The notes beneath the pieces are model-generated. The model did no database searches and was not told where the DNA came from. It was given only the letters and a program-made list of their open reading frames with translations. Source: Cryptobacterium curtum DSM 15641 (GTDB taxonomy: Bacteria > Actinomycetota > Coriobacteriia > Coriobacteriales > Eggerthellaceae). From it: 64,000 bases of DNA. The stretch spans positions 1,342,501-1,406,500 of the forward strand of contig NC_013170.1 of the NCBI RefSeq assembly GCF_000023845.1. The letters are read 5' to 3'. Shown here one piece after another: positions 1-64,000 of this stretch (the first letter of the stretch is position 1; every line of letters begins with the position of its first letter). Made by a program: the position numbers and the translations under genes.

Positions 1-598
1 CGCGGACATCGGTAACGGGAATACGATACATAGCGCCCACTTCACGCGCCATACCTTCCATCGAAAGGCAATCAGGTCGATTGGGAGTAATTTCCAAATC
101 GAGAATACGATCGGACAAGCCAAGATACTGAGCGAGATCCAAGCCAAGCGGGGTGTTCTCCGGAAGAATATACAGCCCGTCGACATCTTCGCCCAAGCCA
201 AGTTCACGCGCCGAGCAATTCATACCCATGCTGACTTGGCCACGCAACTTACTTTTTTTGATGGTAATATCACCTGGTAACTTTGCACCTACCAGGGCAA
301 CGGGAATCTTATCGCCCTTGTAGAAGTTCTGCGCACCACACACAATCTGAAGCGGTTCGGGGTTGCCATCGGCATCCACATTACGCAGACCCACGTTGAC
401 CTGGGTGATAAACATATGATCCGAATTGGGATGGGGAATCTTTTCAACTACCTGACCGGTATAAACGCCTGAAAATGCGGCGCCTGTTTCGTCAACCCCT
501 TCTACACCCGTGCCGGTTAAATCCAAACGATCGCAAAACTCTTTCGTGTTATCGGGTACTGCGACATAGGTAGAAAGCCATTTCAGAGAAACCTTCAT
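1..598 (-). CDS. pheT: Phenylalanyl-tRNA synthetase beta subunit, N-terminal part (cut by window edge)
   Basis: The minus strand from 598 to the edge is open and reads as the start of PheT, beginning MKVSLKWLSTYV. The tRNA-binding OB-fold domain follows, with recognisable stretches such as HPNSDHMFITQVNVG, IVCGAQNF and GDKIPVALVGAKLPG, then CSARELGLGED and the start of the next domain at LDLEITPNRPDCLS. PheT forms the alpha2-beta2 enzyme with PheS that charges tRNA-Phe. The ATG at 596-598 follows a purine-rich AGAAAGAAGA site and lies 33 bp after the pheS stop, so the two genes are cotranscribed behind the T-box leader. About 199 codons are present of roughly 800 expected; the rest lies to the left. 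Confidence 0.95.
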   Translation of the reverse strand, partial: MKVSLKWLSTYVAVPDNTKEFCDRLDLTGTGVEGVDETGAAFSGVYTGQVVEKIPHPNSDHMFITQVNVGLRNVDADGNPEPLQIVCGAQNFYKGDKIPVALVGAKLPGDITIKKSKLRGQVSMGMNCSARELGLGEDVDGLYILPENTPLGLDLAQYLGLSDRILDLEITPNRPDCLSMEGMAREVGAMYRIPVTDVR

Positions 599-631
599 GT
601 CATTCTTCTTTCTGTGATGATCCGCCGAATA

Positions 632-1693
632 CTAGAACTGGCGCAAGAAGCGCATATCACCCTCAAGGAGCATGCGCAAATCAGGCACGTTGTACTTCAG
701 AGCAGCAATACGCTCGACGCCCATACCGAACGCAAATCCTGAATACTCTTCGGGATCAATACCGGCGTAACCAAACACATTCGGGTCGACCATGCCGCAG
801 CCAAGCACCTCTACCCAACCTGTTCCTTTGCAGAAACGGCATCCTTTACCACCGCAAATACCGCAGCTCACATCCGCTTCAGCAGATGGTTCGGTAAAGG
901 GGAAATAATGTGGCCTGAGACGTGTTTTGCGATCGTCGCCAAATATCTGCTTGCAGAAATAATCAATCGTACCTTTCAAATCACCAAAAGTAATACCACG
1001 ATCGACAACCAGACCTTCTATCTGATTGAATTGGGGTAAATGGCTTGGATCAGCCACATCACGGCGATACACCGTTCCGGGCGCAATAATATAGATAGGC
1101 GGTTCTGATTCTTCCATCACGTGCGCTTGCACCCCTGAAGTCTGCGTGCGTAACAGCACGTCGGATTCACCACGTACGGCTGCCGTATCGCCTGAACGAT
1201 CAACTACATAGAACGTATCCTGCATACCACGCGCCGGATGATCGGGTGGTGTATTCAGAGCCTCAAAGTTGTAGTAGTCGTTTTCGATTTCATTTCCACT
1301 TGCTACTGAATAGCCCAGACCAAGGAAGACTTCGGTTATTTCATCGGTAATGCGGCTGATTAAATGACGGGTACCTATCTGCTGAGCTCGTCCAGGCAAG
1401 GTAATATCAACCGCGCCTGCTGCCATCTTCGCGGCCAATTCAGCTTGACCAAGCTCTTCTTTGCGATTGGTCAGCGCTTCTTCGATTACGGTACGCACCG
1501 TATTGGCAGCCTTGCCCACCTGTGCACGCTCGGAAGAGGGAATTTGCCCCATCGAACGCAGGTAACCAGTTAACGTACCGGAACGCCCCAGCACCCCCAC
1601 ACGTACCTGCTCAAGCGCTGCTGTATCGCTTGCTGTCGCAATTTCTGCCAGCGTCTTATCCTGCAAAGTAGCAAGCTCATCAACGATCGCCAT
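632..1693 (-). CDS. pheS: Phenylalanyl-tRNA synthetase alpha subunit
   Basis: Catalytic subunit of the cytoplasmic phenylalanyl-tRNA synthetase. The 353-residue protein has the N-terminal coiled-coil tRNA arm (about residues 1-90), then the class II synthetase core with HPARGMQDTFYV, RTQTSGVQAHVM (motif 2 region) and the C-terminal motif 3 GFAFGMGVERIAAL. The cysteine-rich segment CGICGGKGCRFCKGTGW before the last motif is common in this family. Length is normal. The ATG at 1693 sits just inside the T-box antiterminator region's downstream side, and pheT follows 33 bp later in the same direction. Expression is expected to rise when uncharged tRNA-Phe accumulates. Confidence 0.96.
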   Translation of the reverse strand: MAIVDELATLQDKTLAEIATASDTAALEQVRVGVLGRSGTLTGYLRSMGQIPSSERAQVGKAANTVRTVIEEALTNRKEELGQAELAAKMAAGAVDITLPGRAQQIGTRHLISRITDEITEVFLGLGYSVASGNEIENDYYNFEALNTPPDHPARGMQDTFYVVDRSGDTAAVRGESDVLLRTQTSGVQAHVMEESEPPIYIIAPGTVYRRDVADPSHLPQFNQIEGLVVDRGITFGDLKGTIDYFCKQIFGDDRKTRLRPHYFPFTEPSAEADVSCGICGGKGCRFCKGTGWVEVLGCGMVDPNVFGYAGIDPEEYSGFAFGMGVERIAALKYNVPDLRMLLEGDMRFLRQF

Positions 1694-1710
1694 GCCTTTT
1701 CTCCCTTCAA

Positions 1711-2028
1711 ATATAAAGAGTCCCTCTCATCCTTTTCCAAGGACGAGAGGGACTCTCGCGGTACCACCCTGGTTGACAGAAACAACTGCTATCAGCGGAA
1801 TCTGCCCACTTATCTGCTCTGTAACGGGAGCACCCGATGCGGACTACTAAGTTTGTTGTGCTGCCACAACGTTGTCGTATCACATACGACGCCATTCCCC
1901 CGCATAGCTCTGAAGTGAATCGCCGCGCATGTTTCCGAACCCTTACAGCCACGAGGTTCTTCTCTGGTTTCACATGGGACCGCGACGCTGTCTTCGTCAT
2001 CGCCGTTTGGTATGTTCTTGTGAAGCGC
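1711..2028 (-). promoter_or_regulatory. T-box riboswitch leader of pheST
   Basis: The minus-strand leader upstream of pheS contains the highly conserved T-box sequence AGGGTGGTACCGCG at 1770-1757, whose TGG-containing bulge pairs with the 3' end of uncharged tRNA. Further upstream are a short hairpin CGGG-TGCT-CCCG near 1825-1840 and a long stem I region up to about 2025. A UUC phenylalanine specifier is plausible at 1919-1917 or 1914-1912; which one lies in the specifier loop was not folded. A TATACT -10 element at 2034-2029 would start transcription near 2022, but I see no good -35. The leader ends in the terminator at 1718-1755. Confidence 0.93.
1718..1755 (-). terminator. T-box intrinsic terminator before pheS
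   Basis: Arms 1718-1734 and 1739-1755 pair over 17 positions with one non-Watson-Crick pair and a four-base loop. On the minus strand the stem is followed by a T-rich TTTATATTT tract. The 5' part of the stem abuts the conserved T-box sequence, as expected for mutually exclusive terminator and antiterminator. Confidence 0.88.
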
Positions 2029-2040
2029 AGTATAACGCAT

Positions 2041-2590
2041 AGCCCCCGTTTGAGCAGTATTCTGAAAAATACTCCAAATAGAGTAAGGGTTACCCCGATT
2101 TCGCTTATTTCTCAAGCATGGAAAATAGGAAGCAGAGAGCTGTTCAAGCAGAACCGAACCAAATCTTTAAACGAATTAGCAGATCAGTAAGTAACCTCAC
2201 AGTCAGCTAGAGACGATTAAATATCTTTCTTCGGGGCAAAAATCAAAAATAAGACTGACCGCAACAAAAATACCCGTTGCGATAAGCCCTGCAAGAGTTA
2301 ACTGGACACCTGGTGCTAAGACAGTTCCTTAATAACGAATTTACTTCCATACTGTTTGACTAAACCCGCTGTCTCGATTGCATACTCAACTGATATGGCA
2401 CCCTCCTTCCTGGTTGGAGTCTTGTGTGTATTTCAACAATACCGCAGTCTTTGGGAAAGAGATGGACAATCCCCTAGATTTAGGTTAAAACTTTGCTATC
2501 AGAGGCTTTTCACCTCTGTTAACTGGAATTTTATCACCTATACCGCAGCTATATTGTCTATGAATCTTCCAAATCCAAGGAGTATGCAAC
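2041..2590. other. Intergenic region between the pheS leader and the cation transporter
   Basis: About 550 bp with no convincing gene. Short open frames here lack ribosome sites and recognisable sequence. A TTGACT (2356-2361) followed by CATACT (2381-2386) at 19 bp spacing is a weak candidate promoter for the transporter. I looked for a metal-responsive riboswitch and saw none I could support. Confidence 0.5.
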
Positions 2591-3529
2591 GTGGTCCAAA
2601 CTGTTGATCCTGCACCACCTAAAACAGATGCCGCCATCCGCGCACGCCATATCCGCAGGGTCCTTGTTGTTATCATGCTGCTGAATCTGGCTGTTGCTGC
2701 AGCTAAATTTTTCTATGGGTCAGTCACCGGGTCGGTATCGATGCGCGCCGATGGCATTGCGTCGGTATTTGATGCTGCTTCGAACGTGATTGGTATCGCT
2801 GGCATGCTCATAGCCGCACGCCCTGCCGATACCGATCACCCTTATGGCCACGCCAAGTTTGAAACATACGCCTCTGTCGTTATCGGAATGATGCTACTTA
2901 TTGCGGCTTGGAACGTAGCAAGCGATGCTTACGCTGCCTTTACCGAGCCAGTTCACACCATTGAAGTGAATGCGGGCAGCTTTATTGTGATGATAGGCAC
3001 ACTGGCAATTAATCTTGGTGTTTCGTTCTACGAACGTAAACGTGGCCACGCACTAAAAAGTGAAATCCTTTCAGCTGATGCATTGCACACCGCCGCTGAC
3101 GCACTCGTTTCTCTTTCAGTTATCATCGGGCTTATCTTCGTGCTCTTGGGATTTCCCTTGGCCGACCCCATTTGCTCGCTTGTTGTTGCAGTGGCAATAC
3201 TCCATTCCGCATGGGAAGTTTTCAAGCAAGCAAACGCCACGCTTTCCGATGAAGCACGTATACCCGCTGCCGCAATTGTCGATTGTGCGCAGAGTATTCA
3301 GGATGTGAGACAGTGTCATCAAGTACGCACGCGGGGTACCGAAGGTGAAGTGTATCTTGACCTGCACATTCTTTTGGATCCAACTTTATCCATTAAAGAC
3401 GCCCATGCGGTCGGCAATCAGGTAGAAACGGCAATTAAAAAGGCGTTTCCCCAAGTTGTTGATGTCACGGTGCATTTGGAACCCGATACACCTGAAGAGC
3501 GCGCCGAAGCAGCCAGCGGCGACCACTGA
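2591..3529 (+). CDS. Cation diffusion facilitator (CDF) family metal exporter
   Basis: A 312-residue CDF protein, which exchanges divalent metal ions for protons at the cytoplasmic membrane. About six hydrophobic segments cover residues 25-215 and a ferredoxin-like C-terminal domain covers 216-305. The family signature HPYGHAKFE lies at residues 83-91. In segment 5 the metal-site pair is present as HTAAD (His166, Asp170). In segment 2 the matching site reads ASVFD, so Ala57 replaces the usual His or Asp while Asp61 remains; the metal specificity is therefore uncertain. The GTG start at 2591 is chosen because AAGGAG (2577-2582) lies 8 bp upstream; an ATG at 2584 is out of frame. It stands alone on the plus strand. 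Confidence 0.92.
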   Translation: MVQTVDPAPPKTDAAIRARHIRRVLVVIMLLNLAVAAAKFFYGSVTGSVSMRADGIASVFDAASNVIGIAGMLIAARPADTDHPYGHAKFETYASVVIGMMLLIAAWNVASDAYAAFTEPVHTIEVNAGSFIVMIGTLAINLGVSFYERKRGHALKSEILSADALHTAADALVSLSVIIGLIFVLLGFPLADPICSLVVAVAILHSAWEVFKQANATLSDEARIPAAAIVDCAQSIQDVRQCHQVRTRGTEGEVYLDLHILLDPTLSIKDAHAVGNQVETAIKKAFPQVVDVTVHLEPDTPEERAEAASGDH

Positions 3530-3552
3530 GTGGGAGTAATCCATTTAGTGCA

Positions 3553-3596
3553 TTCTTTTAACATCTGGCAGCAACTAGTCGCTTCTTTTAACATCT
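3553..3596. repeat. Two 14-bp direct repeats 30 bp apart
   Basis: TTCTTTTAACATCT occurs at 3553-3566 and again at 3583-3596, exactly 30 bp apart, just after the cation transporter gene. Its role is unknown; it could be the edge of a lost element or a pair of binding sites. Confidence 0.7.
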
Positions 3597-3697
3597 ATTG
3601 CACCGCCCCGGCCATTCCCGCTCAATAGTTGCATAGCCAGAGAGTGCGAACTCTCTGAGCTGTCCGATCAGTGATTTTATGTATCCTTCAGCCTGCG

Positions 3698-3724
3698 AAC
3701 TATGGGAATTTAATTCCCATAGTT
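3698..3724. repeat. Perfect 27-bp palindrome
   Basis: Arms AACTATGGGAATT (3698-3710) and AATTCCCATAGTT (3712-3724) are exact reverse complements around one base. There is no T-run after either arm, so it is a better candidate for an operator or an element end than for a terminator. It lies about 100 bp before the DUF4143-type remnant and may have controlled the lost gene (inference). Confidence 0.8.
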
Positions 3725-3821
3725 TACCGTTCTTGATACCACTGAGATAATGCCCTCCCGCTGCTGAAAGGCTATCTTATACACAATACCGCCTCATGAA
3801 GGGCATGAGCGAGTTTGCCTA

Positions 3822-4133
3822 ATGTTGACAAGCGCAATCGACCTCGTCATCCAAGATGGGCACACCCTGAATCCCGTCGAAGTGAAGACGCCAGCCACGG
3901 TGAGAAGGGACACCGTGAAGAATTTTGCCTGCCTTGAAAATCTTTTCGGCTACGAGATAGGCTTCGGACACGTTTTTTGCCAGACTCCGGCCCCGTATCT
4001 TATCACGCGAACCGTCCAGGCAGTACCCGTCTGGGAAATCCTGATTCTTTTCAGGGCGGCATGCTCGGCGCAAACGTCGCGACGAAGCTTGTCAGCGGGC
4101 TGTTTGACCGTGAGGCATCGTGGGCTCGGTTGA
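3822..4133 (+). pseudogene. 3' remnant of an AAA/DUF4143-type ATP-binding protein gene
   Basis: The frame translates to a stretch containing IDLVIQDGHTLNPVEVK, VKNFACLE, GYEIGFGHV and ITRTVQAVPVWEI, which resembles the C-terminal end of the large family of AAA ATPases with a DUF4143 domain. Such proteins are usually about 400 residues; only about 73 codons of similarity (3822-4040) remain and the AAA domain is gone. The frame then runs on without the expected stop to 4133, so both ends look damaged. The stretch 4134-4439 that follows holds no recognisable gene. I infer a decayed accessory gene; assignment rests on motif memory only. Confidence 0.65.
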
Positions 4134-4439
4134 CGAGTTCATCCAGAATCTGCATGACTCAAACGCGTGTATCCCACAACCCTTCACGCCGACGCGCCCG
4201 GCAGGCTATACTAGTCACACCGAGAAACCCGCCGGGGCCTTTGGCAAGCGCCGGCAAGAGAAGGGACGAGGCGCGTGAAGAACTAGCGATGCCCACACCT
4301 ATCCGAAAACCAAGCGACATCGCTGGCGGCTATGCCACGGGTGCAGCATCGCGTGCGTAAACGCTATTCCAAAGCCATATATCCTAAAACCGATGATCGC
4401 CTGCTGCCCCCGCATGACCTCCTGCAGAACCGAGGCAAC

Positions 4440-5927
4440 ATGCAGCTCAACCTTACCAATATCGAATATGCCTATCCGTCAGCGGCAGACCCTGCTCTGC
4501 GTGGCGTGACCGCGACACTCCCGCAGGGATGGACTGGTCTTGTCGGCAACAACGGCGGGGGCAAGACGACGCTTGCCCTTATCGCATGCGGGATACTACA
4601 GCCCGACGCCGGCACCGTCACACCGTCCCTCTTCTGCACCTACTGCGCTCAAAGTGCGAAAGAACCGCCAATCAATGTGAAAGATTTCGCGGTTGCCTAC
4701 GACAGCTTGGCCGTAAGGCTTCGCCGCGGGCTTGCCATCGAGGGCGACTGGCCCTGGCGTTACGGCACACTCTCCGGAGGGCAGCAGAGGCGCCTGCAGG
4801 TGGCCTGCGCCCTGTGGGCTGCCCCCGACGTGCTCGTCGTGGACGAGCCGACCAACCACGTCGACGCCGTGACAAAGCGCGCCATAGCCGCAGCTCTCTC
4901 GAAGTTCGACGGCATCGGGTTGCTTGTCTCGCACGACCGGGAGCTTCTCGATGCGCTCTGCACGCAGTGTCTGCTCGTCGCGGACGGCGCAGCCGTCATG
5001 AGGCCCGGCGGATACTCGCAGGCGTCCGCGCAGGTGGCCCTCGAACGCGCAAGCGCCATTCATGCACGAGACGCGGTCCGCAAGGAGAAGGTCCGTATGG
5101 AGAGCGAAGCGCAACGCCGCCGCGAAGAGGCTTCTCGTGCCGCCGGCAAGAGAAGCCTCAGGGGCATAAACAAGCATGATGCGGACGCGCGCCGGAAGGT
5201 GCGCGTGGCGGTGATGACCGGCAAGGACGGGAAGGCGGGCAGGCTCTCGTCGTGCATGACCGGCAGGCTGGAGGGCGCGAAGGCGAGGCTTGCGGCGACA
5301 CGGGTCGAGAAGCGCTACGACGCCGACGTGTGGCTCGACGCCGAGCACAGCAGGCGCAAGGTCCTCTTCAGGATGGGACCCTGCAGCCTTCCCCTTGGCG
5401 ATGTCTCTTTGAGCATGCCTGCGTTGTACATTGGGAACAAGGACCACGTCGGGCTCGTCGGGGACAACGGCTCCGGCAAGACGACGCTGGTCGAGAGGAT
5501 CGTGGAGGGTCTTCCCGATGCGACGAGGCTCCTCTACATCCCCCAGGAACCCGACGAATCGCAGAAAAGAGAAGTGCTGCGGACGATACGCAAGCTCTCG
5601 GCCGCGCGGCGCGGGCGCGTCCTCTCCATTGTGGCGCAGCTCAACTCCAACCCAGACCGCATGCTCGAAGGGGATGCCGTCAGCCCTGGGGAGATGCGCA
5701 AGCTCATGCTCGCCCTCGGGATCCTCGAATCGCCGGAGCTCGTCATCTTGGACGAGCCCACCAACCATCTCGACCTCGGGTCGACGGAGGCCCTCGAGCG
5801 CCTCTTGTCCGCGTATCCCGGGGCGCTCATGCTCGTCTCGCACGACGCCGCCCTGCTCGGCTCTGCCACGGGCGTGACCTGGAAGATAGAGGCGACAGCG
5901 AGCGGCTACAAGCTCACGGTGGGCTAG
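4440..5927 (+). CDS. ABC-F family ATPase (two ABC domains, no membrane segments)
   Basis: A 495-residue protein with two ATP-binding cassettes. The first has Walker A GNNGGGKTT (residues 36-44), signature LSGGQ (111-115) and Walker B ending DEPTNHVD (135-142). The second has GDNGSGKTT (341-349), a variant signature SPGEMRKL (415-422) and DEPTNHLD. A charged linker at about 195-285 separates them, as in ABC-F proteins that bind the ribosomal E site. Members either tune translation or give ribosomal protection against antibiotics; which applies cannot be told here. ATG 4440 is chosen because similarity begins there, though its GAGG site is weak; the frame is open upstream to 4332. It is clearly more G+C-rich than the flanking genes and sits between two gene remnants, which suggests horizontal acquisition. 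Confidence 0.9.
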   Translation: MQLNLTNIEYAYPSAADPALRGVTATLPQGWTGLVGNNGGGKTTLALIACGILQPDAGTVTPSLFCTYCAQSAKEPPINVKDFAVAYDSLAVRLRRGLAIEGDWPWRYGTLSGGQQRRLQVACALWAAPDVLVVDEPTNHVDAVTKRAIAAALSKFDGIGLLVSHDRELLDALCTQCLLVADGAAVMRPGGYSQASAQVALERASAIHARDAVRKEKVRMESEAQRRREEASRAAGKRSLRGINKHDADARRKVRVAVMTGKDGKAGRLSSCMTGRLEGAKARLAATRVEKRYDADVWLDAEHSRRKVLFRMGPCSLPLGDVSLSMPALYIGNKDHVGLVGDNGSGKTTLVERIVEGLPDATRLLYIPQEPDESQKREVLRTIRKLSAARRGRVLSIVAQLNSNPDRMLEGDAVSPGEMRKLMLALGILESPELVILDEPTNHLDLGSTEALERLLSAYPGALMLVSHDAALLGSATGVTWKIEATASGYKLTVG

Positions 5928-6153
5928 ATGCCGTTCCCCGTCAGCAGTCATCGCGGCGGTCTGCACCCAGAGGCAACCTCGCTCGCTTACGAAGGCATGG
6001 CGAATCTAACCGGTCCGCAGTCAATGAACCTTGGAACCATACAGTTACGAAAATGAATATACGGAACTCAAGCGTGCATCAATAACTCGCGCTCCGCTGG
6101 CCAGGAGTTCACCCCTCAGTAGCCTGCTGCTATTCTAGAGCTTTCACGTGCCA

Positions 6154-6181
6154 AACTGGAACTCAGCGCCGAGTTCCAGTT
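6154..6181. repeat. Inverted repeat, possible terminator after the ABC-F gene
   Basis: Arms AACTGGAACTC (6154-6164) and GAGTTCCAGTT (6171-6181) pair perfectly around AGCGCC. A five-T run follows at about 6190 on the plus strand, slightly far for a classic intrinsic terminator. The 7-mer GAGTTCC is repeated directly after the second arm. It could end the ABC-F transcript or mark an insertion edge beside the toxin remnant. Confidence 0.55.
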
Positions 6182-6192
6182 GAGTTCCGTTT

Positions 6193-6965
6193 TTGAGACA
6201 GCCCGACGGGCGCTTCGTCCTCAAAGATGGCAGCGGCCTGCTCGCCCGCGTCCCCGACGGCCGCGCCACGCGGGACATCGGTTTCGCAACGGTCGCGCGC
6301 GATTCCTCCGAGTTCGTGCTCACGGCGATAGTCAAGCTTGTCGGCAAGGACATGGGCAATTTCCTCACGTTCAGGCTTGACAAATGGATGGAATCCTTGG
6401 ACGAGAACGGCTACTCACGCCTGATCAAGCTGCGTTTTCAGACCTACTTAGGCCACGAGGAGAAGGATCCCATCCTCATCGACCTGTCGCTCGACTGCAG
6501 TATCACACAACCCGCAGAGTGAATTGCGCCTGCTAACAGGGTGCATGTCGACGGCCTCAAGTCATGCGACTACCTCGTCCACCCGCTTGTCGACCAACTG
6601 GCTGACAAGCTGTGCGCAATAATGGAAAGGCAGCCCGGCGGTTGGCCCTCATCGAGGATGAAGGACCTGGTCGACGTCGTGTACTATATCACGAACATCA
6701 GCCTTCCCCTCGATAGCCTTGCCCACTCAATACAGTGCGAATGCTCTAAGCGCGGTATGGCCGTCCCGGAGTGCTTCGAGGTGCCCCGGGATTGGGCGGG
6801 AGGCTTCGCAGCGTTCGCCAAAAAAGCAGCGTTCCCAAGGAGTACACCTCGTTTGATGCAGCATCATCGCTCGTATCCACGTTCTTCGACCCCGCCCTCG
6901 ACGGTTCTTTCGATCATGGGACCTTATGGGACTTCGAATCGCTGCGCTGGCTGCTGAAAGACTAG
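6193..6965 (+). pseudogene. Broken AbiEii/AbiGii-type nucleotidyltransferase toxin gene
   Basis: The translation resembles AbiEii/AbiGii toxins of type IV toxin-antitoxin systems: GLLARVPDGRATRDIGF (nucleotidyltransferase start), IDLSLDC, then LVDQLADKLCAIMER and PSSRMKDLVDVVY. The gene is broken in three ways. The N-terminus is missing, since nothing recognisable precedes 6193. An in-frame TGA lies at 6520-6522, with the same frame continuing at once beyond it. A frameshift near 6836 moves the C-terminal part (KEYTSFDAASSL to RWLLKD) into another frame, ending at 6965. No AbiEi-type antitoxin gene is next to it. Base composition resembles the neighbouring ABC-F gene. Confidence 0.8.
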
Positions 6966-7128
6966 AGTAGTCCGCTATGTCAAGGCCTCGCCCTACGGCA
7001 AGCGCAACCTATAAAGCTGAAGAGTTGGCAAGCAATCGGAAACCTTCGAGTTCGGCGCCGACTGAATGCCCAGACTGAAATAGTAATGCAACCGATTTCC
7101 TGAAAGAACCGTTACTTCAATCAACTAT

Positions 7129-8694
7129 TTACTTCAGTCGTTCTGCTAACAGTTGGTTGATAACCTTCGGATTACCCTGACCGTGCATGGCCTTCATGCA
7201 TTGCCCGACAAAAAAGCCAATAAGCCCCGTCTTGCCACCCCGGTAGGCTTCCACCTTATCGGGGTTTTCTGCCAGCACCGCATCAACAACCGCTTCAATA
7301 GCAGCGGTATCCGACACCTGTCGCATGCCGCGTTCTTCAACAATAGCGGCTGGATCGGCATCCTGTTCAAACACAGCTTCAAGCACTTCTCTTCCCTGCT
7401 TGGATGAAATAGCGTCATCAGCAACAAGAGAAACAAGTTCGACGGCGCGCTTTGGCGTCAGGGGGCTGTTTGCCAAATCAGAACCTTCTTCGAAACCCGC
7501 ACGCGCCGCAAGGTCGTTAATCAGCAGATTGGCCACCGGCTTCGCAAGTGCTGCATCGGCAATGTGCATGCACGCCTCAAAGAAGTTTGCTGTTGCCCGA
7601 TGTTCTACCAGATGACGCGCATCATACGCCGTTAAGCCATAAGACGTACGGAAACGTTCCTCTTTTTGGTCGGGTAATTCAGGCAGCTTCGCCCGTACCC
7701 GTTCGATAAATTCATCAGACAGATCGTATGGGGCCAAATCCGGATCAGGGAACATGCGGTAGTCGTCGGCTGTTTCCTTCACGCGCATGACAATCGTACG
7801 CTTCGATGTAGGGTCCCAATGACGCGTTTCCTGATAGATGATGCCGCCCTCTTCAAGCACTTCAGCTTGACGGCGAATCTCATACACCAAGCCATCGTGG
7901 AGACTTTTGAAGCTATTGATATTCTTGAGCTCGGTTTTTGTACCCAGCTGCGTTGTACCACGCCGCCGCAAGCTTACGTTGCCATCAGCGCGCAGACTGC
8001 CCTCTTCCATGCTGCAATCGGATATTTCAAGAGCAAGGAATATCTGGCGCAGCTTCTGCATGAACAGACGCGCTTCTTCAGGTGTACGCAGATCGGGCTT
8101 TGTCACGAGTTCGATAAGTGGTGTACCAGCGCGATTGTAGTCAACCAGAGAATGCGTAGCACCCTCGATACGACCCTCTACGCCACCCAAGTGCACCATT
8201 TTGCCGGCATCCTCTTCCATATGGATGCGTTCGATACCCACTCGAGCACGATACCCATCGGCTGTACGGGTAATATTTTCTTGTTCATCGCCTTCAGCAA
8301 GGCCCTCGATGCCCCAGCGTTCGGAAGCACCCCGACCATCAACCGATAAGTCGAGGTATCCACGCATACAAAATGCCTTGGGACCCTGCGTGGTTTGGTA
8401 GTTCTTCGCCATGTCGGGGTACATATACCCCTTGCGATAAAACATCGTGCGCTTTTCGATATCACAGTTCGTCGCAAAACCAGCAAGCACAATACTTTCA
8501 ATGGCTGCTTTATTGGGAACCGGTAATGCTCCGGGAAGCCCTAAGCACACCGGACAAGTATGCGTATTCGGCTCGGCGCCAAATTCCAGCTTACAGCTGC
8601 AGAACATTTTTGTTTCCAGGCGCGTTAGTTCACAGTGAACCTCCAGCCCGATAACTGCTTCCCAGTCTTGCAGTACTTCTTCCATACTTTTCAT
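7129..8694 (-). CDS. gatB: Aspartyl/glutamyl-tRNA amidotransferase subunit B
   Basis: Subunit B of the GatCAB amidotransferase, which converts misacylated Glu-tRNA-Gln (and often Asp-tRNA-Asn) to the amide using ammonia from GatA. The 521-residue protein has the GatB kinase-like core near the N-terminus (VIGLEVHCEL, CPVCLGLPGALPVPN, YRKGYMYPDMAKNYQ, VDYNRAGTPLIELV) and the helical YqeY-like tail (about 370-521) that grips the tRNA. The start is ATG 8694, or the ATG nine bases later; it begins 3 bp after the gatA stop. Third gene of gatC-gatA-gatB. Its presence implies the cell lacks, or does not rely on, a glutaminyl-tRNA synthetase. Confidence 0.96.
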   Translation of the reverse strand: MKSMEEVLQDWEAVIGLEVHCELTRLETKMFCSCKLEFGAEPNTHTCPVCLGLPGALPVPNKAAIESIVLAGFATNCDIEKRTMFYRKGYMYPDMAKNYQTTQGPKAFCMRGYLDLSVDGRGASERWGIEGLAEGDEQENITRTADGYRARVGIERIHMEEDAGKMVHLGGVEGRIEGATHSLVDYNRAGTPLIELVTKPDLRTPEEARLFMQKLRQIFLALEISDCSMEEGSLRADGNVSLRRRGTTQLGTKTELKNINSFKSLHDGLVYEIRRQAEVLEEGGIIYQETRHWDPTSKRTIVMRVKETADDYRMFPDPDLAPYDLSDEFIERVRAKLPELPDQKEERFRTSYGLTAYDARHLVEHRATANFFEACMHIADAALAKPVANLLINDLAARAGFEEGSDLANSPLTPKRAVELVSLVADDAISSKQGREVLEAVFEQDADPAAIVEERGMRQVSDTAAIEAVVDAVLAENPDKVEAYRGGKTGLIGFFVGQCMKAMHGQGNPKVINQLLAERLK

Positions 8695-8697
8695 GGC

Positions 8698-10188
8698 CTA
8701 TGCACCTGCTTTCTGGTTAGCAAAATCGGGAGCGATCGGCGCAGAGCCATAGGCCACTTCAAGTGCTGCTGCTACACGTAACATGTTTTCATCATGAAAC
8801 GCTGGTGCTATCAGCTGCACGCCAACGGGCAGCCCACTTTCTTTTCCCAGGCCAACCGGCATATTCATGCCGCCATTGCCAGCGATATTAATAGAAATAG
8901 TGAACATATCGGACAGATACATGCTCGTGGGATCAGAAAGTTCACCGAATCGAAATGCCGTGCGCGGTGCAACAGGCGCGAGAATGCAGTCAACCTTCTC
9001 ATACGCCTGCTTGTAATCCTGCGTGATAAGGGTGCGAATCTGCTGAGCGGGATAGTAGTACGTATCGTAGACCCCCGCTGAAAGAAGATAGCTTCCGAGC
9101 ATGATGCGCCGGCGTGCCTCAAGACCGAAGCCTTTTTCTCGGCTCGCTTCATATTGGCTGCCCAGATCCGTATGGCCCGGGTCGCGGTATCCATAACGGA
9201 CACTATCGAAACGCGAAAGATTCGAAAAAGCCTCGCAGGGACCCAACACGTAGTAAGCGCTGATAGCAGCCGCCGCATGAGGAAGATCAACCTCTACCAC
9301 CTGGGCACCAAAACTGCGCAGCTGTTCAGCGGCAGACTCAACCGCGCTGCGCACTTCATGCGAAAGGCCTTCTGCTTCCATGAACGCCGGCACGATACCA
9401 ATAGTCATGCCTTCGATGCCCCGATCGAGCCCTTCTGTGAAGTCGATGGTGCATTGCTGACTTGTGCAGTCCTTCGTGTCGCGACCAGAAAGCACGTTGA
9501 GCGCAACGGCCGCATCGTGAACTGTACGCGTGAAAGGTCCCACCTGGTCAAGCGAGCTGCCAAAGGCCACGACCCCATAGCGCGATACCACTCCATAGGT
9601 TGGCTTAACAGCCACGACACCACAGAAACTACCCGGCTGGCGAATAGACCCACCCGTATCGCTTCCTAATGTCAGGCTTGCCATGCCCGCAGCTACTGCC
9701 GCAGCGCTACCACCCGAACTACCTCCTGGCACATGTGCGGTATTCCAAGGGTTCTTGGTCGTGCCAAAAGCGCTCGATTCGGTTGTGCTGCCAAACGCAA
9801 ATTCATCCATGTTGAGCTTGCCTAATGGCAGAGCGCCAGCGTCAATCACCTGTTGTACACAGGTAGCTGTATAAGGTGAAACATAGTTTTCAAGCATCCG
9901 CGAAGCACACGTGGTGTGGGTGCCCTTTTGATTCATGTTGTCTTTGAAAGCTACCGGCACGCCGGCCAAGGAGCCTAGCGTATCAAAGTTGCCTGCAGTT
10001 ATAGCTGCATCAACCTGATCAGCCTGCGCAAGAGCCGCTTCGGGCGTTGTTTCCAAAAACGCATTAATTGTCGGATCGATAGCCTCTATACGGGCAATCG
10101 ACTGTTCAGCAACTTCGCGCGCAGTAAATTCCCCCACACGTAGGCCTTCGCGAATGGTAGCGATAGAACAGCAAGCGAAATCCTTCAT
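8698..10188 (-). CDS. gatA: Aspartyl/glutamyl-tRNA amidotransferase subunit A
   Basis: Amidase subunit of GatCAB. It hydrolyses glutamine and feeds ammonia to GatB. The 496-residue length is usual. The amidase signature is clear: VAFKDNMNQKG carries the catalytic lysine (about residue 82), and GGSSGGSAAAVAAG followed by GSDTGGSIRQPGSFCG carries the cis-Ser and nucleophile Ser. The ATG at 10188 overlaps the gatC stop by four bases (ATGA), a sign of translational coupling, and gatB follows 3 bp after its stop. Confidence 0.97.
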   Translation of the reverse strand: MKDFACCSIATIREGLRVGEFTAREVAEQSIARIEAIDPTINAFLETTPEAALAQADQVDAAITAGNFDTLGSLAGVPVAFKDNMNQKGTHTTCASRMLENYVSPYTATCVQQVIDAGALPLGKLNMDEFAFGSTTESSAFGTTKNPWNTAHVPGGSSGGSAAAVAAGMASLTLGSDTGGSIRQPGSFCGVVAVKPTYGVVSRYGVVAFGSSLDQVGPFTRTVHDAAVALNVLSGRDTKDCTSQQCTIDFTEGLDRGIEGMTIGIVPAFMEAEGLSHEVRSAVESAAEQLRSFGAQVVEVDLPHAAAAISAYYVLGPCEAFSNLSRFDSVRYGYRDPGHTDLGSQYEASREKGFGLEARRRIMLGSYLLSAGVYDTYYYPAQQIRTLITQDYKQAYEKVDCILAPVAPRTAFRFGELSDPTSMYLSDMFTISINIAGNGGMNMPVGLGKESGLPVGVQLIAPAFHDENMLRVAAALEVAYGSAPIAPDFANQKAGA

Positions 10189-10496
10189 CGGGCATCACCT
10201 CCACCCAAGATAGAAGGAATAAGAAAACTTCCCTCTTGCTGTGCTGGCGCATTTTCAAGCGCTTGTTCTTGCGTAAAACTTGGCTGCTCGATATCGTCGC
10301 GCATAACATTTGAAAGATCACCAATGGGATGAAACGTCGGTTCAACGCCTTCCAAATCGTATTCAGTAATGGGCGCAAGACTGTCAATGATCGCATTTAA
10401 GTCAGCTGTCATCTGAGGGAGTTCCCCATCGGCTAGACCAATGCGGGCGTATTCGGCAATCGCACGCACATCCTTTTCAGTTACGTGTTCGGTCAT
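10185..10496 (-). CDS. gatC: Aspartyl/glutamyl-tRNA amidotransferase subunit C
   Basis: Small 103-residue subunit that wraps around and stabilises GatA. The start MTEHVTEKDVRAIAEYARI and the later motif LNAIIDSLAPITEYDLEGVEPT are typical of GatC. ATG 10496 is preferred over upstream codons in the same frame because AAGG lies about 7 bp before it and the family homology starts here. First gene of the gatC-gatA-gatB operon; its promoter should lie in 10497-10700, where I could not pick out convincing -35/-10 boxes. Confidence 0.93.
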   Translation of the reverse strand: MTEHVTEKDVRAIAEYARIGLADGELPQMTADLNAIIDSLAPITEYDLEGVEPTFHPIGDLSNVMRDDIEQPSFTQEQALENAPAQQEGSFLIPSILGGGDAR

Positions 10497-11168
10497 GACA
10501 CACACCTTCGCTGCATAAGCATTATGCAAGATCGATCTGCAAAAGAATTGCCCTCCAGCACTATCGCTTTTAAAAGTTGCACGGCTGCCGGTTGTTTGTC
10601 GCAATTCGTACAAAACTTCCCGACACTTCAGTCTGGACGAGCTGTATCACGGTTTCTCATCATAGCAAAGCCAGCTAAGGCCTCTGTGCTGCAGTTCTAA
10701 AATGCACCTTTTTAACGGGACAGCAATTTTTGACTGACAAAGCAAGTAAAACAGTACATGAGCTAACTTGCGCAAGTAGATGCGAGAGAGTAACTGTGAG
10801 GCAACATGAAATAGTGGATATTCATAATGGGATACGAGAAATAGTGTGTATAACCGAGTGAATACGAAATAAGAAAACTCTCTGGAGTAGGACCCAGAAT
10901 AGTGTCCTGCAGCCCAGAGAGCGTTTTGTCAAGTACCTTTTTATGTTTATGGACGATTTTTTGAAAATTGAACAACAAAAAACAGTAAACCTTTTTGATT
11001 TACTGTTTCATAAGTTGCTATATAATTGTTTATATTTAATTGTTTTACTTCGACAAATTTTGAAAATTTCTTTTTTCTTGTTTGGTTATATAACTATACC
11101 ATTCCATAAACGGATACCCCCAAAATTCTAAATTTACTTAATTTAATAAATAGGGAGTTCAAGATGTA
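10497..11168. other. Gene-poor region upstream of gatC, turning strongly A+T-rich
   Basis: About 670 bp without a gene I can support. The first 430 bp have host-like composition and must hold the gatC promoter. GAAATAGTG is repeated at 10808 and 10838, 30 bp apart. A long hairpin follows at 10874-10927. From about 10930 the sequence becomes A+T-rich with runs of T and A and continues so through the EXLDI gene, which suggests that the boundary of an imported segment lies close to the hairpin. Confidence 0.6.
10874..10927. terminator. Long interrupted hairpin at the edge of the A+T-rich island
   Basis: CTCTCTGG (about 10878-10885) pairs with CCAGAGAG (10914-10921), AGGAC with GTCCT inside it, and an outer AAAA pairs with TTTT across a two-base bulge. 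On the minus strand the stem is followed by TTTTCTTATTT, so it could terminate transcription coming from the EXLDI gene towards gatC. It could equally belong to a small RNA; nothing decides this. Confidence 0.5.
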
Positions 11169-11537
11169 CTAAATATCTAGTACTTCTACTATTTCTCCAT
11201 TTTTTTCTTTAAACATAATTTTTTTGACTACTTCTTCTCCTAAATATTTTGTAAACTTAGTCAATTCTGTTGATACTTCAAATACTATATTATGTTTGAT
11301 ATCACTTAATTCAAAACTCGAATCATATCTTGTTCTATCTGACCAATAGTTCCAATTTATATCTGTCCTTTCATAATAAACATAGTTTCCTTTTGGAGTT
11401 ACAAATACTCTTTTATTTATTAACTTCTTTTCATTTTCGGATTTAAATATTTCAGAATACAGCTTCATCCCTTTAAATATTTTGTAATTGCTAATTTTAT
11501 CATTTGAAATATTTAATTTAATTTCTTCATACTTCAT
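11169..11537 (-). CDS. EXLDI-family-like small protein in A+T-rich foreign DNA
   Basis: A 122-residue hydrophilic protein ending EVLDI, matching the C-terminal motif after which the EXLDI protein family is named; the middle TPKGNYVYYER also fits my memory of that family. Its molecular role is not known to me. Codon use is extreme for this genome: nearly all third positions are A or T, and G+C is about one quarter by eye, unlike every other gene in the window. ATG 11537 is chosen because GGAGG lies 6 bp upstream; a TTG at 11558 lacks such a site. The gene stands alone between gatC and a hydrolase gene. Recent transfer from a low-G+C donor such as a firmicute or fusobacterium is the simplest explanation. 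Confidence 0.75.
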   Translation of the reverse strand: MKYEEIKLNISNDKISNYKIFKGMKLYSEIFKSENEKKLINKRVFVTPKGNYVYYERTDINWNYWSDRTRYDSSFELSDIKHNIVFEVSTELTKFTKYLGEEVVKKIMFKEKNGEIVEVLDI

Positions 11538-11661
11538 AGAAAACCTCCGCAAATTCAATTTTTTTCTCTCTAAATCCTCCTTTTTGTGTCTATATATTAT
11601 TCCTGTTCAGTTAATATTATGCAACCCATGGCGCATGCCCGAAGGACAACCAGCTTGCCTT

Positions 11662-12726
11662 TTACACTTTTGTATTCTCTAACCGCTGCGAAGCCTGTGC
11701 AAGGAGTGCCGCTATGCGCGAATCAGCACCAGCACGCTGCGCATAATAGCGATTGATGCCCATGTCATCGGCAGTTCGTTTAATGTCGCCGAGGCCACAA
11801 AGATAGTCCAGAATCACAATGCCCTCGCCTGAAATGTAACGCTGCTGAGCTGGCGCAATATCATCCCAGGTTTTATGAGGCACATTCCAAGAAAGCAAGC
11901 GTGTCAACTCTTCACCCGACAAACCCGGGGTTGCCTCAATCACCGACAAGGCCGATGCCGCACGCTGCACATGATGATGAGCCAGCCAGTCGATGCGCTC
12001 TTCTACGTTGTTCCACAAGGGCCCATGTGAATGTAACAGCTGGCGATACGGCAGATTTCGCACCTTTTCTAAACTTTGGAGATAGGTTTCCATCGAATCG
12101 GTTCGGTCAGGCTGTAAATCGACGCCGGGCGAGATAACAAACAGCACATGGTCGCCGCTAAACAGCATTCCACTTGGTCGGTGCAGCAGAGCAAGATGGC
12201 CCGGCGTATGACCACCAACCTCAAACACGTCAAACGTGGCAGAACCCACTGCGATAGAGTCCCCTTCCCCGACAAACGAAAGCATATGGATATCCGCATC
12301 GAAGCGATCGGCCTGTCTTGTTTCAGCAATAATCGAACGGTAGTGGGCTGGACAGCCTTCTGAAAGCATGCGCTTATACAGCTGGTCAACCCAGGGGTCA
12401 TAAAGGCTGCGTTGCATCCGTCCAAAATCAACGTGACTCAGATAAACCGTCTGGCTCGGGTTCGCCACTTCGTCGAGCAATCCCACATGGTCCATATGAA
12501 AATGCGTGAGGAAAAACGACGTGTGCTGCGGATCGGCTTTTAAATCGTGCAACGCACCTTCAAGCATGGTGCGCCCTACGGCACTAGGGGCACCCACATC
12601 GACAACGAGCGTTTCGCCGTCCTGTTGAATGAGATAGCAGTTCGTTTCCGACGTCGCATAGTTAGGAAACGGAACGGGAATTGAATAAACATCTGGATCG
12701 GAATGAATGTGTGTAAACGTATTCAT
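11662..12726 (-). CDS. Metallo-beta-lactamase fold hydrolase
   Basis: A 354-residue soluble MBL-fold protein. The metal site motif THFHMDH is at residues 74-80 (HxHxDH), with the later ligands in GGHTPGHLALL and FSGDHVLF and a terminal histidine region at LLHSHGP. The C-terminal 100 residues form a helical domain of the kind found in glyoxalase-II-like and beta-lactamase-like hydrolases with a winged-helix tail. The substrate is unknown. Its ATG overlaps the stop of the upstream VanZ-like gene by four bases (ATGA), so the two are cotranscribed. Confidence 0.88.
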   Translation of the reverse strand: MNTFTHIHSDPDVYSIPVPFPNYATSETNCYLIQQDGETLVVDVGAPSAVGRTMLEGALHDLKADPQHTSFFLTHFHMDHVGLLDEVANPSQTVYLSHVDFGRMQRSLYDPWVDQLYKRMLSEGCPAHYRSIIAETRQADRFDADIHMLSFVGEGDSIAVGSATFDVFEVGGHTPGHLALLHRPSGMLFSGDHVLFVISPGVDLQPDRTDSMETYLQSLEKVRNLPYRQLLHSHGPLWNNVEERIDWLAHHHVQRAASALSVIEATPGLSGEELTRLLSWNVPHKTWDDIAPAQQRYISGEGIVILDYLCGLGDIKRTADDMGINRYYAQRAGADSRIAALLAQASQRLENTKV

Positions 12727-13205
12727 TGCAGCTGCTCCATATCATCTGAGCCTGCTGGTGTTGCGTGGTCTGATCTTGCCGTCACTCGACTGCGACTGCG
12801 CGCGAGCACCAAAGCTGCACCGAGAATTGCTCCACAGGTATCGGTAGCCCAATCAGCCGGATCGCAGAAGCGTCCCGGCACAAACAGTTGGTGAATTTCG
12901 TCAGTTACCCCATACACACTTGCAAGGGCAACAGCCAACAGAAAAGCATGTGACGACCGCATCTGGCCCTTTAATGCAAAAGCCACGAGCAGGCCTAATA
13001 TCAAGTATTCAAGAAAGTGGCAAAGCGGTGAAACTGGATCGTCTTGGTAGCCAATCATACTGTCGATAGCGGCCTTCAGGGTCTCGCGCACCGACCCAAA
13101 CATTCCTGAAGACAGATCGCCTCCCGAATGAGCTGACATGAAAAAGATGAAGCAGGCCCAAACGATAGCAGGCAGCCAACGAAGCTTTGTTTTTTGCTGT
13201 GCCAT
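12723..13205 (-). CDS. VanZ-like membrane protein
   Basis: A 160-residue membrane protein with four hydrophobic segments. The motif HFLEYLILGLL and the pair DEIHQLFVPGR followed by DWATDTCGAILG are characteristic of the VanZ-like family. VanZ itself gives low-level teicoplanin resistance, but most relatives have no known function, so resistance should not be assumed. ATG 13205 is chosen because GGAGG lies 9 bp upstream. The gene is divergent from the DNA glycosylase gene and is coupled to the MBL-fold gene through an ATGA overlap. Confidence 0.85.
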   Translation of the reverse strand: MAQQKTKLRWLPAIVWACFIFFMSAHSGGDLSSGMFGSVRETLKAAIDSMIGYQDDPVSPLCHFLEYLILGLLVAFALKGQMRSSHAFLLAVALASVYGVTDEIHQLFVPGRFCDPADWATDTCGAILGAALVLARSRSRVTARSDHATPAGSDDMEQLQ

Positions 13206-13277
13206 CAGGTTGCTTCCTCCTTTCATGGTTCTAAAGCATTTCCAGTTGGCGACTCGGTACCACGTTTCTTTCCCTTT

Positions 13278-13283
13278 TATAAT
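13278..13283 (+). promoter_or_regulatory. Likely -10 box for the DNA glycosylase gene
   Basis: A perfect TATAAT lies 37 bp before the TTG start at 13320. The -35 region 17 bp upstream is weak, so only the -10 is well supported. Confidence 0.4.
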
Positions 13284-13319
13284 AACCATCGTTACCAACC
13301 GCGCACGAAGGATGAACGT

Positions 13320-13838
13320 TTGCAAGAATACCAACATATCGACCATGGGTTTGGTCCGGTCTTCGACAGTCGATCGCACGTGCTCATACTAGGCAGTTTT
13401 CCTTCAGTGCTGTCACGACAAAATAGTTTCTATTACGGCAACCCACAAAATCGTTTCTGGCACGTTATAGCTGCCTGCGTTGGGGCGCCTACGCCACCAA
13501 ATACCCCGCTGAATACGTCCATTCAGGCGAAGCGGCAATTGTTAAAAGATGCTGGCATTGCCCTTTGGGACGTTATCGAGAGCTGTGACATTAAAGGGTC
13601 TGCCGACAGCACTATCAGGCATGCGGTGCCCGCCAACCTGAATATCATTTTCGATGCGGCATCAATCGAAGCTGTGTACGCCAATGGCCGTACTGCCGAG
13701 ACGCTATATCGTCGCTTGGCTGAAGCACACACAAAACGACCGATTATTGGTCTTCCCTCGACCAGCCCTGCCAATGCCGCTTGGTCGAAGGAACGTCTTA
13801 TTGATAGTTGGAAGAAAGCCCTTGACCCTTACTTGTAA
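13320..13838 (+). CDS. DNA glycosylase of the hypoxanthine-DNA glycosylase / Mug-like group
   Basis: A 172-residue protein of the uracil-DNA glycosylase superfamily. The N-terminal HGFGPVFDSRSHVLILGSFP matches the deoxyinosine (hypoxanthine) DNA glycosylase group, followed by NRFWHVIAACVG and, near the C-terminus, LPSTSPANA, the second active-site motif. It should excise deaminated bases, probably hypoxanthine from deaminated adenine. The frame has no ATG near the conserved start. TTG 13320 is chosen because GAAGGA (13307-13312) lies 7 bp upstream and the family homology begins a few residues later; an overlapping ATG at 13312 is out of frame. Single gene, divergent from the VanZ-like gene and convergent with ychF. 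Confidence 0.85.
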   Translation: MQEYQHIDHGFGPVFDSRSHVLILGSFPSVLSRQNSFYYGNPQNRFWHVIAACVGAPTPPNTPLNTSIQAKRQLLKDAGIALWDVIESCDIKGSADSTIRHAVPANLNIIFDAASIEAVYANGRTAETLYRRLAEAHTKRPIIGLPSTSPANAAWSKERLIDSWKKALDPYL

Positions 13839-13921
13839 AGGCATAGACCTGAAGTAAGCAGGTGAAATATGCGGTTGAGGTGGTGTACCGCCATGGTTCT
13901 TGCCTGTAAGGGTGTCAATTT

Positions 13922-14986
13922 CTATACGTTGAACTTGAAGTGCATGACGTCACCGTCTTGCACCACATAATCCTTGCCTTCTTGACGCAATTTGCCCGCA
14001 GCACGGCAACCCGCCTCACCACCAAGTTCGCTGTAGTCGGCAAAGCTTGCTGTCTCAGCCTTAATGAATCCGCGCTCAAAATCGGAATGGATCACCCCAG
14101 CTGCTTCAGGTGCCTTGGCACCAACGGGAATAGTCCAAGCACGCGTTTCTGTTTCACCGCTTGTAAAATAGCTCTGCAATCCCAACAGCTTGTACGCTTC
14201 GCGCACCAATCGCGCGAGTCCACTTTCAGACAGCCCCAATTCAGCAAGATATTCCTGCGCTTCCTCAGGCTCTAAATCAGCGAGATCAGCCTCAACCTGC
14301 GCAGAAATAGGAACGGGCACTGTTCCATCAATTTCAGGCAGATCAGCCGAAAGTGCGTCCTCATCAACATTGGCTATGTACAACATCGGCTTCATGGTTA
14401 GCAGGTGCAGATCGTAAATAGCAGCAGTTTCTTCATGTGATAAGCCGAGCGTACGAGCACGATGACCTTCGTTGAGCCCTGCCATTACCTTTTGTGCAAC
14501 TTCCACACGTGTGGCAAGCGACTTGTCGCGTTTTGCTTCCTTTTCTAAACGAGGCAGCGCTTTTTCCAACGTCGCGACATCTGCCAGTATCAGCTCTGTT
14601 TTGATAGTGTCTACATCGCTCTGTGGATCAACCTTACCAGCCACATGTACGACATCTGGATCGGAAAAGAAGCGCACTACTTCGCAAATCGCATCGGTTT
14701 CACGAATGTTTGCCAAAAACTGATTGCCCAGTCCTTCACCCTGCGATGCGCCTGCCACTAAACCAGCAATATCAACAAACTCAACCGTAGCCGGCACGAT
14801 GCGAGCAGGATGATCAATTTCTGCTAAGCGGTTGAGTCGCGCATCAGGCACTGGCACGACCCCCACATTGGGCTCGATCGTCGCAAAGGGATAATTTGCT
14901 GCTAAGCCGCCCTTCTTCGTTAACGCGGTGAACAGCGTCGACTTGCCAACATTAGGCAGACCCACGATACCGATAGAAAGCGACAT
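13922..14986 (-). CDS. ychF: Redox-regulated ATPase YchF (Obg-like)
   Basis: A 354-residue P-loop protein of the YchF/OLA1 family, which hydrolyses ATP rather than GTP and binds ribosomes. The P-loop GLPNVGKST (residues 8-16) is followed by the YchF switch region PFATIEPNVGVVPVPD and the DIAGLVAG motif. The nucleotide-specificity motif reads NVDE, as expected for an ATP-preferring member. A coiled-coil arm occupies about residues 130-200 and a TGS domain the last 85 residues, ending VVQDGDVMHFKFNV. Length is usual. Likely monocistronic and convergent with the glycosylase gene. Confidence 0.95.
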   Translation of the reverse strand: MSLSIGIVGLPNVGKSTLFTALTKKGGLAANYPFATIEPNVGVVPVPDARLNRLAEIDHPARIVPATVEFVDIAGLVAGASQGEGLGNQFLANIRETDAICEVVRFFSDPDVVHVAGKVDPQSDVDTIKTELILADVATLEKALPRLEKEAKRDKSLATRVEVAQKVMAGLNEGHRARTLGLSHEETAAIYDLHLLTMKPMLYIANVDEDALSADLPEIDGTVPVPISAQVEADLADLEPEEAQEYLAELGLSESGLARLVREAYKLLGLQSYFTSGETETRAWTIPVGAKAPEAAGVIHSDFERGFIKAETASFADYSELGGEAGCRAAGKLRQEGKDYVVQDGDVMHFKFNV

Positions 14987-15028
14987 GACAATCTCCTGTT
15001 GTGCCTGGTTACTTATATTCTTCGTAAC

Positions 15029-15068
15029 ATTATGGAAGCGCCCGCGTTAGTGCAGGCGCTTCCATAAT
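15029..15068 (-). terminator. Strong hairpin after the sodium symporter gene
   Basis: Arms 15029-15042 and 15055-15068 are perfectly complementary over 14 bp with a 12-base loop. It sits 17 bp after the symporter stop. There is no long T-run, so it may act as a terminator with help or as an mRNA-stabilising hairpin that separates it from ychF. Confidence 0.7.
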
Positions 15069-15084
15069 AGCAAATGTGAAAGCC

Positions 15085-16461
15085 TTAGAAGCTGAACAGG
15101 CCAAACTGTGCACCGACATAAGCAACCAGAATAACCACAAGCAGCACCGGCGCTACATATTTGATAATAACCGTCCACGCCTTCTCCAGCTTGAAGTCTG
15201 AAGACTGCTTCACCTCTTCGATGATAATGCTCGGCTTCATGATCCAACCGATAAAGATAACCGTCATCAGTGCCACGATAGGCATGAGCACCGAATTCGA
15301 AATGAAGTCGAAGAAATCAAGGAGCGTTGAACCTTCGCCCAAAGGCTGAATGAACGAAAGGCCGTTGTAGCCAAGGTTAATGATAATACCTGCGACTACT
15401 ACCACAAAAACCGTAGTAATAAGAGAGCGACGACGCGACCAACCAGCTCCATCACTAATGATAGAAACGCATGCTTCGATAAGCGAGATAGCACTTGTTA
15501 ATGCAGCAAAGAACACCAGCAGGAAGAAGGCAAAACCGATAACTGGAGCAATACCACCCATCTGCTGGAACACCGAAGGCAGCGTGATAAACATAAGGGA
15601 AGGGCCCGATTTAGCCGCCACTGCATCAGCTGAACCCATGGCGATAAACGCTGCAGGAACAATCATTAAACCGGCAAGAATCGAAACAGCTAGATCAGCA
15701 CCGCCGATCCATGCCACACTCTTCGTAAGATTTTCCTTCTTACCGAGATATGAACCATACGTAACCATAATGCCCATGGCCAGCGACAAACTGTAGAACA
15801 TCTGCCCTAATGCGCCAATAAGAAGCTCCGGCGACATTTTGCTGAAATCAGGCGTTAAATAATAGGCAATGCCACCCAGCGCTCCAGGAAACGTTGCCAC
15901 GTACACAGCAATAGCGACAGCAGCTACCAATAGCAAAGGCATCATAACCAGGTTAGCCTTTTCAATGCCACCCTTAACACCCAACGAAACAACAAGAAAT
16001 GCCGCAGCCATAAACAGCAGCATAAACAAGAAACTTGAATCAGTACTGTCAATAAAGTTTACGAAGAAATTACCACCGTCAGCCATATCAGCTGGCGAGT
16101 TCGTCACATATGACACCATATACTTTGCAACCCAGCCGCCGATGATGCAGTAGTACGGCGTAATAATAAACGGCACTGCCGAGGCAAGTACGCCGATAAA
16201 GGTATATTTCTTACCAAACGAGCGAAATGCCCCAATAACTGACTGACCCGTCTTGCGACCAAAAGCCGTTTCAAGCAAGAGCATCGAAACGCCAAAAGTA
16301 AATACGAGTACCAGATATGTAAGAATAAAAATGCCGCCGCCATACTTCGCCGCAAGATACGGAAAACGCCACATGTTTCCCAAACCCACCGCACTGGCGG
16401 CAGCAGACAGGATAAACATCCATTTGCCCGACCATAAGGCTCGTTCAGTCTTCTGCGTCAT
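15085..16461 (-). CDS. Neurotransmitter:sodium symporter (NSS) family transporter
   Basis: A 458-residue membrane protein with about 11-12 hydrophobic segments, the usual number for bacterial NSS transporters. The first segment carries the signature SAVGLGNMWRFPYLA, whose unwound region binds sodium and substrate, and segment 6 is followed by SLSLAMGIMVTYGSYL, another hallmark. It should import an amino acid or similar compound with sodium; the substrate cannot be named. ATG 16461 begins MTQKTERALWSGKWMF, typical of the family. Single gene ending in the hairpin at 15029-15068. Confidence 0.92.
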   Translation of the reverse strand: MTQKTERALWSGKWMFILSAAASAVGLGNMWRFPYLAAKYGGGIFILTYLVLVFTFGVSMLLLETAFGRKTGQSVIGAFRSFGKKYTFIGVLASAVPFIITPYYCIIGGWVAKYMVSYVTNSPADMADGGNFFVNFIDSTDSSFLFMLLFMAAAFLVVSLGVKGGIEKANLVMMPLLLVAAVAIAVYVATFPGALGGIAYYLTPDFSKMSPELLIGALGQMFYSLSLAMGIMVTYGSYLGKKENLTKSVAWIGGADLAVSILAGLMIVPAAFIAMGSADAVAAKSGPSLMFITLPSVFQQMGGIAPVIGFAFFLLVFFAALTSAISLIEACVSIISDGAGWSRRRSLITTVFVVVVAGIIINLGYNGLSFIQPLGEGSTLLDFFDFISNSVLMPIVALMTVIFIGWIMKPSIIIEEVKQSSDFKLEKAWTVIIKYVAPVLLVVILVAYVGAQFGLFSF

Positions 16462-16773
16462 GAAACCCTCCTGGGTGTCACTGGAGCTATATTTCCATAC
16501 AGCTCGAATTAGTATATAAAACCGGCATTATAGATCTCCCAGTGGATAACGGAAAGGCAACATCCACTGTTCGGGGTTATAGATCGCAAAAACGGCACGT
16601 CTCCACAATTACAAAAGCAATCGTTACCCACAGAGGACTAAACTGACAAATTGTTTGAAATATCCTACCTGATGCGCTCTATGTTGTTTTAAGCAAGCAT
16701 GCCGCAAGTGCGCAACCGAAGGATAGAATGTCGTTCGATTACCATTCAAAACCCGATCAGAAGGAATCACACT
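16462..16773. other. Divergent intergenic region between symporter and asnB
   Basis: About 310 bp that must hold promoters for both divergent genes. I found no convincing -35/-10 pairs and no structured RNA. Confidence 0.4.
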
Positions 16774-18723
16774 ATGTGTGGCATCTGCGGATTCACAAAA
16801 ACGAATACGGACAGCGACCAGATTCTCAAAAACATGTGCAACGTCATGGCTCATCGAGGACCCGATGGCGAAGGACGCTATCTCGACGACAATATCGCTT
16901 TGGGACATCGCCGCTTGTCTCTGATCGACCTCGAAGGCGGCAGTCAACCAATGGTGCGTTCAACAGGCGATAAAACAGCTCGGGTGACCTCCCCCGCTCG
17001 CACGCTTGATGGCGCATTCTGCCAAGACAAACAGTCAGCGGCAGCACGCGGTGATTATGCAATAGTATTCAATGGTGAAATATACAACTACCAGGACCTT
17101 CGCGCCGAACTCGAACACGACGGTTGGACGTTTGCGACTCATTCCGACACCGAAGTACTGCTCGTTGCCTATCTGGCGTGGGGAGAAGCGGCACTCCCCC
17201 GTCTTCGTGGCATGTTCGCCTTTGCCATCTGGGATAAAAAGACCCACGAATTGTTCTGTGCACGTGACTTCTTCGGTATTAAGCCGTTCTACTACACAGA
17301 GCAGCACGGCTCGTTTATCTTCGCTTCCGAGATTAAGTGCATTCTTGAGCACCCTGCCTATACGCGCGAACTCAATGAAGAAGCACTCGAACAGTACTTA
17401 TGTTTCCAGTTTTCAGCGCTCGACGAAACGTTCTTCAAGGGCATTTTTAAACTTCCTCAGGGTCACTGTTTAACCGTACGTGCCGATGGCACCTGCGATA
17501 TCAAACGCTGGTGGCGCCCGTCTTTTGCGCCCGATCATGCACACAGTGAAGCCGAAACCGTCCAGGCTATCGATGAAACCATGCGTGAATCGGTGCGCTA
17601 TCACAATGTCGCGGATGTTGAAGTTGGATCGTTTCTTTCTTCTGGCATCGATTCAAGCTATATGGCTGCCTGCTTGGCTACCGAAAATCCGGCGATTCAT
17701 ACGTTCACCGTGGGCTTTTCTGAATATGAAGGGGAACGTGACGAAATATCTTGGGCACGTGAACTCGCGCAAGAACTGGGCATATCAAACGAAAGTAAGC
17801 ATATAACCGAACAAGAATACTGGGATGTGCTACCAGCTGTGCAATGGCATATGGATGAGCCATCTGCTGACCCGTCGGCTGTAGCGCTTTACTTTGTCGA
17901 TCAGTTGGCCGCCAAACAGGTAAAAGCCGTACTTTCTGGCGAGGGAGCCGATGAATTTTTTGGCGGCTATCGCGTGTACGAAACACCACTTGAAAACGCT
18001 AAACTCTCGTGGTGTCCAAAACCTATTTTACGAGCAGCTGCAAAATTGTTGCGTGGCTTAGGAATTCGCGGGGCAAATTATCTGGAGAGGGCAAGCGAAA
18101 CCGTTGAGGACTGGTACTACACAAATGCGAATGGTGTGGCGTTTTCTCCAGATCAGCGGGCACGCTTGCTGAAAAAGACATCGGCCACTATGAAAACTCC
18201 TCAGCAGCTGACGGCTCCGGTATATGCTGAAGCATCCAGTCTTGATGAAGTTACGCGTATGCAATATCTCGACCTGCACTTTTGGCTGGTCGGCGACATC
18301 CTTCTGAAGACCGACAAAATGGCAATGGCACATTCTCTTGAATCACGGGTGCCGTTTTTGGACAAAGAAGTATTCAATGTTGCTGCTTCTATTCCCACTG
18401 CACTCAAGGTAAGCGACCATCAAACGAAGATTACCCTGCGCCAAGCGGCTGAACGTGCCATACCAACCGACTGGGCACAAAAGCAAAAACTTGGCTTTCC
18501 CGTGCCCGTTGCTAACTGGCTGAAACAGGACAAGTACTACGGGCTTGTCAAAGGCTGGTTTACTGGCGAGGAAGCACAGCGCTTTTTCAACACCGACGAA
18601 CTCGTGCGCTTACTCGACGAACATAAAGCGGGCACGCGTGATAACACGCGCCGCATCTGGATTGTCTACATGTTCCTTATGTGGTACCGCATCTATTTTG
18701 TCGATCGCAAAAAGCCAGCGTAG
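16774..18723 (+). CDS. asnB: Asparagine synthase (glutamine-hydrolysing)
   Basis: A 649-residue AsnB that makes asparagine from aspartate, ATP and glutamine. The N-terminal glutaminase begins MCGICGF with the nucleophile Cys2 exposed after Met removal, and continues with MAHRGPDGEG and FNGEIYNYQ. The synthetase domain has the PP-loop SFLSSGIDSSYMA and the motif LSGEGADEFFGGY. ATG 16774 is fixed by Cys2 and by AGAAGGA about 7 bp upstream. One oddity is an extra segment of about 20 residues at 62-93 inside the glutaminase domain, between GGSQPM and YAIVFNG, where most homologues have only a short loop. Monocistronic by position. Confidence 0.95.
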   Translation: MCGICGFTKTNTDSDQILKNMCNVMAHRGPDGEGRYLDDNIALGHRRLSLIDLEGGSQPMVRSTGDKTARVTSPARTLDGAFCQDKQSAAARGDYAIVFNGEIYNYQDLRAELEHDGWTFATHSDTEVLLVAYLAWGEAALPRLRGMFAFAIWDKKTHELFCARDFFGIKPFYYTEQHGSFIFASEIKCILEHPAYTRELNEEALEQYLCFQFSALDETFFKGIFKLPQGHCLTVRADGTCDIKRWWRPSFAPDHAHSEAETVQAIDETMRESVRYHNVADVEVGSFLSSGIDSSYMAACLATENPAIHTFTVGFSEYEGERDEISWARELAQELGISNESKHITEQEYWDVLPAVQWHMDEPSADPSAVALYFVDQLAAKQVKAVLSGEGADEFFGGYRVYETPLENAKLSWCPKPILRAAAKLLRGLGIRGANYLERASETVEDWYYTNANGVAFSPDQRARLLKKTSATMKTPQQLTAPVYAEASSLDEVTRMQYLDLHFWLVGDILLKTDKMAMAHSLESRVPFLDKEVFNVAASIPTALKVSDHQTKITLRQAAERAIPTDWAQKQKLGFPVPVANWLKQDKYYGLVKGWFTGEEAQRFFNTDELVRLLDEHKAGTRDNTRRIWIVYMFLMWYRIYFVDRKKPA

Positions 18724-18902
18724 CGTTTCATTGCCAATGTAAGATACGAGTCGCAAATCCGCATTCCACATGACTCACAGTCTTCAGAGCGCTTTACTGC
18801 AACAGTTGTGCATCACTGGGAGAAACACTCTCTGCATGAGATGCTTTCCCGTATAAGGTTGGCTCTCTGCACAAAGCCCTCGCTGGCAAGACACCTATGA
18901 GG

Positions 18903-19844
18903 TTATTCCTCGTAGCGACGTTCAATGTAAACGGGACGATTCTTTCCTTGTACATATACGCGCGCGAGGTATTCACCAATAATGCCAAGCACCAAAAGCT
19001 GAATGCCACCCAACAAGAGAATGAGACACACAATAGTCGTGTAACCAGGAACGTCTATACCAAACGCCAGGTTCTGGATAATCACAACCACAAAGTAAAT
19101 GACTGCCGCCAGCGACGAAAGAAGCCCCAGCCATGTTGCAATGCGCAAGGGTTTTGTCGTAAATGAAATCACACCATTCAGGGCATACCGTACGAGTTTT
19201 GGAAACGACCAGGTCGTTTTACCAGAAAGCCGCTCGGCCGGCGTATAGGGAAATGGTAGCGTACGAAACCCAACCCAGGAAAACAGTCCCTTGGAAAAAC
19301 GATGATACTCAGGCAACTGCATAAGGGCACGAGCGACTGATGCGCGAAATACCCTAAAGTCACTTGCATCGGCAACAACATCCATATTTGATGAACTACC
19401 AAGCACTCGATAAAAGGCACTCGAACACTTTGCCAGCAGCCAACCCTGTCGACGCGCTTTCTGATACGCTGCCACGCAGTCGTATTCAGGCTGGTCGCGC
19501 AATACCTGCACCATCTCAAACGCAACGGCTGGCGGCTGCTGCATATCGGCGTCGACAAAGGCCACTATATCGCCAATAGCATGATGAAGTCCGGCATACA
19601 GCGCTGCTTCCTTTCCAAAGTTACGTGAAAAAGAAACCGCCTTCACCCGCGCGCGTTCACACGACTTTTCACGCAAGATGCGAAGCATCACCGCAAATGT
19701 TGCATCCGAGCTACCATCGTCGATAAACACAACCTCACACGAAACATCATCGGGCTGCAGAGCAAGAGCAGCGACAACCGCATCGAAAAACGGTTCAATA
19801 TTTCCTTCCTCATTGAATGCAGGAACAATAAAGGAGACAATCAT
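18903..19844 (-). CDS. Family 2 glycosyltransferase, undecaprenyl-phosphate sugar synthase (GtrB/CsbB-like)
   Basis: A 313-residue membrane-bound GT2 enzyme. The catalytic half (1-225) has VSFIVPAFNEEGNI, the nucleotide-binding IDDGSSD and the metal-binding FVDADMQQPP. Two hydrophobic segments follow at about 230-255 and 263-290, with a basic tail. This layout is that of GtrB, CsbB and dolichol-phosphate-mannose synthase relatives, which attach a sugar to undecaprenyl phosphate on the inner membrane face. The gene is divergent from a GtrA-type flippase gene and close to a YfhO-type gene, so it probably supplies the lipid-linked sugar for both. The sugar, glucose or GlcNAc, is unknown. Confidence 0.92.
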   Translation of the reverse strand: MIVSFIVPAFNEEGNIEPFFDAVVAALALQPDDVSCEVVFIDDGSSDATFAVMLRILREKSCERARVKAVSFSRNFGKEAALYAGLHHAIGDIVAFVDADMQQPPAVAFEMVQVLRDQPEYDCVAAYQKARRQGWLLAKCSSAFYRVLGSSSNMDVVADASDFRVFRASVARALMQLPEYHRFSKGLFSWVGFRTLPFPYTPAERLSGKTTWSFPKLVRYALNGVISFTTKPLRIATWLGLLSSLAAVIYFVVVIIQNLAFGIDVPGYTTIVCLILLLGGIQLLVLGIIGEYLARVYVQGKNRPVYIERRYEE

Positions 19845-20036
19845 GTGGTGTCCTTGAGTACGTGGTAGCTAGCGCTGCTATTTTACAAGACACGGCAGAG
19901 GATGTCTGCGAAACGTATGAAAAGCATCTAGTGCTAAAGATATTAGGGGATCGGAAACCGCATATGAAAAGCTGTGGTGCACAACATCAGCAGTACAGGC
20001 CGGCTTTAAGGATGAGGCTATCCCGGTAAGGAAAGG

Positions 20037-20444
20037 ATGTGCATGACCACCGAGACAAACCAAACCGCTGCCCGCAAAACACTTGGGCAGCTTATCCGTT
20101 ATGGAATTGTGGGCGGAAGTTCTGCCCTTCTTGAACTGGTTATCTTCCAGGGGCTCTCGGTATTTGCTCAGGTCAGTATTCCGGTGGCAAACCTTACCGC
20201 CATCACTATTGCCACTATTGCAAACTTTCTTGCTCACCGTGGCGTTACCTTTAAAAGCTCTGCTAATCCGGCGCGAAGCGCTCTTTTGTACTTAGTGCTT
20301 TTTGCCTTTAACAGCACGTTTAGTACAGTCGCTATTTCATATATGACTGGTGTCGGCATTATGCCGCTTGTTGCTAAGCTCGCTACTATGGTCTGCATTG
20401 TGGCGTGGAACTTCGTGTTGTTTCGCAAGGTCGTTTTCAAGTAA
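20037..20444 (+). CDS. GtrA-like membrane protein (lipid-linked sugar flippase)
   Basis: A 135-residue protein with four hydrophobic segments, matching the GtrA/GtcA family: LIRYGIVGGSSALLELVIF, ANLTAITIATIANFLAHR with the conserved Asn-Phe, and the terminal WNFVLFRKVVFK. Members are thought to flip undecaprenyl-phosphate sugars to the outer face. Two ATGs, 20037 and 20043, both have AAGG-type sites; the longer form is given. The last 108 bp of the gene overlap, on the other strand, the end of the YfhO-like gene. The start is 192 bp from the divergent GT2 gene. Confidence 0.9.
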   Translation: MCMTTETNQTAARKTLGQLIRYGIVGGSSALLELVIFQGLSVFAQVSIPVANLTAITIATIANFLAHRGVTFKSSANPARSALLYLVLFAFNSTFSTVAISYMTGVGIMPLVAKLATMVCIVAWNFVLFRKVVFK

Positions 20445-23400
20445 GTGTGGTGAGTGTGACCGTACGCGTGACTGTGAGCATGACGGTACCGACGGACGCG
20501 CTATCTGCTTGCGAGTAAGTACATTAGACCCAGATTTTCGCCGCCTAAAATACCATATCGCTGCAAGAGCCATACCTGTCAAGATGCTCAGTCCTGCAGC
20601 AAAAGGAAAATAGGGGTTAGCATAGCTCCACTGTACGGTGTGATCCCCCGCATCAAGAAAGACTCCGGCGAATATTCCGTTTACCACAAAGGAATCTGCC
20701 GGCTTACCGTCAACTAAGCAGGTCCACCCCTTTTTATAGGGAATTGCTAAAGCCAAAATGCCTGCTTCATCTGTATGAATGGTACCTGTAATGCTGCTTT
20801 TTCCGACGGTAAGATCAGCCAATCCATACCGATTTACCGAGTTAGTCCAATCAGCAAGTCGGCTGTATGACCCAAACTCAAGCTGCACATTGTCTACTGT
20901 GTACGTTCCCGCAGAAATATTGACCTTGAGAGAGCCTTCCGGTTCGGGAAAACAGAGAGAGTAATTATCGATCGGATACCGCCAGCGATGCGTCTTTCCA
21001 CCTTGCCAGTACTCTTCGCCATTAACACGGAACGTGAACGATTCTTCCTGTGTATTCTTAAGCGTGAAAGAAAGCAAGCACTCACCACTGCCGAGATTAT
21101 CGGGAAGATCGATAGTTATCGATCCCCCACCTGAATCAACCTGCAAAATCCCGTTTGAAAGTGAACAATTGTCGAAGTGTGTATTCGAATTATCAAGAGG
21201 AAGAACGGTTACCGTCGACTCAAGGGTACCACTTGGCAGCGCGAGGCGATTGGCCACGTCATCGTCAACAACTGCTGTTTGTAGTAAGGCTGCATCGCTT
21301 TCTTCAAAACTCCAGGTAGGTGTGCTGCTTTTTGCAGTTGCTGTCGAGTACCATAGATCGATACCGGTAGCATAGCGGTTGCGCCAGATTTCTTTGGTTG
21401 ACGCGGTGACCTTGTCCATGGTGGTCTTGTCCGCGGTTGTTTTACCCTCAGTCGTTTTCCCTTCGGTTGCCTCGTCGCTTGAAGGGGCATTCGTCTGAGA
21501 AGTATTTGTATGCGAGATATTTGTCTGGCTAGCGTTCTCATTCGAAGCATCTTGAGCACCAAGTACCTGGGAAGTATCGCCGAGCGATTCGTGACTGCTA
21601 TCATCAAGTGGCTCATACCCATAGAGATTGCTCGCTTCGGTGGTGTTGAATTTATACTCAATACCCCATGCGTTCTCAATAAAAAGTCGATGCCCAAACC
21701 CACGATACTGGGAGGCTGACCGCGTTGTCGGAGTTACCTGCCGCTCGCGCTTGATCCACTGGCTAATATCCTTGGTGATCAGGGAATTGTAAACACTCAC
21801 TGGATGAGTGCCCAGGATCCACGAACGATTTTCAAAGCGACGATAGTTAGCATCATCTTGATAAGTTTCTTCATCTGCTGTACGGAAGAACGTATTGTTA
21901 GCATCAATAGAGTCGGTGCCAGAATTAGCATCAACACCAGCATTAGCATCAGTATCAATCTGAACATGAGCTGCAACCCTGGGTTCGGTCTTAGTCTTGA
22001 CCCCAGCTTCAAATTCAGCCCCAGCCTGAGCCAAAAGGCGATATGTCTCTTGATTGCTCGTGTCGCCTTCAAATGTTTTGTTAAGTTGTTCGGGCGACGA
22101 AAAGGTAACCGCTCCACCCATATCGCGAAACCCTGCATAGGCCGCATATGGTCCAAATGGCATAGCCAACAAAACCGCACCAGCAAGTAGTGCCAATGCC
22201 GCTGCCGAAAGAGGCACTCCATGCACTCGAGCTGCCCCATTTGTTTGCTGTCGTGTTCCTTTGAGCAAAATAACTGCGATAAAGGCAACTTGCAGCCCAA
22301 AAAATACCAAGTCAGATATACCAAGGAGCTGGAACACATAACCCGGCGCACCGCTGAGATCTTGTACTCGCACATTATGGGTTGCCAAAACAACAAGTGC
22401 CAGCACAGCCAACCCAACAAAAACCACTGGACGAACAGCTCGAATACCTTTTGTTGCAAGGCATTCAATCCAATCGGGCACCGCATAGGCCACTGCAAAC
22501 ACCACGAGATAGCACCAGCGGTTTGACGGGTACGATAAGCCGTTCATCAAGCTTGATACAACCGGCAGTAACCAGAGCAAAACAAGAAGCGCCGCAAAAA
22601 TAGTCCTCTTGCGCCCAGCTGGTGACAAATGTTTGAACAGAAATGGTGCCAACATAGCAATAAGAGGAAATGCATACGTCTGCGCATCATTTGCCGAAAA
22701 CATACCCCCCTTGAAAAACAGAATCTCCGGCAATGCTTTCACAAAATGCAGCGACGGAAAAATACCCACCTGCAGGGGAACTTGCGCACGATCAGCTGAA
22801 AGTAATGCAATGACAGAGGGAATAAAAGCAATTGATGAAAGCAGGATAGCACCTATCGCTACCAGCGCCAACACACCAAGACGTCGCAGATATCCGCGAA
22901 TAAAAGCAGCCCATTTCTGCCCGTTTTCTCCACGATAGGCAAACACCAGCGCAAACAAGATGCAGAACACGCACACAATGTAGCCAAAGTAAAAATTACT
23001 CGCAATAGACAGCGCGAGCACAAGGCAAAGTGGCATCCACGAACCGGTGCGATTCCAGCGATTAAAAGCCATAACCAAAAGCGGCGGCCACAGCATGGCG
23101 TCGGTCATAAAGTCAAAAGCTACTGAATTATCGATGTACCAGAATGAACAGCCATACAGGATGCCAGCTGTTAGAGCAGCAAGGCGACCCTTTCCTTCAC
23201 GCCTGATAAGAAGATACATGAACAGCATGCAGAGAATCTGCTTAATAATGCTGAACACCACGCGCCATGCTTGAGTAGTGGCGAAATCCCCACCTGCGGC
23301 GCCAAAAAGCCATTTGATACTGAATTGCAGGTAGAAAAGGGGCGACGTCGAATAATAATACGAAAACTCAGAAAAGAGATCGCCGCCCAGGCCGTAATCC

Positions 23401-23759
23401 CACGACCAGAAAAACGTGCCATCCATCAGGCTTCGCTCGAGTAGTGATACAGCAGGAATCAACTGGGCTGACGCATCACCACCGTCGTAAGTAAATCCCA
23501 CGAAGGGCAAGCCTGCAAACTGAGGCAAAAACAAAAAGTGTAACATAAGCGCCATACACAGAAATATAAGGAGCACTGCCACAGGTGAAGCAGCGCGGTG
23601 TATCAATCCTGCAAGACAATGGGTAGGGCGCTGTCGAACCTGCTTGGCCTGTTGGATAGGTGAAACCCTTCGAGAATGTTGAACTTGTTGCGCAGCGGGT
23701 CGCTTTGCAGAAGGCTGTCTGGCATACAGACTGTTCGTTTGCACGGCGTGCGCCCTCAC
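20337..23759 (-). CDS. YfhO-family membrane glycosyltransferase (GT-C type)
   Basis: A 1140-residue membrane protein. A basic N-terminal tail of about 55 residues is followed by the first segment and the extracytoplasmic motif FVGFTYDGGDASAQ, then about a dozen membrane segments to residue 530, a large extracellular beta-rich domain, and a last segment near 1075 preceded by YANPYFPFAAGLS. B. subtilis and Listeria YfhO proteins use undecaprenyl-phosphate GlcNAc, made by CsbB-type and flipped by GtcA-type proteins, to decorate wall polymers. The extracellular domain contains low-complexity runs rich in Thr, Ser, Asn and Lys near 21400-21560. GTG 23759 directly follows the stop of the upstream small gene. 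The protein is longer than most relatives, and its cytoplasmic tail is encoded opposite gtrA. Confidence 0.88.
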   Translation of the reverse strand: MRAHAVQTNSLYARQPSAKRPAAQQVQHSRRVSPIQQAKQVRQRPTHCLAGLIHRAASPVAVLLIFLCMALMLHFLFLPQFAGLPFVGFTYDGGDASAQLIPAVSLLERSLMDGTFFWSWDYGLGGDLFSEFSYYYSTSPLFYLQFSIKWLFGAAGGDFATTQAWRVVFSIIKQILCMLFMYLLIRREGKGRLAALTAGILYGCSFWYIDNSVAFDFMTDAMLWPPLLVMAFNRWNRTGSWMPLCLVLALSIASNFYFGYIVCVFCILFALVFAYRGENGQKWAAFIRGYLRRLGVLALVAIGAILLSSIAFIPSVIALLSADRAQVPLQVGIFPSLHFVKALPEILFFKGGMFSANDAQTYAFPLIAMLAPFLFKHLSPAGRKRTIFAALLVLLWLLPVVSSLMNGLSYPSNRWCYLVVFAVAYAVPDWIECLATKGIRAVRPVVFVGLAVLALVVLATHNVRVQDLSGAPGYVFQLLGISDLVFFGLQVAFIAVILLKGTRQQTNGAARVHGVPLSAAALALLAGAVLLAMPFGPYAAYAGFRDMGGAVTFSSPEQLNKTFEGDTSNQETYRLLAQAGAEFEAGVKTKTEPRVAAHVQIDTDANAGVDANSGTDSIDANNTFFRTADEETYQDDANYRRFENRSWILGTHPVSVYNSLITKDISQWIKRERQVTPTTRSASQYRGFGHRLFIENAWGIEYKFNTTEASNLYGYEPLDDSSHESLGDTSQVLGAQDASNENASQTNISHTNTSQTNAPSSDEATEGKTTEGKTTADKTTMDKVTASTKEIWRNRYATGIDLWYSTATAKSSTPTWSFEESDAALLQTAVVDDDVANRLALPSGTLESTVTVLPLDNSNTHFDNCSLSNGILQVDSGGGSITIDLPDNLGSGECLLSFTLKNTQEESFTFRVNGEEYWQGGKTHRWRYPIDNYSLCFPEPEGSLKVNISAGTYTVDNVQLEFGSYSRLADWTNSVNRYGLADLTVGKSSITGTIHTDEAGILALAIPYKKGWTCLVDGKPADSFVVNGIFAGVFLDAGDHTVQWSYANPYFPFAAGLSILTGMALAAIWYFRRRKSGSNVLTRKQIARPSVPSCSQSRVRSHSPHLLENDLAKQHEVPRHNADHSSELSNKRHNADTSHI

Positions 23760-24137
23760 TTATGCCAGCCTTGTTGGATCAATTGCCGTGAGGTGTCCTG
23801 CGGCATCTTCATATACCAAAATAAGACCGTCACGCGAACTGTAAAAGTGTTTGAATCGTGCCGCTTCAGTCTGCGGAGATGCAGACTGGTCTGTTTCAGC
23901 AGCGTCAGCAGAACAGGCAGTCCTGTGCGCCTGCGATGATGCTGAATGACCCTGATTGTCCTGGCAATTTTGGCCGTACTCACCCCTAGAGCCCGACACC
24001 TTACACGTGCTGTGTGTCGCCTTGCCGCTGTGCTCACCCTTGTCGCTGTGTGCCCGGTCAGCAGCCGCCTGCACACTCGCCTTTATCTGACGAGATGCTT
24101 TAAAGGTATGTTCTTTATGGGTGTGATGCTTTACCAT
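23760..24137 (-). CDS. Small hydrophilic protein of unknown function
   Basis: A 125-residue protein I do not recognise. The first 90 residues are rich in His, Ser, Ala, Gln and charged residues and look disordered. The last 30, from FKHFYSSRDGLILVYEDA to the C-terminus, have a regular pattern that could form a small beta sheet. The ATG lies within the end of truA (7 bp overlap) and its stop abuts the GTG of the YfhO-like gene, so it is placed as a coupled cistron. That placement is the main reason to accept it. It has no signal peptide or membrane segment. Confidence 0.55.
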   Translation of the reverse strand: MVKHHTHKEHTFKASRQIKASVQAAADRAHSDKGEHSGKATHSTCKVSGSRGEYGQNCQDNQGHSASSQAHRTACSADAAETDQSASPQTEAARFKHFYSSRDGLILVYEDAAGHLTAIDPTRLA

Positions 24138-24952
24138 GTTGAGCTTCCTTCCCGCCAGAAACCGTCAGATGGCAAGACGTTGCCGTAATCAACGTCCCAA
24201 AACACTAGGCCTGCTGCCGGAGCCTTTTCCCCAGCTGCTGTGCGGTCACACGCTGCGAGTACTTCGGCCATCCAGCTTGGTGGACGCAAACCGCGTCCTA
24301 CCGCTACAAGCGTACCAGCTATCGTCCGCACCATCGAGTGCAGAAATGAACTGCCAATGATATCGATGCAGACCACTTCATCGCCTAAAACCTCAATGCG
24401 CTCAACAGTAAGTGACAGCACTTCGCGCCGTGTGGGCTTTCCTGCAGCTGACACCGCCAAGCAGAAACTCTTGAAGTCGTGTTCGCCCACAAGATAAGCG
24501 GCGGCGGCAGTCATAGCGTTCGCATCAAGCGACACACCACCGCGCACTTGCCAGCAAAAATCGCGCATAACAAGCGGCGGCACCGATCCATCGCTGATAA
24601 AGTAACGATAATGGCGGCTCTTGGCATCAAACCGCGCTGAAAAGCCATCCGGTGCGCGGCGAAGCTGCCGTATTCCAATAGCATCATGCGTCAGCGCATT
24701 AAGCGATCGTATCAGAGAATGTGGAGTATGGCTGGCAAGCTCTTCAGGTGTCACCTCGAATGTCACTACCTGCCCCCGAGCGTGGACACCTGTATCGGTT
24801 CGACCAGCGCACACCGTTTCGACCTCGCGGCGATACAACAACGAAAGCGCTTCTTCAAGAGAGCCCTGAACGGTTAAAAGGTCCCCTTCTTGACGGGCAA
24901 ACCCATGGAAAGGTGCCCCGTTATACGATATAAGCAGCGCGATGGTTGCCAT
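24131..24952 (-). CDS. truA: tRNA pseudouridine synthase A
   Basis: A 273-residue TruA that makes pseudouridine at positions 38-40 of tRNA anticodon stems. It shows LLISYNGAPFHGFARQ, the catalytic GRTDTGVHARGQV with the essential aspartate (about residue 54), and SFLHSMVRTIAGTL near the C-terminus. ATG 24952 shares a base with the dnaE stop (TAATG), which indicates coupling; the frame is open six codons further upstream inside dnaE, but homology starts at MATIALL. It is the second gene of a dnaE-truA-small gene-YfhO run. Confidence 0.95.
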   Translation of the reverse strand: MATIALLISYNGAPFHGFARQEGDLLTVQGSLEEALSLLYRREVETVCAGRTDTGVHARGQVVTFEVTPEELASHTPHSLIRSLNALTHDAIGIRQLRRAPDGFSARFDAKSRHYRYFISDGSVPPLVMRDFCWQVRGGVSLDANAMTAAAAYLVGEHDFKSFCLAVSAAGKPTRREVLSLTVERIEVLGDEVVCIDIIGSSFLHSMVRTIAGTLVAVGRGLRPPSWMAEVLAACDRTAAGEKAPAAGLVFWDVDYGNVLPSDGFWREGSSTW

Positions 24953-27900
24953 TAGGATGCGGCACTCCAAACCTTGCGTCCGAAGAGACTCTGCAGTTCG
25001 CCAAAGAGTGCTTTATCATGCGAATCAACCGTAAGGGGAAGATTTGCCCGATATTTGCGTCCATCATGTTGGCTCACGAAAAGTACGAGACTATCCTGAC
25101 CAGGATACTTACGCAGTATCTGCGTAAGGAACTGCATGTTGCTTTGCGATAGGTCGCGCTGCATCACCGAAAGCGCTACGGTACGCGGCGCAACATCAGT
25201 TGGCTCATCAGCAAGATCCAACCGTTCGACTTCGAAAGCCATCAGCTGGTTGCGATCGCCTACTTCGTACTTACCCTTCACCTTAACGATGGTGTCCTCA
25301 GCAATAGCATTGGCGAAGTCTTCGTATTTGAAACAAACTGCCTCAACATGACCCGTGGTGTCCTCAAGGGTAAATGTAGCCATACGGGTTCCCTTTTTTG
25401 TCAGCTTTGTCACTACACTCGATATCATGCCGACAAACGTTGCGTTTTTAATATCGTGCTCGCGATCGGCAAGGTCGCCCAACCGAAACTTCGACAACTT
25501 ACTCAACAGCCCAGCATACGGACGCAGAGGGTGGTCGGACACGTAGATCTTCAAGATATCCTTTTCAAAGGCAAGTAGCGTGCGCTTGTCCCATTCCACC
25601 CCATCGGGCGCAGGTGTTTCCTCCGAAAATCCTGAGTCATCGCTGTCGCCAAACAAGTCAAACATGCTCGTTTGCCCGCAGTTGCGGTCTTTCTGGCGCT
25701 TGGCAGCGCTTTCAAGCAGTGGCGTTTCGTCGATGAAGTACATCAGCTGCTTGCGCGTATAGCCAGTGGAATCGAACGCCCCTGCCTTGATAAGAGCTTC
25801 AAGCGTTTTGCGGTTATAGCAGCGCGAATCAAGGCGGTGTACAAAATCATGCAGGCTTGTGTATGGTCCATGCGTATCGCGCTCGGCGATGATTTCTTCA
25901 ACCACCTTTTCGCCTACACCACGCACGCCAGCAAGACCAAAGCGCACTCCTTCATCGGTGGGAGTGAATTCGACATTTGAACTATTGATATCAGGGGGCA
26001 GTACCTGAATCCCACTTGCCGCACAACTGGCAATGTAATGAATCAGCTTATCGTTGTTCCCCAGATAGCTTGACAGCACAGCCGCCATAAATTCATTCGG
26101 ATAATGAGCTTTAAGATAGGCTGTGCGCATAACGAGTACGGCATAACAAGCCGAATGCGACTTATTGAACGCATACTGGGCGAACTTTTCAGCATCTGAC
26201 CAGATCTTTTTCGATACCTCAAGCGAATACCCATTATCGACTGCCCCTTGGTTCCAATCCTCTTCAAGGGCCTTCATAACTTCGAGCTTCTTTTTACCCA
26301 TAGCTTTGCGCAGCTTGTCAGCCTTACCAGCCGAAAAACCACTCATACGCATGGATATCTGCATGAGCTGCTCTTGATAGACAATCGTGCCATAGGTTTC
26401 TTCAAGAATCGGACGCAGGCGGTCATCGTAATACACGACCTGGCTTTTCCCTGACACACGGTCAACATAGTCATCCACAAAGCCATTCTGCAACGGGCCC
26501 GGACGATTAAGTGCAATCGAAGCAACAATGTCGGAAAAGCGCCGTGGCTTCATACGTGCGAACAACGTAACGTATAGATTGCCCTCCACCTGGAACAGGC
26601 CATCCATGTTGCCGCCGCACATAAGTTTGAATGCTTCAGGGTCTTCCAACGAGATGGCAGAAGGATCGATATCAATGCCGTGACGCGCTTTCACGTTGTC
26701 ACAAGCACGACTAATAACGCCTAAGGTACGTAACCCCAGAAAGTCCATCTTGAGCAAGCCAAGCTCAGGTGTGTAATGACCGTCGTACTGCGTGATAATG
26801 CCACCGCCCTTGGTGTCACGCTTGACAGGCACATGGTCGGCTAATGGATCGCGACAGATAATCGTGGCGCAGGCATGCACACCCTCACCACGCACGTGTC
26901 CTTCAATGGACTGCGCAGCATCAATAACGGCCTGGGCATCCGCTTCGCTTTCATAAGCTGCTTTCAAGTCGGGATTTGTCTCCAGTGCCTGCTGAATGGT
27001 AATACCCAATTCGTTGCCAATAAGCTTACACAGGCGATCGCCCACGCCATACGGATACCCCAGTACGCGGGCTGCATCGCGAACAGCATTTTTTGCCTGC
27101 AGCTTACCGAAGGTGATCACACCACTAATATGGTCTTCACCGTAAAATTCGCGCACGTGGTCAATAACGTCTTGTCGATGCTGGTCGTCAAAGTCAACGT
27201 CGATATCAGGCATCTCGACACGTTCTTCGGAAAGGAAACGTTCGAACAGCAGTCCATACGGTAGCGGGTCGAGGTCGGTAATGCCCATGGCATACGTAAC
27301 GATAGAGCCAGCTGCCGACCCACGACCGGGTCCAACACCAATACCGTGATCCTTTGCCCACATAATGTATTCCTGCACGATAAGAAAGTATGCAGGAAAG
27401 CCTTGTTTGATAATAACCTGCGCCTCGTGCTCGTACCGTTCGGCCACTTCAGGACGCACTTGAGCAAGCTCCTGGAAGGTCTGTACCTTACCTTCGCCAT
27501 AGCGGCGCACCAGGCCCGATTCACACTGCTTGCGAAACCAACTGACCTCAGTTTCGCCCTCGGGCACCGGAAAGCGCGGAAGAATCGAATCGCGTTCGAG
27601 CACCACGTTGCATTTTTCAGCAATCTCGACCGTGTTGTCGCATGCCTCAGGAAAATCGGCAAGCGCTGCACGCATCTCTTCTTCCGTTTTCATATAGAAC
27701 TGGTCGTTCGAAAACCGCATGCGGTTTGTGTCATCCACCTGGCTACCGGTGCCGATACACAAGATGATGTCCTGCGCCTTGGCATCGTCGTGCGTCAGAT
27801 AATGAAAGTCGTTAGTAGCAATTGTTTTAAGGCCGCATTCCTTCGCGATCTGCGACAACTGTACATTTAATTCATGCTGCGTATGGCCGAGGTCGGTAAC

Positions 27901-28449
27901 GACACCCTGATCTTGCAACTCAAGATAGAAATCGCCCGGCTCAAACAACCCCGCCAATTTACGGGCCCACGACATGGCGTCTTCATACTGACCCAAATCA
28001 AGCAGGCGCGGAATAATGCCTGCTATGCATGCACTGGTGCCGATAAGACCTTTACTGTAGCGCTTAAGCATCGCAAAGGTTGTGCGCGGCTTATAGTAAA
28101 AATTGTCCACGTGCGATTCACTGACAAGCTTAACTAGGTTGTGGTAACCCTCATTCGTCTTAGCCAGCAAAATCATGTGATACAGACGGGGCTTGCCTTC
28201 GCGCTTTAATTCATCGTCGGTCGTGAAATATATCTCGCAGCCAAAGATCGGCTTCACCTTTATGCCGGTTTCCTTTTCGACGGAAATGCAGGCATCTTCA
28301 AGTTCGGGCACACCGCTCATCACACCATGGTCGGTAATGGCCACAGCAGGCATGCCCAGATCAGCGGCACGCTGTACCATATCTTTCACGTGAGTTGCCC
28401 CATCGAGCAGGGAATATTCCGTATGATTATGCAAGTGTACGAATGCCAT
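24952..28449 (-). CDS. dnaE: DNA polymerase III alpha subunit
   Basis: A 1165-residue DnaE1-type replicative polymerase. The PHP domain comes first (FVHLHNHTEYSLLDG, then AITDHGVMSG). The palm carries GPGRGSAAGSIV and the catalytic PDIDVDFDDQHR. After the fingers (GLFQVEG, YQEQLMQI) come the helix-hairpin-helix region around VRGVGEKVVEEI and a C-terminal OB-fold (ATFVGMISSVVTKLTKKG). There is no exonuclease insertion, so it is not PolC. ATG 28449 starts MAFVHLHNH, the standard N-terminus. It lies after the ATP synthase terminator, in the same direction. Confidence 0.97.
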   Translation of the reverse strand: MAFVHLHNHTEYSLLDGATHVKDMVQRAADLGMPAVAITDHGVMSGVPELEDACISVEKETGIKVKPIFGCEIYFTTDDELKREGKPRLYHMILLAKTNEGYHNLVKLVSESHVDNFYYKPRTTFAMLKRYSKGLIGTSACIAGIIPRLLDLGQYEDAMSWARKLAGLFEPGDFYLELQDQGVVTDLGHTQHELNVQLSQIAKECGLKTIATNDFHYLTHDDAKAQDIILCIGTGSQVDDTNRMRFSNDQFYMKTEEEMRAALADFPEACDNTVEIAEKCNVVLERDSILPRFPVPEGETEVSWFRKQCESGLVRRYGEGKVQTFQELAQVRPEVAERYEHEAQVIIKQGFPAYFLIVQEYIMWAKDHGIGVGPGRGSAAGSIVTYAMGITDLDPLPYGLLFERFLSEERVEMPDIDVDFDDQHRQDVIDHVREFYGEDHISGVITFGKLQAKNAVRDAARVLGYPYGVGDRLCKLIGNELGITIQQALETNPDLKAAYESEADAQAVIDAAQSIEGHVRGEGVHACATIICRDPLADHVPVKRDTKGGGIITQYDGHYTPELGLLKMDFLGLRTLGVISRACDNVKARHGIDIDPSAISLEDPEAFKLMCGGNMDGLFQVEGNLYVTLFARMKPRRFSDIVASIALNRPGPLQNGFVDDYVDRVSGKSQVVYYDDRLRPILEETYGTIVYQEQLMQISMRMSGFSAGKADKLRKAMGKKKLEVMKALEEDWNQGAVDNGYSLEVSKKIWSDAEKFAQYAFNKSHSACYAVLVMRTAYLKAHYPNEFMAAVLSSYLGNNDKLIHYIASCAASGIQVLPPDINSSNVEFTPTDEGVRFGLAGVRGVGEKVVEEIIAERDTHGPYTSLHDFVHRLDSRCYNRKTLEALIKAGAFDSTGYTRKQLMYFIDETPLLESAAKRQKDRNCGQTSMFDLFGDSDDSGFSEETPAPDGVEWDKRTLLAFEKDILKIYVSDHPLRPYAGLLSKLSKFRLGDLADREHDIKNATFVGMISSVVTKLTKKGTRMATFTLEDTTGHVEAVCFKYEDFANAIAEDTIVKVKGKYEVGDRNQLMAFEVERLDLADEPTDVAPRTVALSVMQRDLSQSNMQFLTQILRKYPGQDSLVLFVSQHDGRKYRANLPLTVDSHDKALFGELQSLFGRKVWSAAS

Positions 28450-28560
28450 GTGCGCGCCCTTATCCTCCCGTTTTCTTCTTCGTTATCATAACAGCCACGC
28501 GCCGACGAACCGCATGGATTCAGATGGAGTTTTCACGCAGTCATGCAGATTGAAAGAATC

Positions 28561-28597
28561 AAAAAAAAGAACGCCTCCGCGCTCTGCGGAGACGTTC
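28561..28597 (-). terminator. Intrinsic terminator of the ATP synthase operon
   Basis: On the minus strand a GAACG-T-CTCCGC stem closes on GCGGAG-G-CGTTC around a five-base loop with one mismatch, and runs straight into eight T residues (28568-28561). It lies 97 bp after the atpC stop and is the clearest terminator in the window. Confidence 0.93.
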
Positions 28598-28693
28598 CCT
28601 TACATGATATGTGTCAGTGAAATCGAAAGACCCAACCAACTGTCCATTTGAATACAGCTGAAAAAACTCAACCGCAAACCAAATCGTCAAATC

Positions 28694-29095
28694 TTAAGCA
28701 GCAGCATGCTCAAGTACGCGGTACCATCCAAGATCAACTTCAAGCAGATCACGATGCGCCTCGTCAGATTCTGCCTCAATACGAGACGTCAGATCGGCTA
28801 TCCGTGTCTGCACTTCGTCAAGGTTGATATCTTCAACAGACTGTGCCCGGTCGGCAAGGATAATCACTTTTTCGCCAGTCACCTGTACATAGCCGCCCTG
28901 CAGTGCATACGTATGAGCAACGGTACTCGCATCAGACAGCACGCGCACTACCCCATCGGCAAGTGTCGACATCAGCTGAGCGTGTCCGGGCAAAAAGCCC
29001 ATTTCACCTTCTTTACCAGGAACAACCACCATGTAGCATTCCTCGGTAAAGAGCTTTTTCGCCGGAGTGACTATGTCACAGGTGAGCGTAGACAT
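28694..29095 (-). CDS. atpC: F-type ATP synthase epsilon subunit
   Basis: A 133-residue epsilon subunit of the F1 central stalk, which also inhibits ATP hydrolysis. The N-terminal beta sandwich shows the family pattern CDIVTPAKKLF, VVPGKEGEMGFLPGHAQL and YALQGGYVQVTGEKVIIL. A C-terminal helical hairpin follows. Last gene of the operon; its ATG directly follows the atpD stop and it is followed by the strong terminator. Confidence 0.95.
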   Translation of the reverse strand: MSTLTCDIVTPAKKLFTEECYMVVVPGKEGEMGFLPGHAQLMSTLADGVVRVLSDASTVAHTYALQGGYVQVTGEKVIILADRAQSVEDINLDEVQTRIADLTSRIEAESDEAHRDLLEVDLGWYRVLEHAAA

Positions 29096-30535
<1,440 letters not shown>

Positions 30536-31462
30536 TTAATCCTCCAAAGCTGCTGCGCCACCGACGATTTCGTTGATCTCGGTTGTAATGGCGCCTTGGC
30601 GAACGCGGTTATAGTAACGCTCGAGCGTTTCCACCATTTCGTTCGCGTTATCGGTTGCTGACTTCATCGCATTGCGGCGAGCACCCTGCTCACCAGCTGC
30701 GCTGTCGATCAGTGCATGGTAGATCATCGTGTTGACATAAGCAGGAAGCAGTTGATCGAGAACACCAGAAGCGCTTGGCTCGAAGATAATATCTCCGGCA
30801 ATTTCCCCTGATTCTTCGTTGCTCACCAGCGCAGCGGCTGCAGCTTTAGCTGCCTCGCTTGTTTCAGCAGCTAAGCTCTGAGCATCGATAGGCAGAATAA
30901 CTTCTTGCCGTAATACCTGTTCAGCTGCATTCTTAGCATGGTTATACACGATAACAACCTTATCGAAGTCCCCCGCTGTGTAACCACTTACGGCGCGATT
31001 AGCAATAGAGCGAGCTTCTTCGATTGTCGGATCGGCGGAAAGGTCTTTAAAGACCATCTCCAGTGCAATGTTGCGGAATTCGAAGTACGAAATAGCCTTC
31101 TTACCGCACGCAATAACACTCGTGTCGATGCCTGCAGACACATTGGCCCGCACCAGCTTTTCGACGGTGCGCAGCACCTCCGAATTGAAGCCACCAGCCA
31201 AACCGCGATCGGAAACAACAGCAATCAGCAGCATACGCTTTGTTTCGCTGTGTTCTTGTAAAAGCGGATTATCCGAGCTCCCTGCACTGTCTGCGACATT
31301 CGCCAGCATTTCGGCCATGGATTCGGCATACGGGGTCGCTGCATCCACGCGTGCCGAAGCGCCACGGATTTTAGCGGCCGCCACCATTTCCATGGTACGC
31401 GTAATCTGCTTCGTCGAGGTGACGGAGTTGATGCGCCTTTGTATGTCGTGTAGGTTGGGCAT
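30536..31462 (-). CDS. atpG: F-type ATP synthase gamma subunit
   Basis: A 308-residue rotor-shaft subunit. It starts MPNLHDIQRRINSV with the conserved helix TKQITRTMEMVAAAK and ends with the paired helix NANEMVETLERYYNRVRQGAITTEINEIVGGAAAL, where the last motif is a family signature. The Rossmann-like middle contains VSDRGLAGGFN. It lies 12 bp after atpA in the operon. Confidence 0.96.
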   Translation of the reverse strand: MPNLHDIQRRINSVTSTKQITRTMEMVAAAKIRGASARVDAATPYAESMAEMLANVADSAGSSDNPLLQEHSETKRMLLIAVVSDRGLAGGFNSEVLRTVEKLVRANVSAGIDTSVIACGKKAISYFEFRNIALEMVFKDLSADPTIEEARSIANRAVSGYTAGDFDKVVIVYNHAKNAAEQVLRQEVILPIDAQSLAAETSEAAKAAAAALVSNEESGEIAGDIIFEPSASGVLDQLLPAYVNTMIYHALIDSAAGEQGARRNAMKSATDNANEMVETLERYYNRVRQGAITTEINEIVGGAAALED

Positions 31463-31474
31463 GTGTGCGCCGCC

Positions 31475-33043
31475 TTACTCGGCCGAAGGAGCGAATTGCT
31501 TCTTGAAGGCCTCGATCGCCTCGTTTGCCTCGTGCTTGATTTCGTCGGTCCACTTTTTAGCCTCGCGCAAATCGGCGAAGACAGATGTATGGGACGTACG
31601 AATATAGTCAAGCATTTCGGTGCGGAAGCGCGTGATGTCCTCAACGAGCACATCATCCAGATAGCCTTCGTTACCAGCATAGATCGCACAAGCCTGCTCT
31701 TCGAACGGCATCGGCACATAGCGACCCTGCTTGAGCAGTTCGGTCATACGAGCGCCACGAGAAAGCTGTTGCTGGGTCGACTTGTCCAGGTCACTACCAA
31801 ACTGAGTAAAGGCCTGCAGTTCGCGATAGGCAGCCAAGTCAAGACGCAGAGAACCTGCAACTTGCTTCATCGCCTTCGTTTGAGCAGATCCACCAACGCG
31901 TGATACCGAAATACCAACGTCAACAGCGGGGCGCTGACCCTGGAAGAACAGATCGGTAACCAGGAAGATCTGACCGTCGGTAATCGAAATAACATTCGTT
32001 GGAATGTAAGCAGATACGTCGCCAGCCTGGGTTTCGATGATCGGTAGAGCCGTCAGCGAACCGCCACCGTTTTCATCGGACATCTTAACTGCACGCTCCA
32101 ACAGGCGCGAATGCAGGTAGAACACATCGCCCGGATAGGCTTCGCGTCCCGGCGGACGGCGCAGGGTCAGCGACATCTGACGATAGGCCACTGCCTGCTT
32201 GGACAGGTCGTCATAAATAGCAAGCACGTGACCGCCCGGATTGTCCTTGGATGCCGGCTTGCCATCCTTGCCGTTGTAGATGAAGTACTCGCCGATAGCG
32301 GCACCAACCATCGGAGCCAGATACTGCAGCGGAGCAGAATCAGCAGCGGTAGCCGATACGACAATCGTATAGTCCATAGCGCCATGGCGCTCGAGCGTTT
32401 CAACGATACCAGCAACGGTAGATGCCTTCTGACCAACCGCCACGTAGATGCAGATCATGTTCTGATCTTTTTGATTAATGATGGCGTCAATCGCAATGGC
32501 CGTTTTACCCGTTTGACGGTCGCCAATGATCAGCTCACGCTGACCACGACCAATGGGGATCATCGAGTCGACAGCCAAAATACCCGTTTGCATAGGCTCG
32601 CTTACGGGCTGACGCGAAATAACGCCAGGAGCCTTGAATTCAACGGGACGTGTTGCGGTCGTCTTGATGGGACCCTTGCCGTCAATCGGCATGCCCAAAG
32701 CATTAACCACGCGGCCGCACATTGCGGGGCCAACGGGAATCTCGACGATTCGACCAGTAGTCTTTACTTGGTCGTTTTCTTTGATTGCGGTGACGTCACC
32801 AAGCAATACGGCGCCGACTTCCTCTTCTTCGAGGTTCTGAGCCATACCATAGACGATCTGACCAGCAGATCCGGTGAACTCAAGAAGTTCACCAGCCATG
32901 GCATCTTTGAGGCCATCAATGCGGGCAATACCGTCGCCAACCTGGATAACTGTGCCAACTTCGCGTGCCTCAACACTGGTGTCAAGGGCATCGAGCTGCT
33001 TGCGCAGGGCATCGTCAATAGACTGTGCGGTGATTTCAGTCAC
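31475..33043 (-). CDS. atpA: F-type ATP synthase alpha subunit
   Basis: A 522-residue regulatory subunit of F1. It has [13 protein letters not shown] (P-loop), the [14 protein letters not shown] motif and [21 protein letters not shown], with the arginine finger in [16 protein letters not shown] place the start at GTG 33043, which overlaps the atpH stop as TAGTG and lies 7 bp after GGAGGTG; this gives the usual N-terminus (M)[11 protein letters not shown]. An ATG two codons earlier, at 33049, sits too close to the ribosome site. Fourth gene from the end of the operon. Confidence 0.97.
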
Positions 33044-33621
33044 TAGCATTCACCTCCATCAGTGGTCTCTTTTAGCGCGTTACGAGCAGTATCAAGCAGC
33101 GTGTTCACACTCGCATCAATACGCTTGCCATTTGCGCTCATGATGATGCCGCCCAGCAGATGCTGGTCGATTGTCTCGTTTAAGACAATCTTTGTGCCGA
33201 AATCGGCGGCGGCTTTATTTTTAATTACCTCGCGCAGGTGGTCATCGAGCGCGACATGTGTTGTCACATCGACAACAGTGACATCGAGCTTCTCGGTAAT
33301 TAGACCCTCAAAGGTATTTGCTATGCGCGGCAGGATGTCAAAGTCGCCCCGCTCGGCAGCAACACCTAAGGTACTTACGAGAAGCGGATGACACGCGGCG
33401 AAGACCTTCTTTATGAGCTCAGCGCGATCGTGTGGCGAATACTCCGGATCGTTCATTGCATCGGAAAGCTCCACATGAGAGCGATCATACAGAAGGATCA
33501 CATCGAGTTCAGAACGAACCCGTAGCACCGCATCTAAACCGCCATCAGCCATAAGCGTATCGATAAGTGTCGATGCGTACAATTCGGCTTCTGCCTGTTC
33601 CACGCGACGGTTACCGGGCAT
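33043..33621 (-). CDS. atpH: F-type ATP synthase delta subunit
   Basis: A 192-residue delta subunit (OSCP) that links F1 to the peripheral stalk. The C-terminal signature reads [25 protein letters not shown], and the N-terminal six-helix domain begins [15 protein letters not shown]. It overlaps the end of atpF by 11 bp and its stop shares a base with the atpA start, so translation of the three genes is probably coupled. Confidence 0.94.
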
Positions 33622-34210
33622 TGAAACTACCTGCCTCGTTTACATAGCGCTCGATAAGGGCGCGATGTTCATCGTCAGACAAATCACTTCCGATGAGCTT
33701 CGAAGCGACTGCGATCGACACGTCGGCCACCGAACCCTGCAGTTCGGCAATCGCAGCCTTCTTTTCGGCATCGATGGCAACTTGTGCCTTCGCAATCATG
33801 TCAGATGCTTCCCGCTGCGCTTGAGCCGTAATATCAGCCTTAGCCGCCGTACCGGCAGCCTTTGCATCGGCAACAATCTGCGCGGCAGTTGCCTTAGCCT
33901 CGGCGAGTTCCTGCTTGTACTGTGCAAGCACGCGCTCGCTTTCCTGGCGGGCTTCTTCGGACTTTTCAAGCGATTCCTTGATCGTGTTCTCGCGCTTGAC
34001 CAGCATCTTGTCAAACAAGGGCCAGCCAAATTTCGCAAGAATAATCCAAAGGATAATGAAGGCGACGAGCATCGGGATGAATTCGTCCATCACCGGCATG
34101 ATCGCTTCAATGCCACTTGCCGCAAATGCGGGCACAGGGCACAAAGCCGACGCAGCTACCGCAGCGAATGCGCCACTGGCAATGATGCGTTTGCCGTTCT
34201 TGATGTTCAA
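33611..34210 (-). CDS. atpF: F-type ATP synthase b subunit with signal-peptide-like N-terminus
   Basis: A 199-residue peripheral-stalk subunit. After the membrane segment (about residues 40-58, LVAFIILWIILAKFGWP) comes the long charged helix LFDKMLVKRENTIKESLEKSEEAR and the family tail. The first 32 residues look like a cleavable signal peptide: a basic start, a hydrophobic run and PAFAASG as a possible cleavage site. That would place the mature N-terminus outside, as expected for subunit b. TTG 34210 is chosen because AAGGAGG lies 8 bp upstream and the reading frame further upstream runs into atpE. Confidence 0.93.
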   Translation of the reverse strand: MNIKNGKRIIASGAFAAVAASALCPVPAFAASGIEAIMPVMDEFIPMLVAFIILWIILAKFGWPLFDKMLVKRENTIKESLEKSEEARQESERVLAQYKQELAEAKATAAQIVADAKAAGTAAKADITAQAQREASDMIAKAQVAIDAEKKAAIAELQGSVADVSIAVASKLIGSDLSDDEHRALIERYVNEAGSFNAR

Positions 34211-34262
34211 CTTGCCTGCCTCCTTTTCCTTTCCTCGAAAGCGGCTATCCAAAGAAAGCCTG

Positions 34263-34481
34263 CTAGCCGATGAAGAAAAGGACCAGGCCGATAAGCGCGA
34301 GCGCCTCGGACATGGCAGCGCCAATGAAGAAGTAGCCCATAAGCTGACCCTTCATTTCGGGCTGGCGGGCAGCTGACACGCACAGGCCGTACGTGGCAAT
34401 GCCAATGCCGATGCCAGGGCCGATGGCTGCCAGACCGTAGCCGACAACCTTCAGTGTGGCGAGCGCAAGAGTGATATCCAC
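34263..34481 (-). CDS. atpE: F-type ATP synthase c subunit
   Basis: A 72-residue proteolipid that forms the rotor ring. Two hydrophobic helices flank the polar loop SAARQPE. Helix 1 has GPGIGIGIA and helix 2 has AAMSEALALIGLVL with the ion-binding glutamate. The sodium-type signature (Gln after GPG-xG in helix 1, and Ser or Thr after the glutamate) is absent, Ile and Ala standing in those places, so the ring is predicted to use protons. AGGAGG lies just upstream of the ATG. Confidence 0.96.
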   Translation of the reverse strand: MDITLALATLKVVGYGLAAIGPGIGIGIATYGLCVSAARQPEMKGQLMGYFFIGAAMSEALALIGLVLFFIG

Positions 34482-34601
34482 AATTACCTCCTTTAGGCGG
34501 ATTCGAAAGCCTTTCCTCCGAACCCTTCTTACTTATGACCCAGCTGCAATACGTACATCAGCTGAAGCACCAATTAAACCTGACCCACAAAGGCCAGCCC
34601 C

Positions 34602-35393
34602 CTAGTGGGGATGCACAGCCATCCCGATATAGGATGATGTGAGAATAGCGAATACGTACGCCTGAAGAAACGCAACAAGCGTTTCAAGCGAGTACATAAA
34701 CAAGAGCAGTGCAAACCACACGATACCGGTGACACCGGTAGCCAGACCGCCATTCATAAGGAACGTGTACTGCATAAACACGGTCGTTGCAATAGAGAAC
34801 ACGCCGAGGATCATGTGTCCCGCCAGCATGTTGCCGTAAAGTCGCACAGCAAGCGTCAGCAGACGCAGAATAAGCGAAAATGCTTCCATAGCCCAAATAA
34901 TGGGTTTCATTGGGCCAGGTACGGCGCTCGGGCAGATACTTTTGAGATAGCCACCTAAACCTAGCTTCTTAAAGCCATAGAAATTAAAGTAAATGAATGA
35001 AATAAGTGAAAGCGCCCAGGTAATGGAAATGGTACCGGTAGCGGCCTTCGACCCAGGAATCAGGCCAATAAAGTTAGCAGTGAGAATAAATATAAAGAGA
35101 GTAGCAAGAAACGGGATATGCTGCTTGAATCCCTCGCCAATAACATCGCGACCAATGGAATCGCCCACAAAGCCATAGAGGTATTCGAGAATGGCGGTTG
35201 GCTTGCTGTGTGGAATCATCTGCAACTTGCGTGCACCCACCAACACCATCAGCAATACCAATGCCAAAATAATGAACATATACAATGTGTACTGGGAAAT
35301 GTTCCATCCACCGATGGCAAAAACGGTCTGCGAATCGAAGGTAGGAGCAAGATGCTGTGCCTGCGATACGAATTCTTGCAAGGCCTCGCCCAT
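34602..35393 (-). CDS. atpB: F-type ATP synthase a subunit
   Basis: A 263-residue membrane subunit that forms the proton half-channels. The essential arginine is in LTLAVRLYGNMLAGHM, and the C-terminal helix reads LETLVAFLQAYVFAILTSSYIG, both typical. Five to six hydrophobic segments are visible. The ATG directly follows the stop of the AtpI-like gene. A gap of about 120 bp before atpE holds its ribosome site and no other feature. Confidence 0.96.
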   Translation of the reverse strand: MGEALQEFVSQAQHLAPTFDSQTVFAIGGWNISQYTLYMFIILALVLLMVLVGARKLQMIPHSKPTAILEYLYGFVGDSIGRDVIGEGFKQHIPFLATLFIFILTANFIGLIPGSKAATGTISITWALSLISFIYFNFYGFKKLGLGGYLKSICPSAVPGPMKPIIWAMEAFSLILRLLTLAVRLYGNMLAGHMILGVFSIATTVFMQYTFLMNGGLATGVTGIVWFALLLFMYSLETLVAFLQAYVFAILTSSYIGMAVHPH

Positions 35394-35720
35394 TTATCCT
35401 CTTCCCCTTTGCTCTTTATCTGTCTGTGTGTGACCAATCACACGGTTGCGCCACATGAAGTACACCGAAGTGACCCCCACGAACGCCACAATCTCAACAA
35501 TCCCAAACAGCAGCACGCTTTCGCGTGCGATGCGCGATACCGCGAATAGGGCGCCTCCCAGCACAATCAGCGAGAAAAAGACCCCGATAAGGCCTTGTCC
35601 CGCTGCTTCAAGGACAAGCGTCGACTGAGAGCGACGCGACAGTTTGAGTGCGCCCCACAGGGGGGCAAAACCCAACAGGGCAGCCAGGATGCCGCCAACG
35701 ATGCTCATCGCAGCCTGCAC
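35394..35720 (-). CDS. AtpI-like small membrane protein
   Basis: A 108-residue (or 104-residue) protein with four hydrophobic segments, placed first in the ATP synthase operon where the AtpI assembly/ion-supply protein usually lies. The sequence is only loosely AtpI-like, so position is the main evidence. A GTG at 35720 and an ATG at 35708 are both possible; neither has a strong ribosome site. Its stop abuts the atpB start. The operon promoter should lie in 35721-35916; I could not define it. Confidence 0.8.
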   Translation of the reverse strand: MQAAMSIVGGILAALLGFAPLWGALKLSRRSQSTLVLEAAGQGLIGVFFSLIVLGGALFAVSRIARESVLLFGIVEIVAFVGVTSVYFMWRNRVIGHTQTDKEQRGRG

Positions 35721-35916
35721 GCCCGGACTTCCCCTTCCTCAATGTGCCTAACCAAAAGTCAGCGCAGCATATAGTAACGCAATTACCTCAGAAACCCTCG
35801 AGAGATATGCAAAAACCTGATGACATCCCCTATTATCGCGACTATCGGTAGCCTCATAGGCGATACATGCAGCTTTTCTGCATATTTTTCGCATGGTGCT
35901 CAGCGTAGATGGTGTG

Positions 35917-36558
35917 CTACACCGTCCCAAAGATGCGATCACCCGCATCCCCTAAGCCCGGCACAATGTAAGCATCTTCGTTGAGACATTCGTCGATAGC
36001 GCAGGTGTACAACCGAACATCACCATCGGCTGCCAGGAGAGCGTCAATACCTTCGGGAGCTGCCACCAAGACCATAACCTTGATGTTTTTAACCCCCAGG
36101 CGGCGCAGATACTCGATAGCCGCAATACAGGACCCACCGGTTGCCAGCATAGGGTCAACCACAAGCACATCACGTTCAGCGATATCGCGGGGCATCTTTG
36201 CATAGTATTCATGCGGTTCATGGGTATCATGATCGCGTTCCATGCCTAAATGCCCCACTCGAGCAGCGGGAATAAGATCGAGTACGCCATCAACCATTCC
36301 AAGACCTGCGCGCAAAATAGGCACCACCGCCATCTTGCGGCCAGTTAACTGCATGCAGGTAGCCATGGCGACCGGTGTTTCAACATGAACTGGCTCGAGC
36401 GCAAGATCTGATGTTGCTTCGTACACCTCAAAGAGAGAGAGCTCACGCACCAGCTGGCGAAACTGACCTGACGAAGTATTCTTATCGCGCAAAATGGACA
36501 ACTTATGCTGTACCATCGGATGGTCGACCAGGATAACGCGTTCGCTCAGTTGATTCAT
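35917..36558 (-). CDS. upp: Uracil phosphoribosyltransferase
   Basis: A 213-residue salvage enzyme that makes UMP from uracil and PRPP. Family landmarks are [40 protein letters not shown], the PRPP loop [18 protein letters not shown], and the uracil-binding C-terminus [17 protein letters not shown] 36558 has AGAGGA 6 bp upstream and starts at the family's usual point; the frame is open 15 codons further. It lies 71 bp after glyA in the same direction and before the ATP synthase operon, so cotranscription with glyA is possible. Confidence 0.96.
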
Positions 36559-36629
36559 TGGCTTCCTCTCTTCAGTTCTGCCCGCCCTATCAGTGATATT
36601 CATCTAGTGCGTACACAGTACGCACCATT

Positions 36630-37883
36630 TTAGCGGTCGAATTCAGGATACAACGGATGAGCGTCAATAATGGCAGAAACTCGTGCGCGAACCTGAGCCA
36701 AGCGATTATCGTCGCCTGCATTAAAGACCGCCTCGGCAATGCACGATCCGACTTCGAAGAATTCATCATCAGAAAGACCGCGCGTCGTTCCTGCTGCCGT
36801 TCCCACGCGGATACCGCTGGTCACAAAGGGAGACCGCTGCTCGTTGGGAATGGAATTCTTGTTCACCGTTAAGCCAACCGATTCCAGCAGACCTTCGGCA
36901 TCCTTGCCCGTGACGTCCGCAGGCGTTAAATCGACCAAGCACAGATGATTGTCGGTGCCGCCCGAAACCAAACGCAAACCGCCCTCAGTCATGCCGCGAC
37001 CAAGTGCAACACAGTTAGCAACCACCTTGTCGATGTACTCTTTAAAGGCAGGCTGCAGCGCTTCATGGAAGGCAACCGCTTTACCTGCAATCACATGCAT
37101 AAGCGGGCCACCCTGTGTGCCAGGGAATACCGCACTATTAATCTTCTTCGCCAGTTCTTCGTTATTCGTAAGAATCATGCCACCACGCGGCCCACGCAGC
37201 GTCTTGTGAGTCGTTGTGGTGACGATGTCAGCAAAGGGAACCGGATTCTGATGGGCACCGGTAGCGACCAAACCAGCAATATGAGCCATATCCACCATAA
37301 GATAGGCACCAACTTCGTGCGCAATGGCAGCCATGCGTTCGAAATCGATGGCACGCGGATAAGCCGAAGCACCAGCAACAACAACCTTGGGTCGATGTTC
37401 TTGAGCCAAACGCTCGAGGGCGTCATAGTCGATGCGCTCGTTTTCATCGAGCCCGTAGGGAATCACGTTATAGAGCTTGCCCGAGAAATTCGCCTTCGAG
37501 CCGTGCGTGAGATGACCCCCGTTATCAAGGCTCATACCGAGCACCGTATCGCCCGGTTTGATAATAGCGGCATAGGCAGCATAATTGGCCTGTGCCCCTG
37601 AATGGGACTGCACATTGGCAAAGCCCGCATTAAAAAGCTTTTTTGCCCGTTCGATGGCAAGATTTTCGACAATGTCGACCTTTTCGCAGCCGCCGTAATA
37701 CCGTTTACCCGGATAGCCTTCGGCGTACTTATTAGTAAGAACGGTACCCATGGCCTGCATGACCGCAGGTGACACAATATTTTCCGAGGCAATAAGCTCG
37801 ATGGTGCCCCTCTGGCGAGCAAGTTCCTGGTCGATCGCATCGGCAATCTCGGGGTCGGTCTGGGCTACGTAAGTCAACGGCAT
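36630..37883 (-). CDS. glyA: Serine hydroxymethyltransferase
   Basis: A 417-residue PLP enzyme that interconverts serine and glycine and supplies methylene-tetrahydrofolate. The PLP lysine is in [14 protein letters not shown], with [13 protein letters not shown] and [11 protein letters not shown] near the N-terminus. Length is usual. The ATG at 37883 has an AAGGCAAG site upstream, and a TATAGA box about 50 bp upstream may be the -10 of its promoter. I looked for a glycine or SAM riboswitch in the 224-bp gap to rpiB and saw none. Confidence 0.97.
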
Positions 37884-38107
37884 ATTCTTGCCTTTCTCGC
37901 ATGCGCGCCTTGTGGCGGCGAGGTCTATAATGCGCCCATCCTAGCACAGCGCAGCAAGTGCTTCTTTATCGTGGCGATCATCGATGCAGATAGACGGTGC
38001 AACGGTACAGCCAAGTGGAAAACGGTGAGTTATCAGCTCATGCACGAGGTTTCTGCGGTAGTCGAGTCCAGTCGAATTGATTTGGGTTTAGTTGAGCCTC
38101 GCTGAGT

Positions 38108-38542
38108 TTAGTCGAGTTGCATAATCTTTTCGACACGCCCCGTATGACGACCAGCACCAAAAGGCGTCGCAAGAAACACATCAACAATTTCCTTATTAAC
38201 GCCCACGTCAACAAAGCGCCCTGAAAGCGTAATCACATTACAATCGTTGTGTTCACGACATAGGCCGGCAAACTGCGGCGTAATAATATTGGCAGCGCGC
38301 ACACCAGCCACTTTATCAGCTGCCAGAGCCATACCAATGCCCGTGCCGCACACCAGCACACCACGCTCAGCTGTTCCCTGAGCCACATCGCATGCCACAG
38401 GATATGCATAATCCGGATAATCAACTCGCTCTTCGCTGGGACACCCACGATCAATAACGGTATGGCCAGCTGTCTCAAGATATTGTTTGAGCTGCTCTTT
38501 TTGCTCAAATCCTGCGTGATCGCTGCCCATCGATATGATCAT
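38108..38542 (-). CDS. rpiB: Ribose-5-phosphate isomerase B
   Basis: A 144-residue RpiB/LacAB-family isomerase interconverting ribose 5-phosphate and ribulose 5-phosphate. Signature elements are the start SMGSDHAGFEQKE, DYPDYAYPVACDVA, and CGTGIGMALAADKVAGVRAA with the catalytic cysteine. ATG 38542 follows AGGAGGAAAA. A run of short degenerate repeats of the form GTCGAGT lies just after the gene (38060-38107) with no visible function. Confidence 0.95.
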   Translation of the reverse strand: MIISMGSDHAGFEQKEQLKQYLETAGHTVIDRGCPSEERVDYPDYAYPVACDVAQGTAERGVLVCGTGIGMALAADKVAGVRAANIITPQFAGLCREHNDCNVITLSGRFVDVGVNKEIVDVFLATPFGAGRHTGRVEKIMQLD

Positions 38543-38612
38543 GAAGTTTTCCTCCTGTTATCAGAGACATCTTTTTACTTTGGTGCTGCGAATATACCCG
38601 ATATGCCTGCAC

Positions 38613-40160
38613 CTATTTTTGCACAGCTCGCCTCTCCGAGCGAGTACGACTCACGCATTCTCGCCAACCTTCCAAACGTCGTAAACGCTCGGATGATGCC
38701 ATATGAGGGGCAAACGTGACCTCGACCACACGCCGCGACCGAATGTCATCCATATCGCGCCAGAAACCGGTGCGCAATCCTGCTAAATAAGCTGCGCCGG
38801 CTGCTGTTGTTTCCGCTACGGCCGGGCGTACTAAACGCGCATCAAGAATGTCTGACTGAAATTGCATCAAGAAGTCGTTACGACTTGCCCCTCCGTCAAC
38901 CGACAACGTTCGCACGCGCATGCCAGCGTCATCCTGCATGCCATCCATGAGATCGGAGACCTGATAGGCAAGCGATTCAAGAGCCGCACGCACAATGTGA
39001 GCACGCGTAGCACCACGCGTCAGGCCAAAGATAGCGCCCCGTGCATCGGCGTCCCAATAGGGCGCACCCAAACCAGTAAAGGCGGGCACCACATACACAC
39101 CCGCCGTATCTTCGACACTGCGCGCAACCTGTTCACTTTCCGCTTCTGAACCGATAAGACCTAAGGCATCACGAAGCCACTGAATAAGCGCGCCCGCCAT
39201 AAACACGCTTCCTTCAAGCGCATAAGCCAAGCCGGTACAGTCAGGCTCGGTTGCAGCGACAGTAGAAACAAGGCTGTTGTGCGATGTAATGCATTCACTG
39301 CCGGTATGCATGAGCAAAAAGCAACCAGTGCCATAAGTATTTTTTGCCTCGCCGGCCTGCGTGCAACACTGGCCGAACAGCGCAGCTTGTTGATCGCCCG
39401 CAACGCCAGTAATAGGAATGCCCGCTGGAATACGCGGAAATGATAAGCCGTCGTGCCCCCGAGCCGCTGGAATATCATCAACGGTAACACCAAAATCACC
39501 AGACGAAGGGCGCACCGTGGGCAGCAAAGACAGAGGAATGCGAAAGAGATTGCACAATTCTTCATCCCAACAGCCCCGATGAATATCAAACAACATCGTT
39601 CGACTCGCGTTTGTGACATCGGTCGCATGAACTGCGCCACCGGTAAGGTTCCACACCAGCCAGCTATCGACGGTGCCAAAAAGCAGGTCACCAGCACAGG
39701 CGGCCTCGCGAGCCCCCGGTGTATGGTCGAGTAACCAAGCAATCTTACTAGCCGAAAAATAGGCATCGGGCACTAAACCCGTTACCTGAGAAATATGTGA
39801 GCGCACTTCAGGTGTTGCACACACCTGCTCGATTAATCCAGCGGTACGACGACATTGCCACACAATGGCCCGCCCGATAGGTAGTCCCGTATGGCGATTC
39901 CATAGGATAGTTGTCTCGCGCTGATTGGTAATGCCAATAGAGTCGATGTCGCCCGACTCAAGAGAATAGGCAGCCAGCAGATCGTCGAGTACCGATATCT
40001 GCGAGCGCAGAATATCGAACGCATCATGTTCAACCCAACCCGGTTGGGGAAAGTGCTGTTCAAACGGCATCTGATAGACACCACGCACGCCGCACTGGCG
40101 ATCGAAAAGCAGCGCTCTTGACGAGGTTGTTCCCTGATCAAGCGCTATCACATATCCCAA
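38613..40160 (-). CDS. glpK: Glycerol kinase
   Basis: A 515-residue FGGY-family kinase that makes glycerol 3-phosphate. It shows ALDQGTTSSRALLFD (phosphate loop), FPQPGWVEHD, QCRRTAGLI with the substrate-binding residues, GAPYWDADARGAIFGLTRG and the ATP-site motif LSVDGGASRNDFLMQFQ. TTG 40160 is chosen because AAAAGGGGGAG lies about 5 bp upstream and the homology begins at GYVIALDQ; a more distal start would add unrelated residues. The C-terminal tail is strongly basic (RTRSERRAVQK). No glpF or glpD is adjacent. Confidence 0.95.
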   Translation of the reverse strand: MGYVIALDQGTTSSRALLFDRQCGVRGVYQMPFEQHFPQPGWVEHDAFDILRSQISVLDDLLAAYSLESGDIDSIGITNQRETTILWNRHTGLPIGRAIVWQCRRTAGLIEQVCATPEVRSHISQVTGLVPDAYFSASKIAWLLDHTPGAREAACAGDLLFGTVDSWLVWNLTGGAVHATDVTNASRTMLFDIHRGCWDEELCNLFRIPLSLLPTVRPSSGDFGVTVDDIPAARGHDGLSFPRIPAGIPITGVAGDQQAALFGQCCTQAGEAKNTYGTGCFLLMHTGSECITSHNSLVSTVAATEPDCTGLAYALEGSVFMAGALIQWLRDALGLIGSEAESEQVARSVEDTAGVYVVPAFTGLGAPYWDADARGAIFGLTRGATRAHIVRAALESLAYQVSDLMDGMQDDAGMRVRTLSVDGGASRNDFLMQFQSDILDARLVRPAVAETTAAGAAYLAGLRTGFWRDMDDIRSRRVVEVTFAPHMASSERLRRLEGWRECVSRTRSERRAVQK

Positions 40161-40330
40161 TGCTCTCCCCCTTTTCTGCAACTGCTTTCTTATCAGCTCA
40201 AACCCGAACAACATCGTATTCTATCGTTGCCATCTATCGTCAAAGCTCTCTCGTTGGCACACGCGCAACACAAACAAGCTGTAACCGCCCCACTGCCTAC
40301 ATCTCACGCTTTGACTGTGTTGGCACGTGC

Positions 40331-41335
40331 CTACTTTTCCTGAGTATTTTCCCCAAGTACTTCGTCGAGCCACCGATCGACATCGTCATACACGTCTGTG
40401 TGGCGCGGTTCGTTAAGGATTTCGTGACGCATACCCGGATATAAGTGAACGTCTACCTGTGCCTGACTGCCGGCACGCAGGGCACGCGCAACGGCCTGCA
40501 CCCCGCGACCGCGATTACCCACCGGATCATCGGCACCCGCTATCATAAGAATGGGAAATCCATTTGGTAGCAATTTCCCACAATCGGGTGCACTCACGCG
40601 ACCGGTTAAATGCCCGATAGCACGGTATCCTCCAGCGGAGAACATCACGCCGCAAAGTTCGTCTGAAACATAAGCATCAACCCCTGACGGGTCGCTATTC
40701 AACCAATCAAATGAAGTGCGATTTTCAGGAACAGCACGCTCGAAGGTCCCTGTTCCAAAGTCATCCAAAAACGCACTGCGATAATCGGCGCCGCGCGCGC
40801 GTGCAATTAGCTGTGCCAATGCCACTCCCGCTATTGAAAGCGGCTTTGGAACCTGACCCGTACCGCAGAGAATCGCCCCCGCAAGGCCAGCAGCACACGG
40901 GTCAGTATCACAAGCACGCTGTCGGTATCCATCTGCCGCCCCATCAAGCAGGCAAGCCCGTACCAGATAGCTCCCCATCGAGTGTCCAAACAGAAACCAA
41001 GGAATTCCTTCAAGAGAAAACCGCGCTGTCGCTTCACGGCGCAGGATATTGATATCTTCTTCCATACACACATCGGCATCACACGGCAGACAGCACAGGC
41101 GGTCGATCAAAGCGACGCTCTTTCCATGTCCAATGTGATCATGTCCACAGACAAACAAGCCGCGTTGTACAAGATGACAGGCGAAGTCGTCATATCGCGC
41201 AATATGCTCCGACATTCCATGGGTCAACTGAATAACGGCACGCGGAGCCTGACCTGGCACGTACCATGCACATGCGTGTAAGGCTGAACTTTTATCAGAT
41301 GAAGGAAATGAAAACGTATCTCTGTTCACATCCAT
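40331..41335 (-). CDS. Alpha/beta hydrolase, lysophospholipase (monoacylglycerol lipase) type
   Basis: A 334-residue serine hydrolase of the PldB-like group. The oxyanion-hole motif QLTHGMSEHIARYDDFA is followed by GHDHIGHG and the nucleophile elbow FGHSMGSY; a later aspartate (GADDPVG) and histidine (YPGMRHEILNE) complete the triad. There is no signal peptide, so it probably acts inside on lysophospholipids or monoacylglycerols. ATG 41335 has AAGGAG at 7 bp; an ATG two codons earlier is too close to that site. It follows the threonylcarbamoyl-AMP synthase gene by 28 bp in the same direction. Confidence 0.9.
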   Translation of the reverse strand: MDVNRDTFSFPSSDKSSALHACAWYVPGQAPRAVIQLTHGMSEHIARYDDFACHLVQRGLFVCGHDHIGHGKSVALIDRLCCLPCDADVCMEEDINILRREATARFSLEGIPWFLFGHSMGSYLVRACLLDGAADGYRQRACDTDPCAAGLAGAILCGTGQVPKPLSIAGVALAQLIARARGADYRSAFLDDFGTGTFERAVPENRTSFDWLNSDPSGVDAYVSDELCGVMFSAGGYRAIGHLTGRVSAPDCGKLLPNGFPILMIAGADDPVGNRGRGVQAVARALRAGSQAQVDVHLYPGMRHEILNEPRHTDVYDDVDRWLDEVLGENTQEK

Positions 41336-41363
41336 ACTCATACTCCTTGCGCCTCTTGTTTTC

Positions 41364-42026
41364 CTATGTAAATATCGCACGCACGTCTGCGGCAGAAATT
41401 GATCCTTCCCGCAGAATGCGCAATGGAGAGCTCGTACAGTCAACCACCGTAGATGATATGCCACTTGCCCCTTGGGAATCATCAGCAAGAACAGCGACAA
41501 CTTTATCGGAAAGCGCTGGGTCGATTCCCTGCGCGTAAGCAGTTGATGGATGAGCGGAAATATTCGCCGACGAAGTAGCAATCGGGCAGCCGAGTCGCCG
41601 AATAAGCTCGCGCGCAATAGCATGGTTGGGCATGCGCAGTCCAATAGTGCCTGCGGTAGAGGTAAACGCGGCTGGCACTCGTTCTGAAGCTTTTACCACC
41701 AGCGTCAGCGGACCCGGCCACTGAGCGTGCGCCAATGCGTGTGCAGCGGCAGGTACAGCATCACCATACACATCAAGTGCCTCAATGCTGTCAACTAACC
41801 ACGCAACCGGCTTTGAAAGGTCGCGTTCTTTCGCCTGGTAGATAGCTTTAGGGCTCTCAGCTGCATCAACTGACACCCCAATGCCATACACCGTATCAGT
41901 GGGAAATATCACCGGATAGCCAGCACGCAGAGCAGCCACGGTGCGTTCAAGATTCTCACCTATCTTTGAGCCACCAGGATTAGAAACCGTATCGAATGTC
42001 GAACCGTTTGCAGATACTCTCGACAT
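41364..42026 (-). CDS. L-threonylcarbamoyladenylate synthase (Sua5/YrdC/YciO family)
   Basis: A 220-residue protein of the TsaC/Sua5 family, which makes threonylcarbamoyl-AMP for the t6A modification at position 37 of ANN-decoding tRNAs. The motif GYPVIFPTDTVYGIGV near the N-terminus, KERDLSKPVAWLV and the later TIGLRMPNH and ATSSANISAHPS are diagnostic. The length lacks the extra Sua5 C-terminal domain, so it is TsaC-like. ATG 42026 has AAGGAG 6 bp upstream. No tsaB/D/E lies in the window. Confidence 0.94.
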   Translation of the reverse strand: MSRVSANGSTFDTVSNPGGSKIGENLERTVAALRAGYPVIFPTDTVYGIGVSVDAAESPKAIYQAKERDLSKPVAWLVDSIEALDVYGDAVPAAAHALAHAQWPGPLTLVVKASERVPAAFTSTAGTIGLRMPNHAIARELIRRLGCPIATSSANISAHPSTAYAQGIDPALSDKVVAVLADDSQGASGISSTVVDCTSSPLRILREGSISAADVRAIFT

Positions 42027-42075
42027 GTATTTCTCCTTCGTGCACTGCTCACTCTATCAGTTGTTTCTTGTGTAG

Positions 42076-43908
42076 TTACTTTCGACCTAAATCTTCTGCA
42101 AGGCGCAAAGCTACCCGCAGGCCATCAACAGCCGCCGACATAATGCCCCCTGCATAACCAGCACCCTCGCCACAGGGATACACACCACAAGGCTTTTCGT
42201 TCTGGTTTAATCGAGCTTGCAAATCGTCTTTGCGCAGTATGCGTACCGGCGAAGACGAACGCGTCTCGGGAGCTGTCATAATTGCACCAGAATGGGCAAA
42301 ACCAGCAAGCTTTCGATCAAGCAAGGGCAGCGCCTGCTTGAGCGCGTCGGTTATAAAGCGAGGAAATATATCGTGCAAGTCGCAGGCAACAACACCCCGT
42401 GCATAGGTGGGCGCACAGATATGTTCCCCCCTGCTATCATGCGGAAACTGGATATCCTTTTCCCGCTTCAGAAACGCTCCCACGCTCTGAGCAGGAGCTT
42501 GATAGGCACTGCCCCCCGCAGCAAGAGTTGCCTGGTAGGCTGCCTGTTCGATGTGGCGCTGCAAGTGCATACCAGCCAGTACATCATCGGACTGAAGGTC
42601 TGAGGGATCCACATTAACCAACAGTGCTGCATTAGCATTTTTACCATCACGGGCATAATTGCTCATGCCATTCGTAACCACACCGCCCGCTTCACTTGCG
42701 GCGCACACAACCGTACCTCCCGGACACATGCAGAACGTATACGCACTCCGCCGATTATCAAGGTGGACAGCCAACTTGTAATCAGCTGCTCCCAGCGCTG
42801 GATGCGCTGCGGCCTTACCCCATTGCGCCTTATTAATAAGCTGCTGTGGATGCTCAATACGCACGCCCATAGCAAACGGTTTTTGTTCTAACGATAAACC
42901 CCGCGCATGAAGCATCTCAAACGTATCGCGCGCTGAATGTCCGCACGCGATAACCACGTGATTGGCAGGAAGCGTGTAACAGGTTCCTGTTGGATCCTCG
43001 ATAGAAACACGTGCCAGCCGACCTTCTTCAAAGGACATATCAGCTAAGCGGTGTTCAAACCGCACCTCGCCCCCCAAAGCGATAATCTTTTGACGCAGCG
43101 CGGAAACAACAGCTGGAAGACGGTCACTCCCGATGTGGGGTTTTGCATCCCATAAGATTTCTCCGGGTGCTCCTGCTGCCACGAAACACGAAAGCACCTG
43201 GCGCACCAGGGGACTCTTCGTGCCCGTTGTTAATTTGCCATCGGAAAACGTTCCAGCGCCACCTTCGCCAAACTGAATATTTGTGCGCGCATCAAGCGGG
43301 CCGCCTGCATTGAAAATATCAACGGCACGCAGGCGATCTTCCACCGCGGCACCACGTTCGAGCACAATCGGACGCGCACCCGCATATGCCAGATATAGCG
43401 CACAGAACAACCCCGCTGGACCACACCCCACCACAATCGGACGCACTGAGGAATTGGGTGCATTCACCGGCACCTGACCGATGGATAACACATCTGAAGT
43501 TTCTTTAGCGCTCTCTTTAACACTCGCTTTGGCATCCGTTTTAGCATCCGTCACCGAACGACTTTTAGTGTGCACAGCAAAGGCAGCCTCACCAATAGCG
43601 GCAGCCATCTGGCCTAACCGGCGGACATCAGAAGAATCTGAATCACTTTTGACGCAGTTCAACGACAGAGCCTGCTCTTCCTGCTCATTTGTTGCAAGGT
43701 GCACCTGGGCAGTAACAATAAAATGAACGTTGGATTTCCGACGGGCATCAATACTGCGCCGTATGACCTCAGCTGTATTTACCGCAGAAGCAGGAATAGC
43801 CAACATGCGAGCAATCACTTGAATGAGCGGGCTGGCCTGCTGCACCTGCCCGCCACGCGAAAACGCCTCATCATCAAGAGAAAGGGCAATTTGGGAAACA
43901 ACTATCAC
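42076..43908 (-). CDS. FAD-dependent dehydrogenase (COG2509-type flavoprotein)
   Basis: A 610-residue flavoprotein whose substrate is unknown. An N-terminal domain of about 100 residues precedes the dinucleotide-binding VVGCGPAGLFCALYLAYAG. Then come the group's characteristic stretches NIQFGEGGAGTFSDGKLTTG and FAMGVRIEHPQ, and the final FAD contact YPCGEGAGYAGGIMSAAVDG. Between the N-terminal domain and the FAD motif lies a repetitive linker with TDAKTDAKASVKESAKE. GTG 43908 overlaps the upstream stop as GTGA and has AAAGGA at 5-7 bp. It is coupled to the BaiN-like flavoprotein gene upstream. Confidence 0.88.
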   Translation of the reverse strand: MIVVSQIALSLDDEAFSRGGQVQQASPLIQVIARMLAIPASAVNTAEVIRRSIDARRKSNVHFIVTAQVHLATNEQEEQALSLNCVKSDSDSSDVRRLGQMAAAIGEAAFAVHTKSRSVTDAKTDAKASVKESAKETSDVLSIGQVPVNAPNSSVRPIVVGCGPAGLFCALYLAYAGARPIVLERGAAVEDRLRAVDIFNAGGPLDARTNIQFGEGGAGTFSDGKLTTGTKSPLVRQVLSCFVAAGAPGEILWDAKPHIGSDRLPAVVSALRQKIIALGGEVRFEHRLADMSFEEGRLARVSIEDPTGTCYTLPANHVVIACGHSARDTFEMLHARGLSLEQKPFAMGVRIEHPQQLINKAQWGKAAAHPALGAADYKLAVHLDNRRSAYTFCMCPGGTVVCAASEAGGVVTNGMSNYARDGKNANAALLVNVDPSDLQSDDVLAGMHLQRHIEQAAYQATLAAGGSAYQAPAQSVGAFLKREKDIQFPHDSRGEHICAPTYARGVVACDLHDIFPRFITDALKQALPLLDRKLAGFAHSGAIMTAPETRSSSPVRILRKDDLQARLNQNEKPCGVYPCGEGAGYAGGIMSAAVDGLRVALRLAEDLGRK

Positions 43909-45272
43909 ACGACTTCCTTTGCCGAAGGGCAATTGGCAAGCGCCCTACCCGCAATCAAACCAGACGTCCAAGCCCAGTGTAAGTTATATCCTCCACACGG
44001 AGCATCAACATCAAGCGATTCCCCACAGGCATACACATGCTTAACTGGTGTTTCCATCGTAGTAGGATTAAGCATCGACACCTCGATACCGCCACGTGTT
44101 ACCTGGCAGCGCGACACATCGCCAATACCTTTTACTATCAGGTCAAACGACTTTGCCACCCGCATAAAGGTCTGAAGCGACTGTTCTTCAACAGTAGTAT
44201 CTGCACTGATATGTGCGTGCGTCAAAAGAGCGCGTGCAATCAGGGGTAAAAATGCTCCCGTACACCACTCGCGCCACGTACACACCCCCAACGCGCGTGA
44301 GCGTTCTTGCGCCCACGAAAGCGCTGATTCGGCGGGAATAGCGGGCAGAAAATCAATCGAGAGAATACTTCCCGGATGGGCAACACGCGACACATTGAAT
44401 GCCGCAATGCCTGAGACGCCATACGTACGAAAGGTGACTTCGCCTTCTTCACGCACGCCTTCGCAGGTGACTGCGCACTTTGCACGTACCTTGTCGAGAC
44501 CTCGAAGAGGTGCGGCCTGGCATGCAAGCGGTCCTAAAAGAGGGCTTGTTGGTATACACGCAATCTCGGTGGGCAAGGAAATCTTTTCAATAGCCCCACC
44601 GCAGCACAACACCACCGCCTGCGCACGGTACAAAATGGGTTTATCCCCCCTATGCGCTGACACCGTCAGCCCGCTGCCACTGCGCTGTACCGCTTCCACT
44701 GTGACCGATGATTGTATAGCGACACCTGCACGGTTGGCAGCCAACAGCAATGCTTCGACAACTGATGATGCCTTATTCGCAAGAGGGTACAGACGGCCTT
44801 CCGCTTCGGCACGCATGACAATGCCACAGCGCTCCAGAAAGCGAAGGGATTCTTCAGGTGCGCAGGAAGAAAATGCTGCCTCAACAAAGGCCGTATTCCA
44901 ATACACCTGTCCAGCAGTGTTTGTATTGGCAATATTGCAGCGGCCGTCGCCCGTTACACGAATCGAGTGACCTGGATCGCCCGCTTCAAGTACCGTGACT
45001 GTTCTGCCATGCTGCGCTGCGGTTATTGCGCACGCTAGGCCAGCTGCGCCCGCCCCTACAACGATAACATCACACGACGTGCTGCGCTGTGTATTGAAGG
45101 CACTGCTCGTACCGCCAGTACTGCCACACTTGTCGCTGTGCTTGTTGCCACCGAGTTGCTGAGCGCTGCACATGTGGCTGCCGCGCCTCGTATTGCTGCG
45201 ACTCTTGCTGCTGCTCTCGGTACCCGTTGCTGTGCGTAAAGCGAGCGTATCTTTGGCCTTTGTTTTACTCAT
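43905..45272 (-). CDS. NAD(P)/FAD-dependent oxidoreductase, BaiN/HI0933 family
   Basis: A 455-residue flavoprotein. The core starts at about residue 68 with CDVIVVGAGAAGLACAITAAQ and continues with RVTGDGRCNIANTN and, near the end, ITRGGIEV-like TRGGIEVSMLNPTTMET and YACGESLDVDAPCGGYNLHWAW, all typical of the HI0933 family; BaiN members reduce bile-acid intermediates, but most have no assigned substrate. The first 67 residues are a Ser/Thr/Gly/Lys-rich tail absent from usual members, and its codons are short repeats such as those around TCTGSSxSK. An ATG at 45272 is taken, but a start nearer the core cannot be excluded. Confidence 0.85.
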   Translation of the reverse strand: MSKTKAKDTLALRTATGTESSSKSRSNTRRGSHMCSAQQLGGNKHSDKCGSTGGTSSAFNTQRSTSCDVIVVGAGAAGLACAITAAQHGRTVTVLEAGDPGHSIRVTGDGRCNIANTNTAGQVYWNTAFVEAAFSSCAPEESLRFLERCGIVMRAEAEGRLYPLANKASSVVEALLLAANRAGVAIQSSVTVEAVQRSGSGLTVSAHRGDKPILYRAQAVVLCCGGAIEKISLPTEIACIPTSPLLGPLACQAAPLRGLDKVRAKCAVTCEGVREEGEVTFRTYGVSGIAAFNVSRVAHPGSILSIDFLPAIPAESALSWAQERSRALGVCTWREWCTGAFLPLIARALLTHAHISADTTVEEQSLQTFMRVAKSFDLIVKGIGDVSRCQVTRGGIEVSMLNPTTMETPVKHVYACGESLDVDAPCGGYNLHWAWTSGLIAGRALANCPSAKEVV

Positions 45273-45286
45273 AACTCCATGATACG

Positions 45287-45318
45287 GCAGAACCCCCGCA
45301 CCAAGGCGAGGGTTCTGC
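45287..45318. terminator. Hairpin between the superoxide reductase and flavoprotein genes
   Basis: Arms GCAGAACCC (45287-45295) and GGGTTCTGC (45310-45318) pair perfectly around 14 bases. No T-run follows on the minus strand, so it may only attenuate or protect the mRNA between the two genes. Confidence 0.45.
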
Positions 45319-45384
45319 GTGAACTTTATTCACTGTATCCGTCCATTGAAAGCCGCAAAAGCGTGCTACCTGTTAGGGTTCGAC

Positions 45385-45765
45385 TTAGAGTTCAACCTTC
45401 CACAAGCCATGCTTGTTGCAATACTCATACACAGCAACTGGCTTGTCGCCTTCAGCAACCGCAAAGGTAGCAACAGGAGCCATGCCAGGTGTCAAATGAG
45501 CGATCTGATAACCCTTTTCAGTTTCAAGGCACACAAACGTGATGTAATGAACTTCTTCCATAGGATGCTCGACACTGCCAACCTGCGCCCGAACGGTATT
45601 ACCTTCAATTGTCACCTCTGGCAGGTGCTTTTCGCGCGCTGCATCGACCGTATTCGGTTCGACTTTGGCCATCTTTTCGCCGCAGCACACCAGGGGCACA
45701 CCAGAATCAAAGGGCTTGATAGCAATATTGCCGCAATGGAGGCATTGATAAAATTCTAGACTCAT
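45385..45765 (-). CDS. Desulfoferrodoxin (superoxide reductase)
   Basis: A 126-residue two-iron-type superoxide reductase that reduces superoxide to peroxide in anaerobes. The N-terminal rubredoxin-like centre has CLHC and VCCGE. The catalytic iron ligands follow in order: EKHLP, the paired histidines of EHPMEEVHYI, and the Cys-His pair in EYCNKHGLWK at the C-terminus. Length is normal for the full desulfoferrodoxin. ATG 45765 has a clear AAGGAGA site. It lies before the two flavoprotein genes in the same direction, but separated by a hairpin. Confidence 0.95.
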   Translation of the reverse strand: MSLEFYQCLHCGNIAIKPFDSGVPLVCCGEKMAKVEPNTVDAAREKHLPEVTIEGNTVRAQVGSVEHPMEEVHYITFVCLETEKGYQIAHLTPGMAPVATFAVAEGDKPVAVYEYCNKHGLWKVEL

Positions 45766-45831
45766 GGGAATCTCCTTCTTCTCGTAAAAGCATCCCCATA
45801 GTAGCGAGATTATTTATAGGATTCAATCCTA

Positions 45832-46677
45832 TTAACCGAGAGATTCATCAGATATAGACAAGGAAGGCTTACCTTCCTGAGGTCGCTGTGTACGATACAT
45901 CCACACCAGAACAGCAATACCCGCGAGTACTAATGGCACCGAAAGCAGTTGACCCATCGTGAGCCATCCGCCCCACAGGTATCCCAGTTGCGCATCCGGC
46001 TGTCGCACGAACTCGATAAGAAAGCGGAACGAGCCATACATGATAAGAAACAGCCCAATAAATGTGCCCTGTGGACGCGGTGGGCGCTTGCGCGACAGAA
46101 GAAAAAGCACGGTAAAGATAACAATGCCCTCAAGAAACGCCTCGTACAGCTGAGACGGATGACGGGCAACCGACCCAGCTGCTCCACCGAAGATAACGCC
46201 CCACGGCGCATCGGTCGGCGCCCCCCACAGTTCGCCATTGATAAAGTTGGCACAACGCCCGAAAAATAGACCAATTGGAGCAGCAATACTTCCCAAGTCG
46301 GCAAGCGTTGCGTAAGGGACACCGCACAAGCGCGCTGAGACCAAGCCTGACAACAGCGCACCAATAAGGCCCCCGTGAAAACTCATGCCTCCCTGGGAAA
46401 ATGCCAAAATATCAAGAGGATGCTCAAGGTAATATCCATCACCATAGAAGAGGACATACCCCAGGCGAGCGCCGACAATTACCCCAATGATCAGGCAGAT
46501 TAAAATAGTGAACAGGTCGTCTTGTGTCAGGGAAACCTTCCAACGACGCGCCGTATGTCCAATAACCACCGCAGCGCAGATAAATCCAAGGATATAGGCA
46601 ATGCCATACCATCTCACCGTTAAAGGCCCCAACGAAAAAGCAATCGGGTCCAGAGCATGGTAGAGACTATTGAGCAT
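45832..46677 (-). CDS. lgt: Prolipoprotein diacylglyceryl transferase
   Basis: A 281-residue membrane enzyme that attaches diacylglycerol to the lipobox cysteine of prolipoproteins. Seven hydrophobic segments are visible. Key motifs are RWYGIAYILGF, GGMSFHGGLIGALL with the essential histidine, and the Lgt signature GRCANFINGELWGAPTD with the essential arginine. ATG 46677 is taken because family homology begins there; the ribosome site is modest (AGGG about 11 bp upstream), so a nearby start is possible. Divergent from the NifU-like gene. Confidence 0.95.
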   Translation of the reverse strand: MLNSLYHALDPIAFSLGPLTVRWYGIAYILGFICAAVVIGHTARRWKVSLTQDDLFTILICLIIGVIVGARLGYVLFYGDGYYLEHPLDILAFSQGGMSFHGGLIGALLSGLVSARLCGVPYATLADLGSIAAPIGLFFGRCANFINGELWGAPTDAPWGVIFGGAAGSVARHPSQLYEAFLEGIVIFTVLFLLSRKRPPRPQGTFIGLFLIMYGSFRFLIEFVRQPDAQLGYLWGGWLTMGQLLSVPLVLAGIAVLVWMYRTQRPQEGKPSLSISDESLG

Positions 46678-46824
46678 GATGCAAATTCCCTGGCTTTCTA
46701 TTGTGCCCGCCGCCGTTTTAACCTGTCGCATTGTAACAAACACCTCCCCACATCTTGGGAGCTGTGATGCGAAATCAACGGGAAGTGAACAGGACGAATC
46801 CTTTACGGGCACCAGTGGCGAGTA

Positions 46825-46833
46825 TGTTAGAAT
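46825..46833 (+). promoter_or_regulatory. Extended -10 promoter element for the NifU-like gene
   Basis: TG-T-TAGAAT at 46825-46833 fits an extended -10 box about 37 bp before the NifU-like ATG. The -35 region is weak, as is common with extended -10 promoters. Confidence 0.4.
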
Positions 46834-46869
46834 TCGCGGGTACCCATCTGACGATCAAGGAGAGTTCTT

Positions 46870-47097
46870 ATGGTGAATAAGGAAGATGTAGCTGCAGTAC
46901 TTGAGCTTGTACGCCCGAGCCTGCAGGCTGATGGCGGCGATGTCCGACTGGTCGACGTTATGGAAGACGGCACGGTGACCGTCGAGTTGCAGGGTGCCTG
47001 CCAAGGTTGCCCCATGTCCCAGATGACACTCGCGCACGGCATTGAGCGCATTCTGAAGGACCGCGTACCTGGCGTACAGCAGGTTGTTCCAGCTTAA
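46870..47097 (+). CDS. NifU C-terminal-domain Fe-S scaffold protein
   Basis: A 75-residue stand-alone Nfu domain. The hallmark is SLQADGGDVRLV followed by GACQGCPMSQMTL, where the CxxC pair holds a 4Fe-4S cluster between two monomers for delivery to apoproteins. The radical SAM enzymes encoded later in the window would be among possible clients (inference). AAGGAG lies about 6 bp before the ATG. It is followed by a strong bidirectional terminator. Confidence 0.94.
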   Translation: MVNKEDVAAVLELVRPSLQADGGDVRLVDVMEDGTVTVELQGACQGCPMSQMTLAHGIERILKDRVPGVQQVVPA

Positions 47098-47119
47098 AGT
47101 GCAAGAAAGCTCACATTCA

Positions 47120-47156
47120 GTAAAGGGCAGGTCTGGTAAGCAGGCCTGCCCTTTAC
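47120..47156. terminator. Bidirectional terminator between the NifU-like and LCP-like genes
   Basis: A 12-bp perfect outer stem (47120-47131 with 47145-47156) extends inward by four more pairs to a five-base loop. It serves two convergent genes, and the stop codon of the LCP-like gene (47153-47155) is part of the stem. Confidence 0.8.
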
Positions 47157-48622
47157 GAAGACGCCACCCAGTTCTTCCCTACAATCACCAGTAAATCGGA
47201 ATTGAAGCTGTAATACACACTTGCATCAGTTGAACGGCCCTGACCCAAATCCCGCACAACCTGTTCAGCTGCCGCTTTCATATCGCCATTTCGATAGATC
47301 ACGAGCGTTTCGTCATACACAGGGTTATCAGTATTGCCCACCTCGGTTACCGTGAAGCCTCCATCGCGCAAAAGAGCTGCTGCCTGCGATGCCGCTTGGT
47401 TAACGCCACCGCCATTGCGAACTGCCACAGTGATGCCGGTAGTATCAACATCCTGTGTGGTATCCGCCACCGCCGAAGCATCACCACCGTCGTTAACAAC
47501 GCTCATAAACGAAGCAACTGCTTGTTTGTCGCATCGATACGACACTGTTCCTGACTGAACCGAAACAGTTACTGGCAGAACACCCTGTTGCACCACGGGA
47601 TTGTTGATTGATGAAAGAGCTTCAATACCATCAGCAAGTCGTTGGTATCCAAGATCAGTTTTGATGTCCTCGGCGAGAGAATCGAACGTTGAGAGCGCAT
47701 CAAATCCACCCCGGTCGGCAAGCTTCTGCGTAATAGCAGCGAGTATCTCATTTTGAACTTGTCCCTGTGTGCGAGCAGGATCTTCGTAATTGGAAGCCTT
47801 ACAAGCAGTAGCTGTCGCTTGTCCCGACAGCGTTTGTTCTCCCGCATCGAGTGAAATAATGCCAGCGGCCGGATCGTCAACCGGATAAGGCAGTGTTATG
47901 TCAATACCGTCAAGCGCATCAACCAGATGCTCAAGACCTTTGTCACTTGCCTTAATGAAATGGGCAACATCCACCCCGGTTAATGCGGAAACCTGTTTGA
48001 TAAGTTCTGCATCACCATCGGTTTGGATAACGTCACCCAACGTGGTGGTTTCCCCACTTGATGTTGTCACGGGAATGTCAGGTGAGATTGCGGTATAGGT
48101 AACCTGATGAGAAGCCGCATTCACCCGCACGAGATTTATCATAAAGGCGCGCTGGTGCCCTTGCGATGCCACCCCTTCACCCACGACAAGCGTGTAATGA
48201 ACTTCTTCCGCCTTGCTCGGAGAAACAAGCGCATTACGAGCCGCATCGTCAGAAAGAGCCATCTTGCTATCCACCGATGATGAATAGACAAAGGTAACAA
48301 CTCCTGCAACGACAACAGCTGCGGCTACCAGAAGAGCCAGCACCAGAAGGATCGTTCGGCGCCGACGTCGACGAATACTTTGTGCAACGTAATCCGGCGT
48401 ATGAGACCGCCTTATAAAATCTACTGCACTCTCCCGCGTGCGCGTTGCGGGTGTCACATGGCGAATCTCGCCACGGTTTGCACGCGACGCCCCTCTATGG
48501 CTTCCAAAATGCACCCGAGTACCTGACGCGCGACGTGCATTGTTGACCACATGCGTGCCAATAGTTGATTCTCTGATCAAGCGCGAACGCTCGCGGGATT
48601 CCCGTCGTTCTTGTCGGCTCAT
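47153..48622 (-). CDS. LCP (LytR-CpsA-Psr)-like membrane protein with LytR_C domain and degenerate active site
   Basis: A 489-residue protein. A basic cytoplasmic tail (1-89) precedes one membrane segment (about 90-113). The extracellular part aligns with the LCP fold at about 140-330, and a LytR_C-type domain occupies about 390-480 (ITVAVRNGGGVNQAA to the C-terminus). LCP enzymes transfer wall polymers from lipid carriers to peptidoglycan. Here the expected catalytic residues appear altered: the usual IPRD motif reads ISPDIP, the GxDxR region reads VVGEGVASQGHQR, and the RxxRQQ motif reads RTQGQVQNE. It may therefore be a non-catalytic relative. The neighbour murA lies 12 bp upstream in the same direction, so the two are probably cotranscribed. 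Confidence 0.8.
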   Translation of the reverse strand: MSRQERRESRERSRLIRESTIGTHVVNNARRASGTRVHFGSHRGASRANRGEIRHVTPATRTRESAVDFIRRSHTPDYVAQSIRRRRRRTILLVLALLVAAAVVVAGVVTFVYSSSVDSKMALSDDAARNALVSPSKAEEVHYTLVVGEGVASQGHQRAFMINLVRVNAASHQVTYTAISPDIPVTTSSGETTTLGDVIQTDGDAELIKQVSALTGVDVAHFIKASDKGLEHLVDALDGIDITLPYPVDDPAAGIISLDAGEQTLSGQATATACKASNYEDPARTQGQVQNEILAAITQKLADRGGFDALSTFDSLAEDIKTDLGYQRLADGIEALSSINNPVVQQGVLPVTVSVQSGTVSYRCDKQAVASFMSVVNDGGDASAVADTTQDVDTTGITVAVRNGGGVNQAASQAAALLRDGGFTVTEVGNTDNPVYDETLVIYRNGDMKAAAEQVVRDLGQGRSTDASVYYSFNSDLLVIVGKNWVASS

Positions 48623-48634
48623 CGGTTCAAATGC

Positions 48635-49912
48635 CTAGATATCGTCGACAACCGTGCGCTCAACATTGCCGCCTAGCGAAGTGAGCTTACCGACGTAATC
48701 TTCATAGCCGCGATCGATATGGGATATCTTCCGTACAATCGTTTCACCTTCGGCAGCCATGCCAGCGAGAACAAGGGCTCCCCCCGCGCGTAAATCGGTA
48801 GAAACCACCGGGGCACCCTGCAAACGTTTCACCCCGCGAACAAGCGCATGATGATCGTCAATTGTTACATCAGCGCCCATGCGCACCAATTCACTTGCAA
48901 ACATGAAACGGTTCTCAAAAACGTTTTCGGTAATAACGCTATTGCCTTCTGCCAGCGAAGCAAGCAGCATAAATTGAGCCTGCAAATCGGTGGGAAAGCC
49001 AGGATGCGGCAGCGTCTGAATGTCGACAGCACGAAGCGGGCCATCACGGCGCACTGTCACCGATTGCTCGCCTTCTTCAACAATGCAGCCCATCGCACGC
49101 AACTTCATAAGAGCCATACGCAGATAACTGGGGTTTATTCCTTCTACCGTAACGGGTCCGCCCAGCAGCGCACCACCCACGAGAAAGGTGCCCGCCTCGA
49201 TACGATCTCCCACGGTTGCATGATCACAAGGATGCAATGCCGAGAGAGGAACGCCTTCGATGGTTATCGAAGATGATCCTGCCCCTTCTATCTGGGCGCC
49301 CATCTCGTTTAACATCAAAGCCAAATCTTCAATTTCGGGTTCGCAGGCAGCGTTGTCGATAGTGGTGCGCCCTTCAGCGGTAACGGCTGCCATCATGGTA
49401 TTTTCAGTTGCTCCGACGCTTGGGAATTCAAGAGTGATATTGCCACCATGCAACCCATTGGGCGTTGTCGCAATTAGGAACCCATGGTCGATTTCAAAGT
49501 GAACACCAAGCTGTTCAAGCCCCACCAGATGCATATCAATCCGTCGGGCGCCTATCTGACAGCCGCCGGGCATCGCAACGTGCGCACAACCAAAACGACC
49601 GATGAGCGGACCCAGCACCGAAATGCTCGCCCGCATTTTTGAAACAAGTTCGTATGGCGTTTCATATCGCTCAACTGCGGTTGTATCGATCGTTAAAACA
49701 TGATCTTCGCGCGTGACCTGTGCATCAAGCGCCTCAAGTACCCGACCCATGATGTAAATATCAGAAATTAACGGCACATTACGAATAGTGCTCTTGCCCT
49801 GCCCCAACAACGAGGCTGCCATAAGTTTCAAAGCAGAATTCTTCGCACCAGAGGCACGCACGGTACCCGTAAGATTTTCACTCTCGCGAGCGATGATTAC
49901 TTCTTCTGACAT
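48635..49912 (-). CDS. murA: UDP-N-acetylglucosamine 1-carboxyvinyltransferase
   Basis: A 425-residue MurA that catalyses the first committed step of peptidoglycan synthesis. The substrate-site SGAKNSALKLMAA and the active-site loop GGCQIGARRIDMHL are present; the cysteine is retained, so fosfomycin sensitivity of the target is expected. The C-terminus contains DLRAGGALVLAGM and ISHIDRGYEDYVGKL. ATG 49912 is preferred to a TTG eight codons upstream, with GAGG about 11 bp before it. It is followed by the LCP-like gene. Confidence 0.95.
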   Translation of the reverse strand: MSEEVIIARESENLTGTVRASGAKNSALKLMAASLLGQGKSTIRNVPLISDIYIMGRVLEALDAQVTREDHVLTIDTTAVERYETPYELVSKMRASISVLGPLIGRFGCAHVAMPGGCQIGARRIDMHLVGLEQLGVHFEIDHGFLIATTPNGLHGGNITLEFPSVGATENTMMAAVTAEGRTTIDNAACEPEIEDLALMLNEMGAQIEGAGSSSITIEGVPLSALHPCDHATVGDRIEAGTFLVGGALLGGPVTVEGINPSYLRMALMKLRAMGCIVEEGEQSVTVRRDGPLRAVDIQTLPHPGFPTDLQAQFMLLASLAEGNSVITENVFENRFMFASELVRMGADVTIDDHHALVRGVKRLQGAPVVSTDLRAGGALVLAGMAAEGETIVRKISHIDRGYEDYVGKLTSLGGNVERTVVDDI

Positions 49913-49997
49913 AACCTGCGCTTCCTCGACTGACAATAGAACTTGAGATATTCCGCGCAGACGCGCGTTTAGATTGACTTTCGATTATAGACAGTAA

Positions 49998-50043
49998 CGC
50001 CCGCCCTTAACATCCTTCCCAAGGAAAGAGCAAAGGGCGGGCG
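49998..50043 (-). terminator. Hairpin after tsf
   Basis: Arms 49998-50008 and 50033-50043 pair perfectly over 11 bp (G+C-rich), with a small inner hairpin in the loop. It lies about 120 bp after tsf and before murA. The T-run is poor, so strength is uncertain. Confidence 0.6.
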
Positions 50044-50164
50044 CAATCAGCAATGGTGGCGGTGCTCGCTTACCTTGCGCGCTTAATCGAATGCGTGAAG
50101 ACTTTTACGAAATTCAGCCGAACACTTCGATGAACGTCACAGGCAACCGTGCAACATCGCTGTA

Positions 50165-51031
50165 TTAATCACCCAGCGCGATGCGGGCAAAATCGGCAAC
50201 CTCAATAGTGTCACCAATTTCCTTGGCAACACCAGCCACATACTGAGCCACAGACTTGTCGCTATCCTTTACGAAGTCCTGATCAACCAGGCAGTTTTCC
50301 TTATAGAACTTCTGCATACGACCAGAAGCGATCTTTTCCTGAATGGATTCAGGCTTGCCGGACTCAGCTGCTTGTGCCTTGTAGATTTCCATCTCGTGGT
50401 TGCGCACATCGGCAGGAACGCTCGACTCATCAAGCGAGACCGGATTTGTCGCAGCAATCTGCATGGCAACGTCTTTGCCCATGGTCAAGAAGCGCTCGTC
50501 ATCTGCGGTTGCATCGTTTGCAAAGCGGAATGCAACGAGTACGCCAATCTTGCCATTCATATGAATGTACGGGACGAGTGCACCCGTCCCCTCAATTGCC
50601 AGACGCTTGAAGCTTGAAATCTGCATGTTTTCGCCAATGACATGAATAGCTTCGGTGAGTTCGTCCTGAACCTTGGCGCCCTCATATTCGGAAGCAAGCA
50701 GTGCTTCAACATCGGCCGGATCATTAGCGAGTACAGCTTTGGTAAAGCCCTCGGCATAAGCCTGGAACTTATCGGTAAGCGCTACGAAGTCAGTCTCGCA
50801 GTTTACCTGGCAAACAGCACCTGCCTTGCCTTCAACCAGCGCGACAACGCGCCCTTCATTTGTGGCGCGACCAGCCTTCTTGGCAGCGGCAGCAAGCCCG
50901 CGCGTACGCAGGATGTCAACAGCAGCATCAAGGTTGCCGTCGGCTTCGGTTAAAGCCTTCTTGCACTCCATCATGCCGGCACCGGTCATCTCACGGAGTT
51001 CCTTTACCATTGCAGCGGTAATCTGAGCCAT
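50165..51031 (-). CDS. tsf: Translation elongation factor Ts
   Basis: A 288-residue nucleotide-exchange factor for EF-Tu. The N-terminal UBA-like module reads VKELREMTGAGMMECKKAL, followed by the family motif RTRGLAAAAKKAGR and GAVCQVNCETDFVA; a dimerisation module and the C-terminal coiled-coil element follow. ATG 51031 is fixed by AAAGGA about 7 bp upstream. It follows rpsB, the usual partner, with a hairpin in the 78-bp gap that may tune its level. Confidence 0.96.
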   Translation of the reverse strand: MAQITAAMVKELREMTGAGMMECKKALTEADGNLDAAVDILRTRGLAAAAKKAGRATNEGRVVALVEGKAGAVCQVNCETDFVALTDKFQAYAEGFTKAVLANDPADVEALLASEYEGAKVQDELTEAIHVIGENMQISSFKRLAIEGTGALVPYIHMNGKIGVLVAFRFANDATADDERFLTMGKDVAMQIAATNPVSLDESSVPADVRNHEMEIYKAQAAESGKPESIQEKIASGRMQKFYKENCLVDQDFVKDSDKSVAQYVAGVAKEIGDTIEVADFARIALGD

Positions 51032-51053
51032 GGTTGTTCCTTTCATGTTTGAA

Positions 51054-51082
51054 AGGGGCGAAAGTCCTACCTTATCGCCCCT
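51054..51082 (-). terminator. Hairpin between rpsB and tsf
   Basis: AGGGGCGA (51054-51061) pairs with TCGCCCCT (51075-51082) around 13 bases. With no T-run it is more likely an attenuator or processing site than a full terminator. Confidence 0.4.
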
Positions 51083-51109
51083 CTTCGTGTACAGATATGC
51101 TCGTAAAGC

Positions 51110-51994
51110 CTATTCGGCCTTGGAAGCCTCGGTGTTTGCAGGCGCGGTTGCTTCGGCTGCGGGAGCCTCAGCGCTTGCTGCGGGAACTGCGTTGGTAGGA
51201 GCGGCCGCAGAGGCTGCTTCGGCGGCAGGGGCAGCAAAGGCAGCTTCGGCATCAACTTTATCAGCAGCACGTTCAGGAGCGTCTTCAGCCAGGAATTCAG
51301 CAGCCGAAACAGGTGCGCCAATGCCAGCAATAACGGCTTGAGCAATAAAGTTGCAGAACAGCTTTACCGAACGAATTGCATCGTCGTTTGCAGGGATACC
51401 AAAATTGACATCATCAGGATCGCAGTTGGTATCGATAAGCCCCACAATGGGAACGTTCAAACGCTGCGCTTCACGGATAGAAATCAGTTCGCGGTTGGTA
51501 TCAACTACGAAAATCGCATCAGGAACACGCTTCATGTTCCTGATACCGTTGAGGTTCGTCTGCAGCTTCGTGAGTTCCTTATGCAGCAGGATCTGCTCTT
51601 TCTTCGGGAGCTTTTCCATACGGCCGTCGGCATCCATAGCCTCAAGCTCTTCCATACGTGATACGCGAGAACGGATGGTAACGAAGTTCGTCAGCATGCC
51701 ACCGAGCCAGCGGGCGTTCACATACGGCATGCCGCAGCTGTTGGCAGCTTCAGCGATAGGTTCTTGTGCCTGCTTTTTGGTGCCCACGAACAAAATGGTG
51801 CCACCGTTTGCAGCAAGAGTGGAAACAAAGCTGTACGCTTCGTCCATGCCAATAAGCGTCTTTTTCAGATCGATGATATAGATGTCGCCACGGCTGCCGA
51901 AAATAAACGGCTTCATCTTGGGGTTCCAGCGGCGTGTCTGATGGCCGAAATGCGCACCGGCATCGACCAGGGTCTGGATAGAGACCTTCTCCAT
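51110..51994 (-). CDS. rpsB: Small-subunit ribosomal protein S2 with Ala/Glu-rich tail
   Basis: Ribosomal protein S2, 294 residues. It has MEKVSIQTLVDAGAHFGHQTRRWNP-like start (the family signature region), FVGTKKQAQE, YVNARWLGGMLTNF and PDAIFVVDTNRE, and the usual IPANDDAIRS. The last 60 residues are an Ala, Glu and Pro-rich tail, a feature of many actinobacterial S2 proteins. ATG 51994 is preferred because GGAG lies 6 bp upstream; an ATG four codons earlier (52006) is an alternative. First gene of rpsB-tsf. Confidence 0.95.
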   Translation of the reverse strand: MEKVSIQTLVDAGAHFGHQTRRWNPKMKPFIFGSRGDIYIIDLKKTLIGMDEAYSFVSTLAANGGTILFVGTKKQAQEPIAEAANSCGMPYVNARWLGGMLTNFVTIRSRVSRMEELEAMDADGRMEKLPKKEQILLHKELTKLQTNLNGIRNMKRVPDAIFVVDTNRELISIREAQRLNVPIVGLIDTNCDPDDVNFGIPANDDAIRSVKLFCNFIAQAVIAGIGAPVSAAEFLAEDAPERAADKVDAEAAFAAPAAEAASAAAPTNAVPAASAEAPAAEATAPANTEASKAE

Positions 51995-52006
51995 GTTCTG
52001 CTCCAT

Positions 52007-52396
52007 TCGTTAAGCCTCTGCACCCGTTCAACCCCGCACCCGCAGCCTTTTTCGATGGCCACTAGCAGACGCGAGTCCCGCGTGCATGTGTGATAAGAAA
52101 CTCATGCATGATACCACGCCCCCGCTAAGTCGGAAAGGGTCCACACATTCTTCAAGCTAACAAGCAGAAGGCCCCGACCTTGCCACTCAAACCTGTTGCC
52201 GAATCGCTTTAGGAACAATACCGTGGCTAGTCGCGGCGTATAACCACCAGGCAATCGCGGTACATAACTAACAGACCCGTTTGATCGAACAGGTCAGCAA
52301 ACAGAACCCACGACGACACGAAAAGACAACAGGAAAAGAGACAGAACCCACGGCGGTATGAAACGAAAGAACCGCGATGTATTAAGATTTCTCGGT
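52007..52396. other. rpsB leader and intergenic region
   Basis: About 390 bp without a gene. It holds the rpsB promoter and 5' leader. Degenerate direct repeats are visible (ACAGAACCCACG twice, near 52304 and 52342; TCGCGG followed by a TAAC-ending 9-mer twice, near 52231 and 52256). I could not assign an autoregulatory rpsB structure. Confidence 0.4.
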
Positions 52397-53683
52397 CTAT
52401 GCAGATGCTGAAAGAGAAATAGTAATCATGCGCACGGTGTCGGACAAATTACCACTCGCATTAGAAGCCGTGTAGTCATAGGAAAGCACCGCAGCCCAGT
52501 TGAAAGACGCCGACCCGCTTGTTGCAGGAGCCGTCCCACTAAAGGAATATTTTTCCGCAGTGAGTGTTGTGCCGTCAGCCGCATAGGTTGAATACTCCCC
52601 GCGATCAGGCAGTTCAACTGTTTCCTCTTGAACCAACAGGCCGGCTTCTGAAAGAGTTTTCTCTATCACATGTTCATTCGAAACCGCATCAGCAAAGGAA
52701 AGCGTGCCATATCCAAGGCTTGCTGTTGCTGCGGTATAGCTCACCTGCACAACCGTACCCGCTTCATCGAGCGACAGATACACGGTTGGCGAAGCTAATT
52801 TGGAATCGGACGCGTCGGCCGTCAGCATAACGGTATCGGTTTCGACTACCGCAGAATTCTCATCGGCGACTTCCGAAGATAAGGTCAGCGTGGCGCCATG
52901 ACCCAGCAGGGAAATCGCTTCATCACGTGAAGAACCAATCACCGATGCTAACGCAGGAACATCAATTCGTTTAACAGTATCAGTCGTAGCATCTTTTGTT
53001 GTGGTGCCGCTTTCAGCCACCTGTGTCGCATCGTTACCCTGCGATGGTGTCGTCTGACTGATAGCATTTTGACTGGTCTTGATTAATTCATAGCCAAGAT
53101 AAACTAAAGCACCTAATAATACGATCAGAAGGATAATGGCAATGGTAAGAGCACGCCGCGTGCGACGCGATTTGCGCTGATGTTCAGGCAAGGCAGCTAG
53201 GCGGTCTTTACGGGATGTCTTTTTTGCCTTCTTGTTTGCCGTACCACCACGCGTGCTGCCGCGTTTTTCCCCAGATTTCGATTTGTCGACCACATCGGAT
53301 GCTGCAAACTCGCCAGATGCCGCAGATGACGGCTGCAAATCCTCTGCGGCGATGTCTTTGCCCGATGCATCGGAGGTCTCTGTGTTGCTTGTAGACTCTT
53401 CCATCGACACACTATCGTCCGCGTCGAGTAGTTCGCCCTGATTGTCGTTGGATTTTTCAGCCGCTTTCGCTTGTTCAGCCGCCTTTGCAGCACGCGGAAC
53501 TCCATCATCGGGAGCTTCGCCCACATGGTGGTTATCAACAGCCGCACCACCAAAATGAGCTGTTTCTAGTGAATTGGCAGTACTAGCAGCGGCATTATCA
53601 TGCGCACCGTGCGATGACTCGACGCTGGTGGACACTACCTCCGCGTTTTTTGATTTCGTATCTTTGTCCTGAATATCAGACAT
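52397..53683 (-). CDS. Single-pass membrane protein with a PASTA-like extracellular region
   Basis: A 428-residue protein I cannot name. Residues 1-175 are acidic, Ser/Ala-rich and probably disordered, ending in a basic stretch (KKAKKTSRKDRLAALPEHQ). One hydrophobic segment lies at about 183-203. The outside part starts with a Thr/Gln-rich spacer, then IDVPALASVIGSSRDEAISLL resembles the beginning of a PASTA repeat (VPxVxG...EA..L). A second, less clear repeat and a beta-rich end follow. A role at the cell wall is an inference. The neighbour at 53871 has a similar disordered-plus-one-segment design. Base composition is host-like. Confidence 0.75.
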   Translation of the reverse strand: MSDIQDKDTKSKNAEVVSTSVESSHGAHDNAAASTANSLETAHFGGAAVDNHHVGEAPDDGVPRAAKAAEQAKAAEKSNDNQGELLDADDSVSMEESTSNTETSDASGKDIAAEDLQPSSAASGEFAASDVVDKSKSGEKRGSTRGGTANKKAKKTSRKDRLAALPEHQRKSRRTRRALTIAIILLIVLLGALVYLGYELIKTSQNAISQTTPSQGNDATQVAESGTTTKDATTDTVKRIDVPALASVIGSSRDEAISLLGHGATLTLSSEVADENSAVVETDTVMLTADASDSKLASPTVYLSLDEAGTVVQVSYTAATASLGYGTLSFADAVSNEHVIEKTLSEAGLLVQEETVELPDRGEYSTYAADGTTLTAEKYSFSGTAPATSGSASFNWAAVLSYDYTASNASGNLSDTVRMITISLSASA

Positions 53684-53870
53684 ACCTTATCGCCTTTCGC
53701 CGATGAAGGATTATCATACCGCTTATCCCTGCTGCCTGCTTTAATCACATATCCCTATTATGTGTCGCAGGTGTACGTTTCAAACACGTATCCCACGTAT
53801 TCCACGTATCTCAACGGACTTGCTGTTGTTGGCTGCCGCACTGCATGCGTTCGAAACCCGTTACCCGTTG

Positions 53871-54356
53871 CTATCGAAGCACCCACCAGATAATCCAAGC
53901 CGCCAGCGCAAGAACACCCACGATAAGAATAATGGCGCGCATCCGAGTGAAGGGACCACTCGCATGCAAGTCATCCTCGGTCGTTTGCATGGAGAACTCG
54001 TCGGCACGACGAAACTTCTGTCCTTCGTGGCGTGACAGCTCGTCACGATCAGCTTGAGAACCCGGCGCCTGATCTGCTTCTACCTCTGCTAGCTCTGTCG
54101 TCTTATGCAAGCGGTTTTCATCCGCTAATTCTGTATCTGTCGCCGAAGTCGAGGAAGCTGCTTCGGCGGAATTAGCCGCATCAGCCGAGGGAGAGTGAGG
54201 CTCTGTTGCTTTCCCTCTGTGTGCTATTTCGCGCTCCTCATTCGATGACTGCACAGATTCCCGTGCAGTGGCACGAGACGTTGCCCCAGCCTGAATAACA
54301 ATCTCGTCATCGTCGTCGTTCAGAGAAAGATGGGGGAATCGGTCATCCTTCGACAC
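53871..54356 (-). CDS. Tail-anchored membrane protein of unknown function
   Basis: A 161-residue protein. The start SKDDRFPHLSLNDDDDEIVI is followed by about 100 acidic, Ser/Ala/Glu-rich residues that look disordered. One hydrophobic segment at about 140-158 (ILIVGVLALAAWIIWWVL) ends the protein, so the N-terminal part should face the cytoplasm. I do not recognise the family. It lies between the PASTA-like protein gene and the tRNA-like gene, in the same direction as both. Confidence 0.7.
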   Translation of the reverse strand: MSKDDRFPHLSLNDDDDEIVIQAGATSRATARESVQSSNEEREIAHRGKATEPHSPSADAANSAEAASSTSATDTELADENRLHKTTELAEVEADQAPGSQADRDELSRHEGQKFRRADEFSMQTTEDDLHASGPFTRMRAIILIVGVLALAAWIIWWVLR

Positions 54357-54434
54357 GTTTGCAACCTGCCTTTCATCTGCACATCTGCGCGAATTCGCTG
54401 AAACGTTTCGAAAAATGTCTCAAAAGCGTTTCCT

Positions 54435-54510
54435 GGTGTCCCCTGCAGGATTCGAATCTGCGTTTCCGGATCGAGCATCCGGCGTCCTTGGCCGCTAGAC
54501 GAAGGGGGCA
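54435..54510 (-). tRNA. tRNA-Glu(CTC)-like gene with three structural defects
   Basis: A 76-base cloverleaf with an encoded CCA end. The D arm (GTCTAGCGGCCAAGGAC) and the 3' acceptor strand AGGGGAC are those of tRNA-Glu, and the anticodon (54474-54476) reads CTC for GAG. Three positions depart from normal. Position 33, almost always U, is G (loop TGCTCGA). Pair 53-61, nearly always G-C, is A-C. Pair 2-71 is C-A; in E. coli tRNA-Glu, as I recall, it is U-A with the same 3' strand. It lies 71 bp after hemL, in the direction of the heme operon. It may be decaying, or it may be a tRNA-Glu used other than on the ribosome; the sequence alone does not decide. Confidence 0.8.
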
Positions 54511-54581
54511 TTGAAATGCGGCTTAGCGCCGCTTGTCCATAATAGCTAATGAGCAAACGTAAGCGTGAATAGCATGATCGA

Positions 54582-55868
54582 TTACGCGATTTCAGCAAAG
54601 ACTTCAGCAGCTGCAGCGCAGAAGGCATCGATTTCATCATCGGTGTGTGCCAGTGAAAGGAAGAGAGCCTCAAACTGACTCGGCGCAATAAGATATCCCC
54701 GCGCGAGCATTCCCGAGAAATAACGAGAAAACACATCGGTATCGCAGGACGCAGCATCTTCCCAGCACGTCACTACCTGATCAGTGAAGAAAACGGTTGC
54801 AAGCGAGCCAACGCGGTTGAGCGTTGCTGTAATACCCGATGCTTCGGTAGCAGCAGTCAGCCCCGCTTCCAAGCGCGCACCCACTGCTTCAAGACGCTCA
54901 TACACGCCCGGTTTCTGGAGTTCGCGCAATTGTGCGAGACCTGCTTCCATCGCCACCGGGTTGCCTGAAAGCGTGCCGGCCTGGTACACCGGGCCATCCG
55001 GTGCAAGTTCGTCCATTATGCGGGCCTGACCAGCAAAACACCCCACCGGAAAACCGCCACCAATAATCTTGCCGAAAGTGCACAGATCGGGCACGACGCC
55101 ATATCGTTCTTGTGCACCGCCAAGTGCTGCCCGAAAACCGCTAATAACCTCGTCAAATATAAGAAGTGCACCAAATTCTGAGCAGAGAGCACGCAGCGCT
55201 TCGAGAAAGCCCGGTGCAGGAGGAACCACGCCCATATTCCCCGCAATCGGCTCAACAATAATGGCTGCTATTCCCTGCGGATCAGCCGCAAAGGCATGTT
55301 CAACAGCAGCGACATCGTTATAGGGCAATACAACGGTATCGGCAGCCGCGCCGGCTGTGACACCGGGTGTCCCTGGAATACCAAACGTGGCAACACCACT
55401 GCCCGCCGCAACAAGCAGAGCATCAGAATGCCCGTGATAGTTGCCCGCAAATTTAATGAACTTATCGCGTCCCGTATATCCGCGCGCAAGGCGGATAGCG
55501 CTCATGGTTGCCTCGGTACCGCTTGATACCATGCGCACCTTTTCAGCTGCAGGCACCAACTTGCAAATTTCCTCCGCCATGGTAATTTCCGCTTCGCAAG
55601 GCGCCCCGTATGAAACACCACGATCAAGCTGTGCACGAACGGCGGCCTCAACAGCAGCAGGTCGGTGGCCCAAAATCATGGGACCCCAACTGCCAATAAA
55701 ATCGATGTATTCGTTCCCATCGACATCCCACACATGGCTACCTTCAGCGTGATCGTAAAACACCGGAAGGGCATTCACATTAGCAAAAGCACGCACCGGC
55801 GAGTTCACACCACCGGGAATGCAGGCACGCGCCCGCGCAAAATCGCGTTCAGAACGAGAGTGGATCAT
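54582..55868 (-). CDS. hemL: Glutamate-1-semialdehyde 2,1-aminomutase
   Basis: A 428-residue PLP enzyme that makes 5-aminolevulinate in the C5 pathway, from glutamate-1-semialdehyde supplied by glutamyl-tRNA reductase. It has IPGGVNSPVRAF near the start, ATMSAIRLARGYTGRDK, the PLP pocket LLIFDEVISGF, and the Schiff-base lysine in LCTFGKIIGGGFPVG. Length is usual. The ATG overlaps the end of the AhbAB gene (ATGA). It is the last protein gene of the heme operon and is followed by the tRNA-Glu-like gene. Confidence 0.96.
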   Translation of the reverse strand: MIHSRSERDFARARACIPGGVNSPVRAFANVNALPVFYDHAEGSHVWDVDGNEYIDFIGSWGPMILGHRPAAVEAAVRAQLDRGVSYGAPCEAEITMAEEICKLVPAAEKVRMVSSGTEATMSAIRLARGYTGRDKFIKFAGNYHGHSDALLVAAGSGVATFGIPGTPGVTAGAAADTVVLPYNDVAAVEHAFAADPQGIAAIIVEPIAGNMGVVPPAPGFLEALRALCSEFGALLIFDEVISGFRAALGGAQERYGVVPDLCTFGKIIGGGFPVGCFAGQARIMDELAPDGPVYQAGTLSGNPVAMEAGLAQLRELQKPGVYERLEAVGARLEAGLTAATEASGITATLNRVGSLATVFFTDQVVTCWEDAASCDTDVFSRYFSGMLARGYLIAPSQFEALFLSLAHTDDEIDAFCAAAAEVFAEIA

Positions 55869-57022
55869 CGCATTTCCTCCTCGCAGAAATAGCGCATCGA
55901 TCGCTTTTTGAATTCACGGGTTGAAAAGAGCAAACGCGGTTTCGAAGTCGCAATGCCCGCCTTGATAAGCGCATGATAGATATCATCAGCTGCAGCAAAG
56001 CAGTCTTCTTGATGCGTACCATGAATCATCGTGTAGGCATTGGACGGCCAGGTAGGTTTGCGCAACCGTTCATAGCAATGGGTGACACGGGGGTCATCTG
56101 CCATAATGGCACCTGCTTTTTCGATATCAGCATCGGGAATGTCCCACACTGTCATCGCATTGAATGCATACCCCAGTCGCTGGTGGCGCACGCACGCACC
56201 AAACCGGCGAATCGTTCCATCGGCGATCCAGCGCTTAATGCGATCGATTACCTCATCGACAGACAGCGTAAAGCCTACCTGAGACAGCTGATCAGCTACC
56301 TCGTCAAACGGCAATTCACCCTGTGATATATTTCCCTGCAAAATGCGTACGAGCGCCTTTTCTGCTTCACTTAAACGCGGTGCTGCCTTAGCAACAGCAC
56401 GCGGGTTCGTAAGCGCATGGTTGGCTTTATTGGACGATGGTGTCACGCGCTCTTCATGTGCTGAAGGCTTCTCTTTTGTGGGATGCGAAGAAAGTTTCCC
56501 TTCTATCGAGCACACATCTTCTGTTTCTTGGCTGCCTTTTGGCTGCACTTCGCGCGATTGATTATCCGTCAAATTGAAATCAACTTTGATTTTAAATAGG
56601 TTCTGAGCAGGTAAATCAAGAATATCATCGACGCCAGTGCGCTGCGCAATATCGGACAGAATCGCATCGATCCGTTCTTGCCCATACGCTATAACAGTAA
56701 ACCAAATGTTATAGCGATCCTCACGCTGATAGTTATGCGTTACTTCGGGATACGATGAAACGACTGCAGCAGTTTGCTCAATTTTCGCCGGATCTTCTTC
56801 GGCAAGGGCACACAGTGTGCTGACATAGCCCAAATGCGCCAGGTCAAATACGCCACCAAGGCGCCGAATTTCTTTTTCTCGCAGTCGATTGACCGCCTTA
56901 AGCGCTTCTGGTTCGGTACAACCACACACCTGTGCAATAGCTGCGTAAGGGCGACGTTGCACAGGAAAATCCGCTTGGATCAGCGTAAGAATTTTCTTGT
57001 CAAGAGCAGATAGATCAGACAT
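55865..57022 (-). CDS. Siroheme decarboxylase, AhbA and AhbB fused
   Basis: A 385-residue fusion of the two Lrp/AsnC-like subunits that remove two carboxyl groups from siroheme to give 12,18-didecarboxysiroheme. The first half (1-155) has a winged helix (LSALDKKILTLIQADFPVQ) and REKEIRRLGGVFDLAHLGYVST. The second (about 215-385) has its own winged helix (LSEAEKALVRILQGN) and GTIRRFGACVRHQRLGYAFN followed by NAMTVWDIP. A disordered charged linker of about 60 residues (155-215) joins them. In many organisms the halves are separate genes. It overlaps ahbD by 8 bp and hemL by 4 bp, within the heme operon. Confidence 0.9.
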   Translation of the reverse strand: MSDLSALDKKILTLIQADFPVQRRPYAAIAQVCGCTEPEALKAVNRLREKEIRRLGGVFDLAHLGYVSTLCALAEEDPAKIEQTAAVVSSYPEVTHNYQREDRYNIWFTVIAYGQERIDAILSDIAQRTGVDDILDLPAQNLFKIKVDFNLTDNQSREVQPKGSQETEDVCSIEGKLSSHPTKEKPSAHEERVTPSSNKANHALTNPRAVAKAAPRLSEAEKALVRILQGNISQGELPFDEVADQLSQVGFTLSVDEVIDRIKRWIADGTIRRFGACVRHQRLGYAFNAMTVWDIPDADIEKAGAIMADDPRVTHCYERLRKPTWPSNAYTMIHGTHQEDCFAAADDIYHALIKAGIATSKPRLLFSTREFKKRSMRYFCEEEMR

Positions 57023-58700
57023 CGATCAGTTCTCCCATCATCACCATCGGGCAGGATTCCATCGCTTGAGGGTCGCAGCCTTGAGGTCGAATGCTTGGGA
57101 CGCCGTCTTTGCCCATCGCTGGGGCGGTGCGCAATGCGTCCATTTCCTGTTGGGAAAGAATGGTCGGCGTCGCTTTGGTAGTCGCCGCACTTTCCAAGCG
57201 AGCAAGCTCTTCTTCGCGCTGGTCAGCTGGCAGTGCGTCAAGCGCCGTACGCCATTTGGCGGGAACATAAGCGCAGTACGGTTCTTCGTCCATATAATTG
57301 CCGGTTGCGGAAAGAGCGCGCGCACGGCAGCCACCGCATACTCCCTTGTATTCGCACGCTCCACACTTACCGCGCAGCTTCGAATAATCACGCAGATCAT
57401 TGAATACCGCAGACGTCTCCCAGATTTCGCTGAAGGGTCTCTCCTTGACATTGCCGAGCTGCATATCGAAGTAACCGCAAGGCTGCACATCGCCGACATG
57501 ACTGATGAAGGCAAAGGTGATGCCGCCCAAGCAGCCACGCGTCATCGCTTCAAGGCCGTACTGTTCAGCAGTTATTTTCGACCCTTCCGCCCGCGCTTGC
57601 TGATGAGCAATGCGGTAATAATGCGGTGCATCAGTTGGCTTGAAATGCAGCGGCGAGGTTTTCTGCTTGTAGTACGCCCATGTGAGCACTTCTTCGTATT
57701 CCTGAGGGGAAAGCTCGATCTCACGCAGACTTTCGCCGCGCCCGGTTGGTACGAGCAAAAACGGATGGAAAGCCACGGCATCGAGCTGCTGAGACAAGTC
57801 GTGCATTTCTTCCATACGCTCGGCGTTCTTCTTCGTAACCGTCATGTTGATCTGTACGCCAACCCCGGCCTGCTGAGCAAGACGAATGCCGCGAATTGCT
57901 TCATTAAAGCTGCCCTGCTGACCCCGAAATCCATCGTGTTCAGCAGCTGTCGGAAAGTCGAGCGACACCGACATGCGCCGAATTCCATGTTCGGCCATCT
58001 TGTGGGCGATCTCTTCGGTAACAATTGTTCCATTCGTGCCGACAACCGGCATGCAACCACGTTCGCGCGCGTAGTCAATAATGTCCCAAATGTCAGGGCG
58101 CATGAATGGTTCGCCACCCGTGATAATCAGGATAGGATTGGTGATCGTTGCAATGTCGTCGATAACGGCCTTGCACTGTTCAAGAGAAAGTTCACCTGCA
58201 TAAGAGCCAAACTCTGCTGCCGCACGACAATGGGCGCACGACAAGTTGCAGCTTCGCGTGATTTCCCACGCAACGATGCGCGGTGCCTTTTTGCCGGTGC
58301 GCTTTTCGAAAGCGCGTGCTTGCGCGCCACCGCCAGGACGATACCCATGCCCAGCTGCTGACCCAGGATGGGCAGCAGGCGACATACCGTGAGGGTGCCC
58401 GATTGCTGCCTGGGCAGGATGTCCACCGGGATGAGCGCCCGAGTGTCCGCCGGAGTGTCCCATTGGATGATTGTTGGAGCTTTCTCCCAAATTGCTCTCT
58501 TGCTGGCCAGGCCTTTCACCGGGATGACCCATTGGATGCCCGCCCAACCGACTACTCGGATGTCCTCCCGGGCGCCCACCCGGACGCCCTGTCTGAAGCT
58601 CACTGCTTCCCGTCAGTTTTCCTGCGCTGGCAGCTTCCTGACGCGCATGATCTACCATCTGCGCAAGCTTTGTTTCCTCTGTTGTATTGCTTCTCTCCAT
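57015..58700 (-). CDS. ahbD: AhbD-type radical SAM heme synthase with His-rich N-terminal extension
   Basis: A 561-residue radical SAM/SPASM enzyme that turns the two propionates of Fe-coproporphyrin III into vinyl groups, giving heme b. The SAM cluster motif CNLSCAHC is at residues 151-158, with ITGGEPFMRPD behind it. The SPASM part has GCLGGI, VQPCGYF, GKCGACEYKGVCGGCRARA and a last PYC, as in AhbD rather than AhbC. Residues 35-125, before the core, are a Gly/His/Pro-rich extension with 12 histidines and repeats such as GGHPMGHP and GHSGGHSGAHPGGHP. I know of no such extension in characterised AhbD proteins. ATG 58700 is fixed by AAGGAG 7 bp upstream. Confidence 0.9.
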   Translation of the reverse strand: MERSNTTEETKLAQMVDHARQEAASAGKLTGSSELQTGRPGGRPGGHPSSRLGGHPMGHPGERPGQQESNLGESSNNHPMGHSGGHSGAHPGGHPAQAAIGHPHGMSPAAHPGSAAGHGYRPGGGAQARAFEKRTGKKAPRIVAWEITRSCNLSCAHCRAAAEFGSYAGELSLEQCKAVIDDIATITNPILIITGGEPFMRPDIWDIIDYARERGCMPVVGTNGTIVTEEIAHKMAEHGIRRMSVSLDFPTAAEHDGFRGQQGSFNEAIRGIRLAQQAGVGVQINMTVTKKNAERMEEMHDLSQQLDAVAFHPFLLVPTGRGESLREIELSPQEYEEVLTWAYYKQKTSPLHFKPTDAPHYYRIAHQQARAEGSKITAEQYGLEAMTRGCLGGITFAFISHVGDVQPCGYFDMQLGNVKERPFSEIWETSAVFNDLRDYSKLRGKCGACEYKGVCGGCRARALSATGNYMDEEPYCAYVPAKWRTALDALPADQREEELARLESAATTKATPTILSQQEMDALRTAPAMGKDGVPSIRPQGCDPQAMESCPMVMMGELIDV

Positions 58701-58724
58701 ACGTCTTCTCCTTGCAGATGCAGG

Positions 58725-59711
58725 CTACTCGGCAAGCCAACGAGCTACATCTTTAGCGTGATAGGTAATAATCATGTCCGCACCAGCACGCTTGATAGAC
58801 AGCAGGGTCTCAAGCACAACACGGCGCTCGTCGATCCAGCCATTTTGCGCGGCGGCCTTTACCATGGCATATTCACCCGACACGTTGTAAGCAACCGTCG
58901 GAAAATGAAATTCGCGCTTTACGCGAGAAAGCACGTCAAGGTACGGCAGGGCAGGTTTCACCATAACCATGTCAGCGCCTTCAGCGATGTCGAGTGCCGC
59001 TTCACGCACACCCTCGTCGGCATTGGCAGGATCCATCTGGTACGCACGGCGATCGCCAAACGAAGGCGCCGAATCAGCCGCATCGCGGAAGGGACCATAG
59101 TACCCACTTGCATACTTTGTTGAATAACTCATAATCGGCACGTTTTCGAAACCAGCCGCATCAAGCGCTTCGCGAATGGCACCAACGCGCCCGTCCATCA
59201 TGTCAGAGGGAGCTACCATTTGGCTGCCAGCGCGTGCGTGACTGACCGCTTCGGCTGCAAGCAACGAAAGCGTTTTGTCGTTGTTAACATACCCGTCTTC
59301 GTCGAGCGCACCGCAATGTCCATGGCTGGTGTATTCACACAGACAGACATCCGTGATGACAAACATCTCGGGGGCGTTCTGACGAATAAGGCGACATGCT
59401 TCCTGAACAATGCCGTGATCGTCAGCTGACTCGCTTCCTAGTTCGTCTTTGGCAGCAGGAATGCCAAACAGGATGACATAGTGCACACCAAGCGCGAGCA
59501 GCTCTTCAATTTCAGCAATAAGCAGGTCAAGCGATACCTGGAAAATACCAGGCATACTGGAAATTTCATCACGCCGACCCGTGCCAGGCTTCACAAACAG
59601 GGGGTAAATGAAATCGTTGACTGAAAGCTCGGTCTCGCGCATCATCTGGCGCACTGCTTCGCCATTGCGCATGCGACGAGGTCGATAAGTGGGAAATGAA
59701 CCGTATTGCAT
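58725..59711 (-). CDS. hemB: Delta-aminolevulinic acid dehydratase (porphobilinogen synthase)
   Basis: A 328-residue HemB that joins two 5-aminolevulinate molecules to porphobilinogen. The catalytic zinc site [14 protein letters not shown] has three cysteines, so this is a zinc-dependent form. The two Schiff-base lysines lie in [14 protein letters not shown] and [10 protein letters not shown]. The N-terminus [18 protein letters not shown] is typical. It lies 87 bp after ahbC and 24 bp before ahbD in the heme operon. Confidence 0.97.
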
Positions 59712-59798
59712 AATCTTTTTAATCGCCTTTCAAAACACCGAGCCAGCAGGAAGTAAAGCCAACAGAAATCCCGACGTAGTCCCTGATAGCCACCGTTA

Positions 59799-61067
59799 TC
59801 AAACAGCAATCGCCGCAGCAGCTGCCGCATCGGCGGCATCCGGCGCTTCAACAATGCGCTGTTCAGGGTCGTCATCATGCCGCGCAATTTCTTCATCGGT
59901 CAGATAGCACGCCGGGTCAGGAGCCCATAGGTCGCCTACCGCTTCAGCACGCACACGGAAATTGCCTCCGCAGATATCAAGCCAACGACATGCCTTGCAC
60001 CGCCCGTTTACCCACGGACGCTTGTCCTTAAGCCGATGCATGAGTTCGCTTTGAGGCGTCGTACGGCTCGTATCGGACCAAATCTCGCTAAACGGACGAT
60101 CTTTGACATTGCCAAAGCTATAATGACGCCAGAATTGATCGGCGTATACTTCGCCATCCCAGCTGATACAGGCGATGCCATTACCTGAACTATTGCCCTG
60201 ATTCCACTGCAACAACTGCAGAACTTCTGCGGCACGCTGCGGATCTTCCTTCAACAGCTCCATGTAGATGAATGGTCCATCCGCATGGTTATCAACCGTT
60301 AGAATCTCGGGAGTGCCGCCTGCATTGAACCACTGCTTTGTGCGATCCATGATCAGACGCACGGCTGCACGAGTTTCTTCATGCGTCAGGTCTTCAGTGA
60401 TCATTTCACTTCCCCGACCCGAATACACCAGGTGGTAGAAGCACGCACGATTAATTCCTTCGCGCTGCATCAAGTCAAAAATGCTATTGATTTCGCGCCA
60501 GTTATGCTTGTTAATCGTGAAGCGCAGCCCCACCTTAATGCCCGCTTCTTGCGCATTGTGCAGCCCCCGCAAAGCGGCATCGAAACTGCCCGCTACGCCG
60601 CGAAATTTATCGTGTGTTGCTGGATTGCCATCGAATGACACACCCACATAAGACAAGCCCACTTCAGCAAAGTCATGTGCAAGTTCGGGAGTAATCAGGG
60701 TGCCGTTCGTGGATATAACCACTCGCATGCCGGCAGCCTTGGCATACTGCATCAATTCAAGGAGATCGGGGCGCACACAGGGCTCGCCGCCTGAAAACAA
60801 GAGAACCGGAGCACCAAAAGCCGCCAGATCATCAATCATTGCCTTAGCTTCATCGGTCGATAATTGGTCGTAGTGCTGTGCATCGGACAGGGCATAGCAA
60901 TGCTCGCACTTCAAGTTGCAGGTACGCGTGCAGTTCCATACGACAACAGGCTTTTTATCCTTCGAAAACTGCAACAGTCCGCTGGGCAGTTCCTTTGACA
61001 TGCGCCGATAGCGCAATACATCGGATGGCTCTACCGCGCCACAATAAAGTTTTGAAATTCCAATCAT
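59799..61067 (-). CDS. ahbC: AhbC-type radical SAM 12,18-didecarboxysiroheme deacetylase
   Basis: A 422-residue radical SAM/SPASM protein that removes the two acetate groups of 12,18-didecarboxysiroheme, giving Fe-coproporphyrin III. The start MIGISKLYCGAVEPSDVLRY and LLQFSKDKKPVVVWNCTR are characteristic. The SAM cluster motif CNLKCEHC is at residues 50-57, and FSGGEPCVRPD follows. The SPASM cysteines include GKCKACRWLDICGG-like RCKACRWLDICGGN and PACYL. The C-terminus ends in an alanine-rich tail. The ATG overlaps the stop of the SUMT-HemD gene (ATGA). Confidence 0.93.
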   Translation of the reverse strand: MIGISKLYCGAVEPSDVLRYRRMSKELPSGLLQFSKDKKPVVVWNCTRTCNLKCEHCYALSDAQHYDQLSTDEAKAMIDDLAAFGAPVLLFSGGEPCVRPDLLELMQYAKAAGMRVVISTNGTLITPELAHDFAEVGLSYVGVSFDGNPATHDKFRGVAGSFDAALRGLHNAQEAGIKVGLRFTINKHNWREINSIFDLMQREGINRACFYHLVYSGRGSEMITEDLTHEETRAAVRLIMDRTKQWFNAGGTPEILTVDNHADGPFIYMELLKEDPQRAAEVLQLLQWNQGNSSGNGIACISWDGEVYADQFWRHYSFGNVKDRPFSEIWSDTSRTTPQSELMHRLKDKRPWVNGRCKACRWLDICGGNFRVRAEAVGDLWAPDPACYLTDEEIARHDDDPEQRIVEAPDAADAAAAAAIAV

Positions 61068-62920
61068 TTCAGTTGCTCCTCCTTATCAAGCGCTGTCTGC
61101 AAAGCGCTTATTAACCCGGGAATCGTATGGGTATCTGCCTGCACAGAAACGGGAATTGTCAGATCGCGCATGGTATCGCTCGTCACCGGTCCGATGCTCG
61201 CACAGGTTACCGTTTCAAGCAGATGAATTAATTCACTTTCCGGCATAACCGCTGCAAGCATTTCCTTAAAATTGCGCACGGTTGATGACGACGTAAAGGT
61301 GATAGCCGACACTTCACCAGCACGAAGGGACGTCGCAAGATCCTGCGCTGCCACTTCAGCATGGGGAATAACCGTGTCATAGAGCGGCAGTACCTCAACT
61401 TGTGCACCAGCCTGCGTCAATCGATTGGGTAGGGCATCACGCGCAACCGCAGCGCGCGGTAGTAAAACACGCGTACCCCGACCAACGCCGGATTCAACGA
61501 GCGCCTGCGCAACTGATTCAGCAATAAACTTTTCAGGTACGACATCGGGTGATATCCCCTGATTATGCAGCTCAGCGGCTGTTGCGGGGCCAATTGCTGC
61601 TACCTTTACGCCGCCAAGCGAACGAGCATCAAGATGTAATTCATTAAGCGCAGCAAAGAAGCACTGCACACCATTGGCGCTGGTAAACACCACCCAATCG
61701 TACGACTCACGTACATGGGCCGCATCGCTTGCCAGGCGCATGAGGGCTGACCGTATGTGTGCATCAATGGAACGCGGCTTGATGGCAATGGTTGGAAACT
61801 CCACCACCTGCGCGCCCAGCGTTGAAAGACCACTTGAAAGGACACTCGCCTGTTCGCGACTGCGCGTAACAACAATGGACTGTCCCGAAAGCGGGCGGTT
61901 ATCAAACCAGGACAGCTTATCGCGCAGCGAAACAACCTCGCCCACTACAATAATGGCTGGCGCCTGAAAGCCTGCTTCTTCTGCCGCCTGTGCAACACTA
62001 TCCAACGTTGCAGTAAGCACCTCTTGCTTTGGTGTTGTCCCCCATCGCACAAGCGCAACCGGCGTATCCGCAGGACGGCCATGTTCTATCAGCCGCTGTG
62101 AAATCAATGGTAAGTCGCGAATACCCATGTAAAAGCAAAGGGTGTCGCTGCCCTGTGCCAGATGCTCCCAATCGATAGTTGGTGCTTCTTTATCGGGAGT
62201 CTCATGCCCCGTGATCAGTGTTACTGAACTTGCCTGTGTGCGATGTGTCACGGGAATACCCGCATAGGTAGCTGCAGCCACCCCGGCCGTTATGCCAGGC
62301 ACTACTTCAAACGGAATACCAGCATCCACGAGGGCAAGTGCTTCTTCACCACCCCGACCGAATACAAATGGATCGCCGCCTTTCAGGCGCACAATAATCG
62401 CATGATGGTCTTGACGGGTTGCTTGATCCTGCGCTGCCGCCTTATCTAGCTGGCTTATTTCATCTTGCTGCGCTGTTTTGTCATGCGAGACTCCCTTGCC
62501 AGGGTAAGTTGCCGCACCTTGCTGTGTTGCTCCATACTGTTGGGCCGTTTCATACTGTTGGGCTACTGCAATAAGACACTGGTTAATCTCTTCTTGCGTA
62601 ACATGGTCAGAAAAACCCTTCTTGCCCACAAATATCCGCTGAGCAGCCGGATTGACAAAGTGCATGACAGCACTGCTCGCCAGATAGTCGTAGATAACCA
62701 CATCAGCGCACTCAAGCAGCTCTTTCGCGCGCACCGTCAGCAAACCTGGATCTCCCGGTCCAGCCCCAACCAAATACACCGTGGCGCCTAAACACTCAGA
62801 CACAGCGGTACCTTCAACTTTCGCAGCGTCTGATCGTTTCTTGAGCGTCTTGAGCGACTGTTCAGCTAGCATCGAAGTATCAGTGCAGTTTGAAGAAGCG
62901 CTTTGCTCGGTCATCGTCAT
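61064..62920 (-). CDS. Fused uroporphyrinogen-III C-methyltransferase and uroporphyrinogen-III synthase
   Basis: A 618-residue fusion. Residues 45-345 are a SUMT (CobA/CysG-A type) that methylates uroporphyrinogen III to precorrin-2, with VYLVGAGPGDPGLLT, VRLKGGDPFVFGRGGEE and PGITAGVAAATYAGIPVTHR. Residues 347-610 are a HemD-like synthase that closes the macrocycle. Between residues 121 and 173 the SUMT carries a Gln/Ala/Asp-rich insert with QQYETAQQYGATQQG, inside a normally short connection. An unusual N-terminal tail precedes the first beta strand. The ATG overlaps the hemC stop (ATGA) and has GGAGG 8 bp upstream. The fusion places HemC product handling and siroheme entry in one polypeptide. 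Confidence 0.93.
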   Translation of the reverse strand: MTMTEQSASSNCTDTSMLAEQSLKTLKKRSDAAKVEGTAVSECLGATVYLVGAGPGDPGLLTVRAKELLECADVVIYDYLASSAVMHFVNPAAQRIFVGKKGFSDHVTQEEINQCLIAVAQQYETAQQYGATQQGAATYPGKGVSHDKTAQQDEISQLDKAAAQDQATRQDHHAIIVRLKGGDPFVFGRGGEEALALVDAGIPFEVVPGITAGVAAATYAGIPVTHRTQASSVTLITGHETPDKEAPTIDWEHLAQGSDTLCFYMGIRDLPLISQRLIEHGRPADTPVALVRWGTTPKQEVLTATLDSVAQAAEEAGFQAPAIIVVGEVVSLRDKLSWFDNRPLSGQSIVVTRSREQASVLSSGLSTLGAQVVEFPTIAIKPRSIDAHIRSALMRLASDAAHVRESYDWVVFTSANGVQCFFAALNELHLDARSLGGVKVAAIGPATAAELHNQGISPDVVPEKFIAESVAQALVESGVGRGTRVLLPRAAVARDALPNRLTQAGAQVEVLPLYDTVIPHAEVAAQDLATSLRAGEVSAITFTSSSTVRNFKEMLAAVMPESELIHLLETVTCASIGPVTSDTMRDLTIPVSVQADTHTIPGLISALQTALDKEEQLK

Positions 62921-63858
62921 CGCAATGCCTCCAAGATCTCTGTGGCACCCTGACTTACCAAGTCATCAACGATTTTCCCAGCAGCCTCAATTGCTTGATC
63001 AACAGGTGTGCTTGCCTGAGCTCGCAAGAAGCGCGTGCCATCAAGCGTTGCGACGAAAGCATCAATATGAATCATTCGTCTTCCCTGTTCATCTTCCGAT
63101 TCGGTAGCATAAGCACCCATCGGCACCTGGCAACCCCCTTCAAGAGCGCGCATAATATAACGCTCCGCCTCAACAGCACGAAGCGTTGGCTGATGCGATA
63201 TCGCTGTACACAGATGCGCCACCTCGCGGTCATCTGCTCGGGCTTCAAGCGCGATCGCTCCCTGGCCAACAGCAGGAATCATCTCTTCAGTCGGGATAAG
63301 CGACGATATCTGTTCTTCTAACCCCAAGCGATACAGGCCAGCTGCCGCCAAGATAGCAGCATCAAATTCCCCTGCAAGCACGCGCCCAATACGCGTGTCA
63401 ATATTGCCGCGTATTTCGCACGCGGTGACATCAGGACGCAAGCGTGCAAGCTGCGCCACACGCCTCAGCGACCCTGTTGCCACTCGCGCACCTGCGGGAA
63501 GATCAGAAAGTGTCAGCCCTTTAGCAGAAGCAACAATCACGTCGTTCGGATATGCGCGTTCGGTAACCCCTGCAATAAAAAGACCTTTGGGCAGAACCGT
63601 CGGCATGTCTTTCATTGAATGAACGCACACATCTACTTCGCCCTCAAGCAGGCACCGCTCGAGTTCCTTAGTAAATAGACCCTTATCCCCAATTTTTGAA
63701 AGGGCGACATCAAGAATCTTGTCGCCTTTAGTGCGTATTACCTTTACCGCGCAGTGCACTTCAGGAAAAGTCGCCTGTATAAGCGCACGCACTTTTTCAG
63801 CCTGCCACAAAGCAAGCTTGCTTCCCCTGGTTCCAATGGTGATAGTTTTATCGGTCAT
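62917..63858 (-). CDS. hemC: Porphobilinogen deaminase (hydroxymethylbilane synthase)
   Basis: A 313-residue HemC that polymerises four porphobilinogens. It starts TITIGTRGSKLALWQAE and continues with VHSMKDMPTVLP, the RRVAQLARLRPD region, GNIDTRIGRV and, in the third domain, LEGGCQVPMGAYA with the cysteine that holds the dipyrromethane cofactor. ATG 63858 has GAGGAAG at 5-7 bp; the frame is open six codons upstream. It overlaps the SUMT-HemD gene by four bases and follows the partial gene at the window edge by 32 bp. Confidence 0.96.
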   Translation of the reverse strand: MTDKTITIGTRGSKLALWQAEKVRALIQATFPEVHCAVKVIRTKGDKILDVALSKIGDKGLFTKELERCLLEGEVDVCVHSMKDMPTVLPKGLFIAGVTERAYPNDVIVASAKGLTLSDLPAGARVATGSLRRVAQLARLRPDVTACEIRGNIDTRIGRVLAGEFDAAILAAAGLYRLGLEEQISSLIPTEEMIPAVGQGAIALEARADDREVAHLCTAISHQPTLRAVEAERYIMRALEGGCQVPMGAYATESEDEQGRRMIHIDAFVATLDGTRFLRAQASTPVDQAIEAAGKIVDDLVSQGATEILEALR

Positions 63859-63890
63859 ATCGCTTCCTCGACACATAGAATGGCAGAGAT

Positions 63891-64000
63891 TTATTGCGCA
63901 AGCACAGTTGGCACAAAAGTGGTCTGTGTCACGTTTTTCAACTGCGGATATACCGTAGTTACGCCAGGTGCATCGGGTACATCAGGCGAAACACTGTCGG
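63891..64000 (-). CDS. C-terminal end of an unidentified gene (cut by window edge)
   Basis: The minus strand is open from the edge to TAA at 63893-63891 and encodes 35 residues rich in Val, Thr and Pro, ending NVTQTTFVPTVLAQ. It lies 32 bp before hemC in the same direction, so it should be the preceding cistron of the heme operon. I do not recognise it. Glutamyl-tRNA reductase or a membrane protein for cytochrome assembly would fit the place, but nothing in the residues shows either. Confidence 0.5.
   Translation of the reverse strand, partial: DSVSPDVPDAPGVTTVYPQLKNVTQTTFVPTVLAQ

Follow-up and report, generated by a model that had tools for sequence, protein, structure and literature searches.

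A 712-bp A+T-rich island in the chromosome of Cryptobacterium curtum, an oral actinobacterium (PMC3035227), is a real and recent cross-phylum transfer. It is probably a relic of a TnpX-type IME, similar to a cis-mobilizable element (CIME; defined in PMC5704250), in which a single cargo gene of the EXLDI family was kept. Since recombinase and mobilization genes are missing, the island is not itself an IME. The initial annotation of the window (the whole 64-kb stretch of DNA analyzed) had described an A+T-rich patch of about 700 bp, and that description holds. G+C over the island (710 bases scored) is 0.249, ~6.6 standard deviations under the mean of 710-bp windows across the 64 kb (mean, 0.521; SD, 0.041), or 24.9% against 52.1% for the window, while the next-lowest 710-bp window outside the island reaches 0.428. 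G+C steps at ~10925 and ~11610 (50-bp windows), no more than ~15 bp from the limits given in that annotation, and positions 10916 to 11624 have ~25% G+C in surroundings of 52%.

The unit contains the following features, given by position in the window; L061 and L125 are complete elements, and L044, L051, and L127 further loci, with which it was compared.

10913 to 10915, unstranded: CCC, left copy of a 3-bp direct repeat (GGG on the minus strand; target core), from junctions compared with L061 and L125, both GGG flanked.
10916 to 10962, minus: left element end, an attachment end with an outward TTGACA, 91 to 95% identical to L051 over 42 to 47 bp and 86% identical to L061 over 49 bp.
10979 to 11009, minus: terminator-like hairpin 3' of the gene, 13 pairs and then a T run, an IME-specific repeat, from the terminator scan and repeat map.
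11010 to 11168, minus: A+T-rich spacer from gene to hairpin, aligning with the post-EXLDI spacer of L044 (Lachnospiraceae).
11169 to 11537, minus: EXLDI gene, 122 aa, intact (TIGR04342; 97.8% nucleotide identity over 418 bp with Streptococcus G609).
11544 to 11548, minus: GGAGG, ribosome binding site of the EXLDI gene, from the sequence.
11563 to 11573, unstranded: deletion joint; EXLDI-leader homology stops at 11562 and tnpX-leader homology starts at 11574.
11574 to 11624, minus: right element end and former tnpX leader, with a CATAAT box and AGGAGGAT, the ribosome site of the lost tnpX, from L061, L125, and L127.
11625 to 11627, unstranded: CCC, right copy of the 3-bp direct repeat, from the junction comparison.

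The terminator scan found 2 terminator-like sites against 0.1 expected in shuffles. For the integrated state, no minus-strand promoter site in the island scored above the scan threshold, and an Rfam search of the window returned one tRNA, with no match in the island. Identity to L044 is ~70% in one alignment spanning 10974 to 11558. Elsewhere in the window, positions 4332 to 5927 and 6193 to 6957 are G+C rich (58 to 66%) and encode a 531-aa double-ABC ATPase and, after it, two AbiEii-type gene pieces in separate ORFs (E = 6.5e-4, below the cut-off, and 1.9e-7), probably a broken defense gene.

The single intact gene that the initial annotation had recognized, with a good ribosome site and a product ending in EVLDI, is present as described: it encodes 122 residues from an ATG and is preceded by a GGAGG 6 nt upstream. 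Its EXLDI-type assignment was borne out by an NCBIfam search, in which TIGR04342 was matched over its full length (model positions 1 to 124 of 124) at 102.8 bits (cut-off, 32). The protein shares with this family both the full-length match and the C-terminal ExLDI; LDI ends 23 of the 24 family proteins in our tree, and LDV ends the other. Members of 170 to 190 aa have an N-terminal extension of ~48 residues, whereas the island protein is a short form without it. No other family match was found in the C. curtum genome.

The annotation had also proposed foreign codon use and recent arrival, and both proposals gained support. GC3 of the EXLDI gene is 0.19, compared with 0.39 to 0.53 in four adjoining genes. 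A nucleotide search for a donor matched window positions 11145 to 11562 (418 bp) at 97.8% identity to G609, a genome of the genus of Streptococcus macacae, and among 100 relatives sampled, only the C. curtum genome itself had a family match (0 in the 99 others). In genome samples that overlap, the family was matched in 7 of 296 genomes from the host class (its own included), 33 of 245 in the family of S. macacae (32 over the cut-off), 5 of 299 in the family of Lachnoanaerobaculum, 3 of 398 in the phylum of Lachnoanaerobaculum (2 over the cut-off), and 5 of 6 in that genus itself. The tree pairs the window protein with the G609 copy (support, 100/99); next comes a protein ~80% identical from G825, a genome of another family in the host's order. 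The window and G609 genes differ at 6 codons (3 synonymous and 3 nonsynonymous), too few for a selection test, and selection on the island gene is compatible with the data. Comparison with G825 (dN, 0.11; dS, 1.59, near saturation; NG86) shows an older purifying constraint on the family.

Near-identity across phyla is a repeated feature of this family, with proteins 96 to 99% identical in three separate EXLDI lineages. A single nucleotide of 372 separates the G786 (host order) gene from that of Streptococcus G532. For the 170-aa long form, three cross-group pairs (Lachnospiraceae, Streptococcaceae, and the host order) were compared, with 96 to 98% identity. Long-form genes were seen at L045, L046, L050, L054, and L057. 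Streptococcus G609 carries two EXLDI genes from different lineages (L060 and L063), ~30% identical to each other. Searches for EXLDI in plasmids and phages gave no match, viral contigs contained neither the gene nor the exact end patterns, and the full island DNA had one short match in a plasmid collection, to an unannotated Fusobacterium record and confined to the hairpin. That record (Fusobacterium vincentii; L085, 6001 to 6041) is labeled a plasmid, yet it is 2.1 Mb long. A plasmid or phage source is disfavored by these results; the L061 element likewise has no near plasmid match.

A more specific vehicle is suggested by the DNA on either side of the gene. The initial annotation had reported no transposase or integrase, and indeed no recombinase is encoded within the island, nor was a recombinase gene seen among the ORFs listed around it, but both ends of a recombinase-mobilized element are present there. 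In Streptococcus G532, L061 is a complete 6.9-kb Tn4451/TnpX-type element within a VirD4-type coupling-protein (conjugation) gene. Its products are a 612-aa serine recombinase (Pfam Resolvase, Recombinase, Zn_ribbon_recom, and DUF4368), TnpW, glyoxalase-family, TfoX-like (below the Pfam cut-off), and EXLDI proteins, along with DUF3847, a MobA/MobL relaxase, and SnoaL-like and SAP-domain proteins. Its left end matches window positions 10913 to 11007 (E = 4e-15) and its right end 11574 to 11629 (E = 3e-16), in the same relative order and orientation. At the right end, identity is 89.7% over 58 columns with L061, 94.7% over 57 with L125, and 92.9% over 56 with L127. L125 is a second complete element, also in a VirD4-type coupling gene and without EXLDI, and the gene in its EXLDI slot is presumably alpha/beta-hydrolase-like. 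Serine-integrase IMEs in traG of streptococcal ICEs have been described (PMC5357655).

Both complete elements are flanked by copies of GGG, and an uninterrupted coupling gene in a Streptococcus agalactiae plasmid record reads AGATGGGGAAC where they interrupt it. The same GGG (CCC on the plus strand) stands at the two window joints, 10913 to 10915 and 11625 to 11627, and delimits the 712-bp unit. From these junctions, the empty C. curtum site is predicted to be CCTGCAGCCCATGGCGC, and the uninterrupted sequence is predicted to be GTGTCCTGCAGCCCATGGCGCATGCCC. We looked for an empty site in relatives, among which genome G001, the nearest with the same neighbors, has gatC, an MBL gene, and a VanZ-like gene ordered as in the host, but it was unusable since an extra gene occupies the gatC-MBL interval. 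An insertion sequence was also rejected: the island has no inverted repeats at its ends and has paired serine-recombinase ends instead. When the ends are joined in silico, TTGACA-N17-CATAAT is formed in both the window and L061, and TTGACG-N17-CATAAT is formed in L125; on circularization, the window unit and L061 would carry the same predicted circle-joint promoter. Lyras and Rood are said to have reported in 2000 that circularization of Tn4451 creates a tnpX promoter, with which the joint promoters of the window, L061, and L125 agree.

We propose that a complete relative, equipped with TnpX, TnpW, and a MobA/MobL relaxase and with EXLDI among its small cargo genes, inserted by recombination at a GG(G) core, its circle-joined ends forming a strong promoter directed at tnpX. 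In C. curtum, two deletions would then have left just the ends and the EXLDI gene. One would have removed the mobilization side, probably through recombination between two direct copies of a 27- to 29-bp terminator hairpin, the first lying 3' of the cargo gene and the second ahead of the left end. L061 has two identical direct copies so placed, after EXLDI and before the left end (8161 and 11410), and recombination between them would delete DUF3847, mobL, and other genes to leave cargo, hairpin, and left end, as in the window. The other deletion would have run between the two leaders, those of tnpX and EXLDI, and taken tnpX and tnpW along with other genes. Its joint lies within 11563 to 11573 because leader homology with G609 ends at 11562 and tnpX-leader homology begins at 11574 (limits from the L063 match at 11145 to 11562 and the L061 match at 11574 to 11629). 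EXLDI stayed intact, with its own ribosome site and terminator. The sequence itself shows the family, the foreignness, the near-identity to Streptococcus, both ends, the core repeat, the hairpin, and the deletion joints. We infer the mechanism of these deletions, the direction of transfer, and any expression of the gene from sequence comparison, and the data leave the order and timing of the deletions unfixed.

The hairpin, AACAGTAAATC...GGTTTACTGTT, recurs between IME modules in L061, L125, L134, L137, L044, L051, and others. We scanned 25 stretches, namely, the window, 18 with IME ends or genes, and 6 in which EXLDI or its neighbors stand outside such an element (L063, L052, L003, L048, L058, and L045). 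The hairpin was present in 14 of the 18 (L137 and L061, both counted, overlap at one place; L128, L132, L135, and L136 lack it) and in none of the 6. Simple shuffles of L061 gave no matches to the pattern. The recurring hairpin is a possible point of deletion and shuffling.

Eroded elements of this kind were seen repeatedly. Apart from the window itself, a left end of this type was read at 12 distinct loci, and only 2 of them (L061 and L125) had a full-length TnpX match in the fetched stretch, a set that was picked by similarity to the window's ends from chosen stretches and gives no unbiased rate. L051 (G786) retains a left end and fragments of mobL and DUF3847, and its EXLDI gene is intact, 1 of 372 nt off that of L061; at L051 7633 to 8913 and 8860 to 9300, this relic adjoins what we take to be a tmRNA-gene-like stretch. 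L124, L126, and L135 occupy one common Streptococcus insertion site and have worn right ends; L124 carries a glyoxalase-family gene, L126 a TfoX-like gene, and L135 no cargo. These three resemble a natural decay series, one element type shrunken three ways. Near other left ends are genes for GNAT (L133), DUF3267 (L132), isochorismatase (L129), and TfoX-like (L131, called from 30% identity to the TfoX-like L061 protein) proteins. C. curtum itself contains a second eroded IME at ~926 to 928 kb (L084, about 925.8 to 929.6 kb) with one hairpin copy, a recombinase truncated after ~267 matching residues that are 98% identical to an intact one in Streptococcus G532, an intact 205-aa cargo gene (94% identical), and a small ORF that is presumably TnpW-like. 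The sole serine-recombinase match in the C. curtum genome is a truncated copy away from the island.

It is conceivable, though unlikely, that the 712-bp unit is instead a mobile, nonautonomous single-gene element that TnpX moved as such in trans, with the circle supplying an EXLDI promoter. In favor are its intact ends and core repeat, a predicted joint promoter that would read directly into EXLDI, the youth of the gene, and the existence of other small single-cargo units flanked by ends. However, the same internal joint is absent elsewhere in 284 Streptococcus genomes and 140 genomes of a host-order family (f4), and the three small Streptococcus units at one site, with their worn right ends, resemble decay in place. 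Moreover, decay after recent arrival is seen twice in the C. curtum genome, which favors a relic over a self-moving unit. A broader version of the idea strikes us as improbable: that TnpX-type elements of oral bacteria yield nonautonomous single-gene cassettes (two attachment ends, one cargo gene, and a common hairpin) that spread across phyla through TnpX in trans, switch-on by the circle promoter, and shuffling at hairpin repeats. If true, such cassettes would work somewhat like integron cassettes, spreading EXLDI, TfoX-like, VOC, or GNAT genes.

Some observations do not sit easily with the relic reading. A full element carrying this EXLDI lineage was not found, no empty site was seen in another C. 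curtum strain or in G001 (which carries another gene between gatC and the MBL gene), and the closest copy, L063 in G609, has no TnpX ends around it; its neighbor is a HEAT-repeat gene, and the region also encodes an FtsK-type ATPase and a tyrosine integrase. The missing ends around that copy might suggest that EXLDI arrived alone, via transformation or an ICE as in G609, and that the likeness of its flanks to IME ends is secondary or due to chance. We consider this very doubtful given two independent end matches (each E < 1e-14) in the right order and orientation and with a common core repeat. An assembly artefact or contamination, which low G+C and near-identity with Streptococcus DNA might raise, is very unlikely because the genome, a single contig of 1,617,804 bp, matches in length the finished type-strain (12-3T) genome described in the genome report (12.9x Sanger, from 8-kb and fosmid libraries, plus 20x 454, 32.9x in all; PMC3035227), and the insertion joints are canonical.

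As a probable relic of a TnpX-type IME, the island resembles several known systems in part. With Tn4451/Tn4453-type IMEs that use TnpX (related Tn6104), it shares ends with a 2- to 3-bp direct repeat and a predicted circle-joint promoter, and its direct-repeat-flanked ends are homologous to those of a TnpX element. However, where L061 carries TnpX, TnpW, and MobA/MobL, the island lacks tnpX, tnpW, and mob; EXLDI alone is encoded, with no large serine recombinase, TnpW, or relaxase. Its core is GG(G), compared with GA in those IMEs, and its single cargo is EXLDI in place of catP; Tn4451 is described as recombining at a 2-bp core (PMC5704250, PMC3158075). Like a CIME, the island has lost integration and transfer genes and kept both attachment ends (attL and attR), but it is very small and stands alone between host genes, with no tandem ICE or IME, and its mobility is putative. 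L061 and L125, each with a serine integrase and located in a VirD4-type gene, are similar to the IMEs found in traG (the VirD4 coupling-protein gene) of streptococcal Tn5252-type ICEs (PMC5357655), whereas the island occupies an intergenic chromosomal site.

The function of EXLDI can be addressed only tentatively. For the island protein, searches of Pfam and of PDB sequences gave no match, PHROGs gave chance-level matches only, and PADLOC, whose library is limited to known defense systems, gave none at E <= 10. The one paper naming EXLDI that we found in the open literature lists a 369-bp EXLDI gene beside a TnpW gene among those gained by a Parvimonas micra tumor isolate (PMC11076991); none was found on EXLDI function. 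The predicted fold, a four-stranded sheet plus helices, comes from a model of middling confidence (pLDDT, 68.6; pTM, 0.67; 5 sequences), and Foldseek found no match to it at E <= 0.001 in the PDB or BFVD. The best VIA-align Z scores were 4.8 for PURA, ~4 for PARP WGR, and 3.6 for Whirly, none reaching 5, and a Z below 5 proves nothing. PURA, PARP WGR, and Whirly bind nucleic acids. In long members, the 48-aa N-terminal piece of L037 resembles ribbon-helix-helix families below Pfam cut-offs (VapB_antitoxin, E = 0.001; CcdA, E = 0.0056), while that of L045 had no such match in Pfam. No partner is constant across the loci read: EXLDI adjoins an ABC exporter and a two-component system at L047, an ABC ATPase at L045, an MFS transporter at L003, a NERD-domain gene at L052, and a HEAT/DNA_alkylation gene at L063. 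The ribbon-helix-helix-like N terminus of long members, the adjoining export genes, and the PUR/WGR/Whirly-like predicted fold all point weakly to a regulatory or stress role, and EXLDI might be a small nucleic-acid-binding protein of that kind.

Altogether, the island is a known kind of element, and what seems worth following is the repeated hairpin as a point of deletion and shuffling and the prospect that such units are still mobile. It offers a base-level case of a gene recently crossing from low-G+C oral Bacillota into an actinobacterium, and it illustrates that the loss of a vehicle can spare one cargo gene, leaving a solitary "orphan" that seems to have had no vehicle. The recurring IME hairpin suggests a route, open to testing, by which cargo could be deleted and shuffled, and EXLDI emerges as a broadly exchanged family.

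What the first reader, a model, noticed from the sequence alone, without database searches (positions are those of the whole stretch)
54435..54510. tRNA-Glu-like gene with non-canonical U33, 53-61 and 2-71 beside the heme operon
The sequence shows a full 76-base cloverleaf with CCA, a CTC anticodon and tRNA-Glu arms, 71 bp after hemL. Yet it lacks U33 (needed for the anticodon U-turn), the near-invariant G53-C61 pair, and has a C-A mismatch in the acceptor. Established knowledge: the C5 pathway draws on Glu-tRNA-Glu. Inference: this could be a tRNA kept for tetrapyrrole synthesis and not translation, or an mRNA-like regulator sensed by GluRS/HemA, or simply a decaying gene copy. The location beside hemL makes the first ideas worth testing.
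Basis: partly seen in the sequence, partly recalled or inferred. Interest (0 to 1): 0.62.

Follow-up and report, generated by a model that had tools for sequence, protein, structure and literature searches.

The report
Bacterial tRNA-Glu dedicated to heme synthesis
Next to the heme genes of this bacterium and many of its relatives sits a conserved extra tRNA for glutamate that seems to have lost the ability to work on the ribosome and to be kept only to feed glutamate into heme production, which would be, to my knowledge, the first such case in bacteria.

Summary
A 76-nt tRNA-Glu(CUC) with encoded CCA lies at 54434-54509 (-), 72 nt after hemL, the last gene of a siroheme-type heme operon. It has G33, A53·C61 and C2·A71. 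All 45 other distinct tRNAs of this genome have U33 and G53-C61, including normal tRNA-Glu(CUC) and tRNA-Glu(UUC). It is not a decaying copy. Relatives occur across the class Coriobacteriia, in the family usually directly downstream of hemL (gaps 8-170 nt measured). In 138 family genomes, 26 of the 50 with hemL carry it and none of the 88 without. Across the family the D arm, T loop, U35-C36 and discriminator are fixed, but position 33 is G, C, A or U and the anticodon loop is 6, 7 or 8 nt; translational tRNA-Glus never vary there (29 of 29 U33). The T stem carries A51-U63, a weak EF-Tu pair known from staphylococcal cell-wall tRNA-Gly and absent from normal tRNA-Glu here. Presence tracks one type of glutamyl-tRNA reductase, including four within-genus switches. 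Best reading: a tRNA charged by the single GluRS, released from EF-Tu and ribosome constraints, used by HemA for 5-aminolevulinate. Expression, charging and HemA use are untested.

The parts
54434..54509 (-). Dedicated-type tRNA-Glu(CUC), 76 nt, with encoded CCA (54434-54436)
54473..54475 (-). Anticodon CUC; U35 and C36 (GluRS determinants) are invariant in the family, position 34 is C or U
54476..54476 (-). G at position 33 in place of the universal U33; this position is G, C, A or U in relatives
54449..54457 (-). A53·C61 closing the T loop (A53-U61 or A53·C61 in nearly all relatives; G53-C61 in all 45 other tRNAs of the genome)
54447..54459 (-). A51-U63 T-stem pair, a weak EF-Tu pair; 22 of 24 relatives in alignment A1, 0 of 29 normal tRNA-Glu
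54484..54500 (-). D arm GUCUAGCGGCCAAGGAC (U11-A24, U13·G22), near-invariant in the family
54510..54581 (-). 72-nt spacer between the hemL stop and the tRNA; no sigma-70-like promoter found on a consensus scan
54582..55868 (-). hemL, glutamate-1-semialdehyde 2,1-aminomutase
   Evidence: NCBIfam TIGR00713, 595.5 bits
55865..57022 (-). Fused AhbA-AhbB siroheme decarboxylase
   Evidence: NF040708 and NF040707
57015..58700 (-). AhbD-like heme b synthase (radical SAM); 487.4 bits against a cut-off of 500
   Evidence: TIGR04545
58725..59711 (-). hemB, porphobilinogen synthase
   Evidence: NF006762
59799..61067 (-). AhbC, 12,18-didecarboxysiroheme deacetylase
   Evidence: TIGR04546
61064..62920 (-). 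CobA-HemD fusion (uroporphyrinogen-III methyltransferase / synthase)
   Evidence: TIGR01469 and PRK05928 models
62917..63876 (-). hemC, hydroxymethylbilane synthase
   Evidence: TIGR00212
63891..64000 (-). 3' end of hemA, glutamyl-tRNA reductase (type A); the gene runs past the window to 65288 in extended coordinates
   Evidence: TIGR01035, 412.6 bits

Best explanation
This is a tRNA-Glu dedicated to tetrapyrrole (heme) synthesis. It is probably transcribed as the last element of the heme operon, cut out and matured like any tRNA, and charged with glutamate by the cell's single GluRS, whose determinants it largely keeps. Its changed T stem (A51-U63, A53·C61) should lower its affinity for EF-Tu, and its anticodon loop is no longer kept fit for decoding (G33 here; 6-8 nt loops and any base at 33 in relatives). 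Glu-tRNA made from it is therefore left for HemA (GluTR), which reduces it to glutamate-1-semialdehyde for HemL. This separates the heme supply from translation and ties it to operon expression. Shown here: sequence, conservation, synteny, co-occurrence and loss of decoding constraint. Inferred: transcription, charging, EF-Tu escape and use by HemA.
For: (1) Position 33 and anticodon-loop length are unconstrained only in this family: 33 is G10/U19/C11/A1 among 41 distinct 7-nt-loop members, and nine more were scored with 6- or 8-nt loops (one of these an ARAGORN trimming artefact), against 29/29 C32-U33 in normal tRNA-Glu. Position 33 needs at least 6 changes on a HemL tree, while the D-arm bases (except position 16), T loop, U35-C36 and A73 need none. 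(2) Presence: 26 of 50 hemL+ and 0 of 88 hemL- genomes, Fisher 1.4e-14, not corrected for kinship. (3) Synteny: directly downstream of hemL on the same strand in most loci, gaps 8-170 nt where measured. (4) It tracks HemA type A (25 of 26 against 0 of 22 for types B and C), with four within-genus switches: g10, g21, g37, g44. (5) GluRS features G1-C72, short variable loop, U35, C36 and U11-A24 are kept (PMC9976931). (6) A51-U63 in 22/24 of A1 against 0/29 normal, as in S. aureus non-proteinogenic tRNA-Gly. (7) Normal U33 tRNA-Glus remain in the carriers checked, so it is spare for translation. (8) One GluRS plus one GluQ-RS-sized paralogue in all 12 genomes tested.
Against: 19 of 41 distinct 7-nt-loop members still have U33, so decoding is not excluded in every species. 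Of the GluRS determinants, the window copy lacks A37 (G37) and U2-A71 (C2·A71). In deeper Coriobacteriia the same tRNA type is not next to hemL. About half of hemL+ family genomes manage without it. The within-genus contrasts may reflect replacement of a whole operon, not tRNA-HemA coevolution as such. There are no expression, charging or enzyme data.
Confidence: 0.83

Rival explanations
1. A dual-use or ordinary translational tRNA-Glu(CUC) with odd bases that still decodes GAG and happens to sit beside hemL.
For: ARAGORN and Rfam accept it; CUC anticodon; U33 kept in about half of the distinct 7-nt-loop members.
Against: A normal CUC isoacceptor exists in the same genome. Position 33 and loop length vary only in this family. 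It tracks hemL and HemA type instead of being universal.
Confidence: 0.07
2. A tRNA-like element that regulates the heme operon or HemA/GluRS, acting as an RNA sensor and not as a glutamate carrier.
For: It lies in the 3' region of hemL with very short spacers; GluRS- and GluTR-facing parts are conserved.
Against: CCA, discriminator, the outer acceptor stem and U35-C36 stay conserved, as a chargeable tRNA requires. In deeper Coriobacteriia it stands apart from hemL, next to tRNA-Val. No extra conserved regulatory structure was looked for or found.
Confidence: 0.05
3. A dedicated non-translational tRNA-Glu, but feeding a different Glu-tRNA-consuming pathway (for example peptide glutamylation) and not HemA.
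For: The non-decoding signature alone does not name the consumer; some deeper members are unlinked to hem genes.
Against: hemL synteny, hemL co-occurrence and HemA-type tracking point to the C5 pathway. No other Glu-tRNA-consuming gene was recognised beside it in the loci read.
Confidence: 0.04
4. A decaying tRNA-Glu pseudogene.
For: Lowest-scoring tRNA of the genome, with mismatches.
Against: Conserved across many genera with 94.8% of stem cells paired, 11 pairs with two-sided changes (0 of 500 shuffles reach this) and invariant D stem, T loop and CCA.
Confidence: 0.01

Closest known systems
Plastid trnE of Balanophora (holoparasitic plants)
   Different: Plastid and eukaryotic; it is the last tRNA of a decaying plastome, not an extra gene kept beside intact translational tRNA-Glus in a bacterial heme operon. 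Here the D arm is near-invariant and U35-C36 is kept.
Staphylococcal non-proteinogenic tRNA-Gly for pentaglycine cell-wall bridges
   Same: Extra isoacceptors charged by the normal synthetase but poorly bound by EF-Tu; A51-U63 replaces G51-C63 (PMC4052509, PMC8007984).
   Different: Different amino acid and pathway; there G18-G19 is replaced, here G18-G19 is kept and the anticodon loop is what is released. EF-Tu binding is not measured here.
Shared Glu-tRNA of C5-pathway bacteria (e.g. Acidithiobacillus ferrooxidans)
   Same: Glu-tRNA is the substrate of GluTR for ALA and heme (PMC4284751).
   [quoted passage not shown] here a separate tRNA appears to be set aside.
Normal tRNA-Glu(UUC) of deeper Coriobacteriia
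   Same: Same GGCCAAGGAC D arm, G1-C72, A53-U61, discriminator and overall sequence; the likely ancestor.
   Different: It keeps loop CUUUCAA with U33 and G51-C63 and is the translational copy.

Membership tests
Canonical elongator tRNA-Glu | U33 in a 7-nt anticodon loop | tested here: not met
   G33 in the window copy; any base at 33 and 6-8 nt loops in relatives
Canonical elongator tRNA-Glu | T-stem closing pair G53-C61 as in the other tRNAs of the genome | tested here: not met
   A53·C61; 45 of 45 other distinct tRNAs are G53-C61
Canonical elongator tRNA-Glu | Cloverleaf, CCA and Glu anticodon | tested here: met
Canonical elongator tRNA-Glu | Decodes GAG on the ribosome | not testable with these tools
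   needs tRNA-seq, polysome or reporter data
GluRS substrate | G1-C72, short variable loop (no 47), U35, C36, U11-A24 | tested here: met
   list from PMC9976931, U11-A24 from my own knowledge
GluRS substrate | U2-A71 and A37 | tested here: not met
   C2·A71 and G37 in the window copy; A37 in 39 of 41 distinct 7-nt-loop members
GluRS substrate | Charged with glutamate | not testable with these tools
   needs an aminoacylation assay
Non-proteinogenic tRNA with weak EF-Tu binding (S. aureus tRNA-Gly type) | A51-U63 in place of G51-C63 | tested here: met
   window copy and 22 of 24 in A1 (G-U and U-G in the other two), 0 of 29 normal tRNA-Glu
Non-proteinogenic tRNA with weak EF-Tu binding (S. aureus tRNA-Gly type) | Loss of G18-G19 | tested here: not met
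   GG invariant
Tetrapyrrole-dedicated tRNA-Glu (Balanophora trnE-like) | GluRS/GluTR-facing parts kept while anticodon-loop decoding features are lost | tested here: met
Tetrapyrrole-dedicated tRNA-Glu (Balanophora trnE-like) | Used by GluTR and not by translation | not testable with these tools
   supported indirectly by hemL synteny and HemA-type tracking
tRNA pseudogene | No conservation, eroding stems | tested here: not met

The most novel reading that the evidence does not exclude
A whole bacterial class carries an ancient tRNA-Glu that has left translation and serves only as the glutamate carrier for HemA, in one family encoded in the heme operon and co-inherited with a matching type of glutamyl-tRNA reductase: a bacterial tRNA gene that is in effect a metabolic cofactor gene, with anticodon loops free to become 6 or 8 nt.
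Probability: 0.7. Interest if true: 0.88.

Novelty: new variant of a known kind. Interest (0 to 1): 0.82.

Why it matters
In C5-pathway organisms Glu-tRNA is described as one pool shared and partitioned between protein and heme synthesis (PMC4284751). A natural tRNA set aside for heme would show that evolution can split the pool. It gives a direct way to measure how GluTR, GluRS and EF-Tu choose substrates, and it shows what a tRNA looks like when only the ribosome's demands are lifted. It also means annotation pipelines count a probably non-decoding tRNA as a GAG decoder in these Actinobacteria. The library searches found no bacterial precedent, but subscription journals are mostly not held.

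Tried and rejected
Decaying copy: rejected by conservation and covariation. Only CTC tRNA-Glu: rejected, a normal one exists. Chance neighbour of hemL: rejected by synteny in many genera. A second, dedicated GluRS: not found, one GluRS and one GluQ-RS-sized paralogue in every genome tested. A promoter of its own: none by a simple scan, which is weak evidence. Literature on a bacterial dedicated tRNA-Glu, or a tRNA beside hemL: nothing found; papers giving A53-U61 as a GluTR determinant were not found, so that point stays from memory. The hemL-gap script recognised only some HemL variants by motif, so one search is the base for synteny. The class-wide pattern itself demands A51 and A53, and that demands A53; frequencies at those positions are therefore quoted from A1, which was not selected on them (one of its rows came in through hemL). 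ARAGORN mis-trimmed L268, so its 6-nt loop is an artefact, and L280's loop register is ambiguous (8-nt in its sisters). A comparison of HemA types A, B and C gave a few type-specific columns that I could not map to tRNA contacts and did not use.

Full report
OBSERVATION. The window holds one tRNA by ARAGORN (54434-54509, minus strand, Glu, anticodon CTC) and by Rfam (RF00005, 43.2 bits, E 7.6e-6). It is the lowest-scoring of 47 tRNAs in a complete 1,617,804-bp genome. G33, A53·C61 and C2·A71 are in the sequence. Among the 46 distinct tRNAs of this genome the other 45 have U33 and G53-C61. Two of these are ordinary tRNA-Glus, CUC and UUC. This copy is therefore a third tRNA-Glu and the only odd one.

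SURROUNDINGS. Everything from hemA to the tRNA reads on the minus strand in one run: hemA, hemC, cobA-hemD, ahbC, hemB, ahbD-like, fused ahbA-ahbB, hemL, then the tRNA 72 nt after the hemL stop. This is the siroheme-dependent heme pathway with its complete C5 entry. No promoter-like site was found between hemL and the tRNA by a simple scan. In relatives the spacer can be as short as 8 or 9 nt. Co-transcription is likely but inferred.

CONSERVATION. A BLAST of the 76 nt against 138 genomes of the family found near-full-length relatives in 26 (77-92% identity outside the window's own copy). A covariance model built from 24 sequences separates the same 26 genomes (91-107 bits) from ordinary tRNA-Glu (77 bits at most). 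In nearly all loci read, the tRNA follows hemL directly on the same strand. In the family the exceptions are G101 (1.1 kb downstream), G032 (same contig, about 5 kb away) and G046 (another contig). One DNA pattern scanned over genomes of 84,980 species gave 26 loci. Those with an informative title are Coriobacteriia or Actinomycetota, among them Slackia exigua, Berryella wangjianweii, Paraeggerthella hongkongensis, a Gordonibacter and Hugonella massiliensis. In deeper Coriobacteriia a similar tRNA exists but stands apart from hemL, often next to tRNA-Val(UAC).

LOSS OF DECODING CONSTRAINT. Of 50 distinct members, 41 have a 7-nt anticodon loop, with position 33 being G in 10, U in 19, C in 11 and A in 1. 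The other nine were scored as 8-nt (six) or 6-nt (three) loops; one of the 6-nt calls (L268) is an ARAGORN trimming artefact and one (L280) is ambiguous with 8-nt, which leaves L237 as the clear 6-nt case. All 29 distinct ordinary tRNA-Glus of the same class have loop CUUUCAA or CUCUCAA. On a HemL tree of 29 proteins, position 33 needs at least six changes. The D-arm bases (except position 16), the T loop, U35, C36 and A73 need none. So the parts needed for folding and for GluRS stay fixed, while the part read by the ribosome drifts. The stems covary: 94.8% of cells paired and 11 pairs with two-sided changes, reached by 0 of 500 shuffles. A decaying copy would not look like this.

EF-TU AND GLURS FEATURES. 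In A1, which was not selected on the T stem, pair 51-63 is A-U in 22 of 24 and G-U or U-G in the rest. Ordinary tRNA-Glus have G-C in 24 and C-G in 5 of 29. A51-U63 in place of G51-C63 is one of the changes described for non-proteinogenic S. aureus tRNA-Gly with weak EF-Tu binding (PMC4052509). Bacterial GluRS determinants are listed as G1-C72, U2-A71, absence of 47, U34, U35, C36 and A37 (PMC9976931). The family keeps G1-C72, the short variable loop, U35 and C36; the window copy departs at 2-71 and at 37. Each of 12 genomes tested has one GluRS and one shorter paralogue of GluQ-RS size, whether or not it has the tRNA. A51-U63 weakening EF-Tu binding of this tRNA, and charging by GluRS, are inferences.

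LINK TO GLUTAMYL-TRNA REDUCTASE. HemL orthologues (E at most 1e-100) occur in 50 of 138 family genomes. All 26 tRNA carriers are among them and none of the 88 others carries it (Fisher 1.4e-14, not corrected for kinship). A HemA tree of 50 proteins shows a type A found in 25 of 26 carriers; G033, an incomplete genome, gave no HemA hit. Type A without the tRNA occurs once, in G036, which is 70% complete. Types B and C are separated by branches of 1.53 and 3.97 changes per column and occur in genomes without the tRNA. The one exception is G024, which has a type A plus a second, type B, HemA. Type A is not shown to be one clade: the tree places type B within it with moderate support. Within four genera (g10, g21, g37, g44) some species have type A plus the tRNA and others have type B or C without it. 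Whole-operon replacement could produce this pattern, so it shows a shared unit more than residue-level coevolution. Class-wide, HemA is found in all pattern-positive genomes except two incomplete ones, G145 and G379.

ORIGIN (inference). Ordinary tRNA-Glu(UUC) of deeper Coriobacteriia has the same GGCCAAGGAC D arm and A53-U61 but U33 and G51-C63. The dedicated type looks like a duplicate of it. In Eggerthellaceae the translational tRNA-Glus are of other types with G53-C61. I recall from older work on barley that A53-U61 matters for GluTR; I could not find that paper in the library, so it is a lead only.

COMPARISON. Balanophora plastid trnE is the closest functional parallel: aberrant, keeping GluRS and GluTR determinants, predicted to serve tetrapyrrole synthesis only, expressed and CCA-tailed (PMC13128298). 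Bacterial C5 organisms are described as sharing one Glu-tRNA pool (PMC4284751). Searches for a bacterial dedicated tRNA-Glu found none, but the library lacks most subscription journals, so novelty is a statement about what could be searched.

VERDICT. The sequence claims are certain. The reading as a non-translational tRNA-Glu serving HemA is well supported by comparative evidence and untested by experiment. It is a new variant of a known kind (dedicated non-translational tRNAs), and to my knowledge the first bacterial one for tetrapyrroles.

Noticed in passing
L227, L234, L236, L259, L277, L281 (group f16 genomes such as G216, G178, G194, G176, G233, G251, G264): tRNA-Glu-like genes with an 8-nt anticodon loop (CUUCUCGG), which ARAGORN labels tRNA-?(Arg|Glu); L237 (G365) has a 6-nt loop.
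   Followed up: partly
window 55865-57022 (-): Siroheme decarboxylase subunits AhbA and AhbB are fused into one 385-aa protein.
   Followed up: no
L195 (G024), and HemA rows: Eggerthellaceae hold three very different HemA types; G024 has both type A and type B, and type C is separated by a branch of almost 4 changes per column.
   Followed up: partly
L049, L050, L053, L066: The C2·A71 acceptor mismatch of the window copy recurs in four other genomes of three other genera (G050, G069, G070, G046).
   Followed up: partly
window 53871-54356 (-): A 161-aa ORF just downstream of the tRNA with a C-terminal hydrophobic stretch has no NCBIfam match; a related sequence lies downstream of the tRNA in L126.
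   Followed up: no
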